The notes under the pieces are model-generated. The model was not told the DNA's origin. It saw nothing but the letters and a program-made list of their open reading frames with translations, and searched no databases. From contig JADFDM010000005.1 of NCBI GenBank assembly GCA_018262795.1, positions 1-64,000 on the forward strand: DNA of 64,000 nucleotides, read 5' to 3'. The stretch is from Sphingobacteriales bacterium (GTDB lineage: Bacteria; Bacteroidota; Bacteroidia; Chitinophagales; LD1). Below, piece by piece: positions 1-64,000 of this stretch (positions within the stretch are counted from its first letter, which is position 1; each line of letters begins with the position of its first letter). The translations under genes were made by a program, and so were the position numbers.

Positions 1-158
1 GTTTACAGCTCTTTTACGCTCTTCAAAATTTTGGGGGAAGAATAGCTGCCTGAAAAACAGCAAGCTCAAATCGCTTTGAATCGCTCTATACAAAAGCCTA
101 CCGCGGTTTTTATGCCGGTAAAAACCAAAGAGGGGGTTATTTCACAGCCTGACGTTTT

Positions 159-272
159 TGGGCTTGGCGAAGGGCGGGATTTTTAGCACTAAAGTTCATA
201 CGAAGCACAAATGTTGAACCTTGCACAAATGTTTCTACGAAGCACGTCAGCCCCCGCCTTTTGCCAAACCCA
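159..272. repeat. Imperfect long inverted repeat with internal direct repeats
   Basis: Bases 159-178 and 253-272 are inverted repeats of 20 bp with 3 mismatches, separated by 74 bp. The spacer holds two pairs of direct repeats: TACGAAGCAC at 199-208 and 236-245, and GCACAAATGTT at 205-215 and 223-233. The right arm runs directly into GTTAGCGGT (274-282), whose inverse ACCGCTAAC sits at 1233-1241 beyond the Mrr gene. The rest of 1-304 contains no gene I can support. The structure looks like the edge of an inserted segment, but I cannot name its class. Confidence 0.6.
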
Positions 273-304
273 TGTTAGCGGTTCGGCTTTCTTTTCTGTC
301 CGCT

Positions 305-1192
305 TTACAAATTGTTAAACCACTCATTTTTTATGTCAATAGTTTCAGTCAACTTGGTGTCAACGCCCAATTTTAATTCTTTTAATTTGTCGCAAAGAAG
401 TTCTCCGTCAATAAGGTCAATAGGCGGTGCACCGTCACGAGTTGCTTCTTTTAACGCTTCTCTTGTAAAAGTTCCTGTCGTGATTACAAGTCCTTTGTCT
501 GCACGACCTTGCATTGCACCTCTAAAGTCACGGATTTGACTTGGTGTCACAGAACCTTTGTAACGTTTACATTGAAAAATAACATGAAAACTTAAAAGTC
601 CGCTTACTCTCACAATTCCTTTTCCGTCAATTCCACCGTCACCGGCTTTGCCTGTTACTTCAACTTGAAAAAATCCGCTTTCTCTTAAAAGTCGTTGTGC
701 AAGTCGCTCAAATGCTGCTGGAGAAATGTTGTAAAGAACATTCAACAACTTTTCTTTCCATTCTTCCGTGTTGTCAACTTCATTTGTTACTTCTTGTTGA
801 AGCTCTTCTTCACTTGTCTTTGAGGTTTTAATTTTCGGTTGAGCTGGTTTGTCTTGTTCTCTAACAGCTCTTACAATTTCTATATGGTCAAGTTTTGTAA
901 CGTCAATGTCTGCTTTGGATAATGCCCAAATACCTCTACTTGAATTTTCTAATAGTCCGAATTTTTTCAAGTAAGTTCTGCTCCAAGCGAGTCGGTAATC
1001 TACTTCAATAGTTGTCCCTTCTTCACCGTGCGGAATTTGCAAAATGTCGTCAGGTATTTTTGCAATTTCATAAACTTTTGTATTTATCTCTTCAACTGTC
1101 CCCGAGCCACCTAAGTCAATAAGTGCCTTAACTGTCGGAACGATAAGTTCGTCAAATGAAGGTAGGTTACTATTCTGTTTTTTTCTTGCCAT
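305..1192 (-). CDS. mrr: Mrr-family type IV restriction endonuclease
   Basis: Predicted restriction enzyme of the Mrr type, which cuts modified DNA. The 295-aa length matches the family. Residues about 10-95 look like the Mrr N-terminal winged-helix domain. A charged linker follows (about 115-145), then the C-terminal Mrr_cat nuclease domain of PD-(D/E)xK fold. Visible catalytic elements are Glu162 in FERL, the GDGGIDG loop (residues 184-190) and the QCK motif (207-209), the Gln-variant of the nuclease signature typical of Mrr. No methyltransferase lies beside it, as expected for a type IV enzyme. It reads leftward and is bracketed by GTTAGCGGT/ACCGCTAAC, with a perfect 11-bp palindrome 56-80 bp upstream of its start. 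It is probably an acquired defence gene. Family assignment is firm; the modification recognised is unknown. Confidence 0.92.
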   Translation of the reverse strand: MARKKQNSNLPSFDELIVPTVKALIDLGGSGTVEEINTKVYEIAKIPDDILQIPHGEEGTTIEVDYRLAWSRTYLKKFGLLENSSRGIWALSKADIDVTKLDHIEIVRAVREQDKPAQPKIKTSKTSEEELQQEVTNEVDNTEEWKEKLLNVLYNISPAAFERLAQRLLRESGFFQVEVTGKAGDGGIDGKGIVRVSGLLSFHVIFQCKRYKGSVTPSQIRDFRGAMQGRADKGLVITTGTFTREALKEATRDGAPPIDLIDGELLCDKLKELKLGVDTKLTETIDIKNEWFNNL

Positions 1193-1247
1193 TTATGTCT
1201 GTCGTTTCTTGTTGGTGTCGTCTTTTAAGCTGACCGCTAACTTGTTT

Positions 1248-1272
1248 ATATGTGCCACTCTGTGGCACATAT
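1248..1272. repeat. Perfect 11-bp palindrome upstream of mrr
   Basis: ATATGTGCCAC at 1248-1258 and its exact reverse complement at 1262-1272 are separated by three bases. A further TGTGCCAT half lies at 1294-1301, followed by its own short hairpin (GCCAT-AAA-ATGGC, 1297-1309). The site is 56 bp before the mrr start, so it could be an operator. No T-tract follows on either strand that would make it an intrinsic terminator. Otherwise 1193-1491 holds nothing I recognise. Confidence 0.5.
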
Positions 1273-1491
1273 CCATCTGTTTTTAGATAGACATGTGCCA
1301 TAAAATGGCTGTAACCAAATATCCCTATTTTTTTTCACCATGTATCAAAAGGGCTTACTATTTTTTGAATATTCTTACGGCTTACGTGGTTGTATATCTC
1401 TGTGGTCTTGCTGTTTTATAAGCCCTAATATTTTCTGCCTGTAGCGCAGGTTGGGGTTTGGCACTAATAAATGAGCAGTAAAGAGCCTCTC

Positions 1492-1701
1492 TTATGCCAC
1501 CCTTCTAAATAACCAACCGCTGCCATCGGGTTTTAAACCGTACTTGTAGCAATAGCCAGGTGTCTTTTTAATTCTTGCAACAATTTTATACGGAGGGGTT
1601 TTCCGTTTCCGTTCTGCCGCAGCCATAAACAAACCTTCACTAATCTGTAACTGCAACAGGTTTACCCGCAAATTTGTGTAGCGCCCGCCTTTAATGGGCA
1701 A
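1492..1701 (-). CDS. Small hypothetical protein (doubtful)
   Basis: A 69-codon reading frame with a basic middle (ERKRKTPPYK) and an aromatic/glycine-rich end (PGYCYKYG, GWLFRRVA). Nothing in it identifies a family and no neighbour supports a role. The C-terminal half is more protein-like than the N-terminal half, so the true start may be the internal Met at residue 26 (position 1626). It could also be noncoding sequence between mrr and the amidohydrolase gene. Confidence 0.25.
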   Translation of the reverse strand: MPIKGGRYTNLRVNLLQLQISEGLFMAAAERKRKTPPYKIVARIKKTPGYCYKYGLKPDGSGWLFRRVA

Positions 1702-1787
1702 CAGCAGGAAAGCCGCTTGCTGAATCGTGCAAGCAAAAGTATCAGCCTTCTCAAAATATTTATTTTCACTGCCTCAAATCTCAAGCG

Positions 1788-4700
1788 ATGCGCAGTCTTG
1801 TTTTTACATCTTATTTCCTGTTTCTTACTTCTTGTTTCTTGCTTTCTACTTCTCGTATCTACAGTCAGGAAACTACTTTTAAAACCAATGGCCCCGATGA
1901 TTACCGGGAAGGCATTCACGCCTTTGTAAATGCCACCATCTGGAAAAATTACAATACTCGATTAGATAGCGCCACCCTCCTTATCCGCGAAGGAAAAGTG
2001 ACGGCCATTGGACAGAGTATTGCTTTGCCCAAAGGAGCTATAGTGCACGATATGAGCGGTCGCTTTATTTATCCTTCCTTCATTGATATTTTTTCTGATT
2101 ACGGAATGCCCGAAGTGCAAAAACCGAAATACAGCGATGCTCCGCAGATGGAATCGAACCTCAAAGGGGCTTACGGTTGGAACCAGGCCATCCATACCGA
2201 CTTTCATGCCGATGAGAATTTTGTGGCGAACAGCACGGCAGCCGATGAATTGCGCAAAATAGGTTTTGGCGCAGTGCTCACCAATAAGAAAGACGGCATT
2301 GCCCGCGGCACCGGCACGGTGGTTACCCTGGCTAACGGGCGCGAAAACGATGCTATCATAAAGGGAGTAGCCAGTGCAAATTATTCGTTCAGCAAAGGCT
2401 CTTCTACGCAAGATTATCCTTCCTCACTCATGGGAAGTATTGCCCTGTTGCGCCAAACTTATTACGATGCACAATGGTATGCGGGGGAAAAGGAGAAGAA
2501 GGAATACAACATTCATTTAGAAGAATGGAATCGCGAGCAATCGCTGCCGCAGATTTTTGATGCAAGTGGCGACTGGCAACAAATTCTTCGGGCGGATAAA
2601 GTTGGAGATGAGTTGGGCGTGCAGTACATTATCAAGGCTTCCGGCCATGCTTATCAGCGGATAGAGGAGGTGAAAAACACCCAGGCAAAAATCATTACTT
2701 CTCTCAACTTCCCCAAAGCCTATAATGTGGAAGACCCTTTCAAATTACAATGGATTTCGCTGGAGGAAATGAAAAACTGGGAGCTGGCACCCACCAACTG
2801 TGCCGCCCTCGCCAAAGCGGGAATTGATTTTGCCATCACCAGTGCTGACCTCGATAAGAAAGAAGATTTTTTGAACGACCTGCGCAAAGCGATAAAGTTC
2901 GGCTTAGATTCAATGACGGCTCTCAAGGCCCTCACCTACAACCCCGCCTCGTTTCTGAAGGTGTACGATCAAGTGGGTTCATTGGAGCCGGGCAAGCTGG
3001 CTAACTTCTTCATTACCTCTCAACCACTCTTTAATGATAAATGCGAGATCAACGAAAATTGGGTGCAGGGAAAGCGCTATGAAATAAAACCCTTTGCCGA
3101 AAAGGATATTCGAGGGAAATATACGCTCACCTGGTGTCCGGTAGGAACAAAGTGCAAAGCCCTTCCTTTTCAGATGAAGATTAGCGGAGATGAAGCGGCT
3201 CCGAAAACGGTTTTGCTTATCAGCGATTCCGTGAAGCCCGAAGTGAAAATCACTTACAAAGACAAGGACATCAGCTTCTCCTTTGCGATAGATAAAAAAC
3301 CAAGCTCCGGGAAATATCTATTCAGCGGAACCATAGACTACAGCAAAAACTTTTGGAACGGCAAAGGTCAAAATCCCGAAGGCGACTGGCTGCGCTGGGA
3401 AGCCACCCGCACCGAAGGCCCGGAACCCGATACCGCCAAAGCAAAAGTGGACAGCACCGACTACACGCAAAATCTGGGGAAGGTCATTTACCCTTTTACT
3501 GCTTATGGCAACGAAGAGATTCCCAAGCAGGAGAATTATTTGATAAAGAACGGAACCGTGTGGACGAACGAAGCAGAGGGGAATCTCGCGAATGCAGATG
3601 TGCTTATCCGCAATGGAAAAATTGCACAGGTGGGCAAGCAACTCTCTTGCGCTGATTGTAAAACGATTGATGCTACCGGCAAATTTGTGACCAGTGGCAT
3701 TGTGGATGAGCACAGCCACATTGCAATTTCGCAGGGCGTGAATGAAGGGGCCAAAGCCAGCAGTGCCGAAGTGCGCATTGGCGATGTAATTAATTCAGAG
3801 GACATCAACATCTACCGACAATTATCGGGGGGAGTAGTAGCTTCGCAGTTGTTGCACGGTTCGGCTAATCCTATTGGTGGGCAAAGTGGTATTGTGAAGC
3901 TTCGCTGGGGATATGCCCCCGAAAAAATGAAGATTGAAGGAGCTGATCCTTTCATCAAGTTTGCACTGGGCGAAAACGTAAAACAGAGCAACTGGGGCGA
4001 CCAAGCAACGGTGCGCTATCCGCAAACCCGTATGGGGGTAGAGCAGACCTACTGGAACTATTTTACCAAAGCGAAAGAATACGAAAAACAGTGGAAGGAG
4101 TACGATGCCTCGGTGAGTAAGTCTGCAAAGAAGAATACCTCCACTTTTGAAAAACCGCGCAGAGATTTGGATTTAGATGCCTTGGTAGAAGTGCTGAACA
4201 GCCAGCGCTTTATTACATGCCACAGTTATGTGCAAAGCGAGATTACGATGCTGATGCACGTAGCCGATACTTTCGGTTTTAAAGTGAACACGTTCACCCA
4301 CATTCTCGAAGGCTATAAGGTGGCCGATAAATTAAAAGCCCACGGAGCCAATGCCGCCACCTTTGCCGATTGGTGGGACTACAAATACGAGGTGATTGAT
4401 GCCATCCCTTACAACGCAGCTATCCTGACTAAAATGGGAATCAACACCGCTATCAATTCCGATGATGCAGAAATGGGACGCAGGCTCAATCAAGAAGCGG
4501 CCAAGACGATTAAGTATGGCGGCCTTAGCGAAGAGCAAGCCTGGAAACTGTGCACCCTCAATCCCGCAAAAATGTTGCACCTCGATTCGCACATGGGTTC
4601 ACTCAAGGCCGGTAAGGATGCCGATGTAGCGGTGTGGAGCGATAATCCGCTTTCCGTTTATGCGCGATGCGAAAAGACTTTTGTAGATGGAATTCTATTT

Positions 4701-4862
4701 TACGATGTGGAGCGCGATGCTCACATGCGCGACTGGATTCGGGGCGAGCGCGCCCGCTTGATTCAGAAAATGCTGAATGATAAAAAGGCCGGAGCACCTA
4801 CGCAGGAACCACAGCCCAAGAGTCAGCATAACTATACTTGTGATGATATGGGCGAATTATAG
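1788..4862 (+). CDS. Secreted double amidohydrolase, 1024 aa
   Basis: Predicted exported metal-dependent hydrolase of the amidohydrolase (imidazolonepropionase-like) superfamily. It holds two amidohydrolase modules in one chain. The N-terminal half (about 45-430) has the beta-sandwich entry, FIYPSFIDIFSDYG, and the typical ending SLEPGKLANFFI, but lacks the usual HxH metal motif and looks degenerate. The C-terminal half (about 580-1000) keeps DEHSHIA, a His in ITCHSY, another in FTHILEGYK, the late Asp in NSDDAEMG and the ending SLKAGKDADVAVW, so it is probably the active module. Residues 1-27 form a signal peptide, much of it encoded by heptanucleotide repeats. A second amidohydrolase follows at 5293, so the two probably act together in the periplasm. 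The substrate cannot be told. Confidence 0.85.
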   Translation: MRSLVFTSYFLFLTSCFLLSTSRIYSQETTFKTNGPDDYREGIHAFVNATIWKNYNTRLDSATLLIREGKVTAIGQSIALPKGAIVHDMSGRFIYPSFIDIFSDYGMPEVQKPKYSDAPQMESNLKGAYGWNQAIHTDFHADENFVANSTAADELRKIGFGAVLTNKKDGIARGTGTVVTLANGRENDAIIKGVASANYSFSKGSSTQDYPSSLMGSIALLRQTYYDAQWYAGEKEKKEYNIHLEEWNREQSLPQIFDASGDWQQILRADKVGDELGVQYIIKASGHAYQRIEEVKNTQAKIITSLNFPKAYNVEDPFKLQWISLEEMKNWELAPTNCAALAKAGIDFAITSADLDKKEDFLNDLRKAIKFGLDSMTALKALTYNPASFLKVYDQVGSLEPGKLANFFITSQPLFNDKCEINENWVQGKRYEIKPFAEKDIRGKYTLTWCPVGTKCKALPFQMKISGDEAAPKTVLLISDSVKPEVKITYKDKDISFSFAIDKKPSSGKYLFSGTIDYSKNFWNGKGQNPEGDWLRWEATRTEGPEPDTAKAKVDSTDYTQNLGKVIYPFTAYGNEEIPKQENYLIKNGTVWTNEAEGNLANADVLIRNGKIAQVGKQLSCADCKTIDATGKFVTSGIVDEHSHIAISQGVNEGAKASSAEVRIGDVINSEDINIYRQLSGGVVASQLLHGSANPIGGQSGIVKLRWGYAPEKMKIEGADPFIKFALGENVKQSNWGDQATVRYPQTRMGVEQTYWNYFTKAKEYEKQWKEYDASVSKSAKKNTSTFEKPRRDLDLDALVEVLNSQRFITCHSYVQSEITMLMHVADTFGFKVNTFTHILEGYKVADKLKAHGANAATFADWWDYKYEVIDAIPYNAAILTKMGINTAINSDDAEMGRRLNQEAAKTIKYGGLSEEQAWKLCTLNPAKMLHLDSHMGSLKAGKDADVAVWSDNPLSVYARCEKTFVDGILFYDVERDAHMRDWIRGERARLIQKMLNDKKAGAPTQEPQPKSQHNYTCDDMGEL
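1805..1860. repeat. Eight tandem heptanucleotides (consensus TRYTTCT)
   Basis: Eight consecutive 7-mers fill this stretch: TACATCT, TATTTCC, TGTTTCT, TACTTCT, TGTTTCT, TGCTTTC, TACTTCT, CGTATCT. Because 7 is not a multiple of 3, three heptamers make a 21-bp unit and all three plus-strand frames stay open. In the amidohydrolase frame the repeat encodes the core of the signal peptide. Related 7-bp repeats occur at 17297, 18961, 35761 and 37606. Confidence 0.85.
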
Positions 4863-4868
4863 CACGTG

Positions 4869-4889
4869 GATGACACGGATAAAACAGAT
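4869..4889. repeat. Left 21-bp inverted repeat flanking the GxxExxY gene
   Basis: GATGACACGGATAAAACAGAT here is the inverse of 5314-5334 with 18 of 21 positions identical. The two copies enclose the GxxExxY reading frame almost exactly. The left copy lies between the stop of the long amidohydrolase gene and the GxxExxY start. Confidence 0.65.
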
Positions 4890-4900
4890 AAACACTGGAA

Positions 4901-5296
4901 ATGGCTGCGTTATTACATGAGGAGTTAACCGGTTCTATTTTGAAAATCTTTTACTCGGTTTATAATGAACCGGGATTCGGATTTTTAGAAAAAGTGTACC
5001 TAAACGCGATGATGATAGCGCTGAAAAAAGAAGGAATGAAGGTAAATGCACAGAGAAAGATTGAAGTATTCTTTCAGGATAGGATAGTAGGCGAATACTT
5101 TGCAGCTATAATGGTGAATGATTTGGTAATTCTTGAATTAAAGGCGGCTGAATTGTTGGTGGTAGAGCACGAGTTGCCGTTGATTAATTATCTGAAAGCC
5201 ACAGAAATGGAAGTAGGGCTATTATTAAACTTCGGTGGTAAGCCGGAGTTCAGAAGGAAAATATTCACAAACGACAAAAAGAAAATCACTCTATGA
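4901..5296 (+). CDS. GxxExxY protein, PD-(D/E)xK nuclease-like, probably inactive
   Basis: Member of the GxxExxY family (PDDEXK_3 fold), small proteins found in many copies in some environmental bacteria and of unknown role. The signature is GFLEKVY at residues 27-33, and the ELK end of the nuclease motif is at 79-81. The Asp that normally precedes it (in the GEYxADLxV segment) is Ala69 here, codon GCT at 5105-5107, so metal-dependent cleavage is doubtful. The later INYLKA segment is conserved. The gene sits between two amidohydrolase genes with no obvious functional link. Its stop overlaps the next start (ATGA at 5293-5296), and 21-bp inverted repeats flank it. I infer an inserted cassette. 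Confidence 0.85.
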   Translation: MAALLHEELTGSILKIFYSVYNEPGFGFLEKVYLNAMMIALKKEGMKVNAQRKIEVFFQDRIVGEYFAAIMVNDLVILELKAAELLVVEHELPLINYLKATEMEVGLLLNFGGKPEFRRKIFTNDKKKITL

Positions 5297-6597
5297 ATAT
5301 CAAATCAGTATCCATCTGTCTGATCAGTGTCATCTGTGTGCTATCCGCATTTGCGCAATCTGATGTACCCGCACCGGCACCTGCTCAGTCGCAGAGCATT
5401 TATCTGACTCATGCCACTATTCACACAGGCGATGGCAAGGTGTTACACGATGCCACTATTGGTTTCGACAAAGGCAAGATTATTTTTTTGGCAGAAAGCC
5501 CTTCCTTCAAAACAGATGAAACGATGGGGAAGGTAATAGACTGCACCGGCAAGCAGATTTACCCCGGCATTATTGCTCCGTACACCAAGGCGGGTATAGA
5601 TGAAATAGAAGCTGTGCGCGCCACGAACGACTATTCCGAAACCGGCAGCTATAATCCCGATGTGCGCGCTATTGTAGCCTACAACACCGACTCGCGAGTT
5701 ACTCCTACCCTTCGCAGCAACGGGATTTTGTTTGCGCAAACGGTGCCGCTCGGTGGGGTACTTTCCGGTACCTCGGCCCTTGTGCAACTCGATGCGTGGA
5801 ACTGGGAAGATGCCTTAGTAAAAGAAGACGGTATCTGGCTCAACTGGCCTTCGATGGTGAGCGGTGGCGGCTGGTGGGGCAATCCGCGACCTTTTCAGGA
5901 AAACAAGAATTACAGCAAACAAGCCGATGCCATCCGTGAATATTTCCGCGAAGCGAAAAGCTATGCCGAAGAAGCCAGCCACACAAAAACCAATCTGCGC
6001 TTCGAAGCGATGAAACCTCTTTTCAACCAAACAGCTACGCTTTATATCGCAGCCGGAGGAGCCAAAGAAATGCAACACGCCATTGCCTTTGCGGAAGAAC
6101 TGGGGCTGCGGATAGTGCTTGCCGGGGCGCACGATTCGTATCAAATAGCAGAGGAACTGGCACGGAAAAAGATTCCCGTTATTCTCGACAACCCGCATTC
6201 GCTACCCACCTTCCCTGAAGAGGATGTGAATCAACCTTATAAAACACCGGGGGAACTTCAAAAAGCAGGAGTGCTTTTCTGCCTCAGCATTCCGGGGCGC
6301 TTTTGGGAAGAGCGCAACCTGATGTTCGAAGCCGGCACCGCAGTGGCTTGGGGGCTGTCGAAAGAGGAGGCCTTAGCCACCATTACTTCCAATGCCGCCA
6401 AAATATTGGGGGTGGACGATAAAATCGGAACTCTCGAAAAAGGGAAATCGGCTTCGCTGATCATTTCTTCGGGCGATGTGCTCGACATGAAAAGCTCCGT
6501 GATTGAACACGCCTTTATTGACGGTCGCGAAATAAACCTCGACAACAAGCAAAAGGAATTAGACCGCAAGTTTGAGAAGAAGTACGGCCTGAATTAG
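5293..6597 (+). CDS. Secreted amidohydrolase family protein, 434 aa
   Basis: Single-module amidohydrolase of the imidazolonepropionase-like group. It has an N-terminal signal peptide ending near AFAQ (residue 22), then the early beta-sandwich (THATIHTGDG), IYPGIIAPYTKAG where active family members carry HxH, and the usual end IGTLEKGKSASLII. The HxH pair is replaced by APYTK, so this copy, like the first half of the preceding gene, may be catalytically degenerate and could act as partner of the active module. The signal peptide coding region contains 9-bp-like ATCTGT/ATCAGT repeats, including the right inverted repeat of the GxxExxY cassette. Confidence 0.82.
   Translation: MNIKSVSICLISVICVLSAFAQSDVPAPAPAQSQSIYLTHATIHTGDGKVLHDATIGFDKGKIIFLAESPSFKTDETMGKVIDCTGKQIYPGIIAPYTKAGIDEIEAVRATNDYSETGSYNPDVRAIVAYNTDSRVTPTLRSNGILFAQTVPLGGVLSGTSALVQLDAWNWEDALVKEDGIWLNWPSMVSGGGWWGNPRPFQENKNYSKQADAIREYFREAKSYAEEASHTKTNLRFEAMKPLFNQTATLYIAAGGAKEMQHAIAFAEELGLRIVLAGAHDSYQIAEELARKKIPVILDNPHSLPTFPEEDVNQPYKTPGELQKAGVLFCLSIPGRFWEERNLMFEAGTAVAWGLSKEEALATITSNAAKILGVDDKIGTLEKGKSASLIISSGDVLDMKSSVIEHAFIDGREINLDNKQKELDRKFEKKYGLN
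5314..5334. repeat. Right 21-bp inverted repeat, inside a signal peptide
   Basis: ATCTGTCTGATCAGTGTCATC is inverse to 4869-4889 (18/21). It belongs to a longer run of alternating ATCAGT and ATCTGT words (about 5305-5340) that encodes residues 5-16 of the amidohydrolase signal peptide. Confidence 0.65.
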
Positions 6598-6641
6598 AGT
6601 AATATAACTATGAAAATAGCCCGTGCCGCAGAACACAAAAA

Positions 6642-7139
6642 TCAGCGGCCTAAATTCTTCAGATTGCTGGTACTTTCGGGGCTTGTCCAGTCCACAAAAC
6701 CAACTTCATTAAAAACTACCTGAAGTTGTTTGTTCAGGATATAACTGGTGGGGTAGGTTACAATTCCAATTTCTTTGAGCGGAAGGGAGGAGTGTAACAC
6801 TTGAAGGGTGGTTCCACTGCGCGCTTTAAATGATTGCAGCCTTGCCAGTGGTTCATCACTAATCAACACAAACAAATTACTGCTATCCTGCAAATTGATT
6901 TCGGCTTGTTGCAGTAAGGGAATTTCCTTCATGCAGGGGCCACACCAAGTCGCAAAAAATACCACCACCATATTTTTCCCTTGATAGGACGGCAAAGAAA
7001 CCGCATGGCCTTGCAGGTCGGTTAGCTCTAACTTTTGAATCGCTATGGTGGGCGGCACTCTGTATTTCCAATAGAGAAAAACAGCAACGGCTACTCCAAA
7101 AATTAGCAGGGACGAAACTAAAAGTTTACTTCGCTTCAT
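6642..7139 (-). CDS. TlpA-like thioredoxin-family protein
   Basis: Membrane-anchored periplasmic thiol-disulfide oxidoreductase. It has an N-terminal hydrophobic anchor (LLVSSLLIFGVAVAVFLYW), then a TlpA/ResA-type thioredoxin fold with the active-site WCGPC in FFATWCGPCMKE, and a cis-Pro region at TYPTSYILN. I chose the Met at 7139 because MKRSKLL begins a normal positively charged anchor; an upstream Met at 7160 would add seven residues. The start overlaps the end of the pyrophosphatase gene by 14 bp, so both are on one transcript. Its partner is unknown. Confidence 0.88.
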   Translation of the reverse strand: MKRSKLLVSSLLIFGVAVAVFLYWKYRVPPTIAIQKLELTDLQGHAVSLPSYQGKNMVVVFFATWCGPCMKEIPLLQQAEINLQDSSNLFVLISDEPLARLQSFKARSGTTLQVLHSSLPLKEIGIVTYPTSYILNKQLQVVFNEVGFVDWTSPESTSNLKNLGR

Positions 7140-7752
7140 TAAATCGTTTCTTATAATCATTCATACTTCGCTGCACAATTTCAGCAGCCTCTGCTGCCCC
7201 ATACACCGCGTCAATCTCTACCACTTGTTTCTGTTGGCCCGGCATATCTTTATAAGTAAGAAAGTAATGCCTAAGCCGGTTTACTATCTCCTCGGGCAGT
7301 TGTTTTAAATCGGTGTACCGGCCATATACGGCATCCTCTTTCATCACCGCAATTATTTTATCGTCTGCCTCGCCCTTATCAATCATCCGAAAGCCCCCTA
7401 CCGGCACAGCTTGCAATAAAAACCCACTGTTAGGAAACACTTTTTCTGACAGCACCAGAATGTCCATTGGATCCTGATCGCCTCTAATATTCGCTCGTCC
7501 CGATTGCCGCATACAATAGGCAGCCACCGACTCATCGCATAAGGTTTGCGGAATAAATCCGTAAAGAGCCGGAACAATGTTGGAATACAACTGCGGGCGA
7601 TCTACTTTGAGCCAGCCGCTCTTTTTATCTATCTCGTATTTCACCGTGTCGGTAGGAACAATTTCGATAAACGCGGTAAGAATGTGCGGGGCATTTTCTC
7701 CGGCACTTACCCCATGCCACGGATGCAGGGTGTATTGTAAATGATGTTGCAT
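7126..7752 (-). CDS. ppa: Inorganic pyrophosphatase
   Basis: Family I soluble pyrophosphatase, hydrolysing PPi to two phosphates to drive biosynthesis. The family signature region is the acidic metal-binding DQDPMDILVLS near residue 93. Substrate-binding Lys and Tyr residues are visible in KYEIDKKSGWLKVDRP and ALYGFIPQT. Further acidic residues (DKGEADDKIIAV) complete the Mg site. Length 208 aa is within the family range. It lies 11 bp downstream of the TPM-domain gene and overlaps the following thioredoxin gene, so it is part of the lemA-to-thioredoxin minus-strand operon. Confidence 0.93.
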   Translation of the reverse strand: MQHHLQYTLHPWHGVSAGENAPHILTAFIEIVPTDTVKYEIDKKSGWLKVDRPQLYSNIVPALYGFIPQTLCDESVAAYCMRQSGRANIRGDQDPMDILVLSEKVFPNSGFLLQAVPVGGFRMIDKGEADDKIIAVMKEDAVYGRYTDLKQLPEEIVNRLRHYFLTYKDMPGQQKQVVEIDAVYGAAEAAEIVQRSMNDYKKRFNEAK

Positions 7753-7763
7753 AAGAAATAAAA

Positions 7764-8567
7764 TTACCAGGAACCGCCTGCTCCACCTCCTCCGAAACTC
7801 CCGCCCCCAAATCCGCCAAAACCACCTCCGCTGCTGCTTCCGCCACCACTACTCCAACCGCCTCCCGAGCCACCTCCCCAAAACGGACCGCTGCTATATC
7901 CTTTGCTTCCGTAAGTAGAGCCTCCACCCCTTTTGCCAAAAAGAAATGGAAAAATGAAGAAGATGATGAAAATGAAGAGAACGATAGCCCAAATAGGAAT
8001 ACCCTCTTTGTGACCGGTATCATCATTCACAAAATTGCCTGATAGTCGAGCTATCATTTCATCTGTTGCTTCATTCAGGCCTTGATAATAATCGCCCGCT
8101 TTAAAATTTGGCTTGATTTTATTTTCGACAATACGAATACAGATAGCATCGGGCAAAAACTCCTCTACTCCACGACCGGTGGCAATAAAAATTTGGCGGT
8201 CGCCTTTCGACACCAAAATGAGCACGCCATTGTCTTTGTTCTTGCGGCCTATCCCCCACTTCTCTCCCAGTTCGGTGGCATATTGTGCCTTGTCCATGCC
8301 GTCTAATGACTGGATGGTAACAATGGTAATTTGAGTAGAGGTAGAATCATCATAAGCTACTAACTTACTTTCCAGCGCTTGAGTTTCAGAGGCACTCAAC
8401 ATTCCCGCCAAGTCGTTTACCAAACGCGGTGGCGAAGGCCGTTCGGGATAGTTCTGCCCAAACAAAGAGCCCACCACCAACAGACCAAAAATTAAAGCAA
8501 ACACCGTTCTGAAACTGGAACGCAGGAGGGTGTATTTATCCTTCGCTAATCTCATTGGGTAGTTCAT
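7764..8567 (-). CDS. TPM-domain membrane protein with glycine-rich tail (YgcG-like)
   Basis: Exported protein with a hydrophobic signal at residues 18-38, a TPM_phosphatase domain (about 50-190; DLAGMLSASETQALESKL, NNGVLILV-like NGVLILVS), a transmembrane helix (IPIWAIVLFIFIIFFIFPFLF, about 193-213), and a low-complexity Gly/Ser tail of about 50 residues ending GGAGGSW. This is the standard architecture of YgcG/TPM proteins, which are usually encoded beside lemA, as here. Its start overlaps the upstream TPM gene by 32 bp. Role unknown; members are linked to envelope maintenance and, in plants, to photosystem repair. Confidence 0.88.
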   Translation of the reverse strand: MNYPMRLAKDKYTLLRSSFRTVFALIFGLLVVGSLFGQNYPERPSPPRLVNDLAGMLSASETQALESKLVAYDDSTSTQITIVTIQSLDGMDKAQYATELGEKWGIGRKNKDNGVLILVSKGDRQIFIATGRGVEEFLPDAICIRIVENKIKPNFKAGDYYQGLNEATDEMIARLSGNFVNDDTGHKEGIPIWAIVLFIFIIFFIFPFLFGKRGGGSTYGSKGYSSGPFWGGGSGGGWSSGGGSSSGGGFGGFGGGSFGGGGAGGSW

Positions 8568-8973
8568 TTTTGTCGTTATCCTGTATGGGAAAATATTGTT
8601 TCAGGTGAAATCCGGTTTCCTTAATGGCAAACGCAATTCCCTGAAAAAACTGTTCTTGCTGAAAATGCCCGCTCATCGCTTCCTTTATTCCCTTCCAAAA
8701 GGTACCCGGCACCACTTGATTGATTCCTTTATCACCGACTATCGCCAACTTCTTATCCGCGTAAGCCACGTAGATAAGCACACCGGTAGCATTCGCGGTT
8801 TTGTCCATTCCAAGTTTATAGAAAACCTCTACGGCACGAGCCATGGGGTCGCCACTGCACTTTGCTTCTAAGTGCAAGCGTATTTCACCGGAGGTCATCG
8901 CCTCCGCTTCTCCAATAGCTTTCACTATCGCCTTCTTTTCTTCGGCAGTAAATATTTCTTTCTTAAACAACAT
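8536..8973 (-). CDS. TPM-domain protein without membrane anchor
   Basis: A 145-aa protein with a TPM_phosphatase domain but no signal peptide or tail (FTAEEKKAIVKAIGEAEAMTSGEIRLHLE, then TGVLIYVAYADKKLAIVGDKGI). It is a paralogue of the next gene, coupled to it by a 32-bp overlap, and sits between lemA and that gene. The order lemA - short TPM - long TPM is common in Bacteroidota. Function unknown beyond the association with LemA. Confidence 0.87.
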   Translation of the reverse strand: MLFKKEIFTAEEKKAIVKAIGEAEAMTSGEIRLHLEAKCSGDPMARAVEVFYKLGMDKTANATGVLIYVAYADKKLAIVGDKGINQVVPGTFWKGIKEAMSGHFQQEQFFQGIAFAIKETGFHLKQYFPIQDNDKNELPNEISEG

Positions 8974-9035
8974 GGTGTATTAATCAGCTAAGTGGAACAT
9001 AGTCAAAACCAATGGAACCGGGTCATTAAACTTTG

Positions 9036-9614
9036 CTAAAATTTTACTTCGGGCACTTTATCCGTTCCGGCTGCTGCTTTGAAATACGCTTTAGGCGTAA
9101 ATCCAAACCATTTGGCAATAATCAACTGCGGAAATTGAGCCGTGTAAGCATTGTAATCTTGCACAGCCGTGTTAAAGCGATTTCGTTCGGTGTTGATCCG
9201 GTTTTCAGTTCCTTCCAATTGTGCCTGCAACTCCTGAAAATTCTGCGTGGCTTTCAACTCCGGATATTTCTCTACGGTAACTAACAAGCGCGATAAAGCA
9301 CCTTTCAAATCCTCCTGCGCTGCTTGAAACTTATCTAAGTTTTCCTGCGACAGGTCATCTACTTTTAATTGTATAGAGGTAGCCTTTGCGCGAGCTTCTA
9401 CCACTTGCACCAAAGTGCTTTGTTCAAAGTTGGCAGCCCCTTTTACGGTGTTCACTAAGTTTGGTACCAGGTCGGCTCTGCGCTGGTAGGCAGACTCTAC
9501 GTTGCCCCAAGCGCTATTAACGGCTTCCCGTTTCTGCACCATTGAATTGTATCCGCAACTGGAAAGTGAAGAGGCTACAAGTATTCCAATAAATAATCTA
9601 AAGAGGTTTTTCAT
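9036..9614 (-). CDS. lemA: LemA family lipoprotein
   Basis: LemA family protein of 192 aa. The N-terminus carries a lipobox (SSLSSCGYN), so it is probably lipid-anchored. The family pattern follows: NSAWGNVESAYQRRADLVPNLV (about 33-55), LVQVVEARAKA, and the end YNAYTAQFPQLIIAKWFGF. The fold is a long helical bundle. First gene of a minus-strand operon with two TPM genes, ppa and a thioredoxin gene; a promoter-like pair of boxes lies just upstream. Biochemical role not established. Confidence 0.92.
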   Translation of the reverse strand: MKNLFRLFIGILVASSLSSCGYNSMVQKREAVNSAWGNVESAYQRRADLVPNLVNTVKGAANFEQSTLVQVVEARAKATSIQLKVDDLSQENLDKFQAAQEDLKGALSRLLVTVEKYPELKATQNFQELQAQLEGTENRINTERNRFNTAVQDYNAYTAQFPQLIIAKWFGFTPKAYFKAAAGTDKVPEVKF

Positions 9615-9637
9615 GTGTCAATCGGATTTAATTTTTT

Positions 9638-9667
9638 TAAAGATAAAAATTTTCGGAGTAGTTCAAA
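9638..9667 (-). promoter_or_regulatory. Bacteroidota-type promoter of the lemA operon
   Basis: On the minus strand TTTG (9664-9667) is followed after about 18 bases by TATCTTTA (near 9638-9646), one base off the TAnnTTTG consensus. Transcription would begin about 15-20 bp before the lemA start codon. Spacing fits the known 17-23 bp range of flavobacterial promoters. Confidence 0.5.
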
Positions 9668-9686
9668 TGTGATTAGGTCTGATTAC

Positions 9687-9694
9687 TACTTTTG
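9687..9694 (+). promoter_or_regulatory. -7 box (TACTTTTG) before the AhpD-like gene
   Basis: A perfect TAnnTTTG match. Transcription from it would start near 9701, which places the in-frame upstream Met (9692) outside the transcript and supports the start at 9719. I see no good -33 box. Confidence 0.4.
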
Positions 9695-9718
9695 ACGGTA
9701 CATAAACCTAAAAATTGT

Positions 9719-10063
9719 ATGAGCGATTTAATCAAACCCTTCCATGATTACCGGACTAAAATGAATGAAGTCATTCTCTCGAAAAATAATTTGGTGATGA
9801 AGCGTTTCTGGAGTTTAGATAATCAGGCATATAGCGATGGAGCCTTGTCCGCCAAAACGAAAGAACTATTAGGCTTGGTGTCCTCGATGGTGCTTCGCTG
9901 CGATGATTGCATTAAATATCATTTGGCGAAATGCCACGAACTCAAATGCTCTACCGAAGAGATTTACGAAGTCTTTTCTATTGCCAATTTGGTGGGCGGC
10001 TCTATTGTGATTCCACATACCCGCAGGGCAGCTGAGTTTTGGGAAGAATTGCTCCAGCAATAA
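9719..10063 (+). CDS. Carboxymuconolactone decarboxylase/AhpD-like protein
   Basis: A 114-aa protein of the carboxymuconolactone decarboxylase fold. It carries the CxxC-His arrangement of AhpD-type peroxidase partners (RCDDCIKYHLAKC, about residues 59-71), with the preceding SAKTKELLGLVSSMVL helix and the later EIYEVFSIANLVGGSI segment. It may be a small thiol peroxidase or disulfide reductant. Start chosen at 9719 because a -7 promoter box overlaps the upstream alternative. It is monocistronic and divergent from lemA. Confidence 0.85.
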   Translation: MSDLIKPFHDYRTKMNEVILSKNNLVMKRFWSLDNQAYSDGALSAKTKELLGLVSSMVLRCDDCIKYHLAKCHELKCSTEEIYEVFSIANLVGGSIVIPHTRRAAEFWEELLQQ

Positions 10064-10254
10064 AAAAGGGGTATAGACGAAAGTCCATCCATAGCGGGCA
10101 CCTTGCTGCTGCGCCTGGTTTCTAAAGCCTTTGCACCACGTGTGTTTATACGGAGGGATCAGTGACCCCGCTCTTCTTCTTTAAAAGCACGAGAACTAAA
10201 CGCCCCCATTAAAGATTTATGACCCAATCATGGACAAGTAATTCGCAATGCTCT

Positions 10255-11256
10255 CTACTCCTTATATAGCGCCAGCAGTTTTTGCGCATTGGCTTTCATC
10301 TCATCTGCCAGAGTTTTCGGGCGCAGCACCTTTACATTGGCACCATAACTTTGCAACTGCATTTTCAGTTCAGTGTTAATCACCAACTCTAAAGACACGC
10401 GCAATTCGTTGGCCGTTTCTTTTACTACCTTCTGCGAATGATGAATGGGAATAGTCTTCACATATTTTCCCTGAATAGGCGAAAAGGACAACAGCAACTT
10501 CTCCGGCTTCCCTTCTGCAATGGTTACGCCCAACACATTTTTGTAAAAATTCTTCTTGTCAATTTTTGTATCGTCAAAGGTCTGCTCGGTTATCTGCAAA
10601 TCAATAATTCGATCCAGCGCAAAGGTCAGAATCTTGTGATCTTTTTTGCTGATACCGTTGCCGATCACATACCAAAAATTCTTCGACTCGCGAATGATGT
10701 ATGGCTCCATCAAATTTTGCGAGGCGGTATCGCTTCCGTGCCGCTGATAGGTAAATTGAATAGCTCTCCTTTCTGAAATTGCTTTCAAAATCGGCTCCAC
10801 AAATTCAATCCCTTTAATAATAAAAGGCTTGTCTAATTGAATGTGGTCGCTCTCGCCCCGGGCATCTTTATTCAACTGCACCGTGCTGGCAATTTTCATA
10901 ATAGCATCTTCAAACTCTTTGATGGCGGGCAGGTGCTTAAATTGATTCAGAATGCTGATGGCAAAATCAAGTCCGTGCAACTCATCCGCACTCACCGGCA
11001 AGTTGTGAATGGAGTATTCCTCATCGCTGTATTGATATAATTTCTCCTTCTTGTTATAAACAATGGGCGCATTAAAATTCAGCGCCTGGTTATAGCGCAT
11101 TTCCTGTAAGTCAAGCTGCAAGGTTCGCCTGCTCACCGGCTTGTCAAATTTCTCACTCACATATTCTATCAACTCTTCCAAATGCGGATAAGGCTTTTTG
11201 CGCAATCGTGAATCAATCAGGCGATAACGGGTGTAGGCTTCTCGGTTTAAGGGCAT
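10255..11256 (-). CDS. WYL-domain transcriptional regulator
   Basis: A 333-aa DNA-binding regulator. The N-terminal winged HTH (about 5-70, with SRRTLQLDLQEMR as the recognition segment) is followed by a WYL domain (about 145-230; NFWYVIGNGISKK is the name-giving motif in its F-W-Y-V form) and a WCX-like C-terminal segment. WYL proteins often regulate DNA-damage or defence genes and may bind nucleic acid ligands. Here no defence gene is directly adjacent; the divergent neighbour is an unknown 142-aa protein. Confidence 0.87.
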   Translation of the reverse strand: MPLNREAYTRYRLIDSRLRKKPYPHLEELIEYVSEKFDKPVSRRTLQLDLQEMRYNQALNFNAPIVYNKKEKLYQYSDEEYSIHNLPVSADELHGLDFAISILNQFKHLPAIKEFEDAIMKIASTVQLNKDARGESDHIQLDKPFIIKGIEFVEPILKAISERRAIQFTYQRHGSDTASQNLMEPYIIRESKNFWYVIGNGISKKDHKILTFALDRIIDLQITEQTFDDTKIDKKNFYKNVLGVTIAEGKPEKLLLSFSPIQGKYVKTIPIHHSQKVVKETANELRVSLELVINTELKMQLQSYGANVKVLRPKTLADEMKANAQKLLALYKE

Positions 11257-11358
11257 AAGACTTCGGTTTCAAAAAATGAGAAAGTAACAAAAATAAATTT
11301 TGTGCGCAAATACCTTGCGTTCTGCTCCCGCAACTTTGCTTTCATAAAAACAAACGCC

Positions 11359-11784
11359 ATGGATACAGAAATGAATACAAGCCTCCACAAGCAGGAAATA
11401 TTAGTGAATGAAATTGTGTTTTGCGGCCGCATGAGTGTTTCCCTTTTGGGTTTTGTGCACCTCGGTGGAAAATACACTGAAACCGAGTATGTGATATCCC
11501 GTAACGATTTAAAAGAGCTGCTCAGTCAAAATGGGAAAATGGGCAGGCAGCTTTTAAGGCATATTGAGCAATTGTTCGTTCAGCCACATGCAGAGCCGGC
11601 AACCGTGAATCTGATAGAGTTGTTCGGCACTACACAAGAATTAAAGGCGGCTGAAATAACGCTGGAGATTCCGGTGTATGAAGATGAAAACGGAGAGTTA
11701 GTGCCAAAAACCACTTACGAGTTGCTGTTTGTGGAGGAAGTGATAACAGCGCCCGGAAGCAGACCTGATTACTTAACCGCATAA
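11359..11784 (+). CDS. Hypothetical protein, 141 aa
   Basis: No family recognised. A soluble, acidic protein without signal peptide or membrane segment; ends PGSRPDYLTA. The start at 11359 (MDTEMNTSLHKQ) is preferred over an upstream Met at 11302, because the added segment looks like untranslated leader. The next small gene follows after 11 bp, and a terminator lies behind it, so the two form a short operon divergent from the WYL regulator. Confidence 0.6.
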   Translation: MDTEMNTSLHKQEILVNEIVFCGRMSVSLLGFVHLGGKYTETEYVISRNDLKELLSQNGKMGRQLLRHIEQLFVQPHAEPATVNLIELFGTTQELKAAEITLEIPVYEDENGELVPKTTYELLFVEEVITAPGSRPDYLTA

Positions 11785-11795
11785 AAATTCATACT

Positions 11796-11996
11796 ATGAA
11801 AAGAGCAATAAAATACAACCTCATCAAAACTTCGGAGAAAACGCTGAATGATTACGTTCAAAGCCTGAATAACGATGAACTGCTAACGATTTACACTTCC
11901 TCGTTTGTCTATGGCATTAAAGTGCCCGATATAATCAGAAAAATGCAGGGCGAATTGCAGCGGAGGAACCTTAGCGTGCAACCTATATTGTTTTAA
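11796..11996 (+). CDS. Hypothetical small protein, 66 aa
   Basis: Not recognised. Basic N-terminus (MKRAIKYNLIK), then an amphipathic stretch (LNDYVQSLNNDELLTIYTS), with no signal peptide. It follows the 141-aa unknown by 11 bp and is followed after 36 bp by an intrinsic terminator, which supports it being a real last gene of that unit. Confidence 0.55.
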   Translation: MKRAIKYNLIKTSEKTLNDYVQSLNNDELLTIYTSSFVYGIKVPDIIRKMQGELQRRNLSVQPILF

Positions 11997-12032
11997 GACA
12001 CGCCTTACTTTTTGTTTTTGTGATTGACATTT

Positions 12033-12068
12033 GCCCCGCAGCATGTTGGATGTACGCGGGGCATTTTT
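12033..12068 (+). terminator. Intrinsic terminator
   Basis: GCCCCGC (12033-12039) pairs with GCGGGGC (12056-12062) around a 16-base loop, with a flanking T-A pair, and is followed by TTTTTATTT. It ends the two small genes upstream and lies just before the oxidoreductase start. Confidence 0.75.
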
Positions 12069-12088
12069 ATTTCTATCTTTCAACCCGT

Positions 12089-13699
12089 ATGCAAGACCAC
12101 ACTAAATCGTATAAACAAGAAAAGCCATCCTCCGCCTTCGATGTGATTGTAATCGGCTCTGGCTTAGGCGGCATGAGCACCGCTGCTTTCTTAGCCAAAG
12201 AGGGCAAAAAAGTATTGGTGCTCGAAAAGCATTATACGGCCGGAGGCTTCACGCACGTATTCCGAAGAAAGGATTATGAGTGGGATGTGGGCGTGCATTA
12301 TGTAGGCGAAGTGCATCGCCCGAAAAGCATGATGGCGCGCATGTTTAAGTATGTTACTGACGGCCACTTGAAATGGGCAGAGATGGGAGAGGTGTACGAT
12401 AAAATCTTTTTCGGGAAAGAAGTATTTGAATATCGCTCGGGAGCCGATGCCTTTAAAGAAAAAATGAAGGAATACTTTCCGGCTGCTGAAGATCAGAAAT
12501 CTATTGATGACTATGTGGACTTGGTTAAACTAACGCAGCGCAGTCAGTTTAATGTGATCCGCGAAAAAGCATTGCCCGGTTTTTTGAGATGGCTATTGGG
12601 CGGCTGGCTTCGCAAAAAGGGATTAAAGTGGAATCACACCACATTGGGCGTGATGCAGCGCCTCACTAAAAACAAAAAACTGATAGGGGTATTGACCGGA
12701 CAGTACGGAGACTACGGCTTGCCTCCTTCGCAGAGCAGTTGGGTGATGCACGCCACTTTGGTGAGGCACTACTTGGCCGGAGGCTGCTATCCGGTGGGGG
12801 GCTCGGCAAAAATTTTTGACAGCATAGTGCCAATAGTCACCGCAGCAGGAGGGGCGGTATATACCAATGCCGAGGTGAAGAAAATAATCGTGAAAGATAA
12901 TCGCGCTGTGGGGGTAGAGATGTGGGATGGTACTGAGATTTTTGCTCCCGCAGTGGTGAGCGATGCGGGCCTCCTCAATACTTACGGTTCTTTATTGCCC
13001 GATGTGGGTGAAGAGCAAAAACAAAAGTTAGCCGCAATGCTCTATAAAGTATCGCCTTCGGTAGGTCATGCCTGTTTGTACATTGGGCTGAATCACCCGG
13101 TAAGTGCTCTCGGCATCGGCAAAGCCAATTACTGGATATTCCCCGAAAACTATGATCACGACAAAACGGTAGAGAACTATCTCAACCATCCCGAAAGCAG
13201 CGATATGCCCGTAGTGTATGTTTCGTTTCCGGCTGCTAAAGATCCGGATTGGGCGAATCGCCATCCCCATCATTCCACCATTGAAATTATTACGCTGGCC
13301 CCTTATGAATGGTTTAAAGAGTGGGAAGAAAAGCGATGGATGAAGCGAGGAACTGAATATGATGAGAAGAAGGAAAAGTTAGCGCAACGGATGTTAGAAA
13401 AGCTATACGAATATGAGCCGCAGTTGCGAGGAAAAGTAGCGCATTACGAATTGAGCACTCCACTCAGTACTGCCCATTTTGTCAATTATAAGAATGGAGA
13501 GATTTATGGCATTGATCACAGCCCGGCTCGCTTTGCCAATGAATTTTTGCGACCCGATACCCCCATCAAAAACTTGTACCTCACCGGTCAGGATATTGTA
13601 AGTTGCGGAGTCGGGGGCGCCTTGGTGAGCGGTATGCTCACGGCTACCGTGATGACGGGTAAGAACCTGATGAAAAAGCTACCCGAAACTGCCGAGTAA
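12089..13699 (+). CDS. Phytoene-desaturase-like FAD-dependent oxidoreductase
   Basis: A 536-aa flavoprotein of the phytoene dehydrogenase / carotenoid isomerase / retinol saturase group. The dinucleotide-binding motif GSGLGGMSTA (about residues 22-31) and VLVLEKHYTAGG mark the FAD site; YPVGGSAKIFDSIVP and the C-terminal NLYLTGQDIVSCGVGGALVSG are typical of this group. The substrate may be a polyene or retinoid, but no other carotenoid gene is near. Start taken at 12089: the upstream in-frame extension would run through the preceding terminator. Convergent with hflX, eight bases from its end. Confidence 0.87.
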   Translation: MQDHTKSYKQEKPSSAFDVIVIGSGLGGMSTAAFLAKEGKKVLVLEKHYTAGGFTHVFRRKDYEWDVGVHYVGEVHRPKSMMARMFKYVTDGHLKWAEMGEVYDKIFFGKEVFEYRSGADAFKEKMKEYFPAAEDQKSIDDYVDLVKLTQRSQFNVIREKALPGFLRWLLGGWLRKKGLKWNHTTLGVMQRLTKNKKLIGVLTGQYGDYGLPPSQSSWVMHATLVRHYLAGGCYPVGGSAKIFDSIVPIVTAAGGAVYTNAEVKKIIVKDNRAVGVEMWDGTEIFAPAVVSDAGLLNTYGSLLPDVGEEQKQKLAAMLYKVSPSVGHACLYIGLNHPVSALGIGKANYWIFPENYDHDKTVENYLNHPESSDMPVVYVSFPAAKDPDWANRHPHHSTIEIITLAPYEWFKEWEEKRWMKRGTEYDEKKEKLAQRMLEKLYEYEPQLRGKVAHYELSTPLSTAHFVNYKNGEIYGIDHSPARFANEFLRPDTPIKNLYLTGQDIVSCGVGGALVSGMLTATVMTGKNLMKKLPETAE

Positions 13700-13706
13700 A
13701 ATCTGC

Positions 13707-14945
13707 TTATTGATTGGGTGGCTCAGAGTAGTCGTGCCAGTAACCGGCTTTGTAAGGATACCGCTCTAAGTAAAGTTTCTTTACCTTCTCAAAGAGCAAT
13801 TGGCGCAGGTCAGCGGTGTTTCTATTTTGAATAGCTGAAACAAAAATGCAGTGGTCGTGCGTTTTGCCCATCCAGCTTTCTTTGAGTTCTTTCAGCAAAC
13901 TGCTTTTTACTTCATCGGGCAGATAATCATCAAACTGCTTCTGCTCATACAAATCCATTTTATTGAAGATGACGATCACCGGCTTATCTGCGCAATGAAG
14001 ATCCTTCAATATTTCGTTCACCACATTCATCTGATCTTCAAAAGCCGGGTGAGATATATCTACCACATGCAACAAGATGTCAGCCTCAATGGCTTCATCT
14101 AAAGTAGATTTGAAACTTTCAATCAGATGGTGGGGCAGCTTTCGAATAAAGCCCACAGTATCGCTGAGCAGAAAAGGAATCGTATTGAAAGTAACCTTGC
14201 GCACGGTAGTGTCGAGCGTGGCAAATAGTTTGTCCTCAGCAAACACATTTTCCTTAGAGAGCAGATTCATGAGCGTAGATTTCCCTACGTTGGTATAGCC
14301 TACTAAAGCCACGCGAATCATTTCGCTCCGGTTCTTTCTGCGCACAATATTCTGCTTATCTATTTCTTTCAGCTTTTCCTTTAGCGCTGCTATTTTCTTC
14401 TCGGCTACCCTGCGGTCGGTTTCAATTTCTTTTTCACCGGCTCCGCCTCTGGTTCCGGTTCCTCCGCGCTGCCGTTCCAAGTGCGTCCACATTCCTTTGA
14501 GGCGGGGAAGCATGTATTGCAATTGGGCTAACTCTACCTGCGTTTTTGCCTGCACGGTTCTGGCACGCTGCGCAAAAATATCGAGGATGAGCATACTGCG
14601 ATCCAACACTTTTTTTCCCAATGCCTTTTCGATGTTTCGTTGCTGCGAAGGCGAAATCTCATCGTCTATAATCACGAGATCTACTGCGTGGTTTTCGATA
14701 TACTGCTTTATCTCTTCTAACTTTCCTTTGCCCACATAACTTTTGGTATCGGGGTATTGTAGTTTTTGCGTAAATCGTTTCAGCGTTTTTACTCCATCGG
14801 TGAGCGCGAGAAATTCCAGTTCATCTAAATATTCAGTGGCCTGCTCATCGCTGTTTCCTTTTTGAATCACAGTGACCAACACAGCGGTTTCCTGCCGTTC
14901 TCCATTATAGTCCACCTGAAACTTTTCCTCTTTTTGCAAGTTCAA
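13707..14945 (-). CDS. hflX: GTPase HflX
   Basis: Ribosome-associated GTPase that splits or rescues stalled 70S ribosomes. The HflX N-terminal domain contains SYVGKGKLEEI and VIIDDEISPSQQRNIEK; then a coiled-coil linker with ERQRGGTGTRGGAGE, and the G domain: G1 GYTNVGKS, G3 DTVGFIRKLPHHL, G4 NKMD. The frame is open up to an ATG at 15047, but that 34-residue extension is low-complexity hydrophobic and crosses a terminator-like hairpin. The conserved part begins near KEEKFQVDY, so I place the start at a TTG at 14945 (another TTG lies at 14939). The start is uncertain; the function is clear. Confidence 0.88.
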   Translation of the reverse strand: MNLQKEEKFQVDYNGERQETAVLVTVIQKGNSDEQATEYLDELEFLALTDGVKTLKRFTQKLQYPDTKSYVGKGKLEEIKQYIENHAVDLVIIDDEISPSQQRNIEKALGKKVLDRSMLILDIFAQRARTVQAKTQVELAQLQYMLPRLKGMWTHLERQRGGTGTRGGAGEKEIETDRRVAEKKIAALKEKLKEIDKQNIVRRKNRSEMIRVALVGYTNVGKSTLMNLLSKENVFAEDKLFATLDTTVRKVTFNTIPFLLSDTVGFIRKLPHHLIESFKSTLDEAIEADILLHVVDISHPAFEDQMNVVNEILKDLHCADKPVIVIFNKMDLYEQKQFDDYLPDEVKSSLLKELKESWMGKTHDHCIFVSAIQNRNTADLRQLLFEKVKKLYLERYPYKAGYWHDYSEPPNQ

Positions 14946-14963
14946 CTCTTTAAGAAATAAAAA

Positions 14964-14985
14964 AATCCCGCCTCGCTGCGGGATT
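14964..14985 (-). terminator. Terminator-like hairpin in the hflX leader
   Basis: AATCCCGC (14964-14971) and GCGGGATT (14978-14985) form a perfect 8-bp stem with a 6-base loop. Read leftward it is followed by TTTTTTTATTTCTT, the form of an intrinsic terminator, 19 bp before the likely hflX start. No gene lies upstream on that strand, so it could be an attenuator or the end of a short leader RNA. A TACTTTTG box (14988-14995, minus strand) directly adjoins it. Confidence 0.55.
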
Positions 14986-15164
14986 CGCAAAAGTAGAAGA
15001 AATGATGAAAAGGAATGGAGGAACAAAGTGAGAGGCAAGTAGTTCATCTGGCTCGGTCGTTTTCAAAAAATAATTAGATGCCTACCTAAGTCAAGGCCAG
15101 AAGTAACCATTCACCAAAGTGTTTGCAAAATATGCTTAGTCGCTCGGTTATGGGGTATATATTC

Positions 15165-15256
15165 CATATCCTCCATGACGAACAGCGGAAGAAGGAATTG
15201 TACTTTCCCCTCAATTTTTTTTGGAATATCTTAGAGGGTGGTATTTTCACAGTCTG
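15165..15256. repeat. 92-bp repeat, copy A (IS-end-like)
   Basis: This stretch is about 92% identical to 48553-48645 in the same orientation: six substitutions and one base of length difference in a T-run. Copy B lies directly in a transposase remnant, so copy A is probably the end of a related element. Its last 29 bases also resemble 131-158. It sits about 120 bp before the HindIII-like gene. The rest of 14946-15378 holds only the hflX leader and a weak promoter box. Confidence 0.8.
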
Positions 15257-15346
15257 CCATTAGCGGTAATGCTGGACGACCATACAACTGACAGTAACAG
15301 TTGACAACTTTTGAGTATTTCAAGACAGACCACCCGACTATTTAAG

Positions 15347-15354
15347 TAACTTTG
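15347..15354 (+). promoter_or_regulatory. -7 box (TAACTTTG) before the HindIII-like gene
   Basis: Perfect TAnnTTTG match, 24 bp before the start codon. No -33 TTG at the expected spacing, so support is partial. Confidence 0.35.
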
Positions 15355-15378
15355 AAAACCACAATTTGGCAGAGATAA

Positions 15379-16293
15379 ATGAGTAAGATAATATCGGACA
15401 AGGCAATTAAAGCTAGACAGTATTGGATTGAGGAAATCCGAAAACTGAGTGGTAATTTTGGTAACGATACAGACAAATTAGAAAAGGAATTAGAAGCCGA
15501 AATCAAAAAGAATAGAGTTTCATCACTTATTGACCATTTAAGACTTTGTGGAAATATTCCTGAAAGTTACGGACACGACACAAGCGAAGAAAAACTGTAT
15601 TCAAAATATACCGACTGTTTACTTTCATTGGCTTACGCGGCATTAGGACTTGAAAGTTTAGTGCTTAAAGAAAGAGCAGATGCGGCAGATGTAGAAGCAT
15701 TTGCAAAAGATTACAGCTTTGTTGCAGATGCCAAAGCATTTAGACTAAGTAGGACTGCAAAAAATCAAAAGGACTTTAAAGTTCAAGCTATGCACGTTTG
15801 GAAACGTGGCAAACCTTATGCAATGGTTGTTTGTCCGATTTATCAGCTTCCAACTTCTTCAAGTCAAATTTACCAGCAAGCCACAACTCAAAATGTTTGC
15901 GTTTTCACATACTCCCATCTTGCATTATTACTTTCCTACTCTGAAAAAGAAGGTCAAGCAAAAGCACAACAGCTTTTGAAGAAAATATTTGAAACAATAA
16001 AAGCACTCAATCCTTCAAAAAATGCTACCGATTACTGGTTAGCAATCAATAAAACAATTCTTGCATTCTCTAAGGCAACAGAGCCACTTTGGAATATTGA
16101 AAAAGGTGTTGCAACTGAAAGTATTGCTATTGCAAAGCATGAAGCTCTGACTTTCTTGGCACAAGAAAGAGAAAAGATTATGCGAATGAGCCATAAAGAA
16201 GCGTTGAAAGAGCTTATTAAGGTTCACAAGATTGAAAGCAGAATTAAAACTATCAGTACAATTTCTGACAACGGACTATTTACACTTAAATAA
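15379..16293 (+). CDS. HindIII-family type II restriction endonuclease
   Basis: A 304-aa restriction endonuclease clearly similar to R.HindIII, which cuts A^AGCTT. The diagnostic segment VADAKAFRLSRTAKNQKDFKV (residues about 115-135; DAK at 117-119) is nearly the same as in HindIII, where Asp108 and Lys110 are catalytic; Glu98 in KERADAADV matches the catalytic Glu86 position. Similarity continues through the PTSSSQIYQQ and HLALLL segments and the C-terminal helical part. The cognate methyltransferase follows after 8 bp. From the close match around the active site I predict a related specificity, but this cannot be read from sequence. The locus is accessory, next to an IS-end-like repeat. Confidence 0.93.
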   Translation: MSKIISDKAIKARQYWIEEIRKLSGNFGNDTDKLEKELEAEIKKNRVSSLIDHLRLCGNIPESYGHDTSEEKLYSKYTDCLLSLAYAALGLESLVLKERADAADVEAFAKDYSFVADAKAFRLSRTAKNQKDFKVQAMHVWKRGKPYAMVVCPIYQLPTSSSQIYQQATTQNVCVFTYSHLALLLSYSEKEGQAKAQQLLKKIFETIKALNPSKNATDYWLAINKTILAFSKATEPLWNIEKGVATESIAIAKHEALTFLAQEREKIMRMSHKEALKELIKVHKIESRIKTISTISDNGLFTLK

Positions 16294-16301
16294 CACAGGC
16301 T

Positions 16302-17222
16302 ATGGAAAAATTCATAAACAAAATAACCGAAGGTAACTGTGTAGAAGTGATGCGACAGTTTGACAATGAGGTGATAGACCTTACTGTTACTTCACCCCCT
16401 TATGACGACTTGAGAAACTACAAAGGATATGTGTTTCCTTTTGAAGATATTGTAAAGGAACTTTATCGCATTACAAAACCTGGCGGTGTTGTAGTTTGGG
16501 TAGTTGCTGATGCGACAATAGACGCAACAGAAACAGGAACAAGTTTTAAACAGGCTTTATTCTTCAAAGAGACTGGTTTCAACTTGCACGACACGATGAT
16601 TTTTCGTAAGAAAAATCCAATTCCGCAAATTTATCGCAAGCGGTACAACAACGAGTTTGAATATATGTTCGTGTTTAGTAAAGGAGTAGTAAAGACACAC
16701 AACCCCATAATGGTTGACTGTATGCACGCAGGTTTGGAATTGAACGGAACGACATACAAGAACTATTCAAAGAACGAGCAGACAAGAGAAAAGATGGCAA
16801 AACCCGTTAAGGACAAAAAAATTAGTGGTAATATTTGGGAGTATGTTGTCGGCAAAAAACTTGAAGACCAAGAAGCAAAAGGACACCCTGCACCATTCCC
16901 CTGCGAACTTGTAAGAGATCATATAAAATCGTGGTCAAATCAAGGCGACATAGTATTTGACCCAATGAGCGGTAGCGGGACAACTGCACGAGTAGCTTAT
17001 GAAATGGGCAGACAATATATCGGTATTGACATAAGTCATGAATATTGTGAAATCGCAAGAAAACGAGTAAAACTAATTGCAGATGCTCCGACTTTATTTG
17101 TTGTCGAAGAACCTAAAGAAGAATACTTTGCTGAAATAGAAGAAGAACAGCCGCCAACAGCGATTTTGCGTAATGTCGGGGACAGTGCTAAATTGGACGG
17201 TAGTGCTTCTAAAAAACGGTAG
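16302..17222 (+). CDS. Cognate DNA methyltransferase of the HindIII-like system
   Basis: A 306-aa beta-class DNA methyltransferase: the catalytic motif IV (TSPPYDDLRNY, residues 30-40) precedes the target-recognition region and the AdoMet-binding motif I (FDPMSGSGTT, about 224-233, then GRQYIGIDIS). SPPY occurs in both N4-cytosine and N6-adenine enzymes; the pairing with a HindIII-like nuclease favours adenine methylation in AAGCTT, as inference. It protects host DNA from the nuclease encoded 8 bp upstream. The last codons lie in a 19-bp tandem duplication, so the C-terminus (SASKKR) may be a recent alteration. Confidence 0.92.
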   Translation: MEKFINKITEGNCVEVMRQFDNEVIDLTVTSPPYDDLRNYKGYVFPFEDIVKELYRITKPGGVVVWVVADATIDATETGTSFKQALFFKETGFNLHDTMIFRKKNPIPQIYRKRYNNEFEYMFVFSKGVVKTHNPIMVDCMHAGLELNGTTYKNYSKNEQTREKMAKPVKDKKISGNIWEYVVGKKLEDQEAKGHPAPFPCELVRDHIKSWSNQGDIVFDPMSGSGTTARVAYEMGRQYIGIDISHEYCEIARKRVKLIADAPTLFVVEEPKEEYFAEIEEEQPPTAILRNVGDSAKLDGSASKKR

Positions 17223-17232
17223 TGCTTCTAAA
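17197..17232. repeat. Tandem 19-bp duplication across the methyltransferase stop
   Basis: ACGGTAGTGCTTCTAAA occurs at 17197-17213 and 17216-17232. The gene's TAG stop (17220-17222) lies in the second copy; in the first copy the same TAG is out of frame. Confidence 0.75.
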
Positions 17233-17296
17233 TCCTCGTCCTCGCCTATAGCCGAGCCTGAGTTAGGGGATGAGGATTCACGACCTCAAAGACCCA

Positions 17297-17332
17297 AATC
17301 GAACATCGAACATTACAAAATCGCACATCGCT
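17297..17332. repeat. Heptanucleotide tandem repeat (AATCGAA type)
   Basis: Units AATCGAA, CATCGAA, CATTACAA (8), AATCGCA, CATCGCT. Noncoding, between the methyltransferase and the DUF486 gene. Confidence 0.6.
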
Positions 17333-17378
17333 TCGGAAGCCGGAAACAGAATTACTTTTGCCAAAAACCTGTATTGCA

Positions 17379-17747
17379 ATGAAAGGCGCATTAACCATTG
17401 GACTTCTAATTTTGAGTAACTCATTTATGATAATTGCTTGGTATGGGCATTTGAAATTTGCCGAATTAAAGTGGTTCAGCAAATTGGGCTTGCTTTCAAT
17501 CATATTGATTAGCTGGGGCATTGCACTTTTTGAATACCTGTTTCAAGTTCCGGCAAATAGAATTGGGTTTAAAGGGAATGGCGGCCCTTTTTCTCTGATC
17601 CAACTAAAATTAATTCAGGAAGTGATTACTCTCACCGTGTTTGCAGCCTTTACCTTGATTGTATTCAAAACAGAAACTTTCAGAGCTAACCACCTCCTTT
17701 CATTTCTCTTTTTGATTTTGGCGGTTTACTTCATGTTTAAGAAGTAA
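17379..17747 (+). CDS. DUF486 / DMT-family membrane protein
   Basis: A 122-aa protein with four predicted transmembrane helices, matching the DUF486 family of small drug/metabolite-transporter-like proteins. The family's hallmark segments are visible: AWYGHLKF in helix 1, SWGIALFEYLFQVPANRIGF after helix 2, and FSLIQLKLIQEVITLTVF in helix 3. Transport substrate unknown. Start chosen at 17379 (MKGALTIG); an in-frame ATG at 17358 would add seven residues. A TACTTTTG box just upstream (about 17349-17356) supports the later start. Confidence 0.85.
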   Translation: MKGALTIGLLILSNSFMIIAWYGHLKFAELKWFSKLGLLSIILISWGIALFEYLFQVPANRIGFKGNGGPFSLIQLKLIQEVITLTVFAAFTLIVFKTETFRANHLLSFLFLILAVYFMFKK

Positions 17748-17971
17748 AGTATTCTACTTAGGAGTGCCTTTGAGCATTCTCAAAAAGTCACAGAGCAATA
17801 AGGGTATAAGTTGCGCTTACGTGTAACCAAAACAATACCTTGCCGCTGTCAATGGCCGCCATTATCTTAGATAGAATTATGCAAAGGGGTGGGCTGGTTT
17901 TATACCTCACCTAAGCTACCTATCCGTCTCCACCTAAAATAAAAATCAAATTCCTTCTTACCTTTCGCCCC

Positions 17972-19963
17972 ATGCTATTCGACCGCAAACAACTGAGCAA
18001 TGAAGAGTTGATACAACTTTACAAACTGCTTTTAAAACCTCGCGTTATTGAAGAGCGGATGCTCAAATTATTGCGGCAAGGGAGAGTGAGTAAATGGTTT
18101 TCGGGAATCGGGCAGGAAGCTATTTCTGTAGGGGTAACGGCTGCCTTAGAGCCGAACGAATACGTTTGCCCGCTGCACCGGAACCTCGGAGTTTTTACCA
18201 CCCGCGACTGCGATCTACAACAACTCTTCGAACAATTTCAAGGAAAGCAAAACGGCTTTTCGCAAGGGCGCGAAAGAAGTTTTCACTTCGGCACCAATGC
18301 GCACCACATAGTCGGAATGATCTCTCATCTGGGGCCGCAGTTGTGCGTAGGTGATGGCATTGCGCTGGCCGCTAAACTAAAGCAAGAGAAAAAAATCACG
18401 GTCGCTTTTACCGGTGATGGCGGAACAAGCGAAGGCGACTTTCACGAAGCCTGCAACATTGCTGCGGTTTGGGATTTGCCCATTATCATTTTGGTAGAGA
18501 ACAATGGCTACGGACTATCTACCCCCATCAGCGAACAGTTTCGATGCAAATACTTGGCAGAGCGCGCCATTGGCTATGGTATCAAAGGATTAACGATTGA
18601 CGGCAACAACATTCTGGAAGTGTATCACACGGTGAAAAAACTTCGCAAAGAAATGATTCGGGAGCCGCACCCGGTACTGTTGGAATGTTTAACTTTCAGA
18701 ATGCGCGGACATGAAGAAGCCAGCGGAGTGAAATATGTACCGAAAGAACTTTTTGAACAGTGGGAGAAGAAAGACCCGGTAACGAACTATGAAAACTGGT
18801 TGCTGGAAGAAGGGATTATTTCTAAGGATTATCCCGCGGCCTTAAAAAGTGAATTTGATAAGGAGATTCGAGCGGCTTTTGAGGCAGCCGATAAAGAACC
18901 GGAGATAAGCGTTGATGCCACCAAGGAACAGACCGAGATATACTGCCCCGCTGTTGTTCAAATCCGAAACCCGAAATCCGAAACCCGAAATAAACTGCGT
19001 TTGGTAGATGCCATTTCAGAAGGATTAAAACAATCTATGGAGCGCTTTCCCAACCTCGTTATCATGGGGCAAGATGTAGCGGAGTACGGTGGCGTATTCA
19101 AAATCACCGAAGGGTTTGTAGGAGCCTTTGGCAAAGAAAGAGTGCGCAATACCCCGCTGTGTGAGTCGGGAATTTTAAGCGCTTCGCTCGGCATGAGTAT
19201 AAAAGGAATGAAAAGTGTAGTAGAAATGCAATTTGCTGATTTCGTTTCTACCGGCTTCAATGCCATTGTAAATAATCTGGCAAAGAGTTACTGGCGCTGG
19301 AGTCAAAAGGCAGATGTGGTCATTAGAATGCCCACAGGAGCAGGTGTAGGGGCCGGACCTTTTCACTCGCAAAGCAATGAAGCGTGGTTCTTTCATGTGC
19401 CCGGCCTCAAAATTGTTTATCCCTCTTCGGCAGAAGATGCAAAAGGCTTGTTGTGTGCGGCCATTGAAGATCCAAACCCGGTGATGTACTTTGAACACAA
19501 AGCACTCTACCGAAGTATTGAAGGGGAAGTGCCGGAAGAGTATTACACGCTCGAAATCGGGAAAGCAAAATTGGTGAGCGAAGGCAGCGACCTCTCTATT
19601 ATTACTTACGGAGCCGGTGTGCATTGGGCACTCGAAGAAATCAAAAATCGGAAATTGGAAAGAGGAGATTTCAATGCAGACATACTCGATTTAAGAACAC
19701 TTCTTCCTTTCGATAAAGAAGCGATTGAAGCCACCGTAAAGAAAACCGGAAAGATTTTAATTTTGCACGAAGACACCTTGGTTGGCGGAATAGGCGCAGA
19801 AATTTCTGCATGGATTACAGAAAACTTTTTTGAATACTTAGATGCACCGGTAATGCGCTGTGCCTCTTTAGATACGCCCGTTCCCTTTGCAATTCCTTTG
19901 GAGAAAAATTTTCTGGCTAAGCAGCGCTTGAGTGCCACCATTGAAGCATTGTTAGAGTACTAG
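17972..19963 (+). CDS. 2-oxoacid dehydrogenase E1, fused alpha and beta subunits
   Basis: Thiamine-diphosphate-dependent E1 of a branched-chain-type 2-oxoacid dehydrogenase complex, decarboxylating the oxoacid and passing the acyl group to E2. The alpha part (about 1-315) has the ThDP motif GDGGTSEGDFHEACNIA...NNGYG and the HRNLG loop. The beta part (about 340-663) starts LRLVDAISEGL and shows MGQDVAEYGGVFKIT and YLDAPVMR. Both subunits in one 663-aa chain is common in Bacteroidota. The join between them (residues 330-342, QIRNPKSETRNKL) is written by four perfect heptanucleotide repeats. No E2 or E3 gene is nearby. Substrate choice (2-oxoisovalerate versus pyruvate) cannot be settled here. 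Confidence 0.9.
   Translation: MLFDRKQLSNEELIQLYKLLLKPRVIEERMLKLLRQGRVSKWFSGIGQEAISVGVTAALEPNEYVCPLHRNLGVFTTRDCDLQQLFEQFQGKQNGFSQGRERSFHFGTNAHHIVGMISHLGPQLCVGDGIALAAKLKQEKKITVAFTGDGGTSEGDFHEACNIAAVWDLPIIILVENNGYGLSTPISEQFRCKYLAERAIGYGIKGLTIDGNNILEVYHTVKKLRKEMIREPHPVLLECLTFRMRGHEEASGVKYVPKELFEQWEKKDPVTNYENWLLEEGIISKDYPAALKSEFDKEIRAAFEAADKEPEISVDATKEQTEIYCPAVVQIRNPKSETRNKLRLVDAISEGLKQSMERFPNLVIMGQDVAEYGGVFKITEGFVGAFGKERVRNTPLCESGILSASLGMSIKGMKSVVEMQFADFVSTGFNAIVNNLAKSYWRWSQKADVVIRMPTGAGVGAGPFHSQSNEAWFFHVPGLKIVYPSSAEDAKGLLCAAIEDPNPVMYFEHKALYRSIEGEVPEEYYTLEIGKAKLVSEGSDLSIITYGAGVHWALEEIKNRKLERGDFNADILDLRTLLPFDKEAIEATVKKTGKILILHEDTLVGGIGAEISAWITENFFEYLDAPVMRCASLDTPVPFAIPLEKNFLAKQRLSATIEALLEY
18961..18988. 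repeat. Four perfect heptanucleotides in the E1 linker
   Basis: AATCCGA, AACCCGA, AATCCGA, AACCCGA in tandem, inside the coding sequence at the alpha/beta junction. The reading frame passes through without a stop. Confidence 0.85.
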
Positions 19964-20034
19964 CACGGGGTAGATGTATTCTGGATCGCACTTAATAAAT
20001 GCACTTATCTTTAGCGGAACCAAAATTGAATAGT

Positions 20035-20532
20035 ATGCAACCCAATTTACTTGTAAGTGCTTTAACTGCACTGTTTCCGCTTGTGTTTGGTTTTATCTGG
20101 TACCATCCTAAAATACTGGCTGGTGTGTGGAGAAAAGCCGCAGGAGTTCCCGAAGATTCAAGAAAGGGGACCAACTTAGTTTTGCTTGTAGCACTTACTT
20201 ATATCTTCAGCTTTTTCATTGCTGTTACACTCCATTTCATCACCATTCATCAATACGGTTTGCAATCCTTAATCTTACCCGAGAAAGGGCAGCCGATAGA
20301 TGAAAATACCGTAGCAATGGGCCAGCAAGTGTTGACGGCTTTTCAACACAGTTTTAGAACTTTTCACCACGGAGTACTTCACGGAGCTATTACCGGCATT
20401 CTGTTTATCACCCCTATTCTTGGGGTGAACACTCTCTTCGAAAGGAAAGGATGGAAATACTTGCTGATAAACGCGGGCTTCTGGATTATTTGCCTCGCAG
20501 TTATGGGCGGTATTGTATGCCGGTTCGGCTAA
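20035..20532 (+). CDS. DUF1761 membrane protein
   Basis: A 165-aa integral membrane protein of the DUF1761 family: VFGFIWYHPKILAGVWRKAAG (about 17-37) is the family motif, followed by three more hydrophobic helices. Function unknown. I start it at 20035 (MQPNLLVSAL), 12 codons after an earlier ATG at 19999, because family members begin at this point and a TATCTTTA box lies at 20006-20013. A strong bidirectional terminator follows. Confidence 0.8.
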   Translation: MQPNLLVSALTALFPLVFGFIWYHPKILAGVWRKAAGVPEDSRKGTNLVLLVALTYIFSFFIAVTLHFITIHQYGLQSLILPEKGQPIDENTVAMGQQVLTAFQHSFRTFHHGVLHGAITGILFITPILGVNTLFERKGWKYLLINAGFWIICLAVMGGIVCRFG

Positions 20533-20547
20533 TGAAATGCGCAAAAT

Positions 20548-20583
20548 AAAAGAGGCGGGAACTGAGTGGTTCCCGCCTCTTTT
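20548..20583. terminator. Bidirectional intrinsic terminator
   Basis: A perfect 15-bp stem (20548-20562 with 20569-20583, loop TGAGTG) with A-tract on the left arm and T-tract on the right. It can stop both the DUF1761 transcript and the convergent LysM transcript. Confidence 0.9.
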
Positions 20584-20596
20584 ATTTTAGCTCGCC

Positions 20597-21148
20597 TTAT
20601 TTAGATACTCTCAATTTCTGCCCAACGGCAATCGTAGTGGACGAAAGGTTGTTTAGCTGTTTCAGTTCCTCTACAGTAAGGCCATAAATCAAGGCAATGC
20701 GATAAAAGGTTTGTCCCTTCTGAACCGTGTGGTATTGGCTGTCTGATACTTTATACTTAGTACCATCGGGTCCCACTGTTTCCGGTTTGGAAGCAGTCAC
20801 ATTTGTTGAAACTTCTTTTCCCTCCGTAGTTTCTACTACTTTTTTAGAGGAGGCGGAAGTTCCTTTCGGGTCTTTGTAATCTGCTGCTAAAGGGGTGCCT
20901 TCCTCTCCTTCTTTCAGCAGTCGAATCAACACCACTTGATTTGTTTTCACTTGCACATTTGGTGGAAAATCATTCAACAGCAGCAAGTCTTGTAAAGGCA
21001 CGTTGAAGTGTTCTGCTATGTAATTAATAGTTTCTCCCGGCTTAACTTTGTATTGTAAAAACTGAGGCAACCGCTCTTGTGCTGTCGCTGAAAAAAGTCC
21101 AAAAAAGATAAACGAGATACCAAGTAAAAACGGTCTCAATGGTTTCAT
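20597..21148 (-). CDS. Secreted LysM protein
   Basis: A 183-aa exported protein with two LysM peptidoglycan-binding domains. Signal peptide about residues 1-24 (ending ATAQ), LysM 1 at about 33-78 (YKVKPGETINYIAEHFNVPLQ), a Thr/Ser/Lys-rich linker, LysM 2 at about 137-182 (YHTVQKGQTFYRIALIYGL, ending VGQKLRVSK). No catalytic domain is present, so it probably binds the cell wall as a structural or scaffold protein. An upstream in-frame ATG at 21253 is rejected because the extension precedes a normal signal peptide. Confidence 0.88.
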   Translation of the reverse strand: MKPLRPFLLGISFIFFGLFSATAQERLPQFLQYKVKPGETINYIAEHFNVPLQDLLLLNDFPPNVQVKTNQVVLIRLLKEGEEGTPLAADYKDPKGTSASSKKVVETTEGKEVSTNVTASKPETVGPDGTKYKVSDSQYHTVQKGQTFYRIALIYGLTVEELKQLNNLSSTTIAVGQKLRVSK

Positions 21149-21305
21149 AGTGCTGACTATTAGTTTCGCAAGATAAAAATTCTTTTGACTTGTATTTGTA
21201 GATAAATGGTTGTTAAAACCATCGAAGTCACGGAGGATATTTTCGGAACGCAAATGAACAGAAATCTTCTCTTTTATCTTTTAGAGATTGGCATTTATTG
21301 TTCGA

Positions 21306-21671
21306 TTACTCTTTTGAAAACGATGAATTATTTTTAGCTGAAAATCTTTTCTCATACCCGATCCAAACAAACATAGCCGGCAGCAGAATCACCACTAACA
21401 TACATACGGGCTGCACAGTATGATGCGCAACAAAAGTTTGCTCTAAGCATACCATGTGATTAGCAAAAGGATATAGCATCGCAAGACCGAAGCCATACCA
21501 TCGAAACCGGAAATTACCGGTGAAGAAAAAAAGGCACAAACTGTAACTGATTAAATGAACCACATGCGATAAGTTCGATTCATCACTGAAAGGATTCATC
21601 AAGCCATATAAGTGAACTCCAATACAGATGAGGAGAAACAATGCGAAAGTTGACTTTAGAATTGTTTTCAT
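21306..21671 (-). CDS. Small membrane protein, unknown
   Basis: A 121-aa protein with about four hydrophobic segments (residues 8-26, 37-53, 58-72, 88-105), conserved-looking HVVHLISYSLCLFFF and TVQPVCMLVVILLP segments, and a basic tail. I do not recognise the family. It lies 13 bp downstream of the heptose adenylyltransferase gene on the same strand, so it may be co-transcribed. Confidence 0.65.
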   Translation of the reverse strand: MKTILKSTFALFLLICIGVHLYGLMNPFSDESNLSHVVHLISYSLCLFFFTGNFRFRWYGFGLAMLYPFANHMVCLEQTFVAHHTVQPVCMLVVILLPAMFVWIGYEKRFSAKNNSSFSKE

Positions 21672-21684
21672 GACTCGGAATGGG

Positions 21685-22170
21685 CTACTTCATTTTGTCA
21701 ATAATCCCGGTCGTGCTGAACCCTTCAAGAAAAGGAATGGTGTAAACCTTTCCTCCGCTGCCCTTTACAAAAGTGGCACCTACAATCTGCTCTTTCTGCC
21801 AATCTCCCCCTTTTACAAGTACATCCGGCTGCAAAGCCTGTATTAGATTTTCGGGAGTGTCCTCCTCAAAAATGACTACGGCATCGGTAAATATATTAGC
21901 CGCCAGCATTTGAGCGCGAGCTTGCTCGTTGTTCAAAGGCCGCGAAGTGCCTTTCAATCTTTTTACCGAAGCATCAGAATTTATCCCAACCACTACCCGA
22001 TCTCCTAAAGCAGCACAACCCGCCAATAGTTGCAAATGCCCCGGGTGAAGAATATCAAAACACCCGTTTGTAAAAACCACGGTATCGCCCAAGGCACGCC
22101 AAAAAGCAATGCGGCTCAGTAACTCTTCCAGCGAGAAAATCCGGCTGCTTATTTTTTTATCCGACATCAC
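21685..22170 (-). CDS. rfaE2: D-glycero-beta-D-manno-heptose 1-phosphate adenylyltransferase
   Basis: A nucleotidyltransferase that makes ADP-heptose for lipopolysaccharide core. It has the cytidylyltransferase-like signature FTNGCFDILHPGHL (residues about 34-47) with the HxGH element, VVGINSDASVKRLKG, and VKGGDWQKEQIVGA followed by GFSTTGII. At 161 aa it corresponds to the HldE C-terminal domain alone; the kinase half is not in this window. The next gene upstream, a flippase-like membrane protein, is 10 bp away. Confidence 0.9.
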   Translation of the reverse strand: MMSDKKISSRIFSLEELLSRIAFWRALGDTVVFTNGCFDILHPGHLQLLAGCAALGDRVVVGINSDASVKRLKGTSRPLNNEQARAQMLAANIFTDAVVIFEEDTPENLIQALQPDVLVKGGDWQKEQIVGATFVKGSGGKVYTIPFLEGFSTTGIIDKMK

Positions 22171-22180
22171 AGCTTGATTT

Positions 22181-23197
22181 TTAGGGTTGCGTATTTAACG
22201 CAACGTTGCGATTCATTATTGCCAGCAGAATTAGTGAAATAATTCCACCAATTAAAATAGAGGTCATTTGTGCTGCCCATACTACAGATCCAAAGGCATA
22301 GCCGATGGTGGCATTTACACCGTATAACAAAAGTACTTGTTGAACAAACAAAGGATAAACTCCAATGCCGCCCGGTGTCGCTACCATCGCAAAGCCTCCG
22401 AAGAAAAGGCAAGCCACTCCTGCAAACAAACCAAGGCCTTGCGTTTCGGGCAATGCCAGAAAACTGAGGTAGATCATCAGAAAATAACAAACCCAAATGA
22501 AAACAGAATGGAAAAGAAACTCCCAGGGACGTTTCAAATTTTTAATACTCTTTAGCCCCTCCGCAAAGCCGAGTAACCTTTCTTTTGCTATCTCCTTCAA
22601 CTTTTTAAAACCGTATTTGCGCTGAATATAAATAGCGGCCAGTATCAAAGCTGTAGCCACCCCTACTAACACTATCCATTTGGTGAAATCGGGTTGAGTA
22701 GTTGCAACTGCCTGCTTGTTCAGCACATTCTTTTCGAAGAAGGCGAAGAGGCGATCATATTCTACCAACAACAACACCCCGCCAATTACAAGAATGGAAA
22801 TAAGATCTACAAAGCGTTCTACTACCATAGTTCCGATAGATTTATCGAGCGGCACATTCTCATACCGAGCCAGTACCCCACAGCGAGTTACTTCTCCCAG
22901 CCTCGGGAAAAACAGATTGAAGAAGTACATCATCATGACTGAAAAATAGGTGTTCCAAAAACCGGGTTTGTTTCCCGTTGGTTCCAACAACTGTCGCCAT
23001 CTCTGAGCACGACTGAAATTAGATAGCAAGCCTAGCAAGGGGGCCAAAATAATCCAGAAGTAGTTCGCCCGCTTAAAGGCTTCGATAGTATCTTGCTTTT
23101 GGTCAGGTGTCATTTTGCTGACAAACCAAAACACTAAAGCTATTCCCAAACCCAAGGATAGAGTTAGCTTGAGAAAATTGAGCAGCAGCTTTTTCAA
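22181..23197 (-). CDS. Lysylphosphatidylglycerol-synthase-type membrane protein (UPF0104)
   Basis: A 338-aa polytopic membrane protein of the LPG_synthase_TM / UPF0104 family, with about eight helices. Family features: a loop with NFSRAQRWRQLLEP (about 59-73), LFFPRLGEVTRCGVLARYENV (about 95-115) and a late GGFAMVATPGGIGVYPLFVQ stretch. No aminoacyl-transferase domain is present, so lysyl-PG synthesis is unlikely; flippase-like transport is often proposed. It is 3 bp from panD and 10 bp from the heptose gene, in a minus-strand operon. Confidence 0.87.
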   Translation of the reverse strand: MKKLLLNFLKLTLSLGLGIALVFWFVSKMTPDQKQDTIEAFKRANYFWIILAPLLGLLSNFSRAQRWRQLLEPTGNKPGFWNTYFSVMMMYFFNLFFPRLGEVTRCGVLARYENVPLDKSIGTMVVERFVDLISILVIGGVLLLVEYDRLFAFFEKNVLNKQAVATTQPDFTKWIVLVGVATALILAAIYIQRKYGFKKLKEIAKERLLGFAEGLKSIKNLKRPWEFLFHSVFIWVCYFLMIYLSFLALPETQGLGLFAGVACLFFGGFAMVATPGGIGVYPLFVQQVLLLYGVNATIGYAFGSVVWAAQMTSILIGGIISLILLAIMNRNVALNTQP

Positions 23198-23200
23198 GAT

Positions 23201-23551
23201 TTATTCTGTGATTTGATTGGAGCTATTCACATGCACCGTTACCGGCACAAAGGTTTTATATTCCTCCATAGTGACCATACAATAGGAGATGATAATGACC
23301 ATATCTCCTACGGCAACTTTTCGGGCAGCCGGCCCATTTAGGCAAATGACTCCTGAGCCGCGTTCGCCTTTTATCACATAGGTTTCTAAACGTTCCCCGT
23401 TACTAATGTTCACTATCTGTACGCGCTCATTCTCTACAATATTAGAGGCTTCCATTAAATTCTCATCAATGGTTACACTTCCTATATAATTCAAATCAGC
23501 TTGGGTAACGGTAGCCCGGTGTATTTTCGACTTATAAACGGTTAGCATCAT
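23201..23551 (-). CDS. panD: Aspartate 1-decarboxylase
   Basis: Makes beta-alanine for pantothenate and coenzyme A. The pro-enzyme self-cleaves at Gly-Ser; the conserved SVTIDENLM segment (about residues 26-34) carries the pair, with the N-terminal [14 protein letters not shown] and the later [14 protein letters not shown] region binding substrate. Length 116 aa is typical. panC lies 90 bp upstream on the same strand, so both pantothenate steps are together. Confidence 0.94.
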
Positions 23552-23641
23552 AGCGGTGGCGAAAGTAAATTAATTTTAAAAATGCGGTAATGGGAACCGT
23601 TGAAGAAATTGCAAAACTCTCTGGTTCGAGGAAACTGAAAA

Positions 23642-24490
23642 TTAATTCAACAGCAAGTTATCAATCAACCGCACTCCTCCAATCCAAACTGCGGTGAGTG
23701 CCACCATTTTTTCTGTTCTTTTTCTTACCGGTTTTAGTGTAGTAGCATTCCGGATAGAAAAATATTCCGGATCTATTCCTTTTATTGCCTGCAAGCGGTT
23801 GATCGCTTCTTGCTCTAATTGTTTTAGTGTATTCGATGGCTTTGCGGAGGCCGTTTTGATAAACTTTAAGGTTTCGGAAATTTTCACAGCCAGCTTCCGC
23901 GACTTTTTATCCAGCCTCACATTTCGCGAACTCATTGCCAAGCCATCGCTTTCGCGTAAGGTAGGGCATACCATCAGGCGAGTGTCAAACTTTCGCTTTT
24001 TAATTAATTGGCCAACTATTAATTGTTGCTGGTAATCTTTCTGCCCCATAAATAAGAAGTCAGGCTTTACAATCCGCAGTAACTTTTCAACTATTTGAGC
24101 CATACCTTCAAAATGCCCGGGGCGGTGCTCCCCTTCTAATGTTTGGGCGATAAATCCAAAATCAATTTTCAATGGGTCAGATAGGCCATTAGGGTACATT
24201 TCTTTCACCGATGGCATAAAAAGCACCTCGCACTCAACTGCCAACAGTATATCCATATCGGCTGATAAGGTGGAAGGGTAATTCTGAAAATCGGTCGGAT
24301 CATTAAACTGTGTGGGATTTACAAAAATGCTGCAAACCGTAAGGTCAGTGGTTTCTTTTGAAGCTTTTATGAGTGAAATGTGCCCCTGATGCAGTGCTCC
24401 CATGGTCGGTACAAAGCCTATTTTTTGACCTCTATTTTTACACTTTATCAAGTATCTATCAAGGCTTTGTGCATGTTTAAAAACAATCAT
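23642..24490 (-). CDS. panC: Pantoate-beta-alanine ligase
   Basis: ATP-dependent joining of pantoate and beta-alanine to pantothenate. Signature segments: VPTMGALHQGHISLIKAS (about 27-44; HxGH), FVNPTQFN, FMGQKDYQQQLIV and REsDGLAMSSRNVRL (the KMSKS-like MSSRN). Length 282 aa is full. First gene of the pan operon, divergent from the glycogen synthase gene with a 134-bp shared promoter region. Confidence 0.95.
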   Translation of the reverse strand: MIVFKHAQSLDRYLIKCKNRGQKIGFVPTMGALHQGHISLIKASKETTDLTVCSIFVNPTQFNDPTDFQNYPSTLSADMDILLAVECEVLFMPSVKEMYPNGLSDPLKIDFGFIAQTLEGEHRPGHFEGMAQIVEKLLRIVKPDFLFMGQKDYQQQLIVGQLIKKRKFDTRLMVCPTLRESDGLAMSSRNVRLDKKSRKLAVKISETLKFIKTASAKPSNTLKQLEQEAINRLQAIKGIDPEYFSIRNATTLKPVRKRTEKMVALTAVWIGGVRLIDNLLLN

Positions 24491-24525
24491 AACTATAGCT
24501 CCTTAACAAGATCAGAGAAGATTAT

Positions 24526-24559
24526 TTTGGGGTTTTTCGGATTTTTGTTATTATCTTTG
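24526..24559 (+). promoter_or_regulatory. Bacteroidota-type promoter of the glycogen synthase gene
   Basis: TTTG (24526-24529), 22-bp spacer, TATCTTTG (24552-24559), a perfect match to TTTG/TAnnTTTG within the accepted 17-23 bp spacing. Predicted start near 24566, 59 bp before the gene. Confidence 0.65.
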
Positions 24560-24624
24560 CAGACCGTTTTGAAAGAGCACCCTTTCCGGTATCATTTTTT
24601 CACACGTCAAATCAAATCAATAAT

Positions 24625-25440
24625 ATGGAAAAAAAGAGAATCTTAATCATTACGCAGGAGATGGATCCGTATTTGGCTTTAACCGAAGCTTCGAAAATAG
24701 CCAATGAGCTGCCTAAGTATATGTTAGAGAGCGGCATGGAAATTCGAGTACTGATGCCCAAATTCGGTACTATTAACGAAAGAAGGCACCGATTGCACGA
24801 AGTCGTTCGCCTATCCGGCATCAACGTTATTATTAATGACGAGGATTATCCTTTAGTGATAAAGGTAGCTTCTCTACCCGGAGCCAGATTACAAGTTTAT
24901 TTTCTTGACAATGAAGATTTCTTCAAACGCAAATTGGTTTTCCATGACGAAAACAACAAATTTTTTGAGGACAACTCAGACCGTATGATTTTCTTCTGCA
25001 AAGGATGTTTAGAAACAGTTAGAAAATTTGGATGGGCTCCGGATATTATCCATTGTTTTGGCTGGATGACCAGCTTGATTCCAATGTATTTGAAAACTAC
25101 CTATAAGGACGATCCTATCTTCACCAATACTAAAGTAGTTTACTCAGTATTTGACAATGAATTTAAGGATACGCTAAAGAGTGATTTCACTACTAAACTG
25201 GCAATCAGTGAAGATATTTCGAAAAAGCACATTGACTACTTTAAAGCCGGTGATAACACGAGCCTGCTTATTGGAGGTTCTCAGTTTGCAGATGCCTTAG
25301 TAGTGGGGGACATTCTGGATGCTAAAGTTTCGAGTCATTTGAAGAAGACCAAAGGCAAGAAAGTACTAAAAATAGAATCGAAGATAGAAACCCCGGTTCA
25401 GGTGTTCGGTGACTTCTACCAAAATATTATAAGCAACTAA
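24625..25440 (+). CDS. Short glycogen/starch synthase (GT5 N-terminal domain)
   Basis: A 271-aa protein with the GT5 catalytic N-terminal domain (ILIITQEMDPY, LMPKFGTINERRHRLHE, PDIIHCFGWMTSLIP) but no GT-B C-terminal half with the ADP-glucose site. This short form is typical of Bacteroidota, where it is annotated glycogen/starch synthase; whether it is catalytic alone is unclear. It carries a good promoter and is followed by a DUF4270 gene and glmS, a syntenic set in this phylum. Confidence 0.85.
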   Translation: MEKKRILIITQEMDPYLALTEASKIANELPKYMLESGMEIRVLMPKFGTINERRHRLHEVVRLSGINVIINDEDYPLVIKVASLPGARLQVYFLDNEDFFKRKLVFHDENNKFFEDNSDRMIFFCKGCLETVRKFGWAPDIIHCFGWMTSLIPMYLKTTYKDDPIFTNTKVVYSVFDNEFKDTLKSDFTTKLAISEDISKKHIDYFKAGDNTSLLIGGSQFADALVVGDILDAKVSSHLKKTKGKKVLKIESKIETPVQVFGDFYQNIISN

Positions 25441-25472
25441 GCGTTTATGGCTTTTATTGTTTTATTTGCGCA

Positions 25473-26780
25473 GTGATAGCCCGAAAGTTTAAAAAACTCA
25501 AACATATAGCACCAGCCTTCATTTTAAGCTGGTGCTTATTTTATTTTACAGGGTGTAAAGATCCTGTGATTCACGACACCGATTTACTCACTGGTGACGA
25601 TAATCTTAACTTGGCAAAAGACACTCTTTTTGCACAGACATATTCAGTGTTTGAGCAGCCCTTGAGTTCAAATGCCGTAAGTGCAGGGGTTCTCGGTAAT
25701 TTTAACGATCCTAATTTTGGCTCTACCTCCGCAGGATTTTATGCGCAGTGCCGACTTACCAGCAACAACGTATCCTTTGGCTCTCATCCGGTTCTTGACT
25801 CTGCGGTACTGACCTTACGGTATGCCGGCAGCTATGGAAAATGTGACCAACCTACTCATCTTGTAGTTTATGAACTCAATCAGGGTTTAGTGGATTCTAT
25901 TCCTTACAAAACAAACGATGCTTTACAAGTAAATGCAACCGCTATCGGGCAATTGAATGGTTTTGTTCCGGATTTTACCGACAGTGTTTATGTTCTAGGA
26001 CTGGCTTATGAACCACATATCCGAATTCCATTAACCACCGCCTTTGGGAATAAATTATTGCTGACGGATACTACCAACTTAGTTGACAATACTGCCTTCT
26101 TGAATTTCTTTAAGGGATTTTACGCTACCACCTCCACCAGCCCGGCAGGAAATGGGATATTGTCCATTAACTTATTGTCGTATCTCAGCAAAATTTCTCT
26201 GTACTATCACAACGATACAGACGACTCATTGAGTTATGACATTCCGGTATCTGGAGTTACCGTTAATCATTTTGATAACGTATATACCTCTGCCCCGGTT
26301 TATTCTTCTGTAAATAATCCAAGTCCAAATGGAGAAAGCAAGATGTATTTACAGGGAGGAGCAGGCGTAAAAGGCAAAATACTTTTTCCTGATTTTGACA
26401 GTCTGCCAAAAAACATTGCCGTGAACAAAGCAGAAATCATTTTCTCACAATCTGAAGGAGATACCGCCTACCCCACTCCATTGTTGTTAGATCTGTTTAG
26501 AATAGACGCAACCGGCACTGCGCAAAAATTAGAAGACGATGGACTCATTCATTTTGGAGGAGTTCAGGTAGCCGAGTCTGTGAATGGATTGAACATAAAT
26601 CGGTATCGCTTTAATATCACTAAATATTTCCAGCGATTAATTGAGGGGACCTATCCAAATAATGGATTTTACTTACAGATTTTAGGAGCAAATTCCAATT
26701 CGGAAAGAGTAGTGATTGCAAACTCTACTACAAATGAAAATTACCGAATAAATTTGGTAGTTACTTACACTAAACTTTAA
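25473..26780 (+). CDS. DUF4270 outer-membrane-type lipoprotein
   Basis: A 435-aa DUF4270 family protein. It begins with GTG at 25473; a signal with lipobox (YFTGC, Cys about 28) makes it a lipoprotein. The body is beta-rich with family segments NAVSAGVLGNFNDPNFG, DSAVLTLRYAG and a C-terminal NNGFYLQILGANSNSERVVIANS. Role unknown; surface or periplasmic. It is followed after 5 bp by glmS, so the two are co-transcribed. Confidence 0.85.
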   Translation: MIARKFKKLKHIAPAFILSWCLFYFTGCKDPVIHDTDLLTGDDNLNLAKDTLFAQTYSVFEQPLSSNAVSAGVLGNFNDPNFGSTSAGFYAQCRLTSNNVSFGSHPVLDSAVLTLRYAGSYGKCDQPTHLVVYELNQGLVDSIPYKTNDALQVNATAIGQLNGFVPDFTDSVYVLGLAYEPHIRIPLTTAFGNKLLLTDTTNLVDNTAFLNFFKGFYATTSTSPAGNGILSINLLSYLSKISLYYHNDTDDSLSYDIPVSGVTVNHFDNVYTSAPVYSSVNNPSPNGESKMYLQGGAGVKGKILFPDFDSLPKNIAVNKAEIIFSQSEGDTAYPTPLLLDLFRIDATGTAQKLEDDGLIHFGGVQVAESVNGLNINRYRFNITKYFQRLIEGTYPNNGFYLQILGANSNSERVVIANSTTNENYRINLVVTYTKL

Positions 26781-26785
26781 GTCAC

Positions 26786-28621
26786 ATGTGTGGAATAGTT
26801 GCTTACATCGGACATCGGGAAGCCTATCCGATTCTGATAAAAGGATTGAAAAGATTAGAGTACCGGGGTTATGACAGTGCCGGAATAGCATTGCTGAATG
26901 GTAATCTCAATATTTATAAGAAACAGGGAAAGGTATCTGAACTAGAAGAAAATGTAAAAGGGAAAGACATTTCCGGCTCTTTGGGAATGGGGCATACTCG
27001 CTGGGCAACTCATGGTGAACCGAACGATGTAAATTCACATCCTCACATTTCCCAATCAGGAGAAATTGCCATTATTCACAACGGAATTATTGAAAACTAT
27101 GCCACTCTCAAAGAGGCGTTGCTGGATAGGGGACATACATTCTCAAGTGATACAGATACCGAAATTTTAGCTCACCTGATTGAGGACATCAAGCAAAACA
27201 CTCACTCCACCCTCGAAGAAGCGGTTCGCTTGGCATTACACGAAGTAATTGGGGCTTATGCCATTGTGATTGTTTCAAAGAATGACCCCACTAAACTCAT
27301 TGGTGCACGCAAAGGGTCTCCCTTAGTAGTGGGCATTGGTGATGGGGAGTTCTTTATGGCATCAGACGCGACTCCTATCATCGAATACACCAAGAACGTT
27401 TCCTATTTGAATGACGGAGAAATAGCTTACATCAAAGATGGAACACTGACGGTAAAAACCATTAACAATGTAGAAAAGGTCCCGTATATCCAGACCTTGG
27501 AAATGAATCTTGAGTCCATTGAAAAGGGAGGCTATAAGCATTTTATGCTGAAGGAAATCCATGAGCAGCCGAAATCAATATACGATTCCTTGCGGGGTCG
27601 CTTTGACCCGGTTACCGCCACCTTTGCTATGCGCAGTCTTAAGGAGTATGAAGGGAAAATTAAAAACCTCAACCGAATTATTATTGTTGGGTGTGGCACC
27701 TCTTGGCATGCCGGGTTAGTAGGTGAATATTTGTTTGAAGATATTGCAAGAATTCCAGTCGAAGTTGAATACGCATCAGAATTCCGGTACAGAAATCCGG
27801 TAGTAAATGAAGATGATTTAGTAATCGCTATTTCTCAATCGGGCGAAACGGCAGATACTTTGGCGGCTATAGAGTTAGCTAAAGAAAAGGGGGCTACTAT
27901 TTTCGGCTTATGCAATGTAGTGGGGTCCTCTATTCCGCGTGCCTCTCATGCGGGAGCTTACACCCATGCAGGGCCAGAAATTGGCGTAGCCTCTACCAAA
28001 GCATTTACAGCACAGGTAGCCGTACTGACCCTTTGGGCGCTTGGCTTTGCCGAGTTAAGAGGCAAAACCACCAAACAGCATTTGAGAGAAGCATTCTCAC
28101 AATTAGAAGCGATCACTGAAAAAGTGGAGCGAACACTTCACTGCGAAAGCAAAGTGATTGAAATTGCAAAAGTGTTTAAAAACTCTCGCAACTTTCTGTA
28201 CTTAGGTCGAGGTTACGGGTTTCCCGTTGCTTTAGAAGGGGCGCTTAAACTTAAAGAGATTTCATACATCCATGCTGAAGGGTATCCTGCCGCAGAAATG
28301 AAACATGGCCCTATTGCATTAATTGATGAGGAAATGCCGGTTGTAGTCATCGCTACAAAAGGAAACATTTACGAAAAGGTTATCAGCAATATACAGGAAG
28401 TGAAAGCCCGTAAAGGGAAAATTATAGCCATCGTTACAGAAGGAGATACGAAGGTGGCAGGTATGGCTGACTATACGATTGAAATTCCTGAAACGATTGA
28501 TTACTTAGAGCCATTAGTAGCTACTATTCCATTACAACTTCTTTCATACCATATAGCCGTTATGCGCGGTTGCAATGTTGATCAGCCAAGGAACTTAGCA
28601 AAGTCCGTTACAGTAGAATAA
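26786..28621 (+). CDS. glmS: Glutamine-fructose-6-phosphate aminotransferase
   Basis: Makes glucosamine 6-phosphate, first step to UDP-GlcNAc. The N-terminal class II glutaminase begins MCGIVAYIGH with catalytic Cys2, and shows GHTRWATHGEPN and IIHNGIIENY. Two SIS sugar-isomerase domains follow (GCGTSWHAGL, ISQSGETADT; GRGYGFPVALEGALKLKE), and the C-terminus ends NLAKSVTVE. Full length at 611 aa. I saw no glmS ribozyme upstream; it is 5 bp behind the DUF4270 gene. Confidence 0.96.
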   Translation: MCGIVAYIGHREAYPILIKGLKRLEYRGYDSAGIALLNGNLNIYKKQGKVSELEENVKGKDISGSLGMGHTRWATHGEPNDVNSHPHISQSGEIAIIHNGIIENYATLKEALLDRGHTFSSDTDTEILAHLIEDIKQNTHSTLEEAVRLALHEVIGAYAIVIVSKNDPTKLIGARKGSPLVVGIGDGEFFMASDATPIIEYTKNVSYLNDGEIAYIKDGTLTVKTINNVEKVPYIQTLEMNLESIEKGGYKHFMLKEIHEQPKSIYDSLRGRFDPVTATFAMRSLKEYEGKIKNLNRIIIVGCGTSWHAGLVGEYLFEDIARIPVEVEYASEFRYRNPVVNEDDLVIAISQSGETADTLAAIELAKEKGATIFGLCNVVGSSIPRASHAGAYTHAGPEIGVASTKAFTAQVAVLTLWALGFAELRGKTTKQHLREAFSQLEAITEKVERTLHCESKVIEIAKVFKNSRNFLYLGRGYGFPVALEGALKLKEISYIHAEGYPAAEMKHGPIALIDEEMPVVVIATKGNIYEKVISNIQEVKARKGKIIAIVTEGDTKVAGMADYTIEIPETIDYLEPLVATIPLQLLSYHIAVMRGCNVDQPRNLAKSVTVE

Positions 28622-28649
28622 TACAGGTATCGCCCTCAAGTAAAACTTC

Positions 28650-29684
28650 TTATTTGGCAGAAGTAAAGCTTTTCCAAATCATCGAAGAGATGTCGGCAAT
28701 GATGACACCTTGTTGCTTGAAATCAGTACCTCTCGTCATCACACACAACAAGTAAGGGCCCGAGCCGGTATAAATTATTCCGCAATCGTGCAGTTGTTTA
28801 ATATCAGAATCCGTGTATCCGCGTTCTCCAAATTTGTGCGATATGATGGTCCCCGGAGGAACTCCAGCAACAATCCCATCATGAAAATTGGTATTGCTGA
28901 GTATTTCTAATCCCTTTTCCGACATTTCTTTATTCAGATAAGTGGCATTATACAATATTCGGAAGAAGGAAGAATAATCGCGCACCGACATATAATTCTC
29001 TGCCACTACCCCGGGAATAATAAGCCCCAAATCCTTTATTACTTTACCGAACATATTATCTCCAATAAGCTCATACAAAAGATTTTTTGCCTCGTTATCT
29101 GAGTTCTTAATCATTCGATACAGAAGGTCTTCGACCGTATAGTAGTGTCCTGTCACAATCATTCCGGTATCTAATATGTTTTGACTGAACTCATCCACAG
29201 GTTGCTTATACAAAATCTTCTTTTTCAAAAGCCCCGGTTGCGATTCGGCCATTTTTAGCACCGCCATCATGATGGGAACTTTAAGCAGACTGGCGGGCGA
29301 ATAATTTTCTAATTCGTTGACTCCAATCCAAGGACCGTTGTTTAAATCTCTGAAGTAAACGGAAACTATACTGGCTTTGCCTGCGCTTATTGTTTGGTTT
29401 ATATAGTTTCTCAAATCAGCTTCCAGCAAAACAACGGGAGCTCGTTTACTGGAGCGGTAGTTATCGCATTCCAGCAATGGATTAATGTATTTGTATCCTC
29501 CTTCTCTCGTTTCAGTAACACCGTTATCATCGTCTTGATCTGACGCAGCACTGTTAACCGGCTGCGGTTCGTTAAACGCATACTTTCCAATAAGCAGACC
29601 CATGGCAAATATTCCTGCCAAGGCAATGCCGAGTAAAAGGGTTTTACTTTTGTTTTCAGTTTGTTTGCCTGGTGGCTTTGCCAT
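28650..29684 (-). CDS. Serine hydrolase of class A beta-lactamase fold
   Basis: A 344-aa protein with an N-terminal membrane anchor (LLLGIALAGIFAMGLLIG, residues 15-32), and a class A beta-lactamase-like domain: SxxK in SPASLLKVP (about 129-137), an SDN-type element in KNSDNEAKN, and KFG in SHKFGERGY in place of KTG. Such proteins may be beta-lactamases or cell-wall-related hydrolases; the long anchor and the lack of a typical omega-loop EPELN that I can point to argue for the latter. Its start codon lies inside the T-tract of the superoxide dismutase terminator. Confidence 0.8.
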   Translation of the reverse strand: MAKPPGKQTENKSKTLLLGIALAGIFAMGLLIGKYAFNEPQPVNSAASDQDDDNGVTETREGGYKYINPLLECDNYRSSKRAPVVLLEADLRNYINQTISAGKASIVSVYFRDLNNGPWIGVNELENYSPASLLKVPIMMAVLKMAESQPGLLKKKILYKQPVDEFSQNILDTGMIVTGHYYTVEDLLYRMIKNSDNEAKNLLYELIGDNMFGKVIKDLGLIIPGVVAENYMSVRDYSSFFRILYNATYLNKEMSEKGLEILSNTNFHDGIVAGVPPGTIISHKFGERGYTDSDIKQLHDCGIIYTGSGPYLLCVMTRGTDFKQQGVIIADISSMIWKSFTSAK

Positions 29685-29725
29685 AAAATAAAATCAGGGC
29701 GACAATTATCGGTTATCGCCCTGAT
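29683..29725 (-). terminator. Terminator of the superoxide dismutase gene
   Basis: ATCAGGGCGA (29693-29702) pairs perfectly with TCGCCCTGAT (29716-29725), loop 13 bases. Read leftward it runs into TTTTATTTTA (29692-29683). It ends the sod transcript 40 bp after its stop. Confidence 0.85.
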
Positions 29726-29764
29726 ACAAACAAGGATATTAATGAGCTAAAAATAAGAGCGTAA

Positions 29765-30373
29765 TTATTTGCCCGCAGCCGCTAATCGCTTTGCCACTTC
29801 TTCCCAATTAATAACATTGTAGAAAGCCGATACATAGTCTGGTCTGCGGTTTTGGTAGTTCAAATAATACGCATGTTCCCACACATCTACTCCCAAAATA
29901 GGAGTGCCTTTTGTTTCGGCAATATCCATTAAAGGGTTATCTTGATTAGGAGTCGAGCACACCACCAACTTTCCTTCCTGAACAACTAACCATGCCCAGC
30001 CGGAACCAAACCGCGTAGCTGCTGCCTTGCTAAATTCTTCTTTAAATTTATCGAATGAGCCGAAGCTTCCGTTAATAGCATCAGCAACGGCACCGGACGG
30101 AGCACCTCCGGCATTTGGCGCCATTATTTTCCAAAACATACTGTGGTTCCAATGGCCGCCAGCATTGTTGCGCGCACCTGTAGAAATTTTGGAAACGTTT
30201 GCCAGTATTTCCTCTAAGGATTTCTTCTCCCATTCAGTACCCTGAATCGCTGCGTTTAAATTGTTGACATAGCCCGCATGGTGTTTGCCGTGGTGAATCT
30301 CCATCGTGCGCGCGTCAATATTCGGTTCTAGTGCATTGAATGCATAGGGTAAATTTTCTAGTGTAAAAGCCAT
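29765..30373 (-). CDS. Superoxide dismutase (Fe/Mn)
   Basis: Converts superoxide to peroxide and oxygen. 202 aa with both family domains. Metal ligands are His27 in [13 protein letters not shown], the His of HWNHSMFW (about 78), and Asp and His in [11 protein letters not shown] (about 163-167). Fe versus Mn cannot be decided confidently from these motifs. No signal peptide, so cytosolic. Own terminator behind; a palindromic candidate operator lies 43-57 bp before the start. Confidence 0.95.
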
Positions 30374-30386
30374 AATTCTTCAGATT

Positions 30387-30430
30387 TAATTGTTATGAAA
30401 TACACTGCAATATTAAACAATTACATTGTT
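30387..30430. promoter_or_regulatory. Candidate operator upstream of superoxide dismutase
   Basis: AACAAT-TAC-ATTGTT (30416-30430) is a perfect palindrome. A third ATTGTT half-site is at 30389-30394, extended as TAATTGTT/AACAATTA inverted to the first arm. This is 14-57 bp upstream of the minus-strand gene. I see nothing else in 30374-30681, which separates the divergent sod and exonuclease genes. Confidence 0.45.
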
Positions 30431-30681
30431 ATGGGACTTTAGGGAAACATCCAAAGCCTAAAAGGAATTACGCTGCTCAAACAGGTCAGAGATGGCTGAA
30501 AATCATTGCTAATAATACTTTGTCTGCTGCAAAGAATTAAAAAACGAATGTTCCCTTTTTTTGAAAAAATTAACCGAACACAATAAGCAGAGTATCCCTA
30601 CCAAAATGACAATTCTATTTTATTCATTCAGATTAATTCGTACTTTCATCACTGTTCGGCATAACTAAATTTTTTGTAAAA

Positions 30682-31416
30682 ATGTTACCCCACATTCGCA
30701 TTTACAATCTGCTGTTTATAGATATTGAAACAGTGCCGGAACATTCCTCTTTTTCAGAGTTGAGTGATACCATGAAAGAACTCTGGGCGGTCAAGCACCA
30801 AGCGCTTCGTATCGAAAACCAAGCACCGGAAGAAAGTTATTTGCAGAGAGCCGGAGTGTACGCTGAGTTTGCCAAAGTGATCTGCATCTCGCTCGGTTAT
30901 TTTTACCCCGGAAAAGATAAGTCTCCCAAAATTCTACGCCTTAAATCTATTGCAGGAAATGAGGAGAAGGAATTGCTGAAAGAATTTGCCGCACTAATCC
31001 GAAAAAGCTTTTCAGATCCGGAACACTTTCATTTTTGTGGACATAATATCCGCGAGTTTGATATGCCTTTTCTGTGTCGCAGAATGCTGAAAAACCAACT
31101 AGAGCTTCCTGATATCTTAGACCGCTCGGGCAAGCGCCCGTGGGAAACCGAGGATGTGGATACTCTCCAACTATGGAAGTTTGGTGACTATAAACACTAT
31201 ACTTCTTTGAAGTTATTGGCTGAAATTTTCGGCTTACCCAGCCCGAAAGATGAGATAGAAGGGAAAGATGTTTGTCGCGTGTATTGGCAGGAAAAACAGT
31301 TGGGGCGTATCGTGGAATATTGCCAGAAAGATGTGGTAACAGTAGCTCGGCTGCTACTTCGCTTTAAAGGGGATAGCGAGCCACTCACAGAAACTCATAT
31401 TGTGATCGCTCAATAG
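30682..31416 (+). CDS. Predicted 3'-5' exonuclease, PolB-exonuclease-like
   Basis: A 244-aa DEDDy-type exonuclease. Exo I is FIDIETVP (Asp and Glu, about residues 14-21), Exo II is in GHNIREFDMPFL (about 119-130), and Exo III is YCQKDVVTVARLL (about 214-226). There is no polymerase part. These proteins are related to the proofreading domain of family B polymerases; the role is probably DNA repair. comF follows after 5 bp. Confidence 0.88.
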   Translation: MLPHIRIYNLLFIDIETVPEHSSFSELSDTMKELWAVKHQALRIENQAPEESYLQRAGVYAEFAKVICISLGYFYPGKDKSPKILRLKSIAGNEEKELLKEFAALIRKSFSDPEHFHFCGHNIREFDMPFLCRRMLKNQLELPDILDRSGKRPWETEDVDTLQLWKFGDYKHYTSLKLLAEIFGLPSPKDEIEGKDVCRVYWQEKQLGRIVEYCQKDVVTVARLLLRFKGDSEPLTETHIVIAQ

Positions 31417-31421
31417 CTGCT

Positions 31422-32132
31422 ATGATTGTTTCCGTTAAAGAGTATTTGGAAGATTTGTTCAATCTGTTTTATCCGAACCTTTGCCTTAGTTGCGACAAAA
31501 CTTTGCGCAAAGGAGAGCAAGTGATTTGCCTTCGCTGCGAAAGACAACTCCCGGTTACCGAGTATTGGAAAGAAGCGGATAACCCATTGGCAAAACGCTT
31601 TTGGGGAAGATTGCCGGTAGTCAATGCTTTGGCGCTGTTTCAGTTTCGCAAAGGAGGTCCTGTGCAGCAATTGCTCCATCATTTAAAATACCACAATAGG
31701 AAAGAGGTAGGCGAATATTGCGGCAAACGTTTGGGTTATTTACTCAAGAATCACGGTGCTTCTATTCATGAAATTGATTTGATTATCCCGGTACCGCTAC
31801 ACTGGAAAAAACAAAAGTTGAGAGGATATAACCAATGTGAATCTTTTGCTGCCGGATTGTCGAGTGTCCTAGAAATTCCCTATTCTATGACTGCACTGGA
31901 GCGAGTGCACGAAAATATCTCACAAACTAAAAAGCATCGCTTTGATCGCTGGGAAAATGTAGCAGAGATTTTTGGGGTAAAGGATGCCGCTCAATTACAA
32001 GATCGTCACATTTTATTGGTAGATGATGTGGTGACCACCGGAGCTACCGCGGAGGCCTGCATGCAAACTATTTTATCGGTACCCGGAACTAGAATAAGTT
32101 TTGCCGCTATTGCAGCGGTAGTTCGGCATTAA
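31422..32132 (+). CDS. comF: ComF family protein
   Basis: A 236-aa ComF-type phosphoribosyltransferase-fold protein, required for DNA uptake in competent bacteria. N-terminal zinc-binding cysteines (CLSCDK...CLRC, about 20-40) and the PRPP-binding motif ILLVDDVVTTGATAEAC (about 203-219). It is 5 bp behind the exonuclease gene, and the pairing suggests processing of imported DNA. Convergent with the GH25 gene; the 118 bp between hold no clear terminator. Confidence 0.92.
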   Translation: MIVSVKEYLEDLFNLFYPNLCLSCDKTLRKGEQVICLRCERQLPVTEYWKEADNPLAKRFWGRLPVVNALALFQFRKGGPVQQLLHHLKYHNRKEVGEYCGKRLGYLLKNHGASIHEIDLIIPVPLHWKKQKLRGYNQCESFAAGLSSVLEIPYSMTALERVHENISQTKKHRFDRWENVAEIFGVKDAAQLQDRHILLVDDVVTTGATAEACMQTILSVPGTRISFAAIAAVVRH

Positions 32133-32250
32133 AATAATGGAGCGGAAAAATTGTTGGAAAAGGAACTTGCTAAACTAAAGCACTCTAAAAAAAAATCTTC
32201 CTCCAATCACAAATTTATATTGCAATATTTTGAGGGCTACAAACCTGCGA

Positions 32251-33078
32251 TCAGGGAGTTGAAATATTATTGGGAATTAGCAACTTTTGAAAATCTTCTT
32301 CATCCCCATTAAAAACATTTGCATCTACATTGGTTCGGATGCCTAACAAGCTGGCTTTGTCGGAGTGCTGCCAGAACACCCATTTAATGTTTCCATCCGT
32401 ATTTAATTCATGGCGGTAATAGTGCGCTATCCAGAAAGAGTAATCGCTAAAATCTTCTTCCAAATAATCTTCGATAAAATTGATGTTGGAATAGATGATT
32501 GGTCTTACGTGATAATGACTTTCAATTTCGTGTAAAAACTCTCGTAAGCACGAAACCAATTCTGCTTTTGATTTACCGCGCAAATCTTCTACATCTACTA
32601 CAGGCGGCAAATCGCCCGGCAATAGTCGAACACTGGTGTAGTAATTAGCCGCTTGCACTTGGGCGCTTCGGTCGGGGAGAAAATAATGATAGGCTCCGCG
32701 CACAAAATGATTGTCTTTTGCCCGCTCCCAATGTTCATCGAACATATCGTCTTCAATCAGCAAGCCTTCTGTGGCTTTCATCAATACAAAGCGAAATTGA
32801 ATGGTGTCGCCATAGGTGTCAACCGACTGCAACTTGTGCCAATCCACAAATAATTGGTAGTGCGAAATATCAATGCCGTGAATAGAATAATCCACAGGGA
32901 AATCAGTGGTCTTAAAGTTTCTTTTGTAATAATGATAACTCAGATAGCGGTACACTTTTCTGAAGAAACTCCTGTTTTCATAAGTTTCTGTAATTATAAA
33001 AAGGGTAAATAAAACCCAGAGGGAAACTTTCACCCATTTCGGCAACGCATTCTTATTCTTTGATTTTGACTTTGCCAA
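32251..33078 (-). CDS. Membrane-anchored GH25 lysozyme
   Basis: A glycoside hydrolase family 25 muramidase of 275 aa. An N-terminal helix (VSLWVLFTLFIITETY, about 19-34) anchors it; the TIM-barrel starts at YSIHGIDISHYQ (about 66) with the catalytic-region acidic pair in VVDVED, plus GAYHYFLP and PIIYSNINF. It probably remodels peptidoglycan in the periplasm. The RidA-like gene lies 13 bp upstream, but the functions look unrelated. Confidence 0.9.
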   Translation of the reverse strand: MAKSKSKNKNALPKWVKVSLWVLFTLFIITETYENRSFFRKVYRYLSYHYYKRNFKTTDFPVDYSIHGIDISHYQLFVDWHKLQSVDTYGDTIQFRFVLMKATEGLLIEDDMFDEHWERAKDNHFVRGAYHYFLPDRSAQVQAANYYTSVRLLPGDLPPVVDVEDLRGKSKAELVSCLREFLHEIESHYHVRPIIYSNINFIEDYLEEDFSDYSFWIAHYYRHELNTDGNIKWVFWQHSDKASLLGIRTNVDANVFNGDEEDFQKLLIPNNISTP

Positions 33079-33091
33079 AATGAGGAATGGA

Positions 33092-33490
33092 TTAAACGGT
33101 AGCTATCACTTTTAATTCGATAGCGATGGACGAGGGCAGCGCAGTTACTTCCACCGTAGTGCGGCAGGGGGGGTTCTCTTTAAAGTACTCCGCATAAATA
33201 CGATTGAACGTTTGAAAGTCGCGTTTCATGTTTACCAAAAACACCGTTACATCCACCATTTTATCCCAACTACTTCCGGCTTCTTCCAAAGCAGTTTTTA
33301 CATTTTTAAATACCGAATGTACTTGTGCTTCAAAATCAAATTCCAGATAGTTGCCGTGCTTATCTAATTTCAATCCAGGGATCTGATCCGTTCCCGCTTC
33401 GCGCGGTCCCATGCCGCTCACAAAAATGAGATGACCGACTTGGCGGGTTATCGGGTATAAGCCCATAGGTGTTGGAAGTTTATTGTTCAT
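33092..33490 (-). CDS. RidA-family protein, probable 2-aminomuconate deaminase
   Basis: A 132-aa RidA/YjgF-fold protein (GHLIFVSGMGPREAG, VFKNVKTALEEAGSSWDKMVDVTVFL, and NPPCRTTVEVTALP with the substrate-binding Arg near residue 112). RidA relatives deaminate imines; in the kynurenine pathway AmnD-type members deaminate 2-aminomuconate. The neighbours (semialdehyde dehydrogenase 3 bp away, 3-hydroxyanthranilate dioxygenase nearby) support that role. A general RidA role is the alternative. Confidence 0.82.
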   Translation of the reverse strand: MNNKLPTPMGLYPITRQVGHLIFVSGMGPREAGTDQIPGLKLDKHGNYLEFDFEAQVHSVFKNVKTALEEAGSSWDKMVDVTVFLVNMKRDFQTFNRIYAEYFKENPPCRTTVEVTALPSSIAIELKVIATV

Positions 33491-33493
33491 GGT

Positions 33494-34939
33494 TTATTGT
33501 TTTATACACACATTTTTTGGCTCGGTAAAAAACCGGAGGGCCTCCCATCCGCCTTCGCGTCCTACTCCGCTGGACTTTACACCGCCAAACGGAGTTCGCA
33601 AATCGCGAAGCAGCCAGCAATTAATCCACACAATTCCTACCTCTAATTTCTCCGCTATGCAATGTGCTCTCTTTAAATCGTTGGTCCATACAGAAGCAGC
33701 GAGGCCGTACTTCACGGAGTTGGCCATTGTCAACGCTTCTTCTTCCGTTTCAAAAGGAGTGAGTGTGGTAACCGGGCCAAATATTTCCTCTTGTTGTGTT
33801 CGGCACAAAAAATCCAATCCTTCTATCACTGTCGGTTGAATAAAATACCCTTCGTTACATCGCCCTTCGAGTTTTACTTCTTTCCCTCCGCAAAGAATTT
33901 TGCCTCCTTCTTCTTGTGCTAATTGTATGTAGGAAAGAATCTTTTGTTGGTGCGGTGCAGAAACAATCGCCCCCAGATTAGAGGTTTCTTCATTCGGGTC
34001 ACCTACTTTTAGTTGAAGAACTCGCGCTACAAAAGCATCGCGAAATTTTTCATAAATACTCCTCTCGACAAAAATTCTGGAACCACATAAACATATTTCT
34101 CCCTGATTGCTAAAAGAGGCGGTAACTACCTGCTTCACCGTAGCTTCAAAATCGCAATCGGCAAACACAAGCGTGGGATTCTTGCCCCCTAATTCCAACG
34201 AAATCTTTTTAAACATAGGAGCAGCAGTTGCGGCTATTCTTTTACCTGTTTCTGTGCCTCCGGTAAATGAAATCACTTTTATGTCGGAATGCTCGACTAT
34301 GGCTTGCCCCACTTTACTTCCCAATCCATGCACAATGTTTAGAACGCCTTTCGGTAATCCGGCTGCTATGCAAACCTCTGAAAGAAGATACGCGGTGTAA
34401 GGGGTTACCTCACTCGGCTTGGCCACCACACAATTACCGGTAGCTAATGCGGGAGCAATTTTCCATGTAAAAAGATATAGCGGAAGATTCCAAGGAGAGA
34501 TACAACCTGCAATACCAACCGGTTGTCGAAGTGTATAATTAATGGCCACTCCCGGCATTTGATGGCTCTCGCTGGCAAAGTGCTGGATGGCTGAAGCATA
34601 AAATCGGAAGTTGGAAACTGCTCGGGGAATATCTACTGCCCGCGCTAACTTCAACGGCTTGCCATTATCTCTGCTTTCTGCCGTTACAAATTCATCCATG
34701 CGTTTTTCAATTCCGTCTGCCATGCGCATCAGTATCATCATGCGCTCTTCTAAGTCGGTGTTGCGCCAACTTTCAAAAGCCGCCTTAGCCGCCTCCACTG
34801 CTAATTGTACATCGCGCTCATCACTATCAGGGCAGTAGGAATAAACCTTGCCTGTGGCGGGTTCAAAATTATCCAGATACTTCCCTGAAGTAGGAGCCAA
34901 CAGCGCGCCATTGATATAATTCTGCAACTTCATTTTCAT
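33494..34939 (-). CDS. Aldehyde dehydrogenase, probable 2-aminomuconic semialdehyde dehydrogenase
   Basis: A 481-aa NAD(P)-dependent aldehyde dehydrogenase. Catalytic Glu in LELGGKNP (about 250-257), catalytic Cys in QGEICLCGSR (about 284), the substrate loop ISPWNLPLYLFTWKIAPAL, and the end TPFGGVKSSGVGREGG. Length and the AMSDH-like SPWNLPLYLFTWKIAPALA segment, together with the flanking kynurenine-pathway genes, favour 2-aminomuconate semialdehyde as substrate. A second Met at 34933 is an alternative start. SDR gene 3 bp upstream. Confidence 0.88.
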   Translation of the reverse strand: MKMKLQNYINGALLAPTSGKYLDNFEPATGKVYSYCPDSDERDVQLAVEAAKAAFESWRNTDLEERMMILMRMADGIEKRMDEFVTAESRDNGKPLKLARAVDIPRAVSNFRFYASAIQHFASESHQMPGVAINYTLRQPVGIAGCISPWNLPLYLFTWKIAPALATGNCVVAKPSEVTPYTAYLLSEVCIAAGLPKGVLNIVHGLGSKVGQAIVEHSDIKVISFTGGTETGKRIAATAAPMFKKISLELGGKNPTLVFADCDFEATVKQVVTASFSNQGEICLCGSRIFVERSIYEKFRDAFVARVLQLKVGDPNEETSNLGAIVSAPHQQKILSYIQLAQEEGGKILCGGKEVKLEGRCNEGYFIQPTVIEGLDFLCRTQQEEIFGPVTTLTPFETEEEALTMANSVKYGLAASVWTNDLKRAHCIAEKLEVGIVWINCWLLRDLRTPFGGVKSSGVGREGGWEALRFFTEPKNVCIKQ

Positions 34940-34942
34940 TTT

Positions 34943-35740
34943 TTACAGGCTTCCTGTTCTTCCGCCATCTACCGGTAAGTTAATGCCGTTTATATAGGCT
35001 GCTGCCGGAGAACACAAAAATGCAACCGCATTGGCCACCTCTTCCGGTTTGCCAAATCGCTTCATCGGAATTTCCTTCATCATCTCGTTCTTCACCATCT
35101 CTTCTTCCCATCCGGTCTTGTCGCTTTTATTGCGGATAATACTTTGCAGGCGGTCGGTTTCTGTGGCTCCCGGTAAAATATTGTTGACGGTGATTCCAAA
35201 TTCACCCAATTCATTCGCCATCGTTTTGGCCCAGTTGGCAACGGCTGCGCGTATAGTGTTGCTGACTCCCAAATTCGGCAAGGGCGTTTTTACAGAAGTG
35301 GAAATAATATTTACAATGCGCCCGTAGTTGCTTTGCTTCATGCCTTCTATAAAAAGTTGGGCGAGCACATGATTGCATATTAAATGAGATTCAAAAGCGG
35401 TGATAAATTCGTCTTCTTTAGCTGCTTGAAGGTTGCCGGAAGCCGGGCCACCGGTGTTATTTACCAAAATGTGAAAGGTTTTATTCGTCTTTTTCATTTG
35501 GCGCGCTACGGCACTCCGCACCTTATCGGGATTACTGAAATCTACTGCCACAGAATCATGGTGTTGCTCGGCCTTGCTGATAAAACTTAGGTCAATCAAT
35601 CCCTGCATCAAGGCAGGCTCATCCCGACCGACCAGCGTAATGTTAGCTCCTAAGCGAGCCAACTCCTGCGCTACTGCTTTTCCTATTCCTTTGCTGCTTC
35701 CCCCTACAAAAGCATTTTTGCCTGTCAAATCAAGATTCAT
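34943..35740 (-). CDS. SDR family oxidoreductase
   Basis: A 265-aa short-chain dehydrogenase. NAD(P) motif GGSSKGIGKA (about residues 13-22), NNTGGP in the NNAG position (about 93-98), and catalytic Ser-x(n)-TIRAA where the usual YxxxK Tyr is replaced by Thr/Asn-like context (VSNTIRAAVANWAK, about 160-173), so the standard catalytic Tyr is not evident. C-terminus INGINLPVDGGRTGSL. It is the first gene of the operon with the aldehyde dehydrogenase and RidA genes; substrate unknown. Confidence 0.85.
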   Translation of the reverse strand: MNLDLTGKNAFVGGSSKGIGKAVAQELARLGANITLVGRDEPALMQGLIDLSFISKAEQHHDSVAVDFSNPDKVRSAVARQMKKTNKTFHILVNNTGGPASGNLQAAKEDEFITAFESHLICNHVLAQLFIEGMKQSNYGRIVNIISTSVKTPLPNLGVSNTIRAAVANWAKTMANELGEFGITVNNILPGATETDRLQSIIRNKSDKTGWEEEMVKNEMMKEIPMKRFGKPEEVANAVAFLCSPAAAYINGINLPVDGGRTGSL

Positions 35741-35760
35741 GTTTCTTCTTACTTTTATTG

Positions 35761-35787
35761 TCGTAAATCTAAATCGTAAATCCTAAA
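35761..35787. repeat. Heptanucleotide repeat before 3-hydroxyanthranilate dioxygenase
   Basis: TCGTAAA, TCTAAA (six), TCGTAAA, TCCTAAA in the 56-bp divergent intergenic region. It lies within the leader of the dioxygenase gene. Confidence 0.65.
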
Positions 35788-35796
35788 TAAAAAGAC

Positions 35797-36315
35797 ATGG
35801 CTATTCAAAGACCTTTTAATTTCAGAAAGTGGATTGATGAACATCGCCATTTGCTGAAACCGCCTGTAATGAATCAGGTAGTTTACAAAGACAATGATGA
35901 TTTTATTGTGATGGTGGTAGGCGGCCCTAACAAGCGCAAAGATTTTCACTACAATGAAACGGAGGAATTTTTCTATCAGTTAGAGGGAAACATTGTACTC
36001 AAAATTGTAGAAGATGGGAAGATGGTGGACCTGCACATTAATGAAGGCGATATTTTTCTGTTGCCTCCGAGAACGCCACATTCTCCCCGCAGAACCGAAG
36101 GCAGTGTAGGATTAGTGATGGAAATAAACAGACCGAAAGAAGTGATGGACGCATTTATGTGGTTTTGCGAAAACTGCGGCAATCAACTGTATGAGGAAAA
36201 AATAAAAGTGGATGATATTGTGAAAGATTTACCCGGAGTGATGGAACGCTTTTACACGAACCAAGATTTGCGCACTTGCAAAAAATGCGGAACAATACTT
36301 GAGCCGCCCGAGTAA
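35797..36315 (+). CDS. nbaC: 3-hydroxyanthranilate 3,4-dioxygenase
   Basis: Opens the ring of 3-hydroxyanthranilate in tryptophan degradation. A 172-aa cupin: VGGPNKRKDFHYNETEEFFYQLEG (about 47-70) supplies His and Glu iron ligands, and PPRTPHSPRR (about 88-97) the second His. The C-terminal rubredoxin-like iron site CxxC...CxxC (CENC at about 126 and CKKC at about 161) is present, as in bacterial enzymes. Divergent from the SDR-aldehyde dehydrogenase-RidA operon that continues the pathway. Confidence 0.93.
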   Translation: MAIQRPFNFRKWIDEHRHLLKPPVMNQVVYKDNDDFIVMVVGGPNKRKDFHYNETEEFFYQLEGNIVLKIVEDGKMVDLHINEGDIFLLPPRTPHSPRRTEGSVGLVMEINRPKEVMDAFMWFCENCGNQLYEEKIKVDDIVKDLPGVMERFYTNQDLRTCKKCGTILEPPE

Positions 36316-37272
36316 TTAAAACACCGAGCGAGCGATCTCAATTGTAGCTTCACTCCGGCTCATCGTATAGTAATGCAAGCAGGGTACTCCTGCTTTTTTT
36401 AATTCTTTCGACTGAGCGATACACCATTCTATCCCTACTTTTTTCACGGCTCTATCGTCTTTGCATTTTTCTACCTCAGTAGCCAGCGCTTCGGGAATAT
36501 CTATATGAAACAGTTTTGCCAAGGTCGTTAACTGCCCTTTTGTAGCCAGAGGTTTTAGTCCGGGAATAATAGGGGCCTTTATCCCTTTGGCTATGCACTT
36601 CTCTTGAAACTCAAAGAATTTCTGATTGTCATAAAACATCTGCGTCACGATATAGTCGGCTCCACAATCCACTTTGTGCTTCAGCCACTTTAAGTCATTG
36701 GATAGGTTAGGCGCTTCAAAATGTTTTTCCGGGTAGCCGGCCACTCCGATACAGAAATTCGTCTTCATTTCATTCTCTGTCTCTTCATGCAGAAACTTTC
36801 CCCGGTTCATATCAGCTACTTGAGCCACTAAGTCTGAAGCATATTTATAGGCAGATGGTTTTGCATGAACCGATTTAGGGTTTTTATCTGCATCGCCCTG
36901 CAACAACATCACATTATTGATGCCGAGATAATAAAGTGTAAATAAAGCATCCTCTGTTTCTTCTGGGGTAAATCCACCACACACCAAATGCGGCACAGCG
37001 TCCACATTAAATTTAGTGCGAAGAGCCGCACAGATACCCACCGTGCCCGGTCTTCTTCGCAGCGGCACTTCTTCTACCAAACCATCGGGACGCTTCTTGT
37101 AAATAATTTCCTCGCGGTGATAAGTCACGTCAATGAAAGGAGGTTTAAACTCCATTAAAGGTTCAACCACATGCAATAAGTCATCAATGGTTTTCCCTTT
37201 TTGTGGCGGTAAAACTTCGATACTGAATAAGGTTTTTCCTTTCGCTCTTTCTAAGTGTTCGGTTACTTTCAC
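36316..37272 (-). CDS. metF: Methylenetetrahydrofolate reductase
   Basis: Reduces 5,10-methylene-THF to 5-methyl-THF, the methyl donor for MetH encoded divergently. TIM-barrel with LFSIEVLPPQKGKTIDD (N-terminal Glu), the FAD-binding LLQGDADKN segment and PEKHFEAPNLSNDLKWLKHKVDCGADYIVTQMFYD. The frame is open to an ATG at 37335, but a TACATTTG -7 box on the minus strand (37293-37300) lies inside that extension, and family members begin near VTEHLERAKGKT. I therefore use the GTG at 37272. The C-terminus is complete. Confidence 0.92.
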   Translation of the reverse strand: MKVTEHLERAKGKTLFSIEVLPPQKGKTIDDLLHVVEPLMEFKPPFIDVTYHREEIIYKKRPDGLVEEVPLRRRPGTVGICAALRTKFNVDAVPHLVCGGFTPEETEDALFTLYYLGINNVMLLQGDADKNPKSVHAKPSAYKYASDLVAQVADMNRGKFLHEETENEMKTNFCIGVAGYPEKHFEAPNLSNDLKWLKHKVDCGADYIVTQMFYDNQKFFEFQEKCIAKGIKAPIIPGLKPLATKGQLTTLAKLFHIDIPEALATEVEKCKDDRAVKKVGIEWCIAQSKELKKAGVPCLHYYTMSRSEATIEIARSVF

Positions 37273-37292
37273 TAAGTTAATTTTTGAACGCG

Positions 37293-37300
37293 CAAATGTA
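37293..37300 (-). promoter_or_regulatory. -7 box (TACATTTG) for metF
   Basis: Perfect TAnnTTTG on the minus strand; predicted transcription start near 37286, 14 bp before the GTG. No clear -33 element. Confidence 0.4.
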
Positions 37301-37455
37301 ATAGCAAACCTGTTTGCGGGGGAATTGTTTTTCAAAGGAGGGCAAACTGTTGCTGCGAAAAAATGATTTCTTCTTCACCCATAAGCCGGTTGCCGCTTAT
37401 TTCTGTATTGCACATTCTCCCACTCTGATTATATTTGCCCCGCTCTTTGATTCAA

Positions 37456-37550
37456 TGCTTATCAAGAAAGACCGAGGGACAGGCCCATTGACGTCTTGAC
37501 AACCATTCCACCACAAACGGGAAAAGGTGCCAACTCCTGAAAGATGAGAA
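37456..37550 (+). ncRNA. SAM-I (S-box) riboswitch of metH
   Basis: Conserved S-box elements in order: CTTATCAAGAAAG at 37458 (P1 and kink-turn side), GAGGGACAGGCCC (P2/P3 junction), TGACAACC, the hairpin ATTCC...GGGAA, GGTGCCAACTCC and GAAAGATGAG closing P1 at about 37548. It lies 91 bp before metH and on its strand, so S-adenosylmethionine should repress metH. I do not see a clear terminator after it; control may act on translation. Confidence 0.88.
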
Positions 37551-37605
37551 CTATTATTCTTCATACTCCTTCTACTTTCTTGAAAACATTGCTTCGAGTA
37601 AACTG

Positions 37606-37632
37606 TTTTCTAATTTCTAATCTTTATTTCCT
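37606..37632. repeat. Heptanucleotide repeat in the metH leader
   Basis: TTTCTAA, TTTCTAA, TCTTTA (six), TTTCCTA between the riboswitch and the metH start (9 bp away). Complementary in style to the repeat at 35761. Confidence 0.6.
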
Positions 37633-37640
37633 ATACACAA

Positions 37641-40600
37641 ATGGTTACTATAAAACAACGACTTACCCAACTGTGCAATGAACGCATTCTTGTACTGGAT
37701 GGGGCGATGGGTACTATGATTCAGCGTCACCAACTGAGCGAAGCTGATTTTCGCGGAGAAAAATACAAGAATCATTCGCACGACTTGCGGGGCAATAATG
37801 ACCTTCTCAGTATTACACGGCCGGATATTATTGAACAGATTCACCTCGATTATCTCGAAGCGGGAGCAGATATTATTGAAACAAATACCTTCAGTGGGAC
37901 ATGGGTGGCACAGGCAGATTATAAGTTAGAAAAAGAGGCGTACCTCATCAATTATGAAGGGGCAAGGCTGGCGCGACTGGCAGTGAACAAATTCATGAAA
38001 AACAATCCGGGGGCACAGCGTTTTGTTGCCGGGGCCATCGGCCCTACCAATCGCACCGCATCTATTTCTCCGGATGTAAACAATCCGGGATTTAGAGCCA
38101 TCACTTTTGATGAATTGGTAAATGCCTACACCGAACAAACAAAAGGTTTAATAGAAGGGGGCTGTGACATTTTATTGGTAGAAACCATTTTCGATACCTT
38201 GAACGCGAAGGCGGCTTTGTTTGCCATCACCCAAGTACAAAAAGAAAAAGGAACCGATTTGCCGGTGATGATTTCCGGCACCATCACCGATGCCAGCGGG
38301 CGAACTCTTAGCGGACAAACTCCGGAGGCATTTTACATTTCAGTGGCTCATACTCGCCCTTTTTCAGTAGGATTAAATTGCGCGTTAGGGGCTAAAGATA
38401 TGCGTCCGCACATAGAGACGATCTCCAAAACGGCTTTGTGTTTCACCAGCGCATATCCGAATGCCGGGCTGCCGAATGCTTTTGGAGGATACGATGAGTC
38501 GCCCGAAATAATGGGCGAAGCATTAGAAGATTTTGTAAAAAGCGGTTTCGTAAATATGATTGGAGGTTGCTGTGGTACCACTCCCGATCACATCAAGGTA
38601 TTTGCAGAAGTGGCTAAAAAATATTCCCCGCGAAAAATTCCTACTCCTCTAAAATTTACCCGGCTGAGCGGCTTAGAATCCGTTACCATTACTCCCGAAA
38701 GTAATTTTGTGAATGTAGGCGAGCGCACCAATGTAACGGGGTCAAAAGTTTTTTTGCGACTTATTAAAGAGGGGAAGTTTGACGAAGCGCTCTCTGTTGC
38801 CCGCGAACAAGTAGAAGGTGGGGCGCAGGTGATTGACATCAACATGGATGAAGGGATGATTGAAGGCAAAGAGGCGATGGTGAAATTTCTACACCTGATT
38901 GCCAGCGAACCCGATATTGCCAAAGTGCCTATTATGATTGACTCCAGCAAATGGGAAATCATTGAAGAAGGATTAAAGTGCATACAAGGCAAAGGCATTG
39001 TCAACTCTATTTCGCTCAAAGGGGGCGAAGCGGAGTTTATCCATCAAGCGCAATTGGTCAACGAATACGGAGCGGCTGTGATTGTGATGGCCTTTGACGA
39101 ACAAGGGCAAGCCGATAGTTTTGAACGGAGAATTGAAATATGTGAAAGAGCTTACAAAATCCTGACTGAAAAAGTAGGCTTCGCAGCCGAAGATATCATT
39201 TTCGACCCCAACATTTTTCCGGTGGGAACCGGGATGGAAGAGCATCGCCAAAATGCAGTAGATTTTTTCCGCGCTACTAAATGGATTAAAGAAAACCTCC
39301 CGCACGTGCATGTGAGCGGAGGGGTGAGCAATGTTTCTTTTTCTTTTCGCGGCAATAATTCGGTGCGCGAAGCCATTCACTCTGCATTTTTATATCACGC
39401 TATCAAGAATGGGATGGACATGGGCATTGTGAATCCGAGCATGTTAGAAGTGTATGACGATATTCCCAAAGACCTGCTCGAAAGAGTAGAAGATGTATTA
39501 CTCGACCGCAGAGAGGATGCTACTGAAAGACTGCTCAACTTTGCAGAAACGGTAAAGAAAAAAGGGAAAGTAGAAGTGGCCGATGAGGAATGGCGAAAAG
39601 GTTCAGTAGAAGAGCGGCTCTCCCATGCTTTAGTAAAAGGAATAGTAGATTACATCGTGCAGGATACCGAAGAAGCCCGACAAAAATACGGTAAACCATT
39701 AAACGTAATTGAAGGGCCTTTGATGGCTGGAATGAATGTAGTGGGAGAACTTTTCGGCAGTGGAAAAATGTTTTTGCCACAGGTAGTCAAAAGTGCGCGT
39801 GTGATGAAAAAATCAGTGGCGTATTTGCAACCGTACTTAGAAGCTGAAAAGGCAGCCAATGCTGATACCTCAAGAGCCGGAAAAGTATTATTAGCTACGG
39901 TGAAAGGCGATGTACACGACATCGGGAAAAGTATTGTAGGAGTAGTATTGTCCTGTAACAATTATGAAATTGTGGACATGGGGGTGATGGTTCCGGCCGA
40001 AAAAATATTTGAACGCGCCAAGGAAGAGAATGCCGATATTATTGGAGTGAGCGGGCTCATTACTCCTTCGTTGGACGAAATGATTCACGTAGCTTCTGAG
40101 ATGGAAAGGCTTGGGCTGAACATGCCCTTGTTGATTGGTGGCGCTACTACTTCGCGCATTCATACTGCTGTAAAAATTGCTCCGGTCTATTCGGGCAATG
40201 TAGTGCACGTGCTCGATGCCTCTAAAAGTGTAACGGTAGTCAGTTCGTTGTTGAGTAAAGATCAGAAAGAAGAATTTACATCAGCGATAAAAGCCGAATA
40301 TGCTGAGATAAGAGAGACCCATGCGCAGCGCAAAAGTGAAATGGAATATGTTACGTTAGAAGAAGCCCGTCAAAATAAATTTCAGATTGACTGGAATGCT
40401 GAGGTCATCACCAAACCGGCATTTACGGGGGTAAAAGTTTTTGACGATTACTCCATCGAAGAACTGGCGCAGTATGTGGACTGGTCGCCTCTCTTTTCTG
40501 TTTGGCAAATGAGCGGAGTGTATCCGCGCATTTTTGAAAACGCAAGGTACGGGCAGGAAGCCAAAAAACTTTTTGACGATGTACAGGAGTTGTTGAAGGA

Positions 40601-41285
40601 AGTAATCAAAGAAAAGTGGTTAACGGCTAAAGGAGTGTTTGGCATTTTTGAGGCGCACTCCGAAAATGAAAGTGTAATACTAAACAACGGTACTCATTTT
40701 GATTTTATGCGACAGCAAACTAAAAAGCACGGAGCACCTAATCGTTGTTTATCTGATTTCATTTCACCTAACCGCGATTACTTTGGAGCCTTTGCCGTAA
40801 CTGCCGGGCTTGGTATCGAAAAACCATTAGCTCAATTTCAGAAAGATCATGACGACTTTCGCAGCATTCTGCTGAAAGCACTGGCCGACCGCTTGGCCGA
40901 AGCCTTTGCTGAAAGATTACACGAGCGAGTGCGCAAAGAATTTTGGGGTTTTGTTCCGAATGAAGAACTGAATCGCGAGGAGTTGATTCGCGAAAAGTAT
41001 CAGGGCATTCGTCCGGCATCGGGCTATCCGGCTTGCCCTGACCATACGCTGAAACCTCAGATATGGCAATTGCTCGATGTGGAGAAAAACACCGGTATCA
41101 TACTCACCGAAAGTAATGCGATGTATCCCGCAGCCAGTGTGAGTGGATTTTATTTTGCCTCTCCTCACAGCAAATACTTTGGCGTTGGTAAAATTCAGAA
41201 AGATCAGATGGAAGCATTGGCTAACACAAAAGGCGTTCCTTTAAAGGAAATGGAAAGATGGCTAACTCCTAATAAAGGGTATTAG
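37641..41285 (+). CDS. metH: Cobalamin-dependent methionine synthase
   Basis: Full-length (1214 aa) B12-dependent methionine synthase. Homocysteine domain with zinc Cys pair in [10 protein letters not shown] (about 312-321); pterin domain from [11 protein letters not shown] (about 358); cap and B12 domain with the cobalt-ligand motif [12 protein letters not shown] (about 757-768); activation domain with the AdoMet-binding [13 protein letters not shown] (about 1155-1167). It transfers the methyl from methyl-THF, made by MetF across the divergent region, to homocysteine. Regulated by the SAM-I riboswitch. Cytosolic. Confidence 0.96.
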
Positions 41286-41534
41286 TAGTGGGGTTCGATT
41301 GTTTTTGCAGGGAATCGGTTGGCGATAGTGCTTGCTGTAGCCTATTGAACAGCCCCTAAACATGCCCTTGGGTCTGCTTAACAAACTGTGTCAGAGTTAA
41401 ACAATATACTTTCGTATTGTTGCGTCATCCTATCCGCTTGCATTCAGCATATTCTCAAAAACCATAAGAAAAAATCATCGAGCACCTTCTCTCTCGTTGC
41501 ACAAATTTTCAATCGAAATTTTTACTTTCAAGCA

Positions 41535-44500
41535 ATGAGAATGGTGCGCAGCATTTTCTTCCTTACTTGCCTTTTTGCCTCTCGGCTATTGTTCAGTCAA
41601 TCGTTGCATTTCGAAACATTTAATACGCGCAACGGGCTTTCCTCCAACGAGATTACCTGTGTGTATGAAGATCATCAACACTTTTTGTGGGTGGGCACTC
41701 GCGATGGTCTCAATCGTTTTGACGGCAGGCGTTTTGAAACTTTTCGCAATCTACCTAATGACACCAACTCTCTTTCAGGAAACCTGATCGTGGACATTGT
41801 TCAGGATGAACAGGGCATCTTTTGGATTGCCACCAAAGATGGTGGGCTGACTCGCTATGATGAGAATGCGGAAAGCTCCAAACAGTTCCGCCAGTTTAAA
41901 AGCAATCCGAAAAAACATAACTCCATTGCCACCAACCGACTGAATTGCCTCCTCAACTGGGACTCTACCTACCTCGTGATAGGTGCAGAGTCGGTGCCGG
42001 GTATTTTTCTCAACAAAAAAACCTTTGAAATTACTTACTGGAATTTTGATCTGCTACATTTTAATCCTTACAAGGGAGCACCGGTTGCGTTGGGTCAAAT
42101 GAACTGGATTCATCACCTAGTAGAAGTGGAGGGGCAAGTGTATTTCAGTATTCTCACAGGTAGCAAAATATACAGGGTAGATAAAAGCACCGGGAGAATA
42201 GAAGACTTACGCACCACTCCCGAAATTTCATCCAGCATTCCCGACTTTTTTGTTTCAAACAATAAAATTTGGATGGCCGGCTGGAATCCCGGCTTATATG
42301 TACAGGATAACCATCCGGAAGCCGAGCAACAAAAAATTGGCGGCATTAATGATTTACTGATGTGCCTCACCGACTACAACCAACTATACCTGCTGGCAGG
42401 CACACGCGGCTCGGGACTGTTCAGAGTAAATAAAAACAACGGAACCATCACCCAATACAAAAGAAGAGTGGGAGATCCAAGTTCACTTCCGTCCAATAAA
42501 GTCAGTTGTGTGTTTAAGGATAGCCGCGACATAATATGGGTGGGCACTGCTGCGGGCTTAGCTAAATACGATGCAAAAACATGGCTGTTCAGCGAGTCGG
42601 AATTTACCGATGCACAAACCGACTTGACCATCCTGCACACGCATCGTTTTAAGGATGGCAGCGTGGCCGTGAATACTTCCCAAGGAATGTTTTTAAGTGA
42701 CACTTACGAGTATTTGTACGATCAACTGAACTTTAGAAATCGCAACCGCGACATAAACCCTGATTATTTGTGCCAGATGAGCGGTGACACTTTTCTGCTG
42801 GGTACTGAAATAGGATTCTACAAATGGGTGAAAGGGAGCAAACAGTTGAGGGAATTGCCGATCAATGAGCTCACCTCTACGAGAGAGAGCTTTTATGCAA
42901 TATCTGTTTATCAGGTAAAAGATATTCTGCCCGATACCGTAAATGGAAATCCCGGATATTGGATGGCGGTGTTAGGTTATGGAATATCATTTTACAGTAC
43001 GGAAGAAAAAAAATTATACCCTTTCCACAACGATAAAAGCAATAGTAAAAGTATTGGCAGCAACCTGTCGCACCTGTTAGTAAAAGACAAAATCGGCAAT
43101 TTGTGGATTGCAACCTCCTACGGTTTGTATCTGCGAAAAAAAGACACTCCGCTCACCGAAAATACTTTCACCCGATTCATCAATGAGCCGGAGAATCCAC
43201 TGTCGCTACCCGGAAACGATATTACCGGGATATGGTGCGACCCCTCTAATCACATTTGGTTTAGCGTTAGCGGTCGCGGACTGTGCGAGTATGACGGGGT
43301 TAAGTTTCATCTGTATGCTCCTGACAATACGGTTTCATCTCTCCGCTTTATGGGCCTTCATGCCGATCATCGGCAGCGCCTTTGGATTATTACAAAAAAT
43401 GGATTGGAAGTATTTGATCTTACGCAGAAAAAATTCTTCCATCTGGATGTAAATGATGGGAGTGTCAATACGCTGCTGGGTGGACAGTTTTCTAACGAGA
43501 CGGATGGCAAAGTAAGTTTTGCAGCCGGCAACACCTTATTCACATTCACTCCCGATGTGATGAAATTTGACAGTGATTATCCGAATGTGTACTTGGCTTC
43601 GATGAATGTGCTGGGGAAAGATTACTTGCACGCTGCTCTACAAGGTACTGTAAACCTAAGCCCAAGAGAAAAGTATATCAACTTTTCGGTGAGTGCGCTG
43701 CAATATACCGCCCCACAAACCGTGCGCTTTCAGTACCGCTTAAAAGGCATGGAGGAGGGTTGGAACAACAGTGCAGATGGAGAAATAAAATACACAAATC
43801 TGCCCTCAGGCAATTTTAAATTATTAGTGCGGGTCACTAATCCATCAGGTCATTATGGGGGCGAAAAAGAACTGGCTGTTTTCCATATTGCCACTCCGTT
43901 TTACTACACGTGGTGGTTTATCCTTTCCGTGATAGCGCTAATTTCTGCCATCACCTTTGCAGGGTACCGCTACCGCTTGCAGCAACTAATGAAGTTGCAA
44001 GCTATTCGCAATAAAATAGCGCGCGATTTGCACGATGATATCGGCAGCACCTTGGGTAGTATTTCCTTTTTGAGCGAGGCCGCCAAGTTGCAGATAGAGC
44101 AGCAGAACAGCCGGGGCGCGGAGAAACTGCTGTTGAAAATTGGAGAAAACAGCCGAGAGATGGTAGAGAACATGAGCGACATTGTATGGAGTGTAAACCC
44201 GAAGAACGATACGGTTCGCTTTCTGATAGATCGCATGAATGTGTTTGCCGGAGATCTGGTAGCTTCATCGGGCATTCAACTTCATTTTCACAGCGATAAA
44301 GGAGTGGAACACTTGAAATTGAGTATGGAGCAGCGAAAGAATTTCTTCCTCATATTTAAAGAAACAGTTTACAACAGTGTAAAATATTCCGACTGCACTA
44401 CTCTCACGATTGAAATGAAAAAAAACACACGCAGTTTCATGATGATGATAAGGGACAACGGCAAAGGCTTTGATGTAAATAATTATGTGAGCAAAAACGG

Positions 44501-44606
44501 AAATGGCATCGTCAATATGAAGGTGCGAGCCGAAGAAGTAAATGCTCAATTCGATATTCAGTCCTCCTCTAAAGGTACGGTTTCTACGCTTACGGCTTTT
44601 CTCTGA
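41535..44606 (+). CDS. Sensor histidine kinase with periplasmic two-component-regulator propellers
   Basis: A 1023-aa sensor. Signal peptide (about 1-20, ending LLFSQ), then about 700 residues of beta-propeller repeats (NGLSSNEITCVYEDHQHFLWVGT, FWIATKDGGL, IIWVGTAAGL, LWIATSYGL, IWFSVSGRGL), a Y_Y_Y domain (about 720-800), one membrane helix (YYTWWFILSVIALISAITF), and a HisKA_3 kinase with His in RDLHDDIGSTLG (about 832) and HATPase (NGKGFD). It is not a one-chain hybrid: no receiver or HTH follows. The next genes supply a propeller-only protein and a LuxR-type regulator. Start at 41535 because the earlier GTG at 41388 precedes a normal signal peptide. Confidence 0.9.
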   Translation: MRMVRSIFFLTCLFASRLLFSQSLHFETFNTRNGLSSNEITCVYEDHQHFLWVGTRDGLNRFDGRRFETFRNLPNDTNSLSGNLIVDIVQDEQGIFWIATKDGGLTRYDENAESSKQFRQFKSNPKKHNSIATNRLNCLLNWDSTYLVIGAESVPGIFLNKKTFEITYWNFDLLHFNPYKGAPVALGQMNWIHHLVEVEGQVYFSILTGSKIYRVDKSTGRIEDLRTTPEISSSIPDFFVSNNKIWMAGWNPGLYVQDNHPEAEQQKIGGINDLLMCLTDYNQLYLLAGTRGSGLFRVNKNNGTITQYKRRVGDPSSLPSNKVSCVFKDSRDIIWVGTAAGLAKYDAKTWLFSESEFTDAQTDLTILHTHRFKDGSVAVNTSQGMFLSDTYEYLYDQLNFRNRNRDINPDYLCQMSGDTFLLGTEIGFYKWVKGSKQLRELPINELTSTRESFYAISVYQVKDILPDTVNGNPGYWMAVLGYGISFYSTEEKKLYPFHNDKSNSKSIGSNLSHLLVKDKIGNLWIATSYGLYLRKKDTPLTENTFTRFINEPENPLSLPGNDITGIWCDPSNHIWFSVSGRGLCEYDGVKFHLYAPDNTVSSLRFMGLHADHRQRLWIITKNGLEVFDLTQKKFFHLDVNDGSVNTLLGGQFSNETDGKVSFAAGNTLFTFTPDVMKFDSDYPNVYLASMNVLGKDYLHAALQGTVNLSPREKYINFSVSALQYTAPQTVRFQYRLKGMEEGWNNSADGEIKYTNLPSGNFKLLVRVTNPSGHYGGEKELAVFHIATPFYYTWWFILSVIALISAITFAGYRYRLQQLMKLQAIRNKIARDLHDDIGSTLGSISFLSEAAKLQIEQQNSRGAEKLLLKIGENSREMVENMSDIVWSVNPKNDTVRFLIDRMNVFAGDLVASSGIQLHFHSDKGVEHLKLSMEQRKNFFLIFKETVYNSVKYSDCTTLTIEMKKNTRSFMMMIRDNGKGFDVNNYVSKNGNGIVNMKVRAEEVNAQFDIQSSSKGTVSTLTAFL

Positions 44607-44704
44607 GAAATCTTCTCTCCGACTAGTTTCCCCCTATCGGGTGATTGCAGTGGGAGTGTGCGAATCTACATTTGCAACACCAAATCACACTAAACAACCA
44701 GCAC

Positions 44705-45376
44705 ATGAAATCAACTTTACTTCACCTCTTACATTCAAAAGTTTTCAGAATCTGTTTTAAGGCCGGAGCCATCATCAAGTATGCTTTCTTCCCGTTTCTA
44801 ATGGTAGAATCGCAAGGAGTAGATTTCAATGCGATGTTGCATAACCAATTTATCACGGCTAAAGTAGAAACTGAAGATGCTATATGGATTGCCACCAACA
44901 ACGGACTTTGGGAAATAGCTAAAGATAATCAGCACGTTCTGCATTTAACCGAAACCAACTCAGTGCTGCCATCCAATCACGTCACCGGAATCACCACCAC
45001 CTCCAATGGGAATGTGTATGCCACTACCGACAAAGGAATTTTTCGCTATGATGGCTACGCCTTCTTAGTAATCAATACCGAAAACGCTGACCTGCCGAAA
45101 GCAAAACTCACCTCCATTGCCTGCGATAAAAACGATAATCTGTGGATAGGAACCGAAGGGAAGGGGTTAATCTTAATGCAGGGAAACCACACGAAGATTT
45201 TCACTCATTCCAACTCTCCTCTTTCAAGCGATGCAGTACATGCAATTACTACAGATAATGATGGCAACCTTCGCGTAACATTGCTGAACCTCGAGGAAAT
45301 AAAAATTTCAGACAGGGGAATGAGTCGGATATCTGACCTTCTCTCACTGTGCAATGAACTGGCAAAGAAAAACTAA
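44705..45376 (+). CDS. Stand-alone propeller-repeat protein
   Basis: A 223-aa protein with four Reg_prop-like repeats (DAIWIATNNGLWEIAKDN, HVTGITTTSNGNVYATTDKGIFRYDG, NLWIGTEGKGLILM, VHAITTDNDGNLRVTL) and no kinase. The N-terminal hydrophobic segment is short and not a clean signal peptide. It sits 98 bp behind the sensor kinase and 96 bp before the response regulator. It could be a periplasmic accessory ligand-binding or decoy propeller, or a truncated copy of the sensor's N-terminal part; too few blades for a closed seven-blade propeller. Confidence 0.75.
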   Translation: MKSTLLHLLHSKVFRICFKAGAIIKYAFFPFLMVESQGVDFNAMLHNQFITAKVETEDAIWIATNNGLWEIAKDNQHVLHLTETNSVLPSNHVTGITTTSNGNVYATTDKGIFRYDGYAFLVINTENADLPKAKLTSIACDKNDNLWIGTEGKGLILMQGNHTKIFTHSNSPLSSDAVHAITTDNDGNLRVTLLNLEEIKISDRGMSRISDLLSLCNELAKKN

Positions 45377-45472
45377 GAAACTGGCGCTATAGCAATTTAC
45401 CTGCGGTTAGGACAACTGCGGGTTTTGCATTTTATAAAAACAAGTATTTTCTTACACTAAATTTCAGAACCT

Positions 45473-46111
45473 ATGGCAACCATCCGCATCACCATTTTCG
45501 ATGACAACAATCGTTTCCGCGAAAGCATTGGACTGTTGTTTGAAACCAACCACGGCTTCGAGCTGGCCGGCAGCTTTCCCAACGTGCTGAATGTAGTGGA
45601 AAACATAGCCGACTCACATCCGGACGTAGTATTGATGGACATAGACATGCCGGGGATCAACGGGATCACTGCCGTTAAAAAAGTGCAGGAGCGCTTCCCC
45701 AAACTTCCCATCATTATGCTCACCGCATTTGATGAGGATGACAAAGTATTTCAATCTATTTGTGCCGGAGCGATGGGCTACCTGCTCAAAAACACGCAAC
45801 CCCATAATTTGATTGATGCCGTGCGCGATGTATTTAATGGCGGAGCGCCCATGACTCCATCTATTGCCCGCAAAGTGATGCTTCACTTTCAACAACAAAA
45901 TACTTCCGCCCCCAACGACTACCATTTGAGCGAACGGGAAAAAGAAGTGCTGGCACAATTAGTAAAAGGGCTTTCATTGAAAATGATTGCCGATGAACTA
46001 TTCGTTAGCCGCGAAACCATCAAAACTCACGTAAAGAATATTTACGCCAAGCTACATGTAAGCTGCGCTACCGAAGCAGTAGCCAAAACACTGAAAGAGA
46101 GATTGATTTAA
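45473..46111 (+). CDS. NarL/FixJ-type response regulator
   Basis: A 212-aa regulator. Receiver domain (about 1-120) with phospho-acceptor Asp in VVLMDIDMPG (about 60) and the conserved Lys region LLKNTQPH; C-terminal LuxR HTH (about 148-205; LSEREKEVLAQLVKGLSLKMIADELFVSRETIKTHVKNIY). It is the obvious partner of the HisKA_3 sensor encoded upstream. Targets unknown. Confidence 0.92.
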   Translation: MATIRITIFDDNNRFRESIGLLFETNHGFELAGSFPNVLNVVENIADSHPDVVLMDIDMPGINGITAVKKVQERFPKLPIIMLTAFDEDDKVFQSICAGAMGYLLKNTQPHNLIDAVRDVFNGGAPMTPSIARKVMLHFQQQNTSAPNDYHLSEREKEVLAQLVKGLSLKMIADELFVSRETIKTHVKNIYAKLHVSCATEAVAKTLKERLI

Positions 46112-46165
46112 GGGCTGTTGAATTTCCCTTTTGATTTTTAAGCCTATCCTATAAATTTATTTCCG

Positions 46166-48337
46166 ATGAGCATTATACGCGCAAAAGAAATTCTCAAACA
46201 TCAATTCGGTTACGATTCGTTTCGAATGAATCAGCAGCAAGCAATTGAGACGGTTTTGCAAAAAAAAGATTGCGTAGTGCTAATGCCTACCGGTGGCGGC
46301 AAATCATTGTGCTTTCAAATTCCAGCTTTAATAGTAGAGGGATTAACAGTGGTAATTTCCCCTCTCATTTCTTTAATGAAAGACCAAGTTGATGCACTAA
46401 AAAGTAATGGAGTGCAGGCGGCTTTTCTCAATTCAACACAAAGCGCATCGCAGCAAAGCGAAATATTTGATGCCATTGCCAAAGGGAAACTAAAGCTACT
46501 TTACGTGGCACCGGAGCGCTTGCTAAAAAGTGGCGACCAGTTTATCACTTATTTAAAAACGTTGAACGTTTCGCTTTTTGCTATTGACGAAGCTCACTGC
46601 ATTTCAAGTTGGGGGCACGATTTTAGACCGGAGTATATGCAACTCGCGAAACTGAAAGTTCATTTTCCCAAAGTGCCGGTGATAGCTCTTACCGCCACTG
46701 CCGATAAGTTAGTTCGCAAAGATATTATGGAGAAATTGGAGTTGCACCACCCCACTCTATTTGTCTCAAGTTTCAATCGTCCCAATATTTTTTATTCGGT
46801 AGAGCCAAAGAGAAATTCTTATGAGCAGTTGCTAGCGTATCTTACCAAACACAAAAATGAAAGTGGGGTTATTTACTGCCTGAGCAGAAGTTCAGTAGAA
46901 AATTTGGCAGAAGATTTAAAGCAAGATGGTTACAACGCGCTACCGTATCATGCAGGTTTAGAAAAAAATGTGCGCGATAAACATCAAGAGTTATTTCTGA
47001 AAGATGAAGTGAAAATCATTGTGGCCACTATTGCATTTGGAATGGGCATTGATAAATCGAATGTTCGTTTTGTGGTGCACATGGATTTACCGAAAAATGT
47101 CGAAAGTTATTATCAGGAAACTGGCAGAGCAGGGCGCGATGGTTTACAAAGCGAAGCCTTGTTATTTTTCAGTTGGGGCGATGTCGTGAAAATGAAAAAG
47201 TTTGCAGAGGTAGAAAAGAACGAAAGGCAAACAAAAATTATGCTGAAGAAGCTAAACCAAATGGGAGAGTTTGGCGATTTGAAAACTTGTAGAAGAAAAT
47301 TTTTGCTCAATTATTTTTCAGAAGAAACAAAAGAAATTTGTGGGAGCTGTGATAACTGCAACACAAAATATGAACGTTTTGATGGAACCATTCTGGCACA
47401 AAAAGTATTGAGTGCAGTAAAGCGTTTAGACCAACGTTGGGGAACTACTTACGTGGTAGATTTTCTGCGCGGAAGCAAATCAGAAAAAATTCGCGAAGAG
47501 CATAAACAATTAAAAACTTACGGTGTCGGTGCCGATATTTCGAAAGACAATTGGTTCGATTACATCAAAGATTTAATGGCACAGGGTTATTTGAAACAAA
47601 CCGATGGAGAGTATCCCCTGCTGGCACTTACAGCTAAAAGCGAGCCGGTGTTGAAAGGATTAGAGAAAGTGGATTTGATAAAAGTGAAAATAAAAACAGA
47701 GAGAAAAAGATCACTTGTCAGCGAAAGCGAACACGAATACTTTAAAGATTTGTTGGAGGATTTGAAACGTGTGCGAACGGTTGTAGCTAAAAATGAAAAC
47801 GTTCCGGCTTATGTAATTTTTGCCGATACCACCTTGGTGGAATTGGCTACCTATCTTCCACAAACGGAAGAAGAGATGCGAAAAATTTCAGGCGTGGGAG
47901 ACTTGAAATTAGAGAAATACGGCAAAGTGTTTTTGGCGGAAATAAAAAAATACTGCACAGAGAAAAATTTGAAATCACGCATGGAATTAAAAACCCCAAA
48001 GCGCGAACGCAAAAGCAATAACCGTCCCAAGCGAGTGGCAAACGCAGATGGCACTTACAGTATTTCGCTAACGATGTTTAAAGAAGGTAAAACCATTGCA
48101 GCCATTGCAGAAGCAAGAGGATTGGCAACAAGCACGATTGAAACACACTTGATCCGCTTTATAGAAAGTAGCGAAATAAAAATAGAGGACCTTGTTCCAT
48201 CACATAAAATAGAACCGATACGAAAAGCTATTCTTCAATTAAACCCTGGCTTTGCCACTGCACCCGTCAAGGAATTTTTAGGCGAAGATTATAGTTATGG
48301 CGAGATTAGAGCGGTGATGGTGCGAATGTATAAGTGA
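46166..48337 (+). CDS. recQ: ATP-dependent DNA helicase RecQ
   Basis: A 723-aa RecQ helicase for recombination and repair. Walker A PTGGGKSLCFQIP (about 40-52), DEAH in AIDEAHCISSWGHDFRPEY, the arginine-finger region QETGRAGRDG, the zinc-binding Cys set (CRRKFLLNYF...CGSCDNC, about 371-400), winged-helix, HRDC (about 535-600), and an additional C-terminal HTH_40-like segment (KEGKTIAAIAEARGLATSTIETHL, about 640-665) joined by a basic linker. That extension is known from part of the family. Confidence 0.95.
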   Translation: MSIIRAKEILKHQFGYDSFRMNQQQAIETVLQKKDCVVLMPTGGGKSLCFQIPALIVEGLTVVISPLISLMKDQVDALKSNGVQAAFLNSTQSASQQSEIFDAIAKGKLKLLYVAPERLLKSGDQFITYLKTLNVSLFAIDEAHCISSWGHDFRPEYMQLAKLKVHFPKVPVIALTATADKLVRKDIMEKLELHHPTLFVSSFNRPNIFYSVEPKRNSYEQLLAYLTKHKNESGVIYCLSRSSVENLAEDLKQDGYNALPYHAGLEKNVRDKHQELFLKDEVKIIVATIAFGMGIDKSNVRFVVHMDLPKNVESYYQETGRAGRDGLQSEALLFFSWGDVVKMKKFAEVEKNERQTKIMLKKLNQMGEFGDLKTCRRKFLLNYFSEETKEICGSCDNCNTKYERFDGTILAQKVLSAVKRLDQRWGTTYVVDFLRGSKSEKIREEHKQLKTYGVGADISKDNWFDYIKDLMAQGYLKQTDGEYPLLALTAKSEPVLKGLEKVDLIKVKIKTERKRSLVSESEHEYFKDLLEDLKRVRTVVAKNENVPAYVIFADTTLVELATYLPQTEEEMRKISGVGDLKLEKYGKVFLAEIKKYCTEKNLKSRMELKTPKRERKSNNRPKRVANADGTYSISLTMFKEGKTIAAIAEARGLATSTIETHLIRFIESSEIKIEDLVPSHKIEPIRKAILQLNPGFATAPVKEFLGEDYSYGEIRAVMVRMYK

Positions 48338-48436
48338 CTCACTTAATCAAAATTTAGGATTAGGCGCATAAATCTTAAACGCAGATAGATTGCGCAGTGT
48401 GAAACTAAGTTTGCTTGTAACTAAAACAAAAAGGTT

Positions 48437-48645
48437 ATGACTAAATAATTCACACTCAGGGAATTTCAGGAAAGATTTCAAACGGAGGAAGATTGCTATG
48501 CCTATCTGTGCCATCAAAAATGGAGTAAAGGATATAAGTGCCGCAGTTGCCACATATCCTCCATGATGAACAGCGAAAGAAGAAATTGTACTTTTTCCTC
48601 AATTTTTTTTTGGAATATCTTGGAGGGTGGTATTTTCACAGTCTG
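48437..48645 (+). pseudogene. IS1595-type transposase remnant
   Basis: From an ATG at 48437 the frame reads MTK, stop (TAA 48446-48448), then FTLREFQERFQTEEDCYAYL and HQKWSKGYKCRSCH, the zinc-ribbon N-terminus of IS1595/ISXO2-like transposases. After about 48552 it passes into the 92-bp repeat shared with 15165-15256 and stops; the DDE catalytic part is missing. I read this as the first part of a transposase joined by deletion to the end of an element. It marks the left side of the copper island. Confidence 0.75.
48553..48645. repeat. 92-bp repeat, copy B (inside the IS remnant)
   Basis: Direct repeat of 15165-15256, 93 bp here because of a 9-T rather than 8-T run. It ends with a sequence like that at 131-158. 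The 255 bp from 48646 to 48900 contain no gene I can support. Confidence 0.8.
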
Positions 48646-48858
48646 ACGTTATGCGTAACCCGTTTGACTACCGTGCGACTTCAAACTAACGGACTTTCAA
48701 CAACTTTTTTTGGCAATTTTGGGACAACAACCGACACTCCTTCTAACTGTCGACACGGAAAAAAAAGAAAGAGTGTTTTCTCCAACGCTTTGTTCCGGTT
48801 CATGAAGCACATCATCTTTTTTTATGACAACCATCAGTCATAAACAGATATTTCATAT

Positions 48859-48885
48859 TACCTTTGCAATAGAATCCTATCTTTG
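48859..48885 (+). promoter_or_regulatory. Two -7 boxes (TACCTTTG, TATCTTTG) before the metal island
   Basis: TACCTTTG at 48859-48866 and TATCTTTG at 48878-48885 both match TAnnTTTG, 15-42 bp before the first island gene. No clear -33 partner. They suggest transcription of the metal island starts here. Confidence 0.45.
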
Positions 48886-48900
48886 CGTTTAATAAATCGG

Positions 48901-49287
48901 ATGAAAAGAATAACCGTCATATTACTTACACTACTTTACTTCGTTTCAACATCGGGCGTAGCGGTGAGTAATTTTTACTGTTGCGGTAAGTTAAAAGAGA
49001 CCTACATCTTCATTCACCACGACTACGGCAAAAATTGCAAAGGCAGCAAAAAATCCGGCTGTTGCGACACTAAAACAGTTTACTTTAAAGTCAAAGACAA
49101 TCACTCCCCTTCTACAGAAGTAAAAGTAAATACTCCTGATTCCCAAAAACTTATTCATGCTGCAATTCTTTCACTGTTTACTTTGCAAAACCTTGACAGC
49201 GAAACAATATCGTTTGCCTATCTTCATGCACCGCCTTTAATAAGTAAACAACCCGTTTACTTAGCTGTGTGCAACTTCCGTATTTGA
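48901..49287 (+). CDS. HYC_CC_PP family protein
   Basis: A 128-aa exported protein of the Bacteroidota HYC_CC_PP type, commonly found in metal-resistance loci. Signal peptide about 1-22, then FYCCGK, SGCCDT and the late HAPPLISKQPVY segments that resemble the name-giving Cys and Pro pairs. The cysteine pairs and lysines suggest metal handling in the periplasm. The start at 48901 (MKRITVIL) is preferred to 48883, which lies in the -7 box. Confidence 0.78.
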   Translation: MKRITVILLTLLYFVSTSGVAVSNFYCCGKLKETYIFIHHDYGKNCKGSKKSGCCDTKTVYFKVKDNHSPSTEVKVNTPDSQKLIHAAILSLFTLQNLDSETISFAYLHAPPLISKQPVYLAVCNFRI

Positions 49288-49306
49288 TTTATTAAGATTT
49301 CTATGA

Positions 49307-49339
49307 TAGCCGATCCCGCCTATGGCAGGTCATCGGCTA
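49307..49339. other. Stem-loop between island genes
   Basis: TAGCCGAT (49307-49314) pairs with ATCGGCTA (49332-49339), with a further CCCGCC/GGCAGG inner stem. A short T-rich stretch follows (TTATTTAATAA after 7 bases). It may be a weak terminator or an RNA-processing/stability hairpin between the first two genes. Confidence 0.5.
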
Positions 49340-49393
49340 ACTGTGCTTATTTAATAATTCAATTCTTGAAATTCCAACCTAAAATCATTAAAA

Positions 49394-49639
49394 ATGAAAA
49401 AGTTAATCATAATATCTACTGTATGTATTGCACTCATCCTTAGTGCATGCAGCAATTCATCTAATAAAAGTGAACAAGCAAATTCAAAAGAAGAAACAAC
49501 ATTCCACGCTATAGACACAACGCAACTCACAAAAGGGGCCACCTATTATCAATGCGAAATGCACCACGAAGTAACCAGCGACCAACCGGGTTCCTGCCCC
49601 AAGTGCGGAATGGATTTAGAAAAAGTAGTAAAACAATAA
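49394..49639 (+). CDS. Heavy-metal-binding-domain lipoprotein
   Basis: An 81-aa lipoprotein (lipobox LILSACS, Cys about 19) with one heavy-metal-binding domain: YYQCEMHHEVTSDQPGSCPKCGMDL (residues about 52-76), a Cys/His/Met pattern Y-x-C-x-M-H...C-P-x-C-G-M-x-L. Membrane-tethered copper or silver binder. Followed after 26 bp by a two-domain relative. Confidence 0.88.
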   Translation: MKKLIIISTVCIALILSACSNSSNKSEQANSKEETTFHAIDTTQLTKGATYYQCEMHHEVTSDQPGSCPKCGMDLEKVVKQ

Positions 49640-49665
49640 TCAGTTAACTCTTAAAAAATAGAAAA

Positions 49666-49968
49666 ATGAAATCAATTGCAGCAGTCGCACTTCTATTAAT
49701 AACAAGTGCAAATATTTCTTTTGCTCAAACAGGCAAAAAAGAAACAACAAAAAAGCAAACAGCAACTTACAGTTGCCCCATGCACCCCGAAGTTAAATCA
49801 GACAAAGCGGGAAAATGCTCTAAATGCGGAATGGATTTAGTAATGACAAATGAGGTAAAAGAAAAAGCACCTGCAATAACTTATTACTGTCCTATGCACT
49901 CCGATGTTATAAGTAACAAACCCGGCACTTGTTCCAAGTGCGGGATGGATTTAGTTCCCAAAAAATAA
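49666..49968 (+). CDS. Secreted protein with two heavy-metal-binding domains
   Basis: A 100-aa periplasmic protein: signal peptide 1-20 (ending SFAQ), then two heavy-metal-binding domains, YSCPMHPEVKSDKAGKCSKCGMDL (about 36-59) and YYCPMHSDVISNKPGTCSKCGMDL (about 73-96). It would buffer copper ions in the periplasm. The CusC-like gene starts 4 bp later, so it is co-transcribed with the efflux genes. Confidence 0.9.
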   Translation: MKSIAAVALLLITSANISFAQTGKKETTKKQTATYSCPMHPEVKSDKAGKCSKCGMDLVMTNEVKEKAPAITYYCPMHSDVISNKPGTCSKCGMDLVPKK

Positions 49969-49972
49969 AACG

Positions 49973-51238
49973 ATGAAACGAAATATTTTCATTGCAACGA
50001 TTTTTTTGAGCAGTTGGCTTTCACAAGCCACTGCTCAATCTCCATTGCAATCCTATATTGATACTGCGATAAAAAACAATCCAGCAATACACGCTTATCA
50101 GTTTCAAAGTAAGGCTTTGCAACAAAAAGTGAAACCTGCAAAATCATTAGCAGACCCTATACTTTTTGGAGGGGTGATGAATTTACCGGTCAATTTTAGT
50201 TTCAAGCAGGATATGATGACGATGGAACAATTTGGGCTTCAGCAGAGCTTTTCGGTAGCAAAAAAATATTTATTAAAAGGCACAATTGCACAAAAGGAAT
50301 TTGAGGCAAGCTCTTTAGAAGAGCAAGCCCAGCGACTTTCTATCATCAAGCAATTGAAGCAGCAGTATTATGATTTGTATGCTCAAACAAAAAATATTGA
50401 AGCAACAGCAAATAGTATCGTAACCCTAACAAATTATATCGGTATTGCCAATGCGCGATACAGCACAGCCCAAGGAACACAGCAGGACGTATTGAAAGCT
50501 CAGCTAGAATTAACTAAGATGCAGGCAACGCTTATAAAAATGCAAAGTGCGCGACAGAATATGGTGGCCACCTTCAACACGCTTCTTGCAAGGGACATAA
50601 CGGATTCCGTTTACCTACCGGACAAATTGAATTTTGACCCACTTATACTTAATATGAATTCTTTATTTACTGATGTTTTTGAGAATAATCCTATGCTGTT
50701 GGCGGCAAAAACAATGGTGGGCAAAGACAGTGCAGCCTATAAATTGGCAAAGGCTTCTAAAATTCCTGATTTCAATACGAGCTTATGGTATGCACATCGG
50801 CAAGCAATCAACCCGGAAGGTAACAAGGCAAAAGATATGCTGGGCTTCACTTTCGGCTTAACCCTCCCTGTTTATTCGAAAACGAAACAAAACCCCTTAA
50901 TCGCCTCTGCTAATTTTTCAATCCAGCAATCTCAATCACAGTTTGAATCCTTACAGAATGAATCCGAGCTAATGGTTCATCATGGTATAACGGATGCAAC
51001 AAAAAATCAAAAGCTCATTATGCTTTTTAAAAACCAGTTGATTCCACAAGCCGAGCAAACTCTCAGTTCATCCATCATCGGCTATCAGGAAAATAAAGTG
51101 GATTTCTTAACGCTCACCGATAACTTTTTATCACTTTATAACTATCGCCTCCAATACTATCAGGCAGTAGCTGATTACCTGAAAGCAATTGCAGGTTTAG
51201 AAATGCTGACCAATACACAGTTAACCGTCAATAAATGA
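49973..51238 (+). CDS. cusC: CusC-like outer-membrane efflux channel (TolC family)
   Basis: A 421-aa TolC-family protein: signal peptide (ending ATAQ), two outer-membrane-efflux repeats (about 25-215 and 235-415) made of long coiled-coil helices (QEDVLKAQLELTKMQATLIKMQ-like stretch around 168-190; LSSSIIGYQENKVDFLTLTDNFLSLYNYR near 365). Outer-membrane duct for the heavy-metal pump. The stop overlaps the next start (ATGA at 51235-51238), coupling it to the adaptor. Confidence 0.9.
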   Translation: MKRNIFIATIFLSSWLSQATAQSPLQSYIDTAIKNNPAIHAYQFQSKALQQKVKPAKSLADPILFGGVMNLPVNFSFKQDMMTMEQFGLQQSFSVAKKYLLKGTIAQKEFEASSLEEQAQRLSIIKQLKQQYYDLYAQTKNIEATANSIVTLTNYIGIANARYSTAQGTQQDVLKAQLELTKMQATLIKMQSARQNMVATFNTLLARDITDSVYLPDKLNFDPLILNMNSLFTDVFENNPMLLAAKTMVGKDSAAYKLAKASKIPDFNTSLWYAHRQAINPEGNKAKDMLGFTFGLTLPVYSKTKQNPLIASANFSIQQSQSQFESLQNESELMVHHGITDATKNQKLIMLFKNQLIPQAEQTLSSSIIGYQENKVDFLTLTDNFLSLYNYRLQYYQAVADYLKAIAGLEMLTNTQLTVNK

Positions 51239-52611
51239 AAACTCACATGAAAGCAAAGAGAATATTCATTCCCCTTTTGATTCTGATGGTAATCGCAGCA
51301 GCCGGCTACTTTAGTTATATCAAGTGGGTACATCCGGCTCCGGAATCAGGGAACAATGAACCGATGGCCCAGCGGGTAAATTCGGAAATAGATTATTACC
51401 ACTGTGGTATGCACCCTTGGATTACAGACAACAAGCCAAGCAAGTGCCCTATATGCGGAATGACACTGACCCCTGTCTATAAAAACGATATAGATGAAAA
51501 GGGCATCGTGGCTATTGACCCTACGATGATTCAAAATATCGGAGTTACAACAGAAGTAGTTATAAAGCGAAAACTAACAAATACCATCCGCACTACTGGT
51601 ATTGTTGACTATGCTGAAACAAGTGAAACAAATATCACCACAAAATTTTCCGGCTACATTGAAAAGCTATATGTGGATTATACCGGAAAGCCTGTTCAGA
51701 AAGGACAGCCTTTATTTGAAATATACAGCCCTGAATTAGTTGCAACTCAACAAGAATATCTACAAGCTATCAGCTACAAAAAGACGATGGCTAACAGCAC
51801 AGACGAAGCTGCCATATCAGGTGCTGAAGATTTGGTTCAAAGCGCAAAAAGAAAACTTTCCTTGTGGGATATTTCTACACAGCAAATAAAATCTTTAGAG
51901 CAAAGCGGCATCCCCCAAAAAACACTCACTTTCTATTCCCCGTTTTCCGGTGTTGTAATCGGTAAAAATATTTTTGATGGAATGCAGGTGCAGGCAGGAA
52001 TGAATTTATTCAAACTTGCCAAACTTTCTCCGATGTGGGTGTATGCCGATGTGTATGAAGATGAGCTGTCATTTGTAAAAACGGGCGAACAGGCTACCAT
52101 AGAACTACCCTACAATGCAGGGCAAACTTTGCATGGGAAAGTTTCTTATATCTATCCTTTTCTGCAAAGTCAATCCCGAACTGCCAAAGTACGGATTGAA
52201 ATTCCAGATGTAAACTTTCTTTTGAAAAAGGATATGTATGTAACTGTAAACATTCAGCCCACCGTATTTATAAATGCAATTGCCATCCCTGAACAATCGG
52301 TAATTCACAGCGGCAAGCGCGATGTGGTTGTATTGTCGCTTGGCAACGGGAGATTCAAGTCCGTTGAAGTAAAACTTGGGGTATTGGCAGATGGTTACTA
52401 TGAAGTAAAAGAAGGTTTGAAAGAAGGAGACATCATAGTGACCGCTTCTCAATTCTTGATTGATTCCGAAAGCAACCTGAAAGCAGGGATGTCATCTATG
52501 CAAAATATGCCCGGTATGGATATGGGGAAATCACAAAATAATACTGAAATGAAAGACAAGAATAAGGGTCAAAGGGAAATTGATACCACAATGCGTAATA
52601 TGAAGATGTGA
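51235..52611 (+). CDS. cusB: CusB-like periplasmic adaptor with heavy-metal-binding domain
   Basis: A 458-aa membrane-fusion protein of heavy-metal RND pumps. N-terminal anchor (about 8-25), a heavy-metal-binding domain (YYHCGMHPWITDNKPSKCPICGMTL, about 53-77), then the barrel-sandwich hybrid (SGYIEKLYVDYTGKPVQKGQPLFEIYSPELVATQQEYL), a hairpin, and beta-barrel domains; Met/Asp-rich tail (NMPGMDMGKSQNN). It would carry Cu(I)/Ag(I) to CusA. The pump gene cusA itself is about 9.4 kb downstream. Confidence 0.92.
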   Translation: MKTHMKAKRIFIPLLILMVIAAAGYFSYIKWVHPAPESGNNEPMAQRVNSEIDYYHCGMHPWITDNKPSKCPICGMTLTPVYKNDIDEKGIVAIDPTMIQNIGVTTEVVIKRKLTNTIRTTGIVDYAETSETNITTKFSGYIEKLYVDYTGKPVQKGQPLFEIYSPELVATQQEYLQAISYKKTMANSTDEAAISGAEDLVQSAKRKLSLWDISTQQIKSLEQSGIPQKTLTFYSPFSGVVIGKNIFDGMQVQAGMNLFKLAKLSPMWVYADVYEDELSFVKTGEQATIELPYNAGQTLHGKVSYIYPFLQSQSRTAKVRIEIPDVNFLLKKDMYVTVNIQPTVFINAIAIPEQSVIHSGKRDVVVLSLGNGRFKSVEVKLGVLADGYYEVKEGLKEGDIIVTASQFLIDSESNLKAGMSSMQNMPGMDMGKSQNNTEMKDKNKGQREIDTTMRNMKM

Positions 52612-52721
52612 GAAAATTATGTATGAAAATTTATCATTCCCTTTTGCTCATAACAACAAAACAGACCAATGAGTTATACCGGTATCAATATGGAAAATGA
52701 ATTAGTACAACTATTGTATAA

Positions 52722-53312
52722 ATGGAAAAAATGGAAAGCAAAGAACTGATTACACAGGAAATTAAAGTAAAAGGTATGATTTGCAGCCGTTGTATTAAGG
52801 TGCTCAAGATGGAATTTAAAACCATTGGAGTTGAGGTAATTGACATTCATCTGGGGGAAATAATAGTTCGGTATAATCCTCATAAAATTACCCTAACAAT
52901 GATTAGTCAACTGATAAAGGAAAATGAATTTGAATTAATAAGTGATGAGCAGGATATTCTTTCGGAACAAATTAAAATATTGATTATCGAATGGATATGG
53001 AATACAAAGCAGGGAACCACATTATCGAATTTCTTAACTAAGAAAATAGGTAAAAATTATTCCCTCTTAAGCAAAATATTTTCAAAAAGGTTTGGCAAAA
53101 CAATTGAACGGTATGGAATCATTTTGAAAATGGAACGAGCCAAGGAATCTATTGAGAGTGGTCAACTAAGTTTTAGCCAGATAGCCTATTCGTTGGGATA
53201 CCAAAACCTTTCAGCCCTTTCGAGACAATTTAAAAGAGAAACAGGATTAACGCTTAAAGATTACAAGAAACTTGACGTGGGTAACAGAATTGCATTGGAC
53301 AAAATACGATAA
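52722..53312 (+). CDS. AraC-type regulator with N-terminal HMA metal-binding domain
   Basis: A 196-aa regulator in which an HMA-like beta-alpha-beta-beta-alpha-beta domain (about 10-75, with the CxxC metal site GMICSRC at 18-24) is fused to an AraC-type double HTH (about 95-185; SFSQIAYSLGYQNLSALSRQFKRETG as second HTH). No signal peptide, so cytosolic. I infer it senses Cu(I)/Ag(I) directly and controls the island. It lies between the CusCB genes and the next block of small genes. Two Met starts (52722 and 52731) are possible. Confidence 0.85.
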   Translation: MEKMESKELITQEIKVKGMICSRCIKVLKMEFKTIGVEVIDIHLGEIIVRYNPHKITLTMISQLIKENEFELISDEQDILSEQIKILIIEWIWNTKQGTTLSNFLTKKIGKNYSLLSKIFSKRFGKTIERYGIILKMERAKESIESGQLSFSQIAYSLGYQNLSALSRQFKRETGLTLKDYKKLDVGNRIALDKIR

Positions 53313-53444
53313 ATAGAATATGCAATTGGGTAACATAAGGACTATGTTAAGGAATAAATTTGCATACTGATTTTCAAGATTATCTTTTGTTATAATCTTC
53401 ATGATTTAATAGGACAGTATTTCACTTCTAAAAAATAAAAAATT

Positions 53445-53723
53445 ATGAACTCCACTATTAACATTAAAAGATTCGGGTTTGCTTTTGGCGCTACAGGTGC
53501 GCTTTTTTATTTCGGCTGTGCTACTGTCATGTTGCTTTTAGGGCATGACAGCACCGTAAAGTTTTTCAATATGCTATTACATGGTTTCGATGTATCAGCC
53601 ATTGTCAGAATGGACATTACACCGCTTGAAGAAGTGCTGGGTATCATACAAACATTTATTCTTGGTTGGTTAGTAGGTGCGTGTATCGCAGCCATTTATA
53701 ATACCACCTCAAAATCTAATTAA
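53445..53723 (+). CDS. DUF5676 membrane protein
   Basis: A 92-aa protein with two membrane helices (about 10-30 and 64-84) and the DUF5676 pattern: FGFAFGATGALFYFGCATVMLLL, then LLHGFDVSAI and LGWLVGACIAAIYN. Small inner-membrane protein often in metal-resistance clusters. Function unknown. The next gene begins 1 bp after its stop. Confidence 0.82.
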   Translation: MNSTINIKRFGFAFGATGALFYFGCATVMLLLGHDSTVKFFNMLLHGFDVSAIVRMDITPLEEVLGIIQTFILGWLVGACIAAIYNTTSKSN

Positions 53724-53724
53724 A

Positions 53725-54144
53725 ATGAAAAAGCTAATTACAATTTCAGTTCTTTTTACCTCGATGTTTTTATTTACACAGTGTGATAACTCTTCGGCTG
53801 AAAAATTTTGCAAGGAAGATGAATCACGCGGTAAAATCATTTCGATTTTAGTAAATAATCATAGCTATATGAGTGAATTAATGGATTCCATGATGCGTAA
53901 TAATCATGCTGCGCTAATGATGTCCGGCAGTAGCGATATGATGAGAATGATGTTGTCTAACAAATCTATGCAAAACATGATGATGAGCAATCTGACAACT
54001 ACGTGCAACAATGATTCTTCCATGTGTAAAATGATGATGGACTCTATGCAATCTCGCCCCAATGTAATGAAAGCGATGCAGGGCATGTGCGATATGCATG
54101 ATATGAAAGGAACTAAGGCGGAAAAACATTCCCATAATCATTAA
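53725..54144 (+). CDS. Methionine-rich lipoprotein
   Basis: A 139-aa lipoprotein (lipobox FLFTQC, Cys about 19). The mature part is rich in Met (SDMMRMMLSNKSMQNMMMSNL, MCKMMMDSMQ, MQGMCDMHDMKG), a few Cys, and a His tail (KHSHNH). Met clusters favour Cu(I)/Ag(I). No named family recognised. I start at 53725; an earlier in-frame ATG at 53677 lies inside the DUF5676 gene. Confidence 0.8.
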   Translation: MKKLITISVLFTSMFLFTQCDNSSAEKFCKEDESRGKIISILVNNHSYMSELMDSMMRNNHAALMMSGSSDMMRMMLSNKSMQNMMMSNLTTTCNNDSSMCKMMMDSMQSRPNVMKAMQGMCDMHDMKGTKAEKHSHNH

Positions 54145-54243
54145 GCATGACCCATTAGTGAGTAATGTAAATTGAAATTATTGTTAGCTATAAAATAACC
54201 AAAAGAGTAAACTTAAATTCTCAAAACTTAAAAATTGTTCATT

Positions 54244-54444
54244 ATGAAAAATCCTCAAAAAAAAGAACTCAGAAAAAATCTTCTGGTAGCCATTGAAAAA
54301 GTGCTTAGTAATAATAAAGTGGTTTTAAAAAACAAAGGTGAAAAAGCCATTGCAAAAGCCGTTAAGCAGATAGCAAAAGAGACTATTTATAAAAAGAAAG
54401 TGGTTAAGAAGGAAGTAATAAAAGATACTGGAGCAACTGCTTAA
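54244..54444 (+). CDS. Small lysine-rich hypothetical protein
   Basis: A 66-aa protein with about a third Lys (KKELRKNLLVAIEKVL, KGEKAIAKAVKQIAKE, YKKKVVKKEVIK), no signal peptide, no Cys or His. Unrecognised. It lies in the island between Met-rich genes; cytosolic and possibly nucleic-acid-binding from charge alone. Confidence 0.6.
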   Translation: MKNPQKKELRKNLLVAIEKVLSNNKVVLKNKGEKAIAKAVKQIAKETIYKKKVVKKEVIKDTGATA

Positions 54445-54525
54445 AGTATATTAACGGGCAACAGCGCAACTGAAGAACAGGCAACAGTGTATCTGAAGAA
54501 TATTTTAAAACAAAAACTAATAATT

Positions 54526-54981
54526 ATGAAACCGAAAAAAATGATTTCTGCCATGTTTGCTTCATTGCTTATAGTGGCATTGTGTTTTACAAGCAACAAT
54601 GCAAATGCACAAACCACCATGATGAAAGATTGTTGCATGATGAAAGGCGGAAAGATGATGCAGATGAAAGACGGCAAAGAAATGCCGATGACAAAAAACA
54701 TGACCATGAAAAACGGCACAAAATGTATGACCAACGGAGAATGTGTTATGAAAGACGGAACAAAAATGCAAATGAAAGATGGACAGTGTATGGATATGAA
54801 AGGCAAAATGGATAATTGCAGCATGATGAATATGGAAACAAAAGTGACGACCACCACGACTACCACTACAAAAAAGCATAGCAATACAATATTATACACC
54901 TGTCCGATGCACCCTGAAATAATCCGCGACAAACCGGGTAAATGCCCTAAGTGTGGAATGACATTAGTAAAGAAAAAATAA
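54526..54981 (+). CDS. DUF6799 Met-rich protein with heavy-metal-binding domain
   Basis: A 151-aa secreted protein: signal peptide about 1-26 (ending ANAQ), a DUF6799-type Met/Lys/Asp repeat region (MKDGKEMPMTKNMTM, MKNGTKCMTNGEC, MKDGTKMQMKDGQC, about 33-105), a Thr run, and a C-terminal heavy-metal-binding domain (LYTCPMHPEIIRDKPGKCPKCGMTL, about 124-148). It would bind several soft metal ions in the periplasm. The start at 54526 gives a clean signal peptide. Confidence 0.85.
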   Translation: MKPKKMISAMFASLLIVALCFTSNNANAQTTMMKDCCMMKGGKMMQMKDGKEMPMTKNMTMKNGTKCMTNGECVMKDGTKMQMKDGQCMDMKGKMDNCSMMNMETKVTTTTTTTTKKHSNTILYTCPMHPEIIRDKPGKCPKCGMTLVKKK

Positions 54982-55020
54982 TTCAATCAAATATTCACTG
55001 ACAATTTAAATCAAAACAAA

Positions 55021-55245
55021 ATGGAAAAAACAATCACACACACTTACCATGTAGGCGGAATGACATGCAGTGGCTGCGCTAAAGGCGTAGAAAAAAAATT
55101 ATCTGCCGCACCCGGAGTAATATCTGTAACCATTGACTTGGAGAAGAAGCAAGCAGAGGTTACTTCAACCCAAGCCATAAAAGCGGAGACACTTCAAAAA
55201 TCTTTAAACGGCAGTAATTACACCATCGCTGAATTGAGAGCTTAA
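55021..55245 (+). CDS. copZ: CopZ-like heavy-metal chaperone (HMA domain)
   Basis: A 74-aa HMA-domain protein: YHVGGMTCSGCAKGVEKKLSAAPGV with the GMTCSGC metal loop (about 13-19), then the usual beta-alpha-beta ending. No signal peptide, so a cytosolic Cu(I) chaperone, likely delivering to the P-type ATPase at 58849. The DUF6799-domain gene ends 39 bp upstream. Confidence 0.9.
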   Translation: MEKTITHTYHVGGMTCSGCAKGVEKKLSAAPGVISVTIDLEKKQAEVTSTQAIKAETLQKSLNGSNYTIAELRA

Positions 55246-55301
55246 AAGAGAGCAACCGGTTCATAAATTCAATTATTCACTAACAATTAAAATTCAAAAA
55301 C

Positions 55302-55526
55302 ATGTTTCACGAAGGTTATCATTTTTGGGGAATGCACCTGTTCTGGTGGATTCTCTGGTTTGTATTTATTTTCTGGATTTTCGTAACGCCCTATGATATT
55401 CCGGGTCAGCGGAAAAGGAAAGATTCTCCGCTCGATATTTTGCAGAAGCGTTTCGCTTCAGGGCAAATTACCAAAGAGGAGTATCAGGAACACAAGAAAA
55501 TTTTAGAGAACGATTTGTCTAAATAA
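55302..55526 (+). CDS. SHOCT-domain small membrane protein
   Basis: A 74-aa protein with an aromatic membrane helix (FWGMHLFWWILWFVFIFWIFV, about 8-28) and a C-terminal SHOCT domain (DILQKRFASGQITKEEYQEHKKIL, about 44-67). Frequent beside copper and mercury resistance genes. Function unknown. Confidence 0.87.
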   Translation: MFHEGYHFWGMHLFWWILWFVFIFWIFVTPYDIPGQRKRKDSPLDILQKRFASGQITKEEYQEHKKILENDLSK

Positions 55527-55564
55527 GTAATTAGGCATTATACAATCCAATCAATAAAAATGCC

Positions 55565-56467
55565 ATGCGCCACTTCCTAATCAAAGTCAGTAAAATGGTG
55601 CTGTCATTTTTATTCTTGGTTGTGTTGGTGGTTGGGGTTACTGTTGGCTATGAATTTTTAAGAGTTGTATTTGCACCCGTTTATGATGCTACAACTATGA
55701 GTTTGAATTACGAAATAATCGGTTCGGGCGAAAAGAACTTGATTCTCATTCATGGTTTGGGTGGTTCTAAAAACTATTGGAAAAAGGGATTGGGAAATAT
55801 TACCCGAACGCATAAACTTTTATTGGTAGATTTATTGGGCTTTGGTGATTCACCTAAACCTAAAAGTGATTACAGTGTGAGCGTACAAATTGCAGCACTC
55901 GAAAAAATAATTTTGAAAGAGGGATTTGATAAAGGCAATACGGTAATTGTTGGGCATTCTTTGGGGGCTGTGTTATCGCTGGCACTTTTTGCAAAACATC
56001 CCGATTGGTTTAAAGGTGCTGCTGTTATCGGACTTCCTATTTTTACAAGTAAAGCCGAATTTAGAAAGGAGATGTCAACACATTCCAGATTTGACCAACT
56101 TGCCGTTGGCTCTTATGCTGAAATCGTTTGTATGCTTCGCCCACTGTATATGCTAAATTGGTTTAAGCCTAAAAATGTACCTGATGATGTGTTTTCAGAT
56201 GCAAAAAAGCACACTTGGCAGAGCTATTATTATTCGCTGAATGAAGTGATACTTAATACAGACCTGTATGCCATCGCAGATAGAATAAAGGACAAAAACA
56301 TACTTTTTATTCAGGGTGAAAAAGATAAAACGGCTCCTTTGGCAAACGCAAAAAGGTTTGCGAAAACATTTTCCGCATCAAAATTTGTCGAAGTGAAAGA
56401 TGGAGACCATCAACTCTTTCTCAAAAATCCTGACACGGTGTGGAATTTGATAAATCAATACTTCTAA
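55565..56467 (+). CDS. Alpha/beta hydrolase
   Basis: A 300-aa alpha/beta-hydrolase-fold protein with an N-terminal hydrophobic anchor (about 10-28). Oxyanion loop HGLGGSKNYW (about 64-73), nucleophile Ser in VGHSLGAVLSL (about 127), and a late His in DGDHQLFL (about 281); an Asp near GEKDKTAP (about 254) completes the triad. Substrate unknown. It is not an obvious metal gene. Confidence 0.85.
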   Translation: MRHFLIKVSKMVLSFLFLVVLVVGVTVGYEFLRVVFAPVYDATTMSLNYEIIGSGEKNLILIHGLGGSKNYWKKGLGNITRTHKLLLVDLLGFGDSPKPKSDYSVSVQIAALEKIILKEGFDKGNTVIVGHSLGAVLSLALFAKHPDWFKGAAVIGLPIFTSKAEFRKEMSTHSRFDQLAVGSYAEIVCMLRPLYMLNWFKPKNVPDDVFSDAKKHTWQSYYYSLNEVILNTDLYAIADRIKDKNILFIQGEKDKTAPLANAKRFAKTFSASKFVEVKDGDHQLFLKNPDTVWNLINQYF

Positions 56468-56502
56468 CTACCCAAGCGAGAATAATTACAAACGATTGAA
56501 AA

Positions 56503-56711
56503 ATGAAAAACTTAACCACGCAACCAACTAAAGCATCGGATAGCATTTAAAGAAAAATGTAAAAACTGCACTCACTAAATTGCAGCATCAACTTTCTGCA
56601 TTGCAAAATCTTTTTTATGCCGAAGAGAAACACGCTGCTGATAATTCTGCAAGGCATGGACACATAGAGCAAAGACGGAGCTATACATTACAAGAGACGG
56701 AAAAAATATAA
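56503..56711 (+). pseudogene. Polyphosphate kinase 2 (PPK2) remnant
   Basis: Broken coding sequence. Frames patch together to a PPK2 N-terminus: MKNLTTQPTKASDSI then stop; VKTALTKLQHQLSALQNLFYAEEKHA in a second frame; then LLIILQGMDT, stop (TAG), SKDGAIH in the third, which is the Walker A region GMDTSGKDGAI of PPK2 with a frameshift and a nonsense change. The remaining two thirds of the kinase are missing. It fills the gap between the hydrolase and the NhaC gene. Confidence 0.72.
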
Positions 56712-56720
56712 AAGTAAGCA

Positions 56721-58136
56721 ATGCAGAATCTATGGCTTTCAATTTTACCACCAATTATCACTATTGCAATTGCAATTTGGTCTAAGAAAATCATTCCCTC
56801 ACTTTTAATCGGTTTGTTAGCGGGTTCCTATTTTCTTAACCCAACTTTCACAGGAGGTTTTGAAACCGCAGTGGATCAAATTGTAAACACATTAACCGAT
56901 AGCGGAAGTCTTCAGGTGCTTTTGTTTCTGTATTTGTTTAGCGGTCTAATGTCTATAATAAAAAAATCAGGTGGCATAAAAGCATTTTCAGATTTAGCGG
57001 ACAGGCATGTGAAAAGTGAAAGAGGCGTGCTCTTTCTATTATGGGCTTTAATACCCGTTACTTTTATTGATTGTGGCTTCAGGATTGTTGGTGCGGGTTC
57101 CATCACCCGTTCGCTTGCCGAAAAGAATAAGATAGCGAAAGAGCGGTTTGCTTTTATGCTTAACAATACGGCAAGTCCTGTAGTAGAACTTATTCCTATC
57201 GCCACAACTTATGTTGGATTTAATATTGCAAATATCAGCATCGGCTTGAAAGCAGCAGGGAATACTGAAAACACTTCCGCTTATTCAATATGGCTTAAAG
57301 CTATTCCTTTAGAATTTTTCAGCATCGTAATAATCCTAATTACTTTTCTTACCATCTTCTACCAATTCAAAAAACCAGAAAATGCTCCAGCAAAACCATC
57401 TGCTGAAAAAGAGATGAAAGAAATGAAAATGGAAGAAACAGAACCATCAATAAAACCACGGGTTATTAATCTTATTATTCCGCTGGTAAGTGTTATCTCA
57501 TTAAGTATTTTTTTCTTTTGGTTTTTCGGGAAAGATAAACCGGGCAACAATACTTTTATTTCTTCAATGGCAAACACAGACCCTAACAGAGCCATGCTTG
57601 TAGCATTGTTTATCACTATAGTTATATCTGCCGTTTGCTACTTTCTCCAAAAATATAATCTTAAGGAAATGACCTCAGATATTATATCCGGTGGAAATGA
57701 AATAATGACCACCTTAGTAATTCTCACAATAGCGTGGCCATTAGCATCTGTTTCACAAGCATTGGGTTTAAATGATTTCATACACCAAAACTTAGGAAGT
57801 TCCATGCCCGCCTGGAGTGTATCCGTTTCACTTTTCATACTGTCGGCTGCCGTAACGTACTTTATTGGTTCGGGTTGGGGAGCAGCTTCTTTGATTATGC
57901 CGATTGCCATTTCTCTTGCAGTAGTATCTGGAGCCAGCATTCCTCTTTGCGTAGCGGCAATAATAACAGGAGGCACATTCGGAGATGTTACTTCACCGGT
58001 TGCAGGTATGACAAATATGTCATCAAATATTGCCCATGCAGACCATGCAAAATATCTAAAATATGCAAGCCCTTATAATTTCATGGCAGCAGGGATTGCG
58101 GCTATATTATTTTTAATAGCAGGTGTAATTAATTAA
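56721..58136 (+). CDS. NhaC-family Na+/H+ antiporter
   Basis: A 471-aa polytopic protein of the NhaC family (about 11-12 helices): LWSILPPIITIAIAI-like first helix, VTFIDCGFRIVGAGSITRSLAEKNKI, the conserved FMLNNTASPVVELIPIATTYVGF (about 154-176) and a late GSGWGAASLIMPIA and ITGGTFGDVTSPVAGMTNMSSNIAHADHAKY. It exchanges Na+ or an organic cation for H+. Starts 9 bp after the PPK2 remnant; its relation to metal resistance is unclear. Confidence 0.88.
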   Translation: MQNLWLSILPPIITIAIAIWSKKIIPSLLIGLLAGSYFLNPTFTGGFETAVDQIVNTLTDSGSLQVLLFLYLFSGLMSIIKKSGGIKAFSDLADRHVKSERGVLFLLWALIPVTFIDCGFRIVGAGSITRSLAEKNKIAKERFAFMLNNTASPVVELIPIATTYVGFNIANISIGLKAAGNTENTSAYSIWLKAIPLEFFSIVIILITFLTIFYQFKKPENAPAKPSAEKEMKEMKMEETEPSIKPRVINLIIPLVSVISLSIFFFWFFGKDKPGNNTFISSMANTDPNRAMLVALFITIVISAVCYFLQKYNLKEMTSDIISGGNEIMTTLVILTIAWPLASVSQALGLNDFIHQNLGSSMPAWSVSVSLFILSAAVTYFIGSGWGAASLIMPIAISLAVVSGASIPLCVAAIITGGTFGDVTSPVAGMTNMSSNIAHADHAKYLKYASPYNFMAAGIAAILFLIAGVIN

Positions 58137-58150
58137 ATCAATACAGCAGG

Positions 58151-58843
58151 ATGCTTAGCAAAAACATTATTCTGGTAGCAGTCGCTGTAATTCTGAATAC
58201 CTGTTCATCTTTCAGTCAGGATACTCAAAGTATGTTCATGTATCAGGTAGATGGCAACAAATATGAAAAGACAAGTTTTGGCAAAAAAGGGAACATCACA
58301 AGCACACAAAAAATTGAAGCGGGAACAGTTCAAAAAAAAGGAAGCAAATATATTTTGCCTGTGAAATTATTTTCGTACGATGAAGATGGAAAATTGAAAG
58401 ATACTTATGAAACCAATTATTCATGCGATCCTTCTTCGGGAAAACTTTTCATGCATGTGTTTCCTCTATCAGACATCCAAAAACACACAAATGTTTCAGT
58501 CAGATTATTATCAGAAAATGATTTTTATCCAATTGGCATGAGGGGAAAAGACACGCTACCCGATATCTTCTTTTCAATGGATATTGAAAGCGGAGTGCTC
58601 AGTTTCTTTGGTGCGAATAGCAAGATAAAAATTTCAGATAGGAAAATATTTACTGAGGAAAGGGAATCGCAGAACTATTACATTAAAGAAAAAATTGAAA
58701 TCAAAGCATACTTGTTCGGTCTAAAAATAAATACCATCAACTATGTAGTTGATGAAATATTTAATCCGGTTACTGGTATCATTAAGCAGGAGTATAAAGA
58801 AAACTCAGGCGCATATTTTATAATTACTCTAATTAAATCTTAA
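58151..58843 (+). CDS. Secreted hypothetical protein, 230 aa
   Basis: Signal peptide about 1-22 (ending SFSQ), then a mostly beta-structured body without Cys pairs or Met clusters. I cannot assign a family. It lies 14 bp behind the NhaC gene and 5 bp before the copper ATPase gene, so it is probably part of that transcript and acts in the envelope. Confidence 0.65.
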   Translation: MLSKNIILVAVAVILNTCSSFSQDTQSMFMYQVDGNKYEKTSFGKKGNITSTQKIEAGTVQKKGSKYILPVKLFSYDEDGKLKDTYETNYSCDPSSGKLFMHVFPLSDIQKHTNVSVRLLSENDFYPIGMRGKDTLPDIFFSMDIESGVLSFFGANSKIKISDRKIFTEERESQNYYIKEKIEIKAYLFGLKINTINYVVDEIFNPVTGIIKQEYKENSGAYFIITLIKS

Positions 58844-58848
58844 AAATT

Positions 58849-60867
58849 ATGGAACATCAACATAGTTCCCACGACCATTCGCAACACAACATGAATTCCC
58901 CAATGGGAATGGCTCACCATGACCATCACAAAATGATGATTGCAGATTTCAAACGCAGATTTTACGTAACGCTAATCATTACTATTCCGGTAATGCTGCT
59001 TTCGCCAATGATTCAGCAATGGTTTCACTTTAGCATTGCGTTCAAAGGTTCAAACTATTTGCTATTTGCTCTTTCTACAGTAGTTTTCTTTTATGGTGGA
59101 CTTCCATTTCTAAAAGGTTTGGTGGACGAAATAAAAAACAAGGCACTCGGCATGATGACTTTGATCGCAGTAGCCATCACAGCCGCTTACGCTTACAGTG
59201 TAGCAACTGTTTTTGGTTTACAAGGCATGGATTTCTTTTGGGAACTCTGCACACTTATTTTAATCATGCTGCTTGGACATTGGATTGAAATGAAATCCGT
59301 TGCCGGTGCATCACGCGAATTAGAATTGTTAGTGCAACTCATGCCATCCGATGCGCACCTGATAATGCCCGAAATGATTCATGATGTAAAAACCGATTCA
59401 CTCAAAGCAGGTGATTCAATCCTGATTAAGCCCGGTGAAAAAGTGGCAGCCGATGGAATAATTTATGAAGGCGAAAGCTATTTGAATGAATCCATGCTAA
59501 CCGGAGAATCGGCTCCAGTAAAAAAATCTAAAGATCAAAAAGTAATTGCAGGTTCTATCAATGGCAATGGTTCACTGAAAGTAAAAGTTACTCATGCCTC
59601 CAAAGATTCTTATCTGTCAAGCGTAATTAAGTTGGTGGACGATGCACAAAAAACAAAATCAAAAACGCAACTGCTGGCAGATAAAGCGGCAAAGATTTTA
59701 ACCATCGTTGCCTTAGTTGCGGGTTTCTCCACATTCTTTTTTTGGTGGTTAATGGCAAAGCAGCCCGTTGTATTTGCCTTGGAAAGAATGGTAACGGTCA
59801 TTGTAATATGCTGCCCTCATGCTTTAGGTTTGGCAGTGCCTTTAGTAGTGGCTATCTCAACTTCACTTTCAGCAAAACATGGTTTGCTCATTAAGAACCG
59901 CACAGCATTTGAGAACTCACGAAAAATTACAACCATCATTTTTGATAAAACAGGAACGCTAACCATTGGAAAATTTGAAGTGGCACGAATCAAATCTTTA
60001 CAATCGGGCGTTGATGAAAATGAAATTGTTCGCATAGCCGCAGCATTGGAACAAAATTCGGAACACCCCATTGCCACAGGTATCCTTGCGAAAGCAAAAG
60101 AACTTTCAGTTGCAATTCCACAAGCATCAAATTTCACAGCTATTACAGGTAAAGGAATAGAAGCAGTTGTAGAAGGTAAGGACATCAAAGTAGTAAGTCC
60201 TTTCTATCTCAAAGAAAATAATATCGCTTTACCCGAAAACTACACAAGCACCAATGCCGAAACTATTGTTTTTATAATCGTAGATAATAAACTCACAGGT
60301 TACATTTCATTGGCAGATAAAATAAGACCTGAATCTGCCGAAGCAATTAAAACACTTCACGAAAACAATATCAAATCCATTTTACTCACAGGCGATAATG
60401 CCGCTGTTGCAAAAACCGTAAGCGATGAATTAAAGATGGACGGCTTTTTTGCCGAAGTATTACCGCATCAGAAATTAGAAAAAATAAAAGAGTTACAAGC
60501 CAAAGGCGAATTTGTAGCCATGACCGGTGACGGGGTAAACGATGCTCCTGCATTAGCACAAGCCGACATAGGTATTGCAGTAGGAAGTGGAAGCGATATT
60601 GCTGCCGAAACAGCAGGAATTATCTTAGTCAACAGTAACCCCAAGGACATTGCAAGTTTAATTCTGTTCGGTAAAGCCACTTATCGCAAAATGATTCAAA
60701 ATTTAATTTGGGCAACAGGTTACAATGTAATTGCATTACCACTTGCAGCAGGTATTCTTTATAAATGGGGTATCCTATTAAGCCCCGCAGCCGGAGCGGT
60801 ATTAATGAGTGTAAGTACCATTGTAGTTGCCATCAATGCAAAACTTCTTAAAGTAAAATCTATCTAA
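58849..60867 (+). CDS. copB: Copper-exporting P-type ATPase, CopB type
   Basis: A 672-aa heavy-metal P1B-ATPase. The N-terminus is His/Met-rich (HQHSSHDHSQHNMNSPMGM) rather than an HMA domain. Motifs: TGES (about 222), the membrane metal site CCPHALGLAVP with CPH in place of CPC (about 322), phosphorylation site FDKTGTLT (about 365), and hinge TGDGVNDAP (about 562). CPH and the His-rich end are hallmarks of the P1B-3/CopB group, exporting copper (or silver). Inner membrane. Start is 5 bp after the upstream hypothetical gene. Confidence 0.94.
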   Translation: MEHQHSSHDHSQHNMNSPMGMAHHDHHKMMIADFKRRFYVTLIITIPVMLLSPMIQQWFHFSIAFKGSNYLLFALSTVVFFYGGLPFLKGLVDEIKNKALGMMTLIAVAITAAYAYSVATVFGLQGMDFFWELCTLILIMLLGHWIEMKSVAGASRELELLVQLMPSDAHLIMPEMIHDVKTDSLKAGDSILIKPGEKVAADGIIYEGESYLNESMLTGESAPVKKSKDQKVIAGSINGNGSLKVKVTHASKDSYLSSVIKLVDDAQKTKSKTQLLADKAAKILTIVALVAGFSTFFFWWLMAKQPVVFALERMVTVIVICCPHALGLAVPLVVAISTSLSAKHGLLIKNRTAFENSRKITTIIFDKTGTLTIGKFEVARIKSLQSGVDENEIVRIAAALEQNSEHPIATGILAKAKELSVAIPQASNFTAITGKGIEAVVEGKDIKVVSPFYLKENNIALPENYTSTNAETIVFIIVDNKLTGYISLADKIRPESAEAIKTLHENNIKSILLTGDNAAVAKTVSDELKMDGFFAEVLPHQKLEKIKELQAKGEFVAMTGDGVNDAPALAQADIGIAVGSGSDIAAETAGIILVNSNPKDIASLILFGKATYRKMIQNLIWATGYNVIALPLAAGILYKWGILLSPAAGAVLMSVSTIVVAINAKLLKVKSI

Positions 60868-60885
60868 TAAACCAAAAAAGTGAAA

Positions 60886-61923
60886 ATGAAAAAGATAATC
60901 ACAGCTCTTCTTGTCATGCTCATGGCAGTATCAACAGGAAATGTTTTCGCACATGAACATCATCATGGCAGCGACACCACACAAATATCAGCATCCATGA
61001 AACAGCAAATGGCAGAGCACCAGCAAATGGAAGCCATCAGTCAATTTCCAAATTACCATCCCTTGATAGTTCATTTCCCCATCGTGCTACTTTTAATGGC
61101 TCTCATATTTCAGTTACTCTCCTTCTTTTATTTCAAAAAGGAATTCAGCATGGTAACGCTTATTCTTTTAGCGTTGGGTGTTATTACCGCTTGGCTTGCA
61201 TCAAACACCTTCCATGCTATGCCCGGTGAACTCACCGGAAAAGCGAAGGAAATTTTTGATACACATGAACAGATGGCAACCTATACATGGTGGTTTTCGC
61301 TCCTTGCATTAATCCTAAAAGTTCCTTCGCATTTTTTTCTCAAAAGAAAATTAGTACCAGAATCAGTAGTAACACTATTGCTTGTCGGTTCAGCAATCAC
61401 CGTTTCCATTGCTGGGCATCGCGGAGCGATGTTGGTGTATATGCAGGGAATTGGCCCAGAAGGAAAATACTTAGATGAATATCGCCTCCCCGAAAAGACT
61501 TCTGACAGCAACTCACATGAAATCACAATGCCGCAATCAGATAACACGAATGTAAAAGCAAACCCCGAAGAACAGGAAGAAGAACATCCTGTCGGGGTTG
61601 TTGGGAAAGGTCCGCATGGAGGTACGATTGAAGAAGCCGACCCTTACCATATAGAAATTTTAGGAAGCAACAATGACTTGATTTTTTATTTGCTAGATGG
61701 TAACACGAACCCGCTTGATATGAAAAATGTAACCGGCAGGGTAAAAATGCAATACGCTGACAAGTCAATAAAAAATATTGACCTAATGGAAATGGGTGGC
61801 AAACAAACAGCAATGGAAGCAAGCAAAGGAAAAACATTTACAGCCGTTTGCACTTTAACTAAGGACGGTAAATCTTACTCCGCAACATTCAGCAGCGACA
61901 AAGATTTACCCAAACACAAGTAA
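60886..61923 (+). CDS. DUF2231-type membrane protein with C-terminal HGG domain
   Basis: A 345-aa protein with signal peptide (ending VFAHEHHHG), an N-terminal His-rich stretch, a DUF2231-like membrane region with about four helices (YHPLIVHFPIVLLLMALIFQ, then VTLILLALGVITAWLAS and others), and a periplasmic C-terminal part (about 240-345) starting KGPHGGTIEEADPYHIEIL, the HGG-type module often found on CusB proteins. It could sense or buffer metal beside the CusA pump. Start at the ATG 60886; a GTG at 60880 is an alternative. Confidence 0.78.
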   Translation: MKKIITALLVMLMAVSTGNVFAHEHHHGSDTTQISASMKQQMAEHQQMEAISQFPNYHPLIVHFPIVLLLMALIFQLLSFFYFKKEFSMVTLILLALGVITAWLASNTFHAMPGELTGKAKEIFDTHEQMATYTWWFSLLALILKVPSHFFLKRKLVPESVVTLLLVGSAITVSIAGHRGAMLVYMQGIGPEGKYLDEYRLPEKTSDSNSHEITMPQSDNTNVKANPEEQEEEHPVGVVGKGPHGGTIEEADPYHIEILGSNNDLIFYLLDGNTNPLDMKNVTGRVKMQYADKSIKNIDLMEMGGKQTAMEASKGKTFTAVCTLTKDGKSYSATFSSDKDLPKHK

Positions 61924-61961
61924 TCCCGAAAGAAACAATGCTGTAAATAATAAAAACCGTC

Positions 61962-64000
61962 ATGCTAAAAAAAATAATAGAGTGGAGTGTTCAGAATAGA
62001 TTCTTTGTAATACTAATTACACTTGCTCTAATTGCAGCGGGAGTTTATTCTATTCAGAACATTAAGATTGATGCTATTCCCGATCTAAGTGATACACAGG
62101 TAATCATTTATACGGAATATCCCGGACAAGCTCCCGAACTGGTAGAACAACAAGTTACCTATCCGCTGACTACTGCCATGGTTTCCATTCCAAAATCAAA
62201 AGTGGTACGAGGGTATTCCTTTTTCGGAGTTTCATTCGTGTATATCATTTTTGAAGACGGCACTGATTTATATTGGGCAAGAAGTCGGGTGTTGGAATAT
62301 CTCAATTATGCCGCCAACAAATTACCCGCCAATGTTAAACCAGCCATTGGCCCCGATGCTACGGGCTTGGGGTGGGTTTACCAGTATGCTTTAACAAGCG
62401 ATTCATTGGATTTGGGGAAACTTCGGTCCATTCAAGATTGGTATTTGCGCTACGGATTGGCTAGTGTGGATGGGGTGGCAGAAGTAGCCAGCATCGGAGG
62501 GTATGTCCGCAATTATCGTGTTACCGTTGACCCCGTAAAAATGAAAGCCTTCAAGGTTTCATTGATGCAGGTCGAAAATGCCATCAAGCGAAGTAATAAT
62601 GATGTGGGAGGCGGAACCATTGAAATGGGCGAAATGGAATTTATGATTCGCGGCAAAGGGTATTTAAAATCATTGGATGATTTCAACAAAATTCCGCTCT
62701 CCGTAGATACGCTTGGCACACCCGTCTATCTTTCACAAATCGCCACTGTTTCAGTGGAGCCTTCCTCACGAAGGGGAATTGCCGAACTAAACGGCAAAGG
62801 CGAAACCGTTGGCGGCATTGTAATTATGCGGGATAAGGAAAATGCAACTGCCACTATTGATGCAGTAAAAAAGAAATTGATTGAACTGGAAAAAGGTCTT
62901 CCGAAAGATGTAAAAATTAAAACAGTCTATGACCGTTCCGATTTAATAAAAAGGAGTGTTGCCACCTTGCGCAACAAACTCATTGAAGAGGCAATCATCG
63001 TTTCACTCGTTTGTTTACTTTTTCTTTTCCATTTCCAAAGCGGATTAGTTGCCATCATCATGCTGCCCATTGCCATTATCCTTTCATTTATTGTAATGAA
63101 TATGCAGGGCATCAATGCCAACATTATGTCGCTTGGTGGCATTGCCATTGCCATCGGAGCAATGGTGGACGGAGCAATTATTATGATTGAAAATGCGCAC
63201 AAACACATTGAGCATGATAACGAAAGTGGCAAAACCCGATGGCAAATAATTACCGAAGCGGCAGTTGAAGTGGGTCCTACTTTATTTTTTTCCTTGTTAG
63301 TGATAGCTGTTTCATTCTTCCCAATTTTCACCTTGCAGGATCAGGAAGGGCGTTTATTCAAACCACTTGCATTCACCAAGACTTACGCCATGGCGGCAGC
63401 TGCATTGCTATCCATTACCCTCGTTCCGGTTTTAATGGGGTTTTTTATCAGAGGTAAAATTCCGAAAGAAGATAAAAATCCTGTCAATCGTTTGATGATA
63501 AAAATCTATCATCCTGTTTTAAATTTTGTTTTACGATTTAAAAAGTCTGTTTTATTAGCTGCGCTGTTATTGCTTGCAGTTACAATAATTCCATACAGCA
63601 AAATTGGCTCAGAGTTTATGCCCCCACTTTGGGAAGGTGATTTGCTATACATGCCTTCTAGTTTTCCTGGCATTTCTATTACCAAAGCAAAACAGGTTTT
63701 GCAGCAAACCGATAAAATTATCCGCACATTTCCCGAAGTAGAAAATGTTTTTGGCAAAATGGGCAGAGCCGAAACATCCACTGACCCCGCACCACTGGAT
63801 ATGATGGAAACAACCATTATACTCAAACCGGAAAACGAATGGAGAAAAGGAATGACACCCGACAAGCTCATTTCCGAAATGGATAAAGCATTACAAATTC
63901 CCGGGCTCACCAATGTATGGACCATGCCAATCAAGAACCGTATTGATATGCTCAGCACTGGAATTAAAACCCCCATCGGTATAAAAATTGGTGGTGCAGA
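61962..64000 (+). CDS. cusA: CusA/CzcA-type heavy-metal RND pump (partial, cut by window end)
   Basis: Reading frame from 61962 to the right edge without a stop: 679 codons, about two thirds of the expected ~1040-1050. The first helix is near residues 14-31, then DAIPDLSDTQVIIYTEYPGQAPELVEQQVTYPL, typical of HME-RND pumps; the proton-path region shows GAMVDGAIIMIENAHKH (about 401-417) in helix 4, the heavy-metal-type acidic pattern. A Met-rich transport region follows (GSEFMPPLWEGDLL). Inner-membrane pump for CusCB, whose genes are at 49973-52611. The 3' end is outside the window. Confidence 0.93.
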   Translation, partial: MLKKIIEWSVQNRFFVILITLALIAAGVYSIQNIKIDAIPDLSDTQVIIYTEYPGQAPELVEQQVTYPLTTAMVSIPKSKVVRGYSFFGVSFVYIIFEDGTDLYWARSRVLEYLNYAANKLPANVKPAIGPDATGLGWVYQYALTSDSLDLGKLRSIQDWYLRYGLASVDGVAEVASIGGYVRNYRVTVDPVKMKAFKVSLMQVENAIKRSNNDVGGGTIEMGEMEFMIRGKGYLKSLDDFNKIPLSVDTLGTPVYLSQIATVSVEPSSRRGIAELNGKGETVGGIVIMRDKENATATIDAVKKKLIELEKGLPKDVKIKTVYDRSDLIKRSVATLRNKLIEEAIIVSLVCLLFLFHFQSGLVAIIMLPIAIILSFIVMNMQGINANIMSLGGIAIAIGAMVDGAIIMIENAHKHIEHDNESGKTRWQIITEAAVEVGPTLFFSLLVIAVSFFPIFTLQDQEGRLFKPLAFTKTYAMAAAALLSITLVPVLMGFFIRGKIPKEDKNPVNRLMIKIYHPVLNFVLRFKKSVLLAALLLLAVTIIPYSKIGSEFMPPLWEGDLLYMPSSFPGISITKAKQVLQQTDKIIRTFPEVENVFGKMGRAETSTDPAPLDMMETTIILKPENEWRKGMTPDKLISEMDKALQIPGLTNVWTMPIKNRIDMLSTGIKTPIGIKIGGA

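Follow-up and report, generated by a model that had tools for sequence, protein, structure and literature searches.

Background

Insertion sequences and MITEs are known by inverted ends, by copies at unrelated sites, by gene-less forms and by empty sites. In REP/RAYT elements, short hairpin repeats are tied to a small nuclease gene, and RAYT itself is a Y1 HUH enzyme. In the open-licence PMC literature we found no account of the function of the GxxExxY gene and no description of the class of cassette reported here; the nearest published system, as far as the available part of the source goes, is the 23S rRNA IVS (PMC4990558). According to that partial text, the IVS of Coxiella is a 428-nt element with one small S23/four-helix ORF and terminal inverted repeats (28-bp stem), and IVSs are sporadically distributed and regarded as selfish (PMC4990558). 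A further relevant feature is the TAACTGA heptamer, a 7-nt repeat that in some Bacteroidetes and cyanobacteria directly precedes start codons; the accessible portion of the article describes these heptamers as direct repeats with a proposed regulatory role (PMC4679880).

How does our locus compare? It lies in a window of 64 kb (the whole stretch of DNA that was analysed) and consists of a GxxExxY gene between two mutually inverse arms. With the 23S rRNA IVS, as known from that partial text, it shares the single small ORF, the terminal inverted repeats and the sporadic distribution, but it differs in its place at a protein operon junction and in its arms with a period of about 9 nt. The element is not an IVS, lying as it does between two amidohydrolase genes and carrying an ORF of PF13366; the four-helix cassettes of related genomes also differ from the IVS in that their neighbours are protein genes and their arms have a 7-nt period. 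With insertion sequences and MITEs the cassettes have in common their inverted ends, their occurrence at unrelated sites, forms that lack a gene, and empty sites. Terminal inverted repeats, as expected of an insertion sequence, are present; a recognised transposase is lacking, and the cassettes further differ in that no target duplication was detected, arm words vary between elements of one genome, and insertion is mostly in sense at stop/start gaps. The short hairpin repeats with a small nuclease gene may be likened to REP/RAYT, but the window protein matches only PF13366 in Pfam. The TAACTGA heptamers resemble the cassettes in being 7-nt repeats before start codons, but the part of the article available states no link to a four-helix or GxxExxY gene (PMC4679880).

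The window cassette

The features of the locus are as follows.

1788..4862, + strand: amh1, upstream amidohydrolase of a natural pair; its stop (4860-4862) is in the left arm; beside amh2 in relatives
4859..4897, + strand: left arm, ATAGCACGTGGATGACACGGATAAAACAGATAAACACTG, units of about 9 nt
4901..5296, + strand: GxxExxY gene (PF13366, TIGR04256); keeps GxxE and ExK, with Ala69 at the place of a conserved Asp
5293..6597, + strand: amh2, downstream amidohydrolase; sequence common to empty-site relatives restarts at about 5345
5306..5344, + strand: right arm, inverse of the left arm at 30/39; in-frame leader codons of amh2 (..SICLISVICVLS..)

The initial annotation had pointed out an inverted match of 4869-4889 with 5314-5334 (18/21 identical) bracketing the GxxExxY gene. 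Its positions and count were confirmed, and the match proved longer, widening to 39 nt (4859-4897 against 5306-5344, 30/39 identical). The window has a single 30/39 pair, and none arose in 12 order-1 simulations. Inverted centres of at least 18/21 with a spacing of at most 600 nt number 2 in the 64-kb window, as against 2 across the 12 order-1 simulations combined; the other 18/21 pair of the window has 21-nt arms and lies at 62577/63143. The window also holds a direct repeat, 15165-15269 and 48553-48658, of about 100 nt each, 83-91% alike and 33 kb apart.

In the 3.48-Mb genome ATCNGTGTCATC is present three times, two of them being the arms of the window cassette. The third copy (L291, G000:C12:150600-151600) lies within a right-arm-like run just upstream of another gene, and the PF13366 search of the genome gave no match there. 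A 20-base repeat pattern offered in the initial annotation had 0 matches at up to 3 mismatches; this null search is no argument against the repeat, because the arm spacer from ATCTGT to ATC is 3 bases while the pattern had 2.

Both arms touch the neighbouring genes. The upstream stop codon (4860-4862) falls within the outer end of the left arm, the ATG of amh2 overlaps the GxxExxY stop (ATGA), and the right arm lies within the downstream ORF (5293-6597). Read directly in that frame, ATC TGT CTG ATC AGT GTC ATC TGT GTG gives ICLISVICV, the hydrophobic core of the leader. The right copy had been placed in the signal peptide of the next amidohydrolase, and it is indeed in frame in the amh2 leader, where signal-peptide calls were made by eye and without a predictor.

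The gene belongs to the GxxExxY/PDDEXK_3 family, as both profile scores exceed the curated cut-offs (PF13366, E 7.9e-33, 113.7 bits, cut-off 22; TIGR04256, E 9.6e-31, 106.6 bits, cut-off 35). These are its only Pfam/TIGR matches, and no transposase was recognised in it. For the window protein, PADLOC and PHROG searches gave 0 matches, as did a profile search of PDB sequences; a distant homologue (L155) has weak Cas4-type matches in PADLOC/PHROGs (E 0.0012 and 5e-4). The predicted structure has a pLDDT of 81.9, and its best PDB fold match, itself weak (E 1e-3, TM 0.54-0.57), is SSO0001 (4ic1), which we take to be a Cas4 protein; next come lambda exonuclease and LHK-Exo, both with weaker E. From this modelled fold we infer that the GxxExxY protein is probably a nuclease of the PD-(D/E)XK fold. 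The PD-(D/E)XK active-site motif comprises an Asp plus the ExK residues. The window protein retains E79 and K81 but has Ala69 where 29 other homologues compared have Asp; it lacks the full active-site set, so the window copy is probably inactive, or dead as an element. In another homologue, L243 (G009), ELQ replaces ExK at the presumed active site.

Inverted flanks at other loci

Is the layout confined to the window? PF13366 genes occur in 30 of 40 related genomes and four-helix-bundle (PF05635) genes in 36 of 40. With a threshold score of at least 14, inverted flanks were found at 57 of the 82 GxxExxY loci of related genomes that have both flanks, against rates of 2.0% among 1230 mismatched pairs and 0.2% among as many shuffles; the other 25 loci fall below the threshold. 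Direct flank similarity is raised too (24% of the 82 loci). None of the 34 window ORFs of at least 200 aa has inverted flanks at this threshold. The four-helix genes of the same genomes show the inverted layout at 19/29 loci against 11/435. In a cross-phylum set, taken from named genomes of several phyla by record title, many of them metagenome-assembled, 44/76 GxxExxY loci have inverted flanks against 122/1520 mismatched pairs (8%), the higher null being due to a shared word. Among the closest homologues of the window protein the figures are 21/30 against 144/870 mismatched; most of those in other genomes carry the word class of the window, and the outer end ATAGCAC or TTAGCAC is also found at homologues elsewhere (G052, G034).

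Within the window's own genome there are four other GxxExxY matches. The one on C13 passes (score 16.0), the one on C4 stays below the threshold (10.5) with arms visible by eye, and two fragments have no inverted flanks (7.5 and 10.0). As to whether the same repeat flanks other copies, inverted flanks are frequent, but their words differ between copies.

Some flanks are of another shape. At L095 the GxxExxY gene has, by eye, a hairpin of about 118 nt as its flank on either side. Some cassettes may end in whole hairpins, and because some flanks resemble them, the picture of two simple arms is incomplete. Four window-clade cassettes with similar flanks (L234, L237, L245, L256), from two families of the order, sit by eye at a kynureninase/kynurenine monooxygenase junction, perhaps a recurrent site.

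Arm words and periods

In GxxExxY cassettes the periodicity of the arms peaks broadly at 9 nt (identity at lag 9 is 0.402, against 0.290 when shuffled). Among 102 such arms the best period is 9 in 50, 8 in 23 and 10 in 11, and only 36% singly exceed 95% of shuffles in periodicity. PF05635 arms have a sharp 7-nt period (0.647 against 0.313; 24/28 arms). Repeat words differ between GxxExxY cassettes, and arm similarity tracks protein identity (r 0.393 for pairs below 70% identity, 0 of 2000 permutations as high), in a set that still contains same-site pairs below 70%. Because the arm word follows the protein and the arm period follows the protein family, it is suggested that the element's protein reads the arms.

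Orientation and position in operons

Orientation was scored relative to the neighbours, defined as the nearest long ORFs, with orthologous copies included. Of 78 GxxExxY loci in the related set, 57 are (+,+) and 5 (-,-), that is, the gene is in sense in 57/62 cases with same-direction neighbours; for four-helix genes the count is 23/25 (27 loci overall). As background, adjacent window ORFs lie on the same strand in 34/51 cases. Cross-phylum loci with arms are in sense in 30 cases against 1 (35 overall). In related loci with arms the median distance from the upstream stop to the left arm is 6 nt (n=49, 33 of them within -10 to 30), and that from the right arm to the downstream ATG is 12 nt (n=47); in the cross-phylum set these medians become 6 and 24 nt. 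It could be that selection has spared those cassettes that lie in sense and at junctions.

The nuoH-nuoI junction, where both genes were identified by eye, could be read at 14 of 15 loci. The gap is 1-2 nt in four congeners (G014, G004, G016, G009), 8, 22, 24 and 15 nt in G010, G012, G032 and G033, and 141 nt in G026. The window's genome and G015 each have a GxxExxY cassette there. G006 has a four-helix gene that is frameshifted and has 7-nt arms; G008 shows, by eye, an 88-nt hairpin without a gene, and G013, also by eye, a right arm alone. Inserts of different kinds are found in these 5 genomes, the number of separate insertions being undetermined. In the nuo operon of the window's genome (L292, G000:C13:79900-82800) there are, besides the GxxExxY cassette before nuoI, two four-helix cassettes with 7-nt arms, by eye one between nuoC- and nuoD-like genes and one before the nuoH-like gene.

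The amh1-amh2 junction and inferred leader capture

For the junction of the window itself, 26 of 30 matched loci were read, and both amidohydrolases were found in 25, window included. The two genes are adjacent in 21 of the 25, with a gap of -13 to 84 nt; the suggestion that the GxxExxY gene splits a natural gene pair is borne out, and the empty sites looked for in relatives do exist. The gene with its repeats lies between the amidohydrolases in 3/25, namely the window (G000), G008 and G007, and the finding that would have refuted the initial annotation, the gene at this site without the repeat, was not met with in G007 or G008. One junction (G010) has another insert in a 269-nt gap, by eye another short ORF. 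At the G007 site both arms are well preserved, each made up of about four 9-nt units, and the start codon that follows them is intact; in G008 the right arm is inside the leader as in the window. In a tree of 32 homologues, a common insertion in G000, G007 and G008 is neither demonstrated nor excluded (support 34/0).

Did the insertion rewrite the 5' end of the downstream gene, as had been proposed? In the window and G008 the ATG and most of the leader are in the element, which favours the proposal, but G015 has the leader peptide ISVICV with the GxxExxY gene absent. Because of this, the age and direction of the leader replacement remain undecided.

In the wider set, the right arm extends into the downstream ORF in 4/47 GxxExxY and 1/18 four-helix cases. 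Two of the four GxxExxY cases are the amh site (window, G008), and in L099 the overlap is 13 nt only; in L010 (G007) and the four-helix L144 (G008) the arm forms a hydrophobic leader. Among 25 relatives, the amh2 leader DNA exceeds the 95% null for periodicity in 7, strongly in G011 and G031 (lag 7, 0.73) and in G004 (lag 8, 0.69, with an inverse copy upstream), and marginally in G005, G009, G012 and G022. The other 18, including G008 and G007, are not above it, and the window leader has 0.55 against 0.50 at lag 9. The amh1 leader was also considered as arm-derived and rejected: its lag-7 identity is 0.52, and there is no inverse copy (score 7.0) upstream of it.

In GxxExxY cassettes the right arms exceed the left ones in hydrophobicity, which was not so for four-helix right arms in the same comparison. 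Selection for hydrophobic right arms was rejected in the related set (0.83 against 0.81 in same-base shuffles) and likewise in the cross-phylum GxxExxY set, only slightly above shuffles (1.34 against 1.07); T-rich base composition of the right arms largely explains the hydrophobicity. Capture of leaders from arms is an inference, with leaders called by eye and export not shown; at amh2, the secretion signal appears to be supplied by one end of the cassette.

Inferred mobility and alternative explanations

Similar proteins were found at loci without flank homology, with arms alike (L095/L100, 82%; L085/L096, 80%; L075/L107, 78%); L033/L092 (89%) are also at different sites, L033 being without arms. 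A target duplication of at least 5 nt was seen in 2/40 loci against a null of 3.8%, none above chance, and the true ends may be slightly outside the aligned arms. TGTATTA lies just outside the periodic arm in the right flanks of L013, L019, L078 and L091, possibly nearer the true element end. We infer that GxxExxY cassettes are mobile from comparative evidence only; no movement was seen, and the comparison set contains no filled/empty pair from one species. The earlier suggestion of a small mobile cassette is supported to that extent, with the window copy probably dead.

It seems to us probable that the element in the window, some 490 bp in length, is an old copy of a small mobile cassette and can probably no longer move; it is placed in a stop/start operon gap, with arms that its protein is inferred to cut and with one of them fused to a leader. 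Such a cassette consists of a left arm, the GxxExxY gene and a right arm, the arms being imperfect repeats of about 9 nt inverse to each other, and cassettes of this kind mostly lie in sense within operons, after the stop of one gene and before the start of the next. Its protein is inferred to recognise the arms of its own element, and its cut would let the cassette reach a new junction. At amh2 the right arm would have been fused in frame, the element giving the start codon and the hydrophobic core of the leader, and the remnant may be kept because it now does so.

It is possible, if in our view doubtful, that the cassettes are MITE-like passengers moved by an enzyme not their own, for instance one of the cell or of a retroelement, with the GxxExxY and four-helix genes as cargo. 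Two protein families in one layout would fit this, as would the gene-less hairpin (G008) and solo right arm (G013) seen by eye between nuoH and nuoI; a route through RNA would be in keeping with insertion in sense at gene junctions, and the mobility of the four-helix IVS elements of 23S rRNA is unexplained in the accessible part of the source (PMC4990558). Against this stands the dependence of arm word on protein and of arm period on protein family, which suggests that the protein reads the arms.

Could the arms instead pair in the operon mRNA as a functional stem enclosing the ORF, with that pairing under selection? The sense orientation in operons is compatible with that, RNase III cuts IVS stems according to the partial text (PMC4990558), and 8 double changes were found at fixed sites where 2.0 were expected. 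But 30 one-sided changes break pairing at the fixed sites (262 paired cells), and only 3 of the 8 double changes preserve the pair, close to the one in three that chance would give. We consider a working stem unlikely and rejected it, as most fixed-site changes disrupt pairing from one arm only and double changes preserve it at about chance level; the pattern is one of decay rather than of maintenance as a stem. That the gene is simply one more small gene of its operon, with a leader repeat that arose from Ile and Val codons by coincidence, is highly improbable. Hydrophobic leaders of gene-less relatives do have similar residues (ISVICV in G015 being an example), but a 30/39 match of the arms, the recurrence of the outer end at homologues elsewhere and the empty sites at the amh junction all speak against coincidence.

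The reading of the window cassette as a mobile element holds up; the cassette is one member, now decayed, of a broad class. Our fuller proposal, for which we judge the chances to be about even, is that these are undescribed mini-mobile cassettes with a family-specific arm code (about 9 nt for GxxExxY, 7 nt for four-helix). They would insert in sense at stop/start junctions of operons, leaving no target duplication, and their right arms would time and again have become new signal peptides of the gene downstream.

Implications

Since arm words track the protein, the pairing of protein and DNA is directly testable. If GxxExxY and four-helix genes mark junction-seeking cassettes, a large unexplained gene set would gain a role. 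Small insertions within operons would then become predictable, and there would be a concrete path from repeat DNA to a secretion signal.
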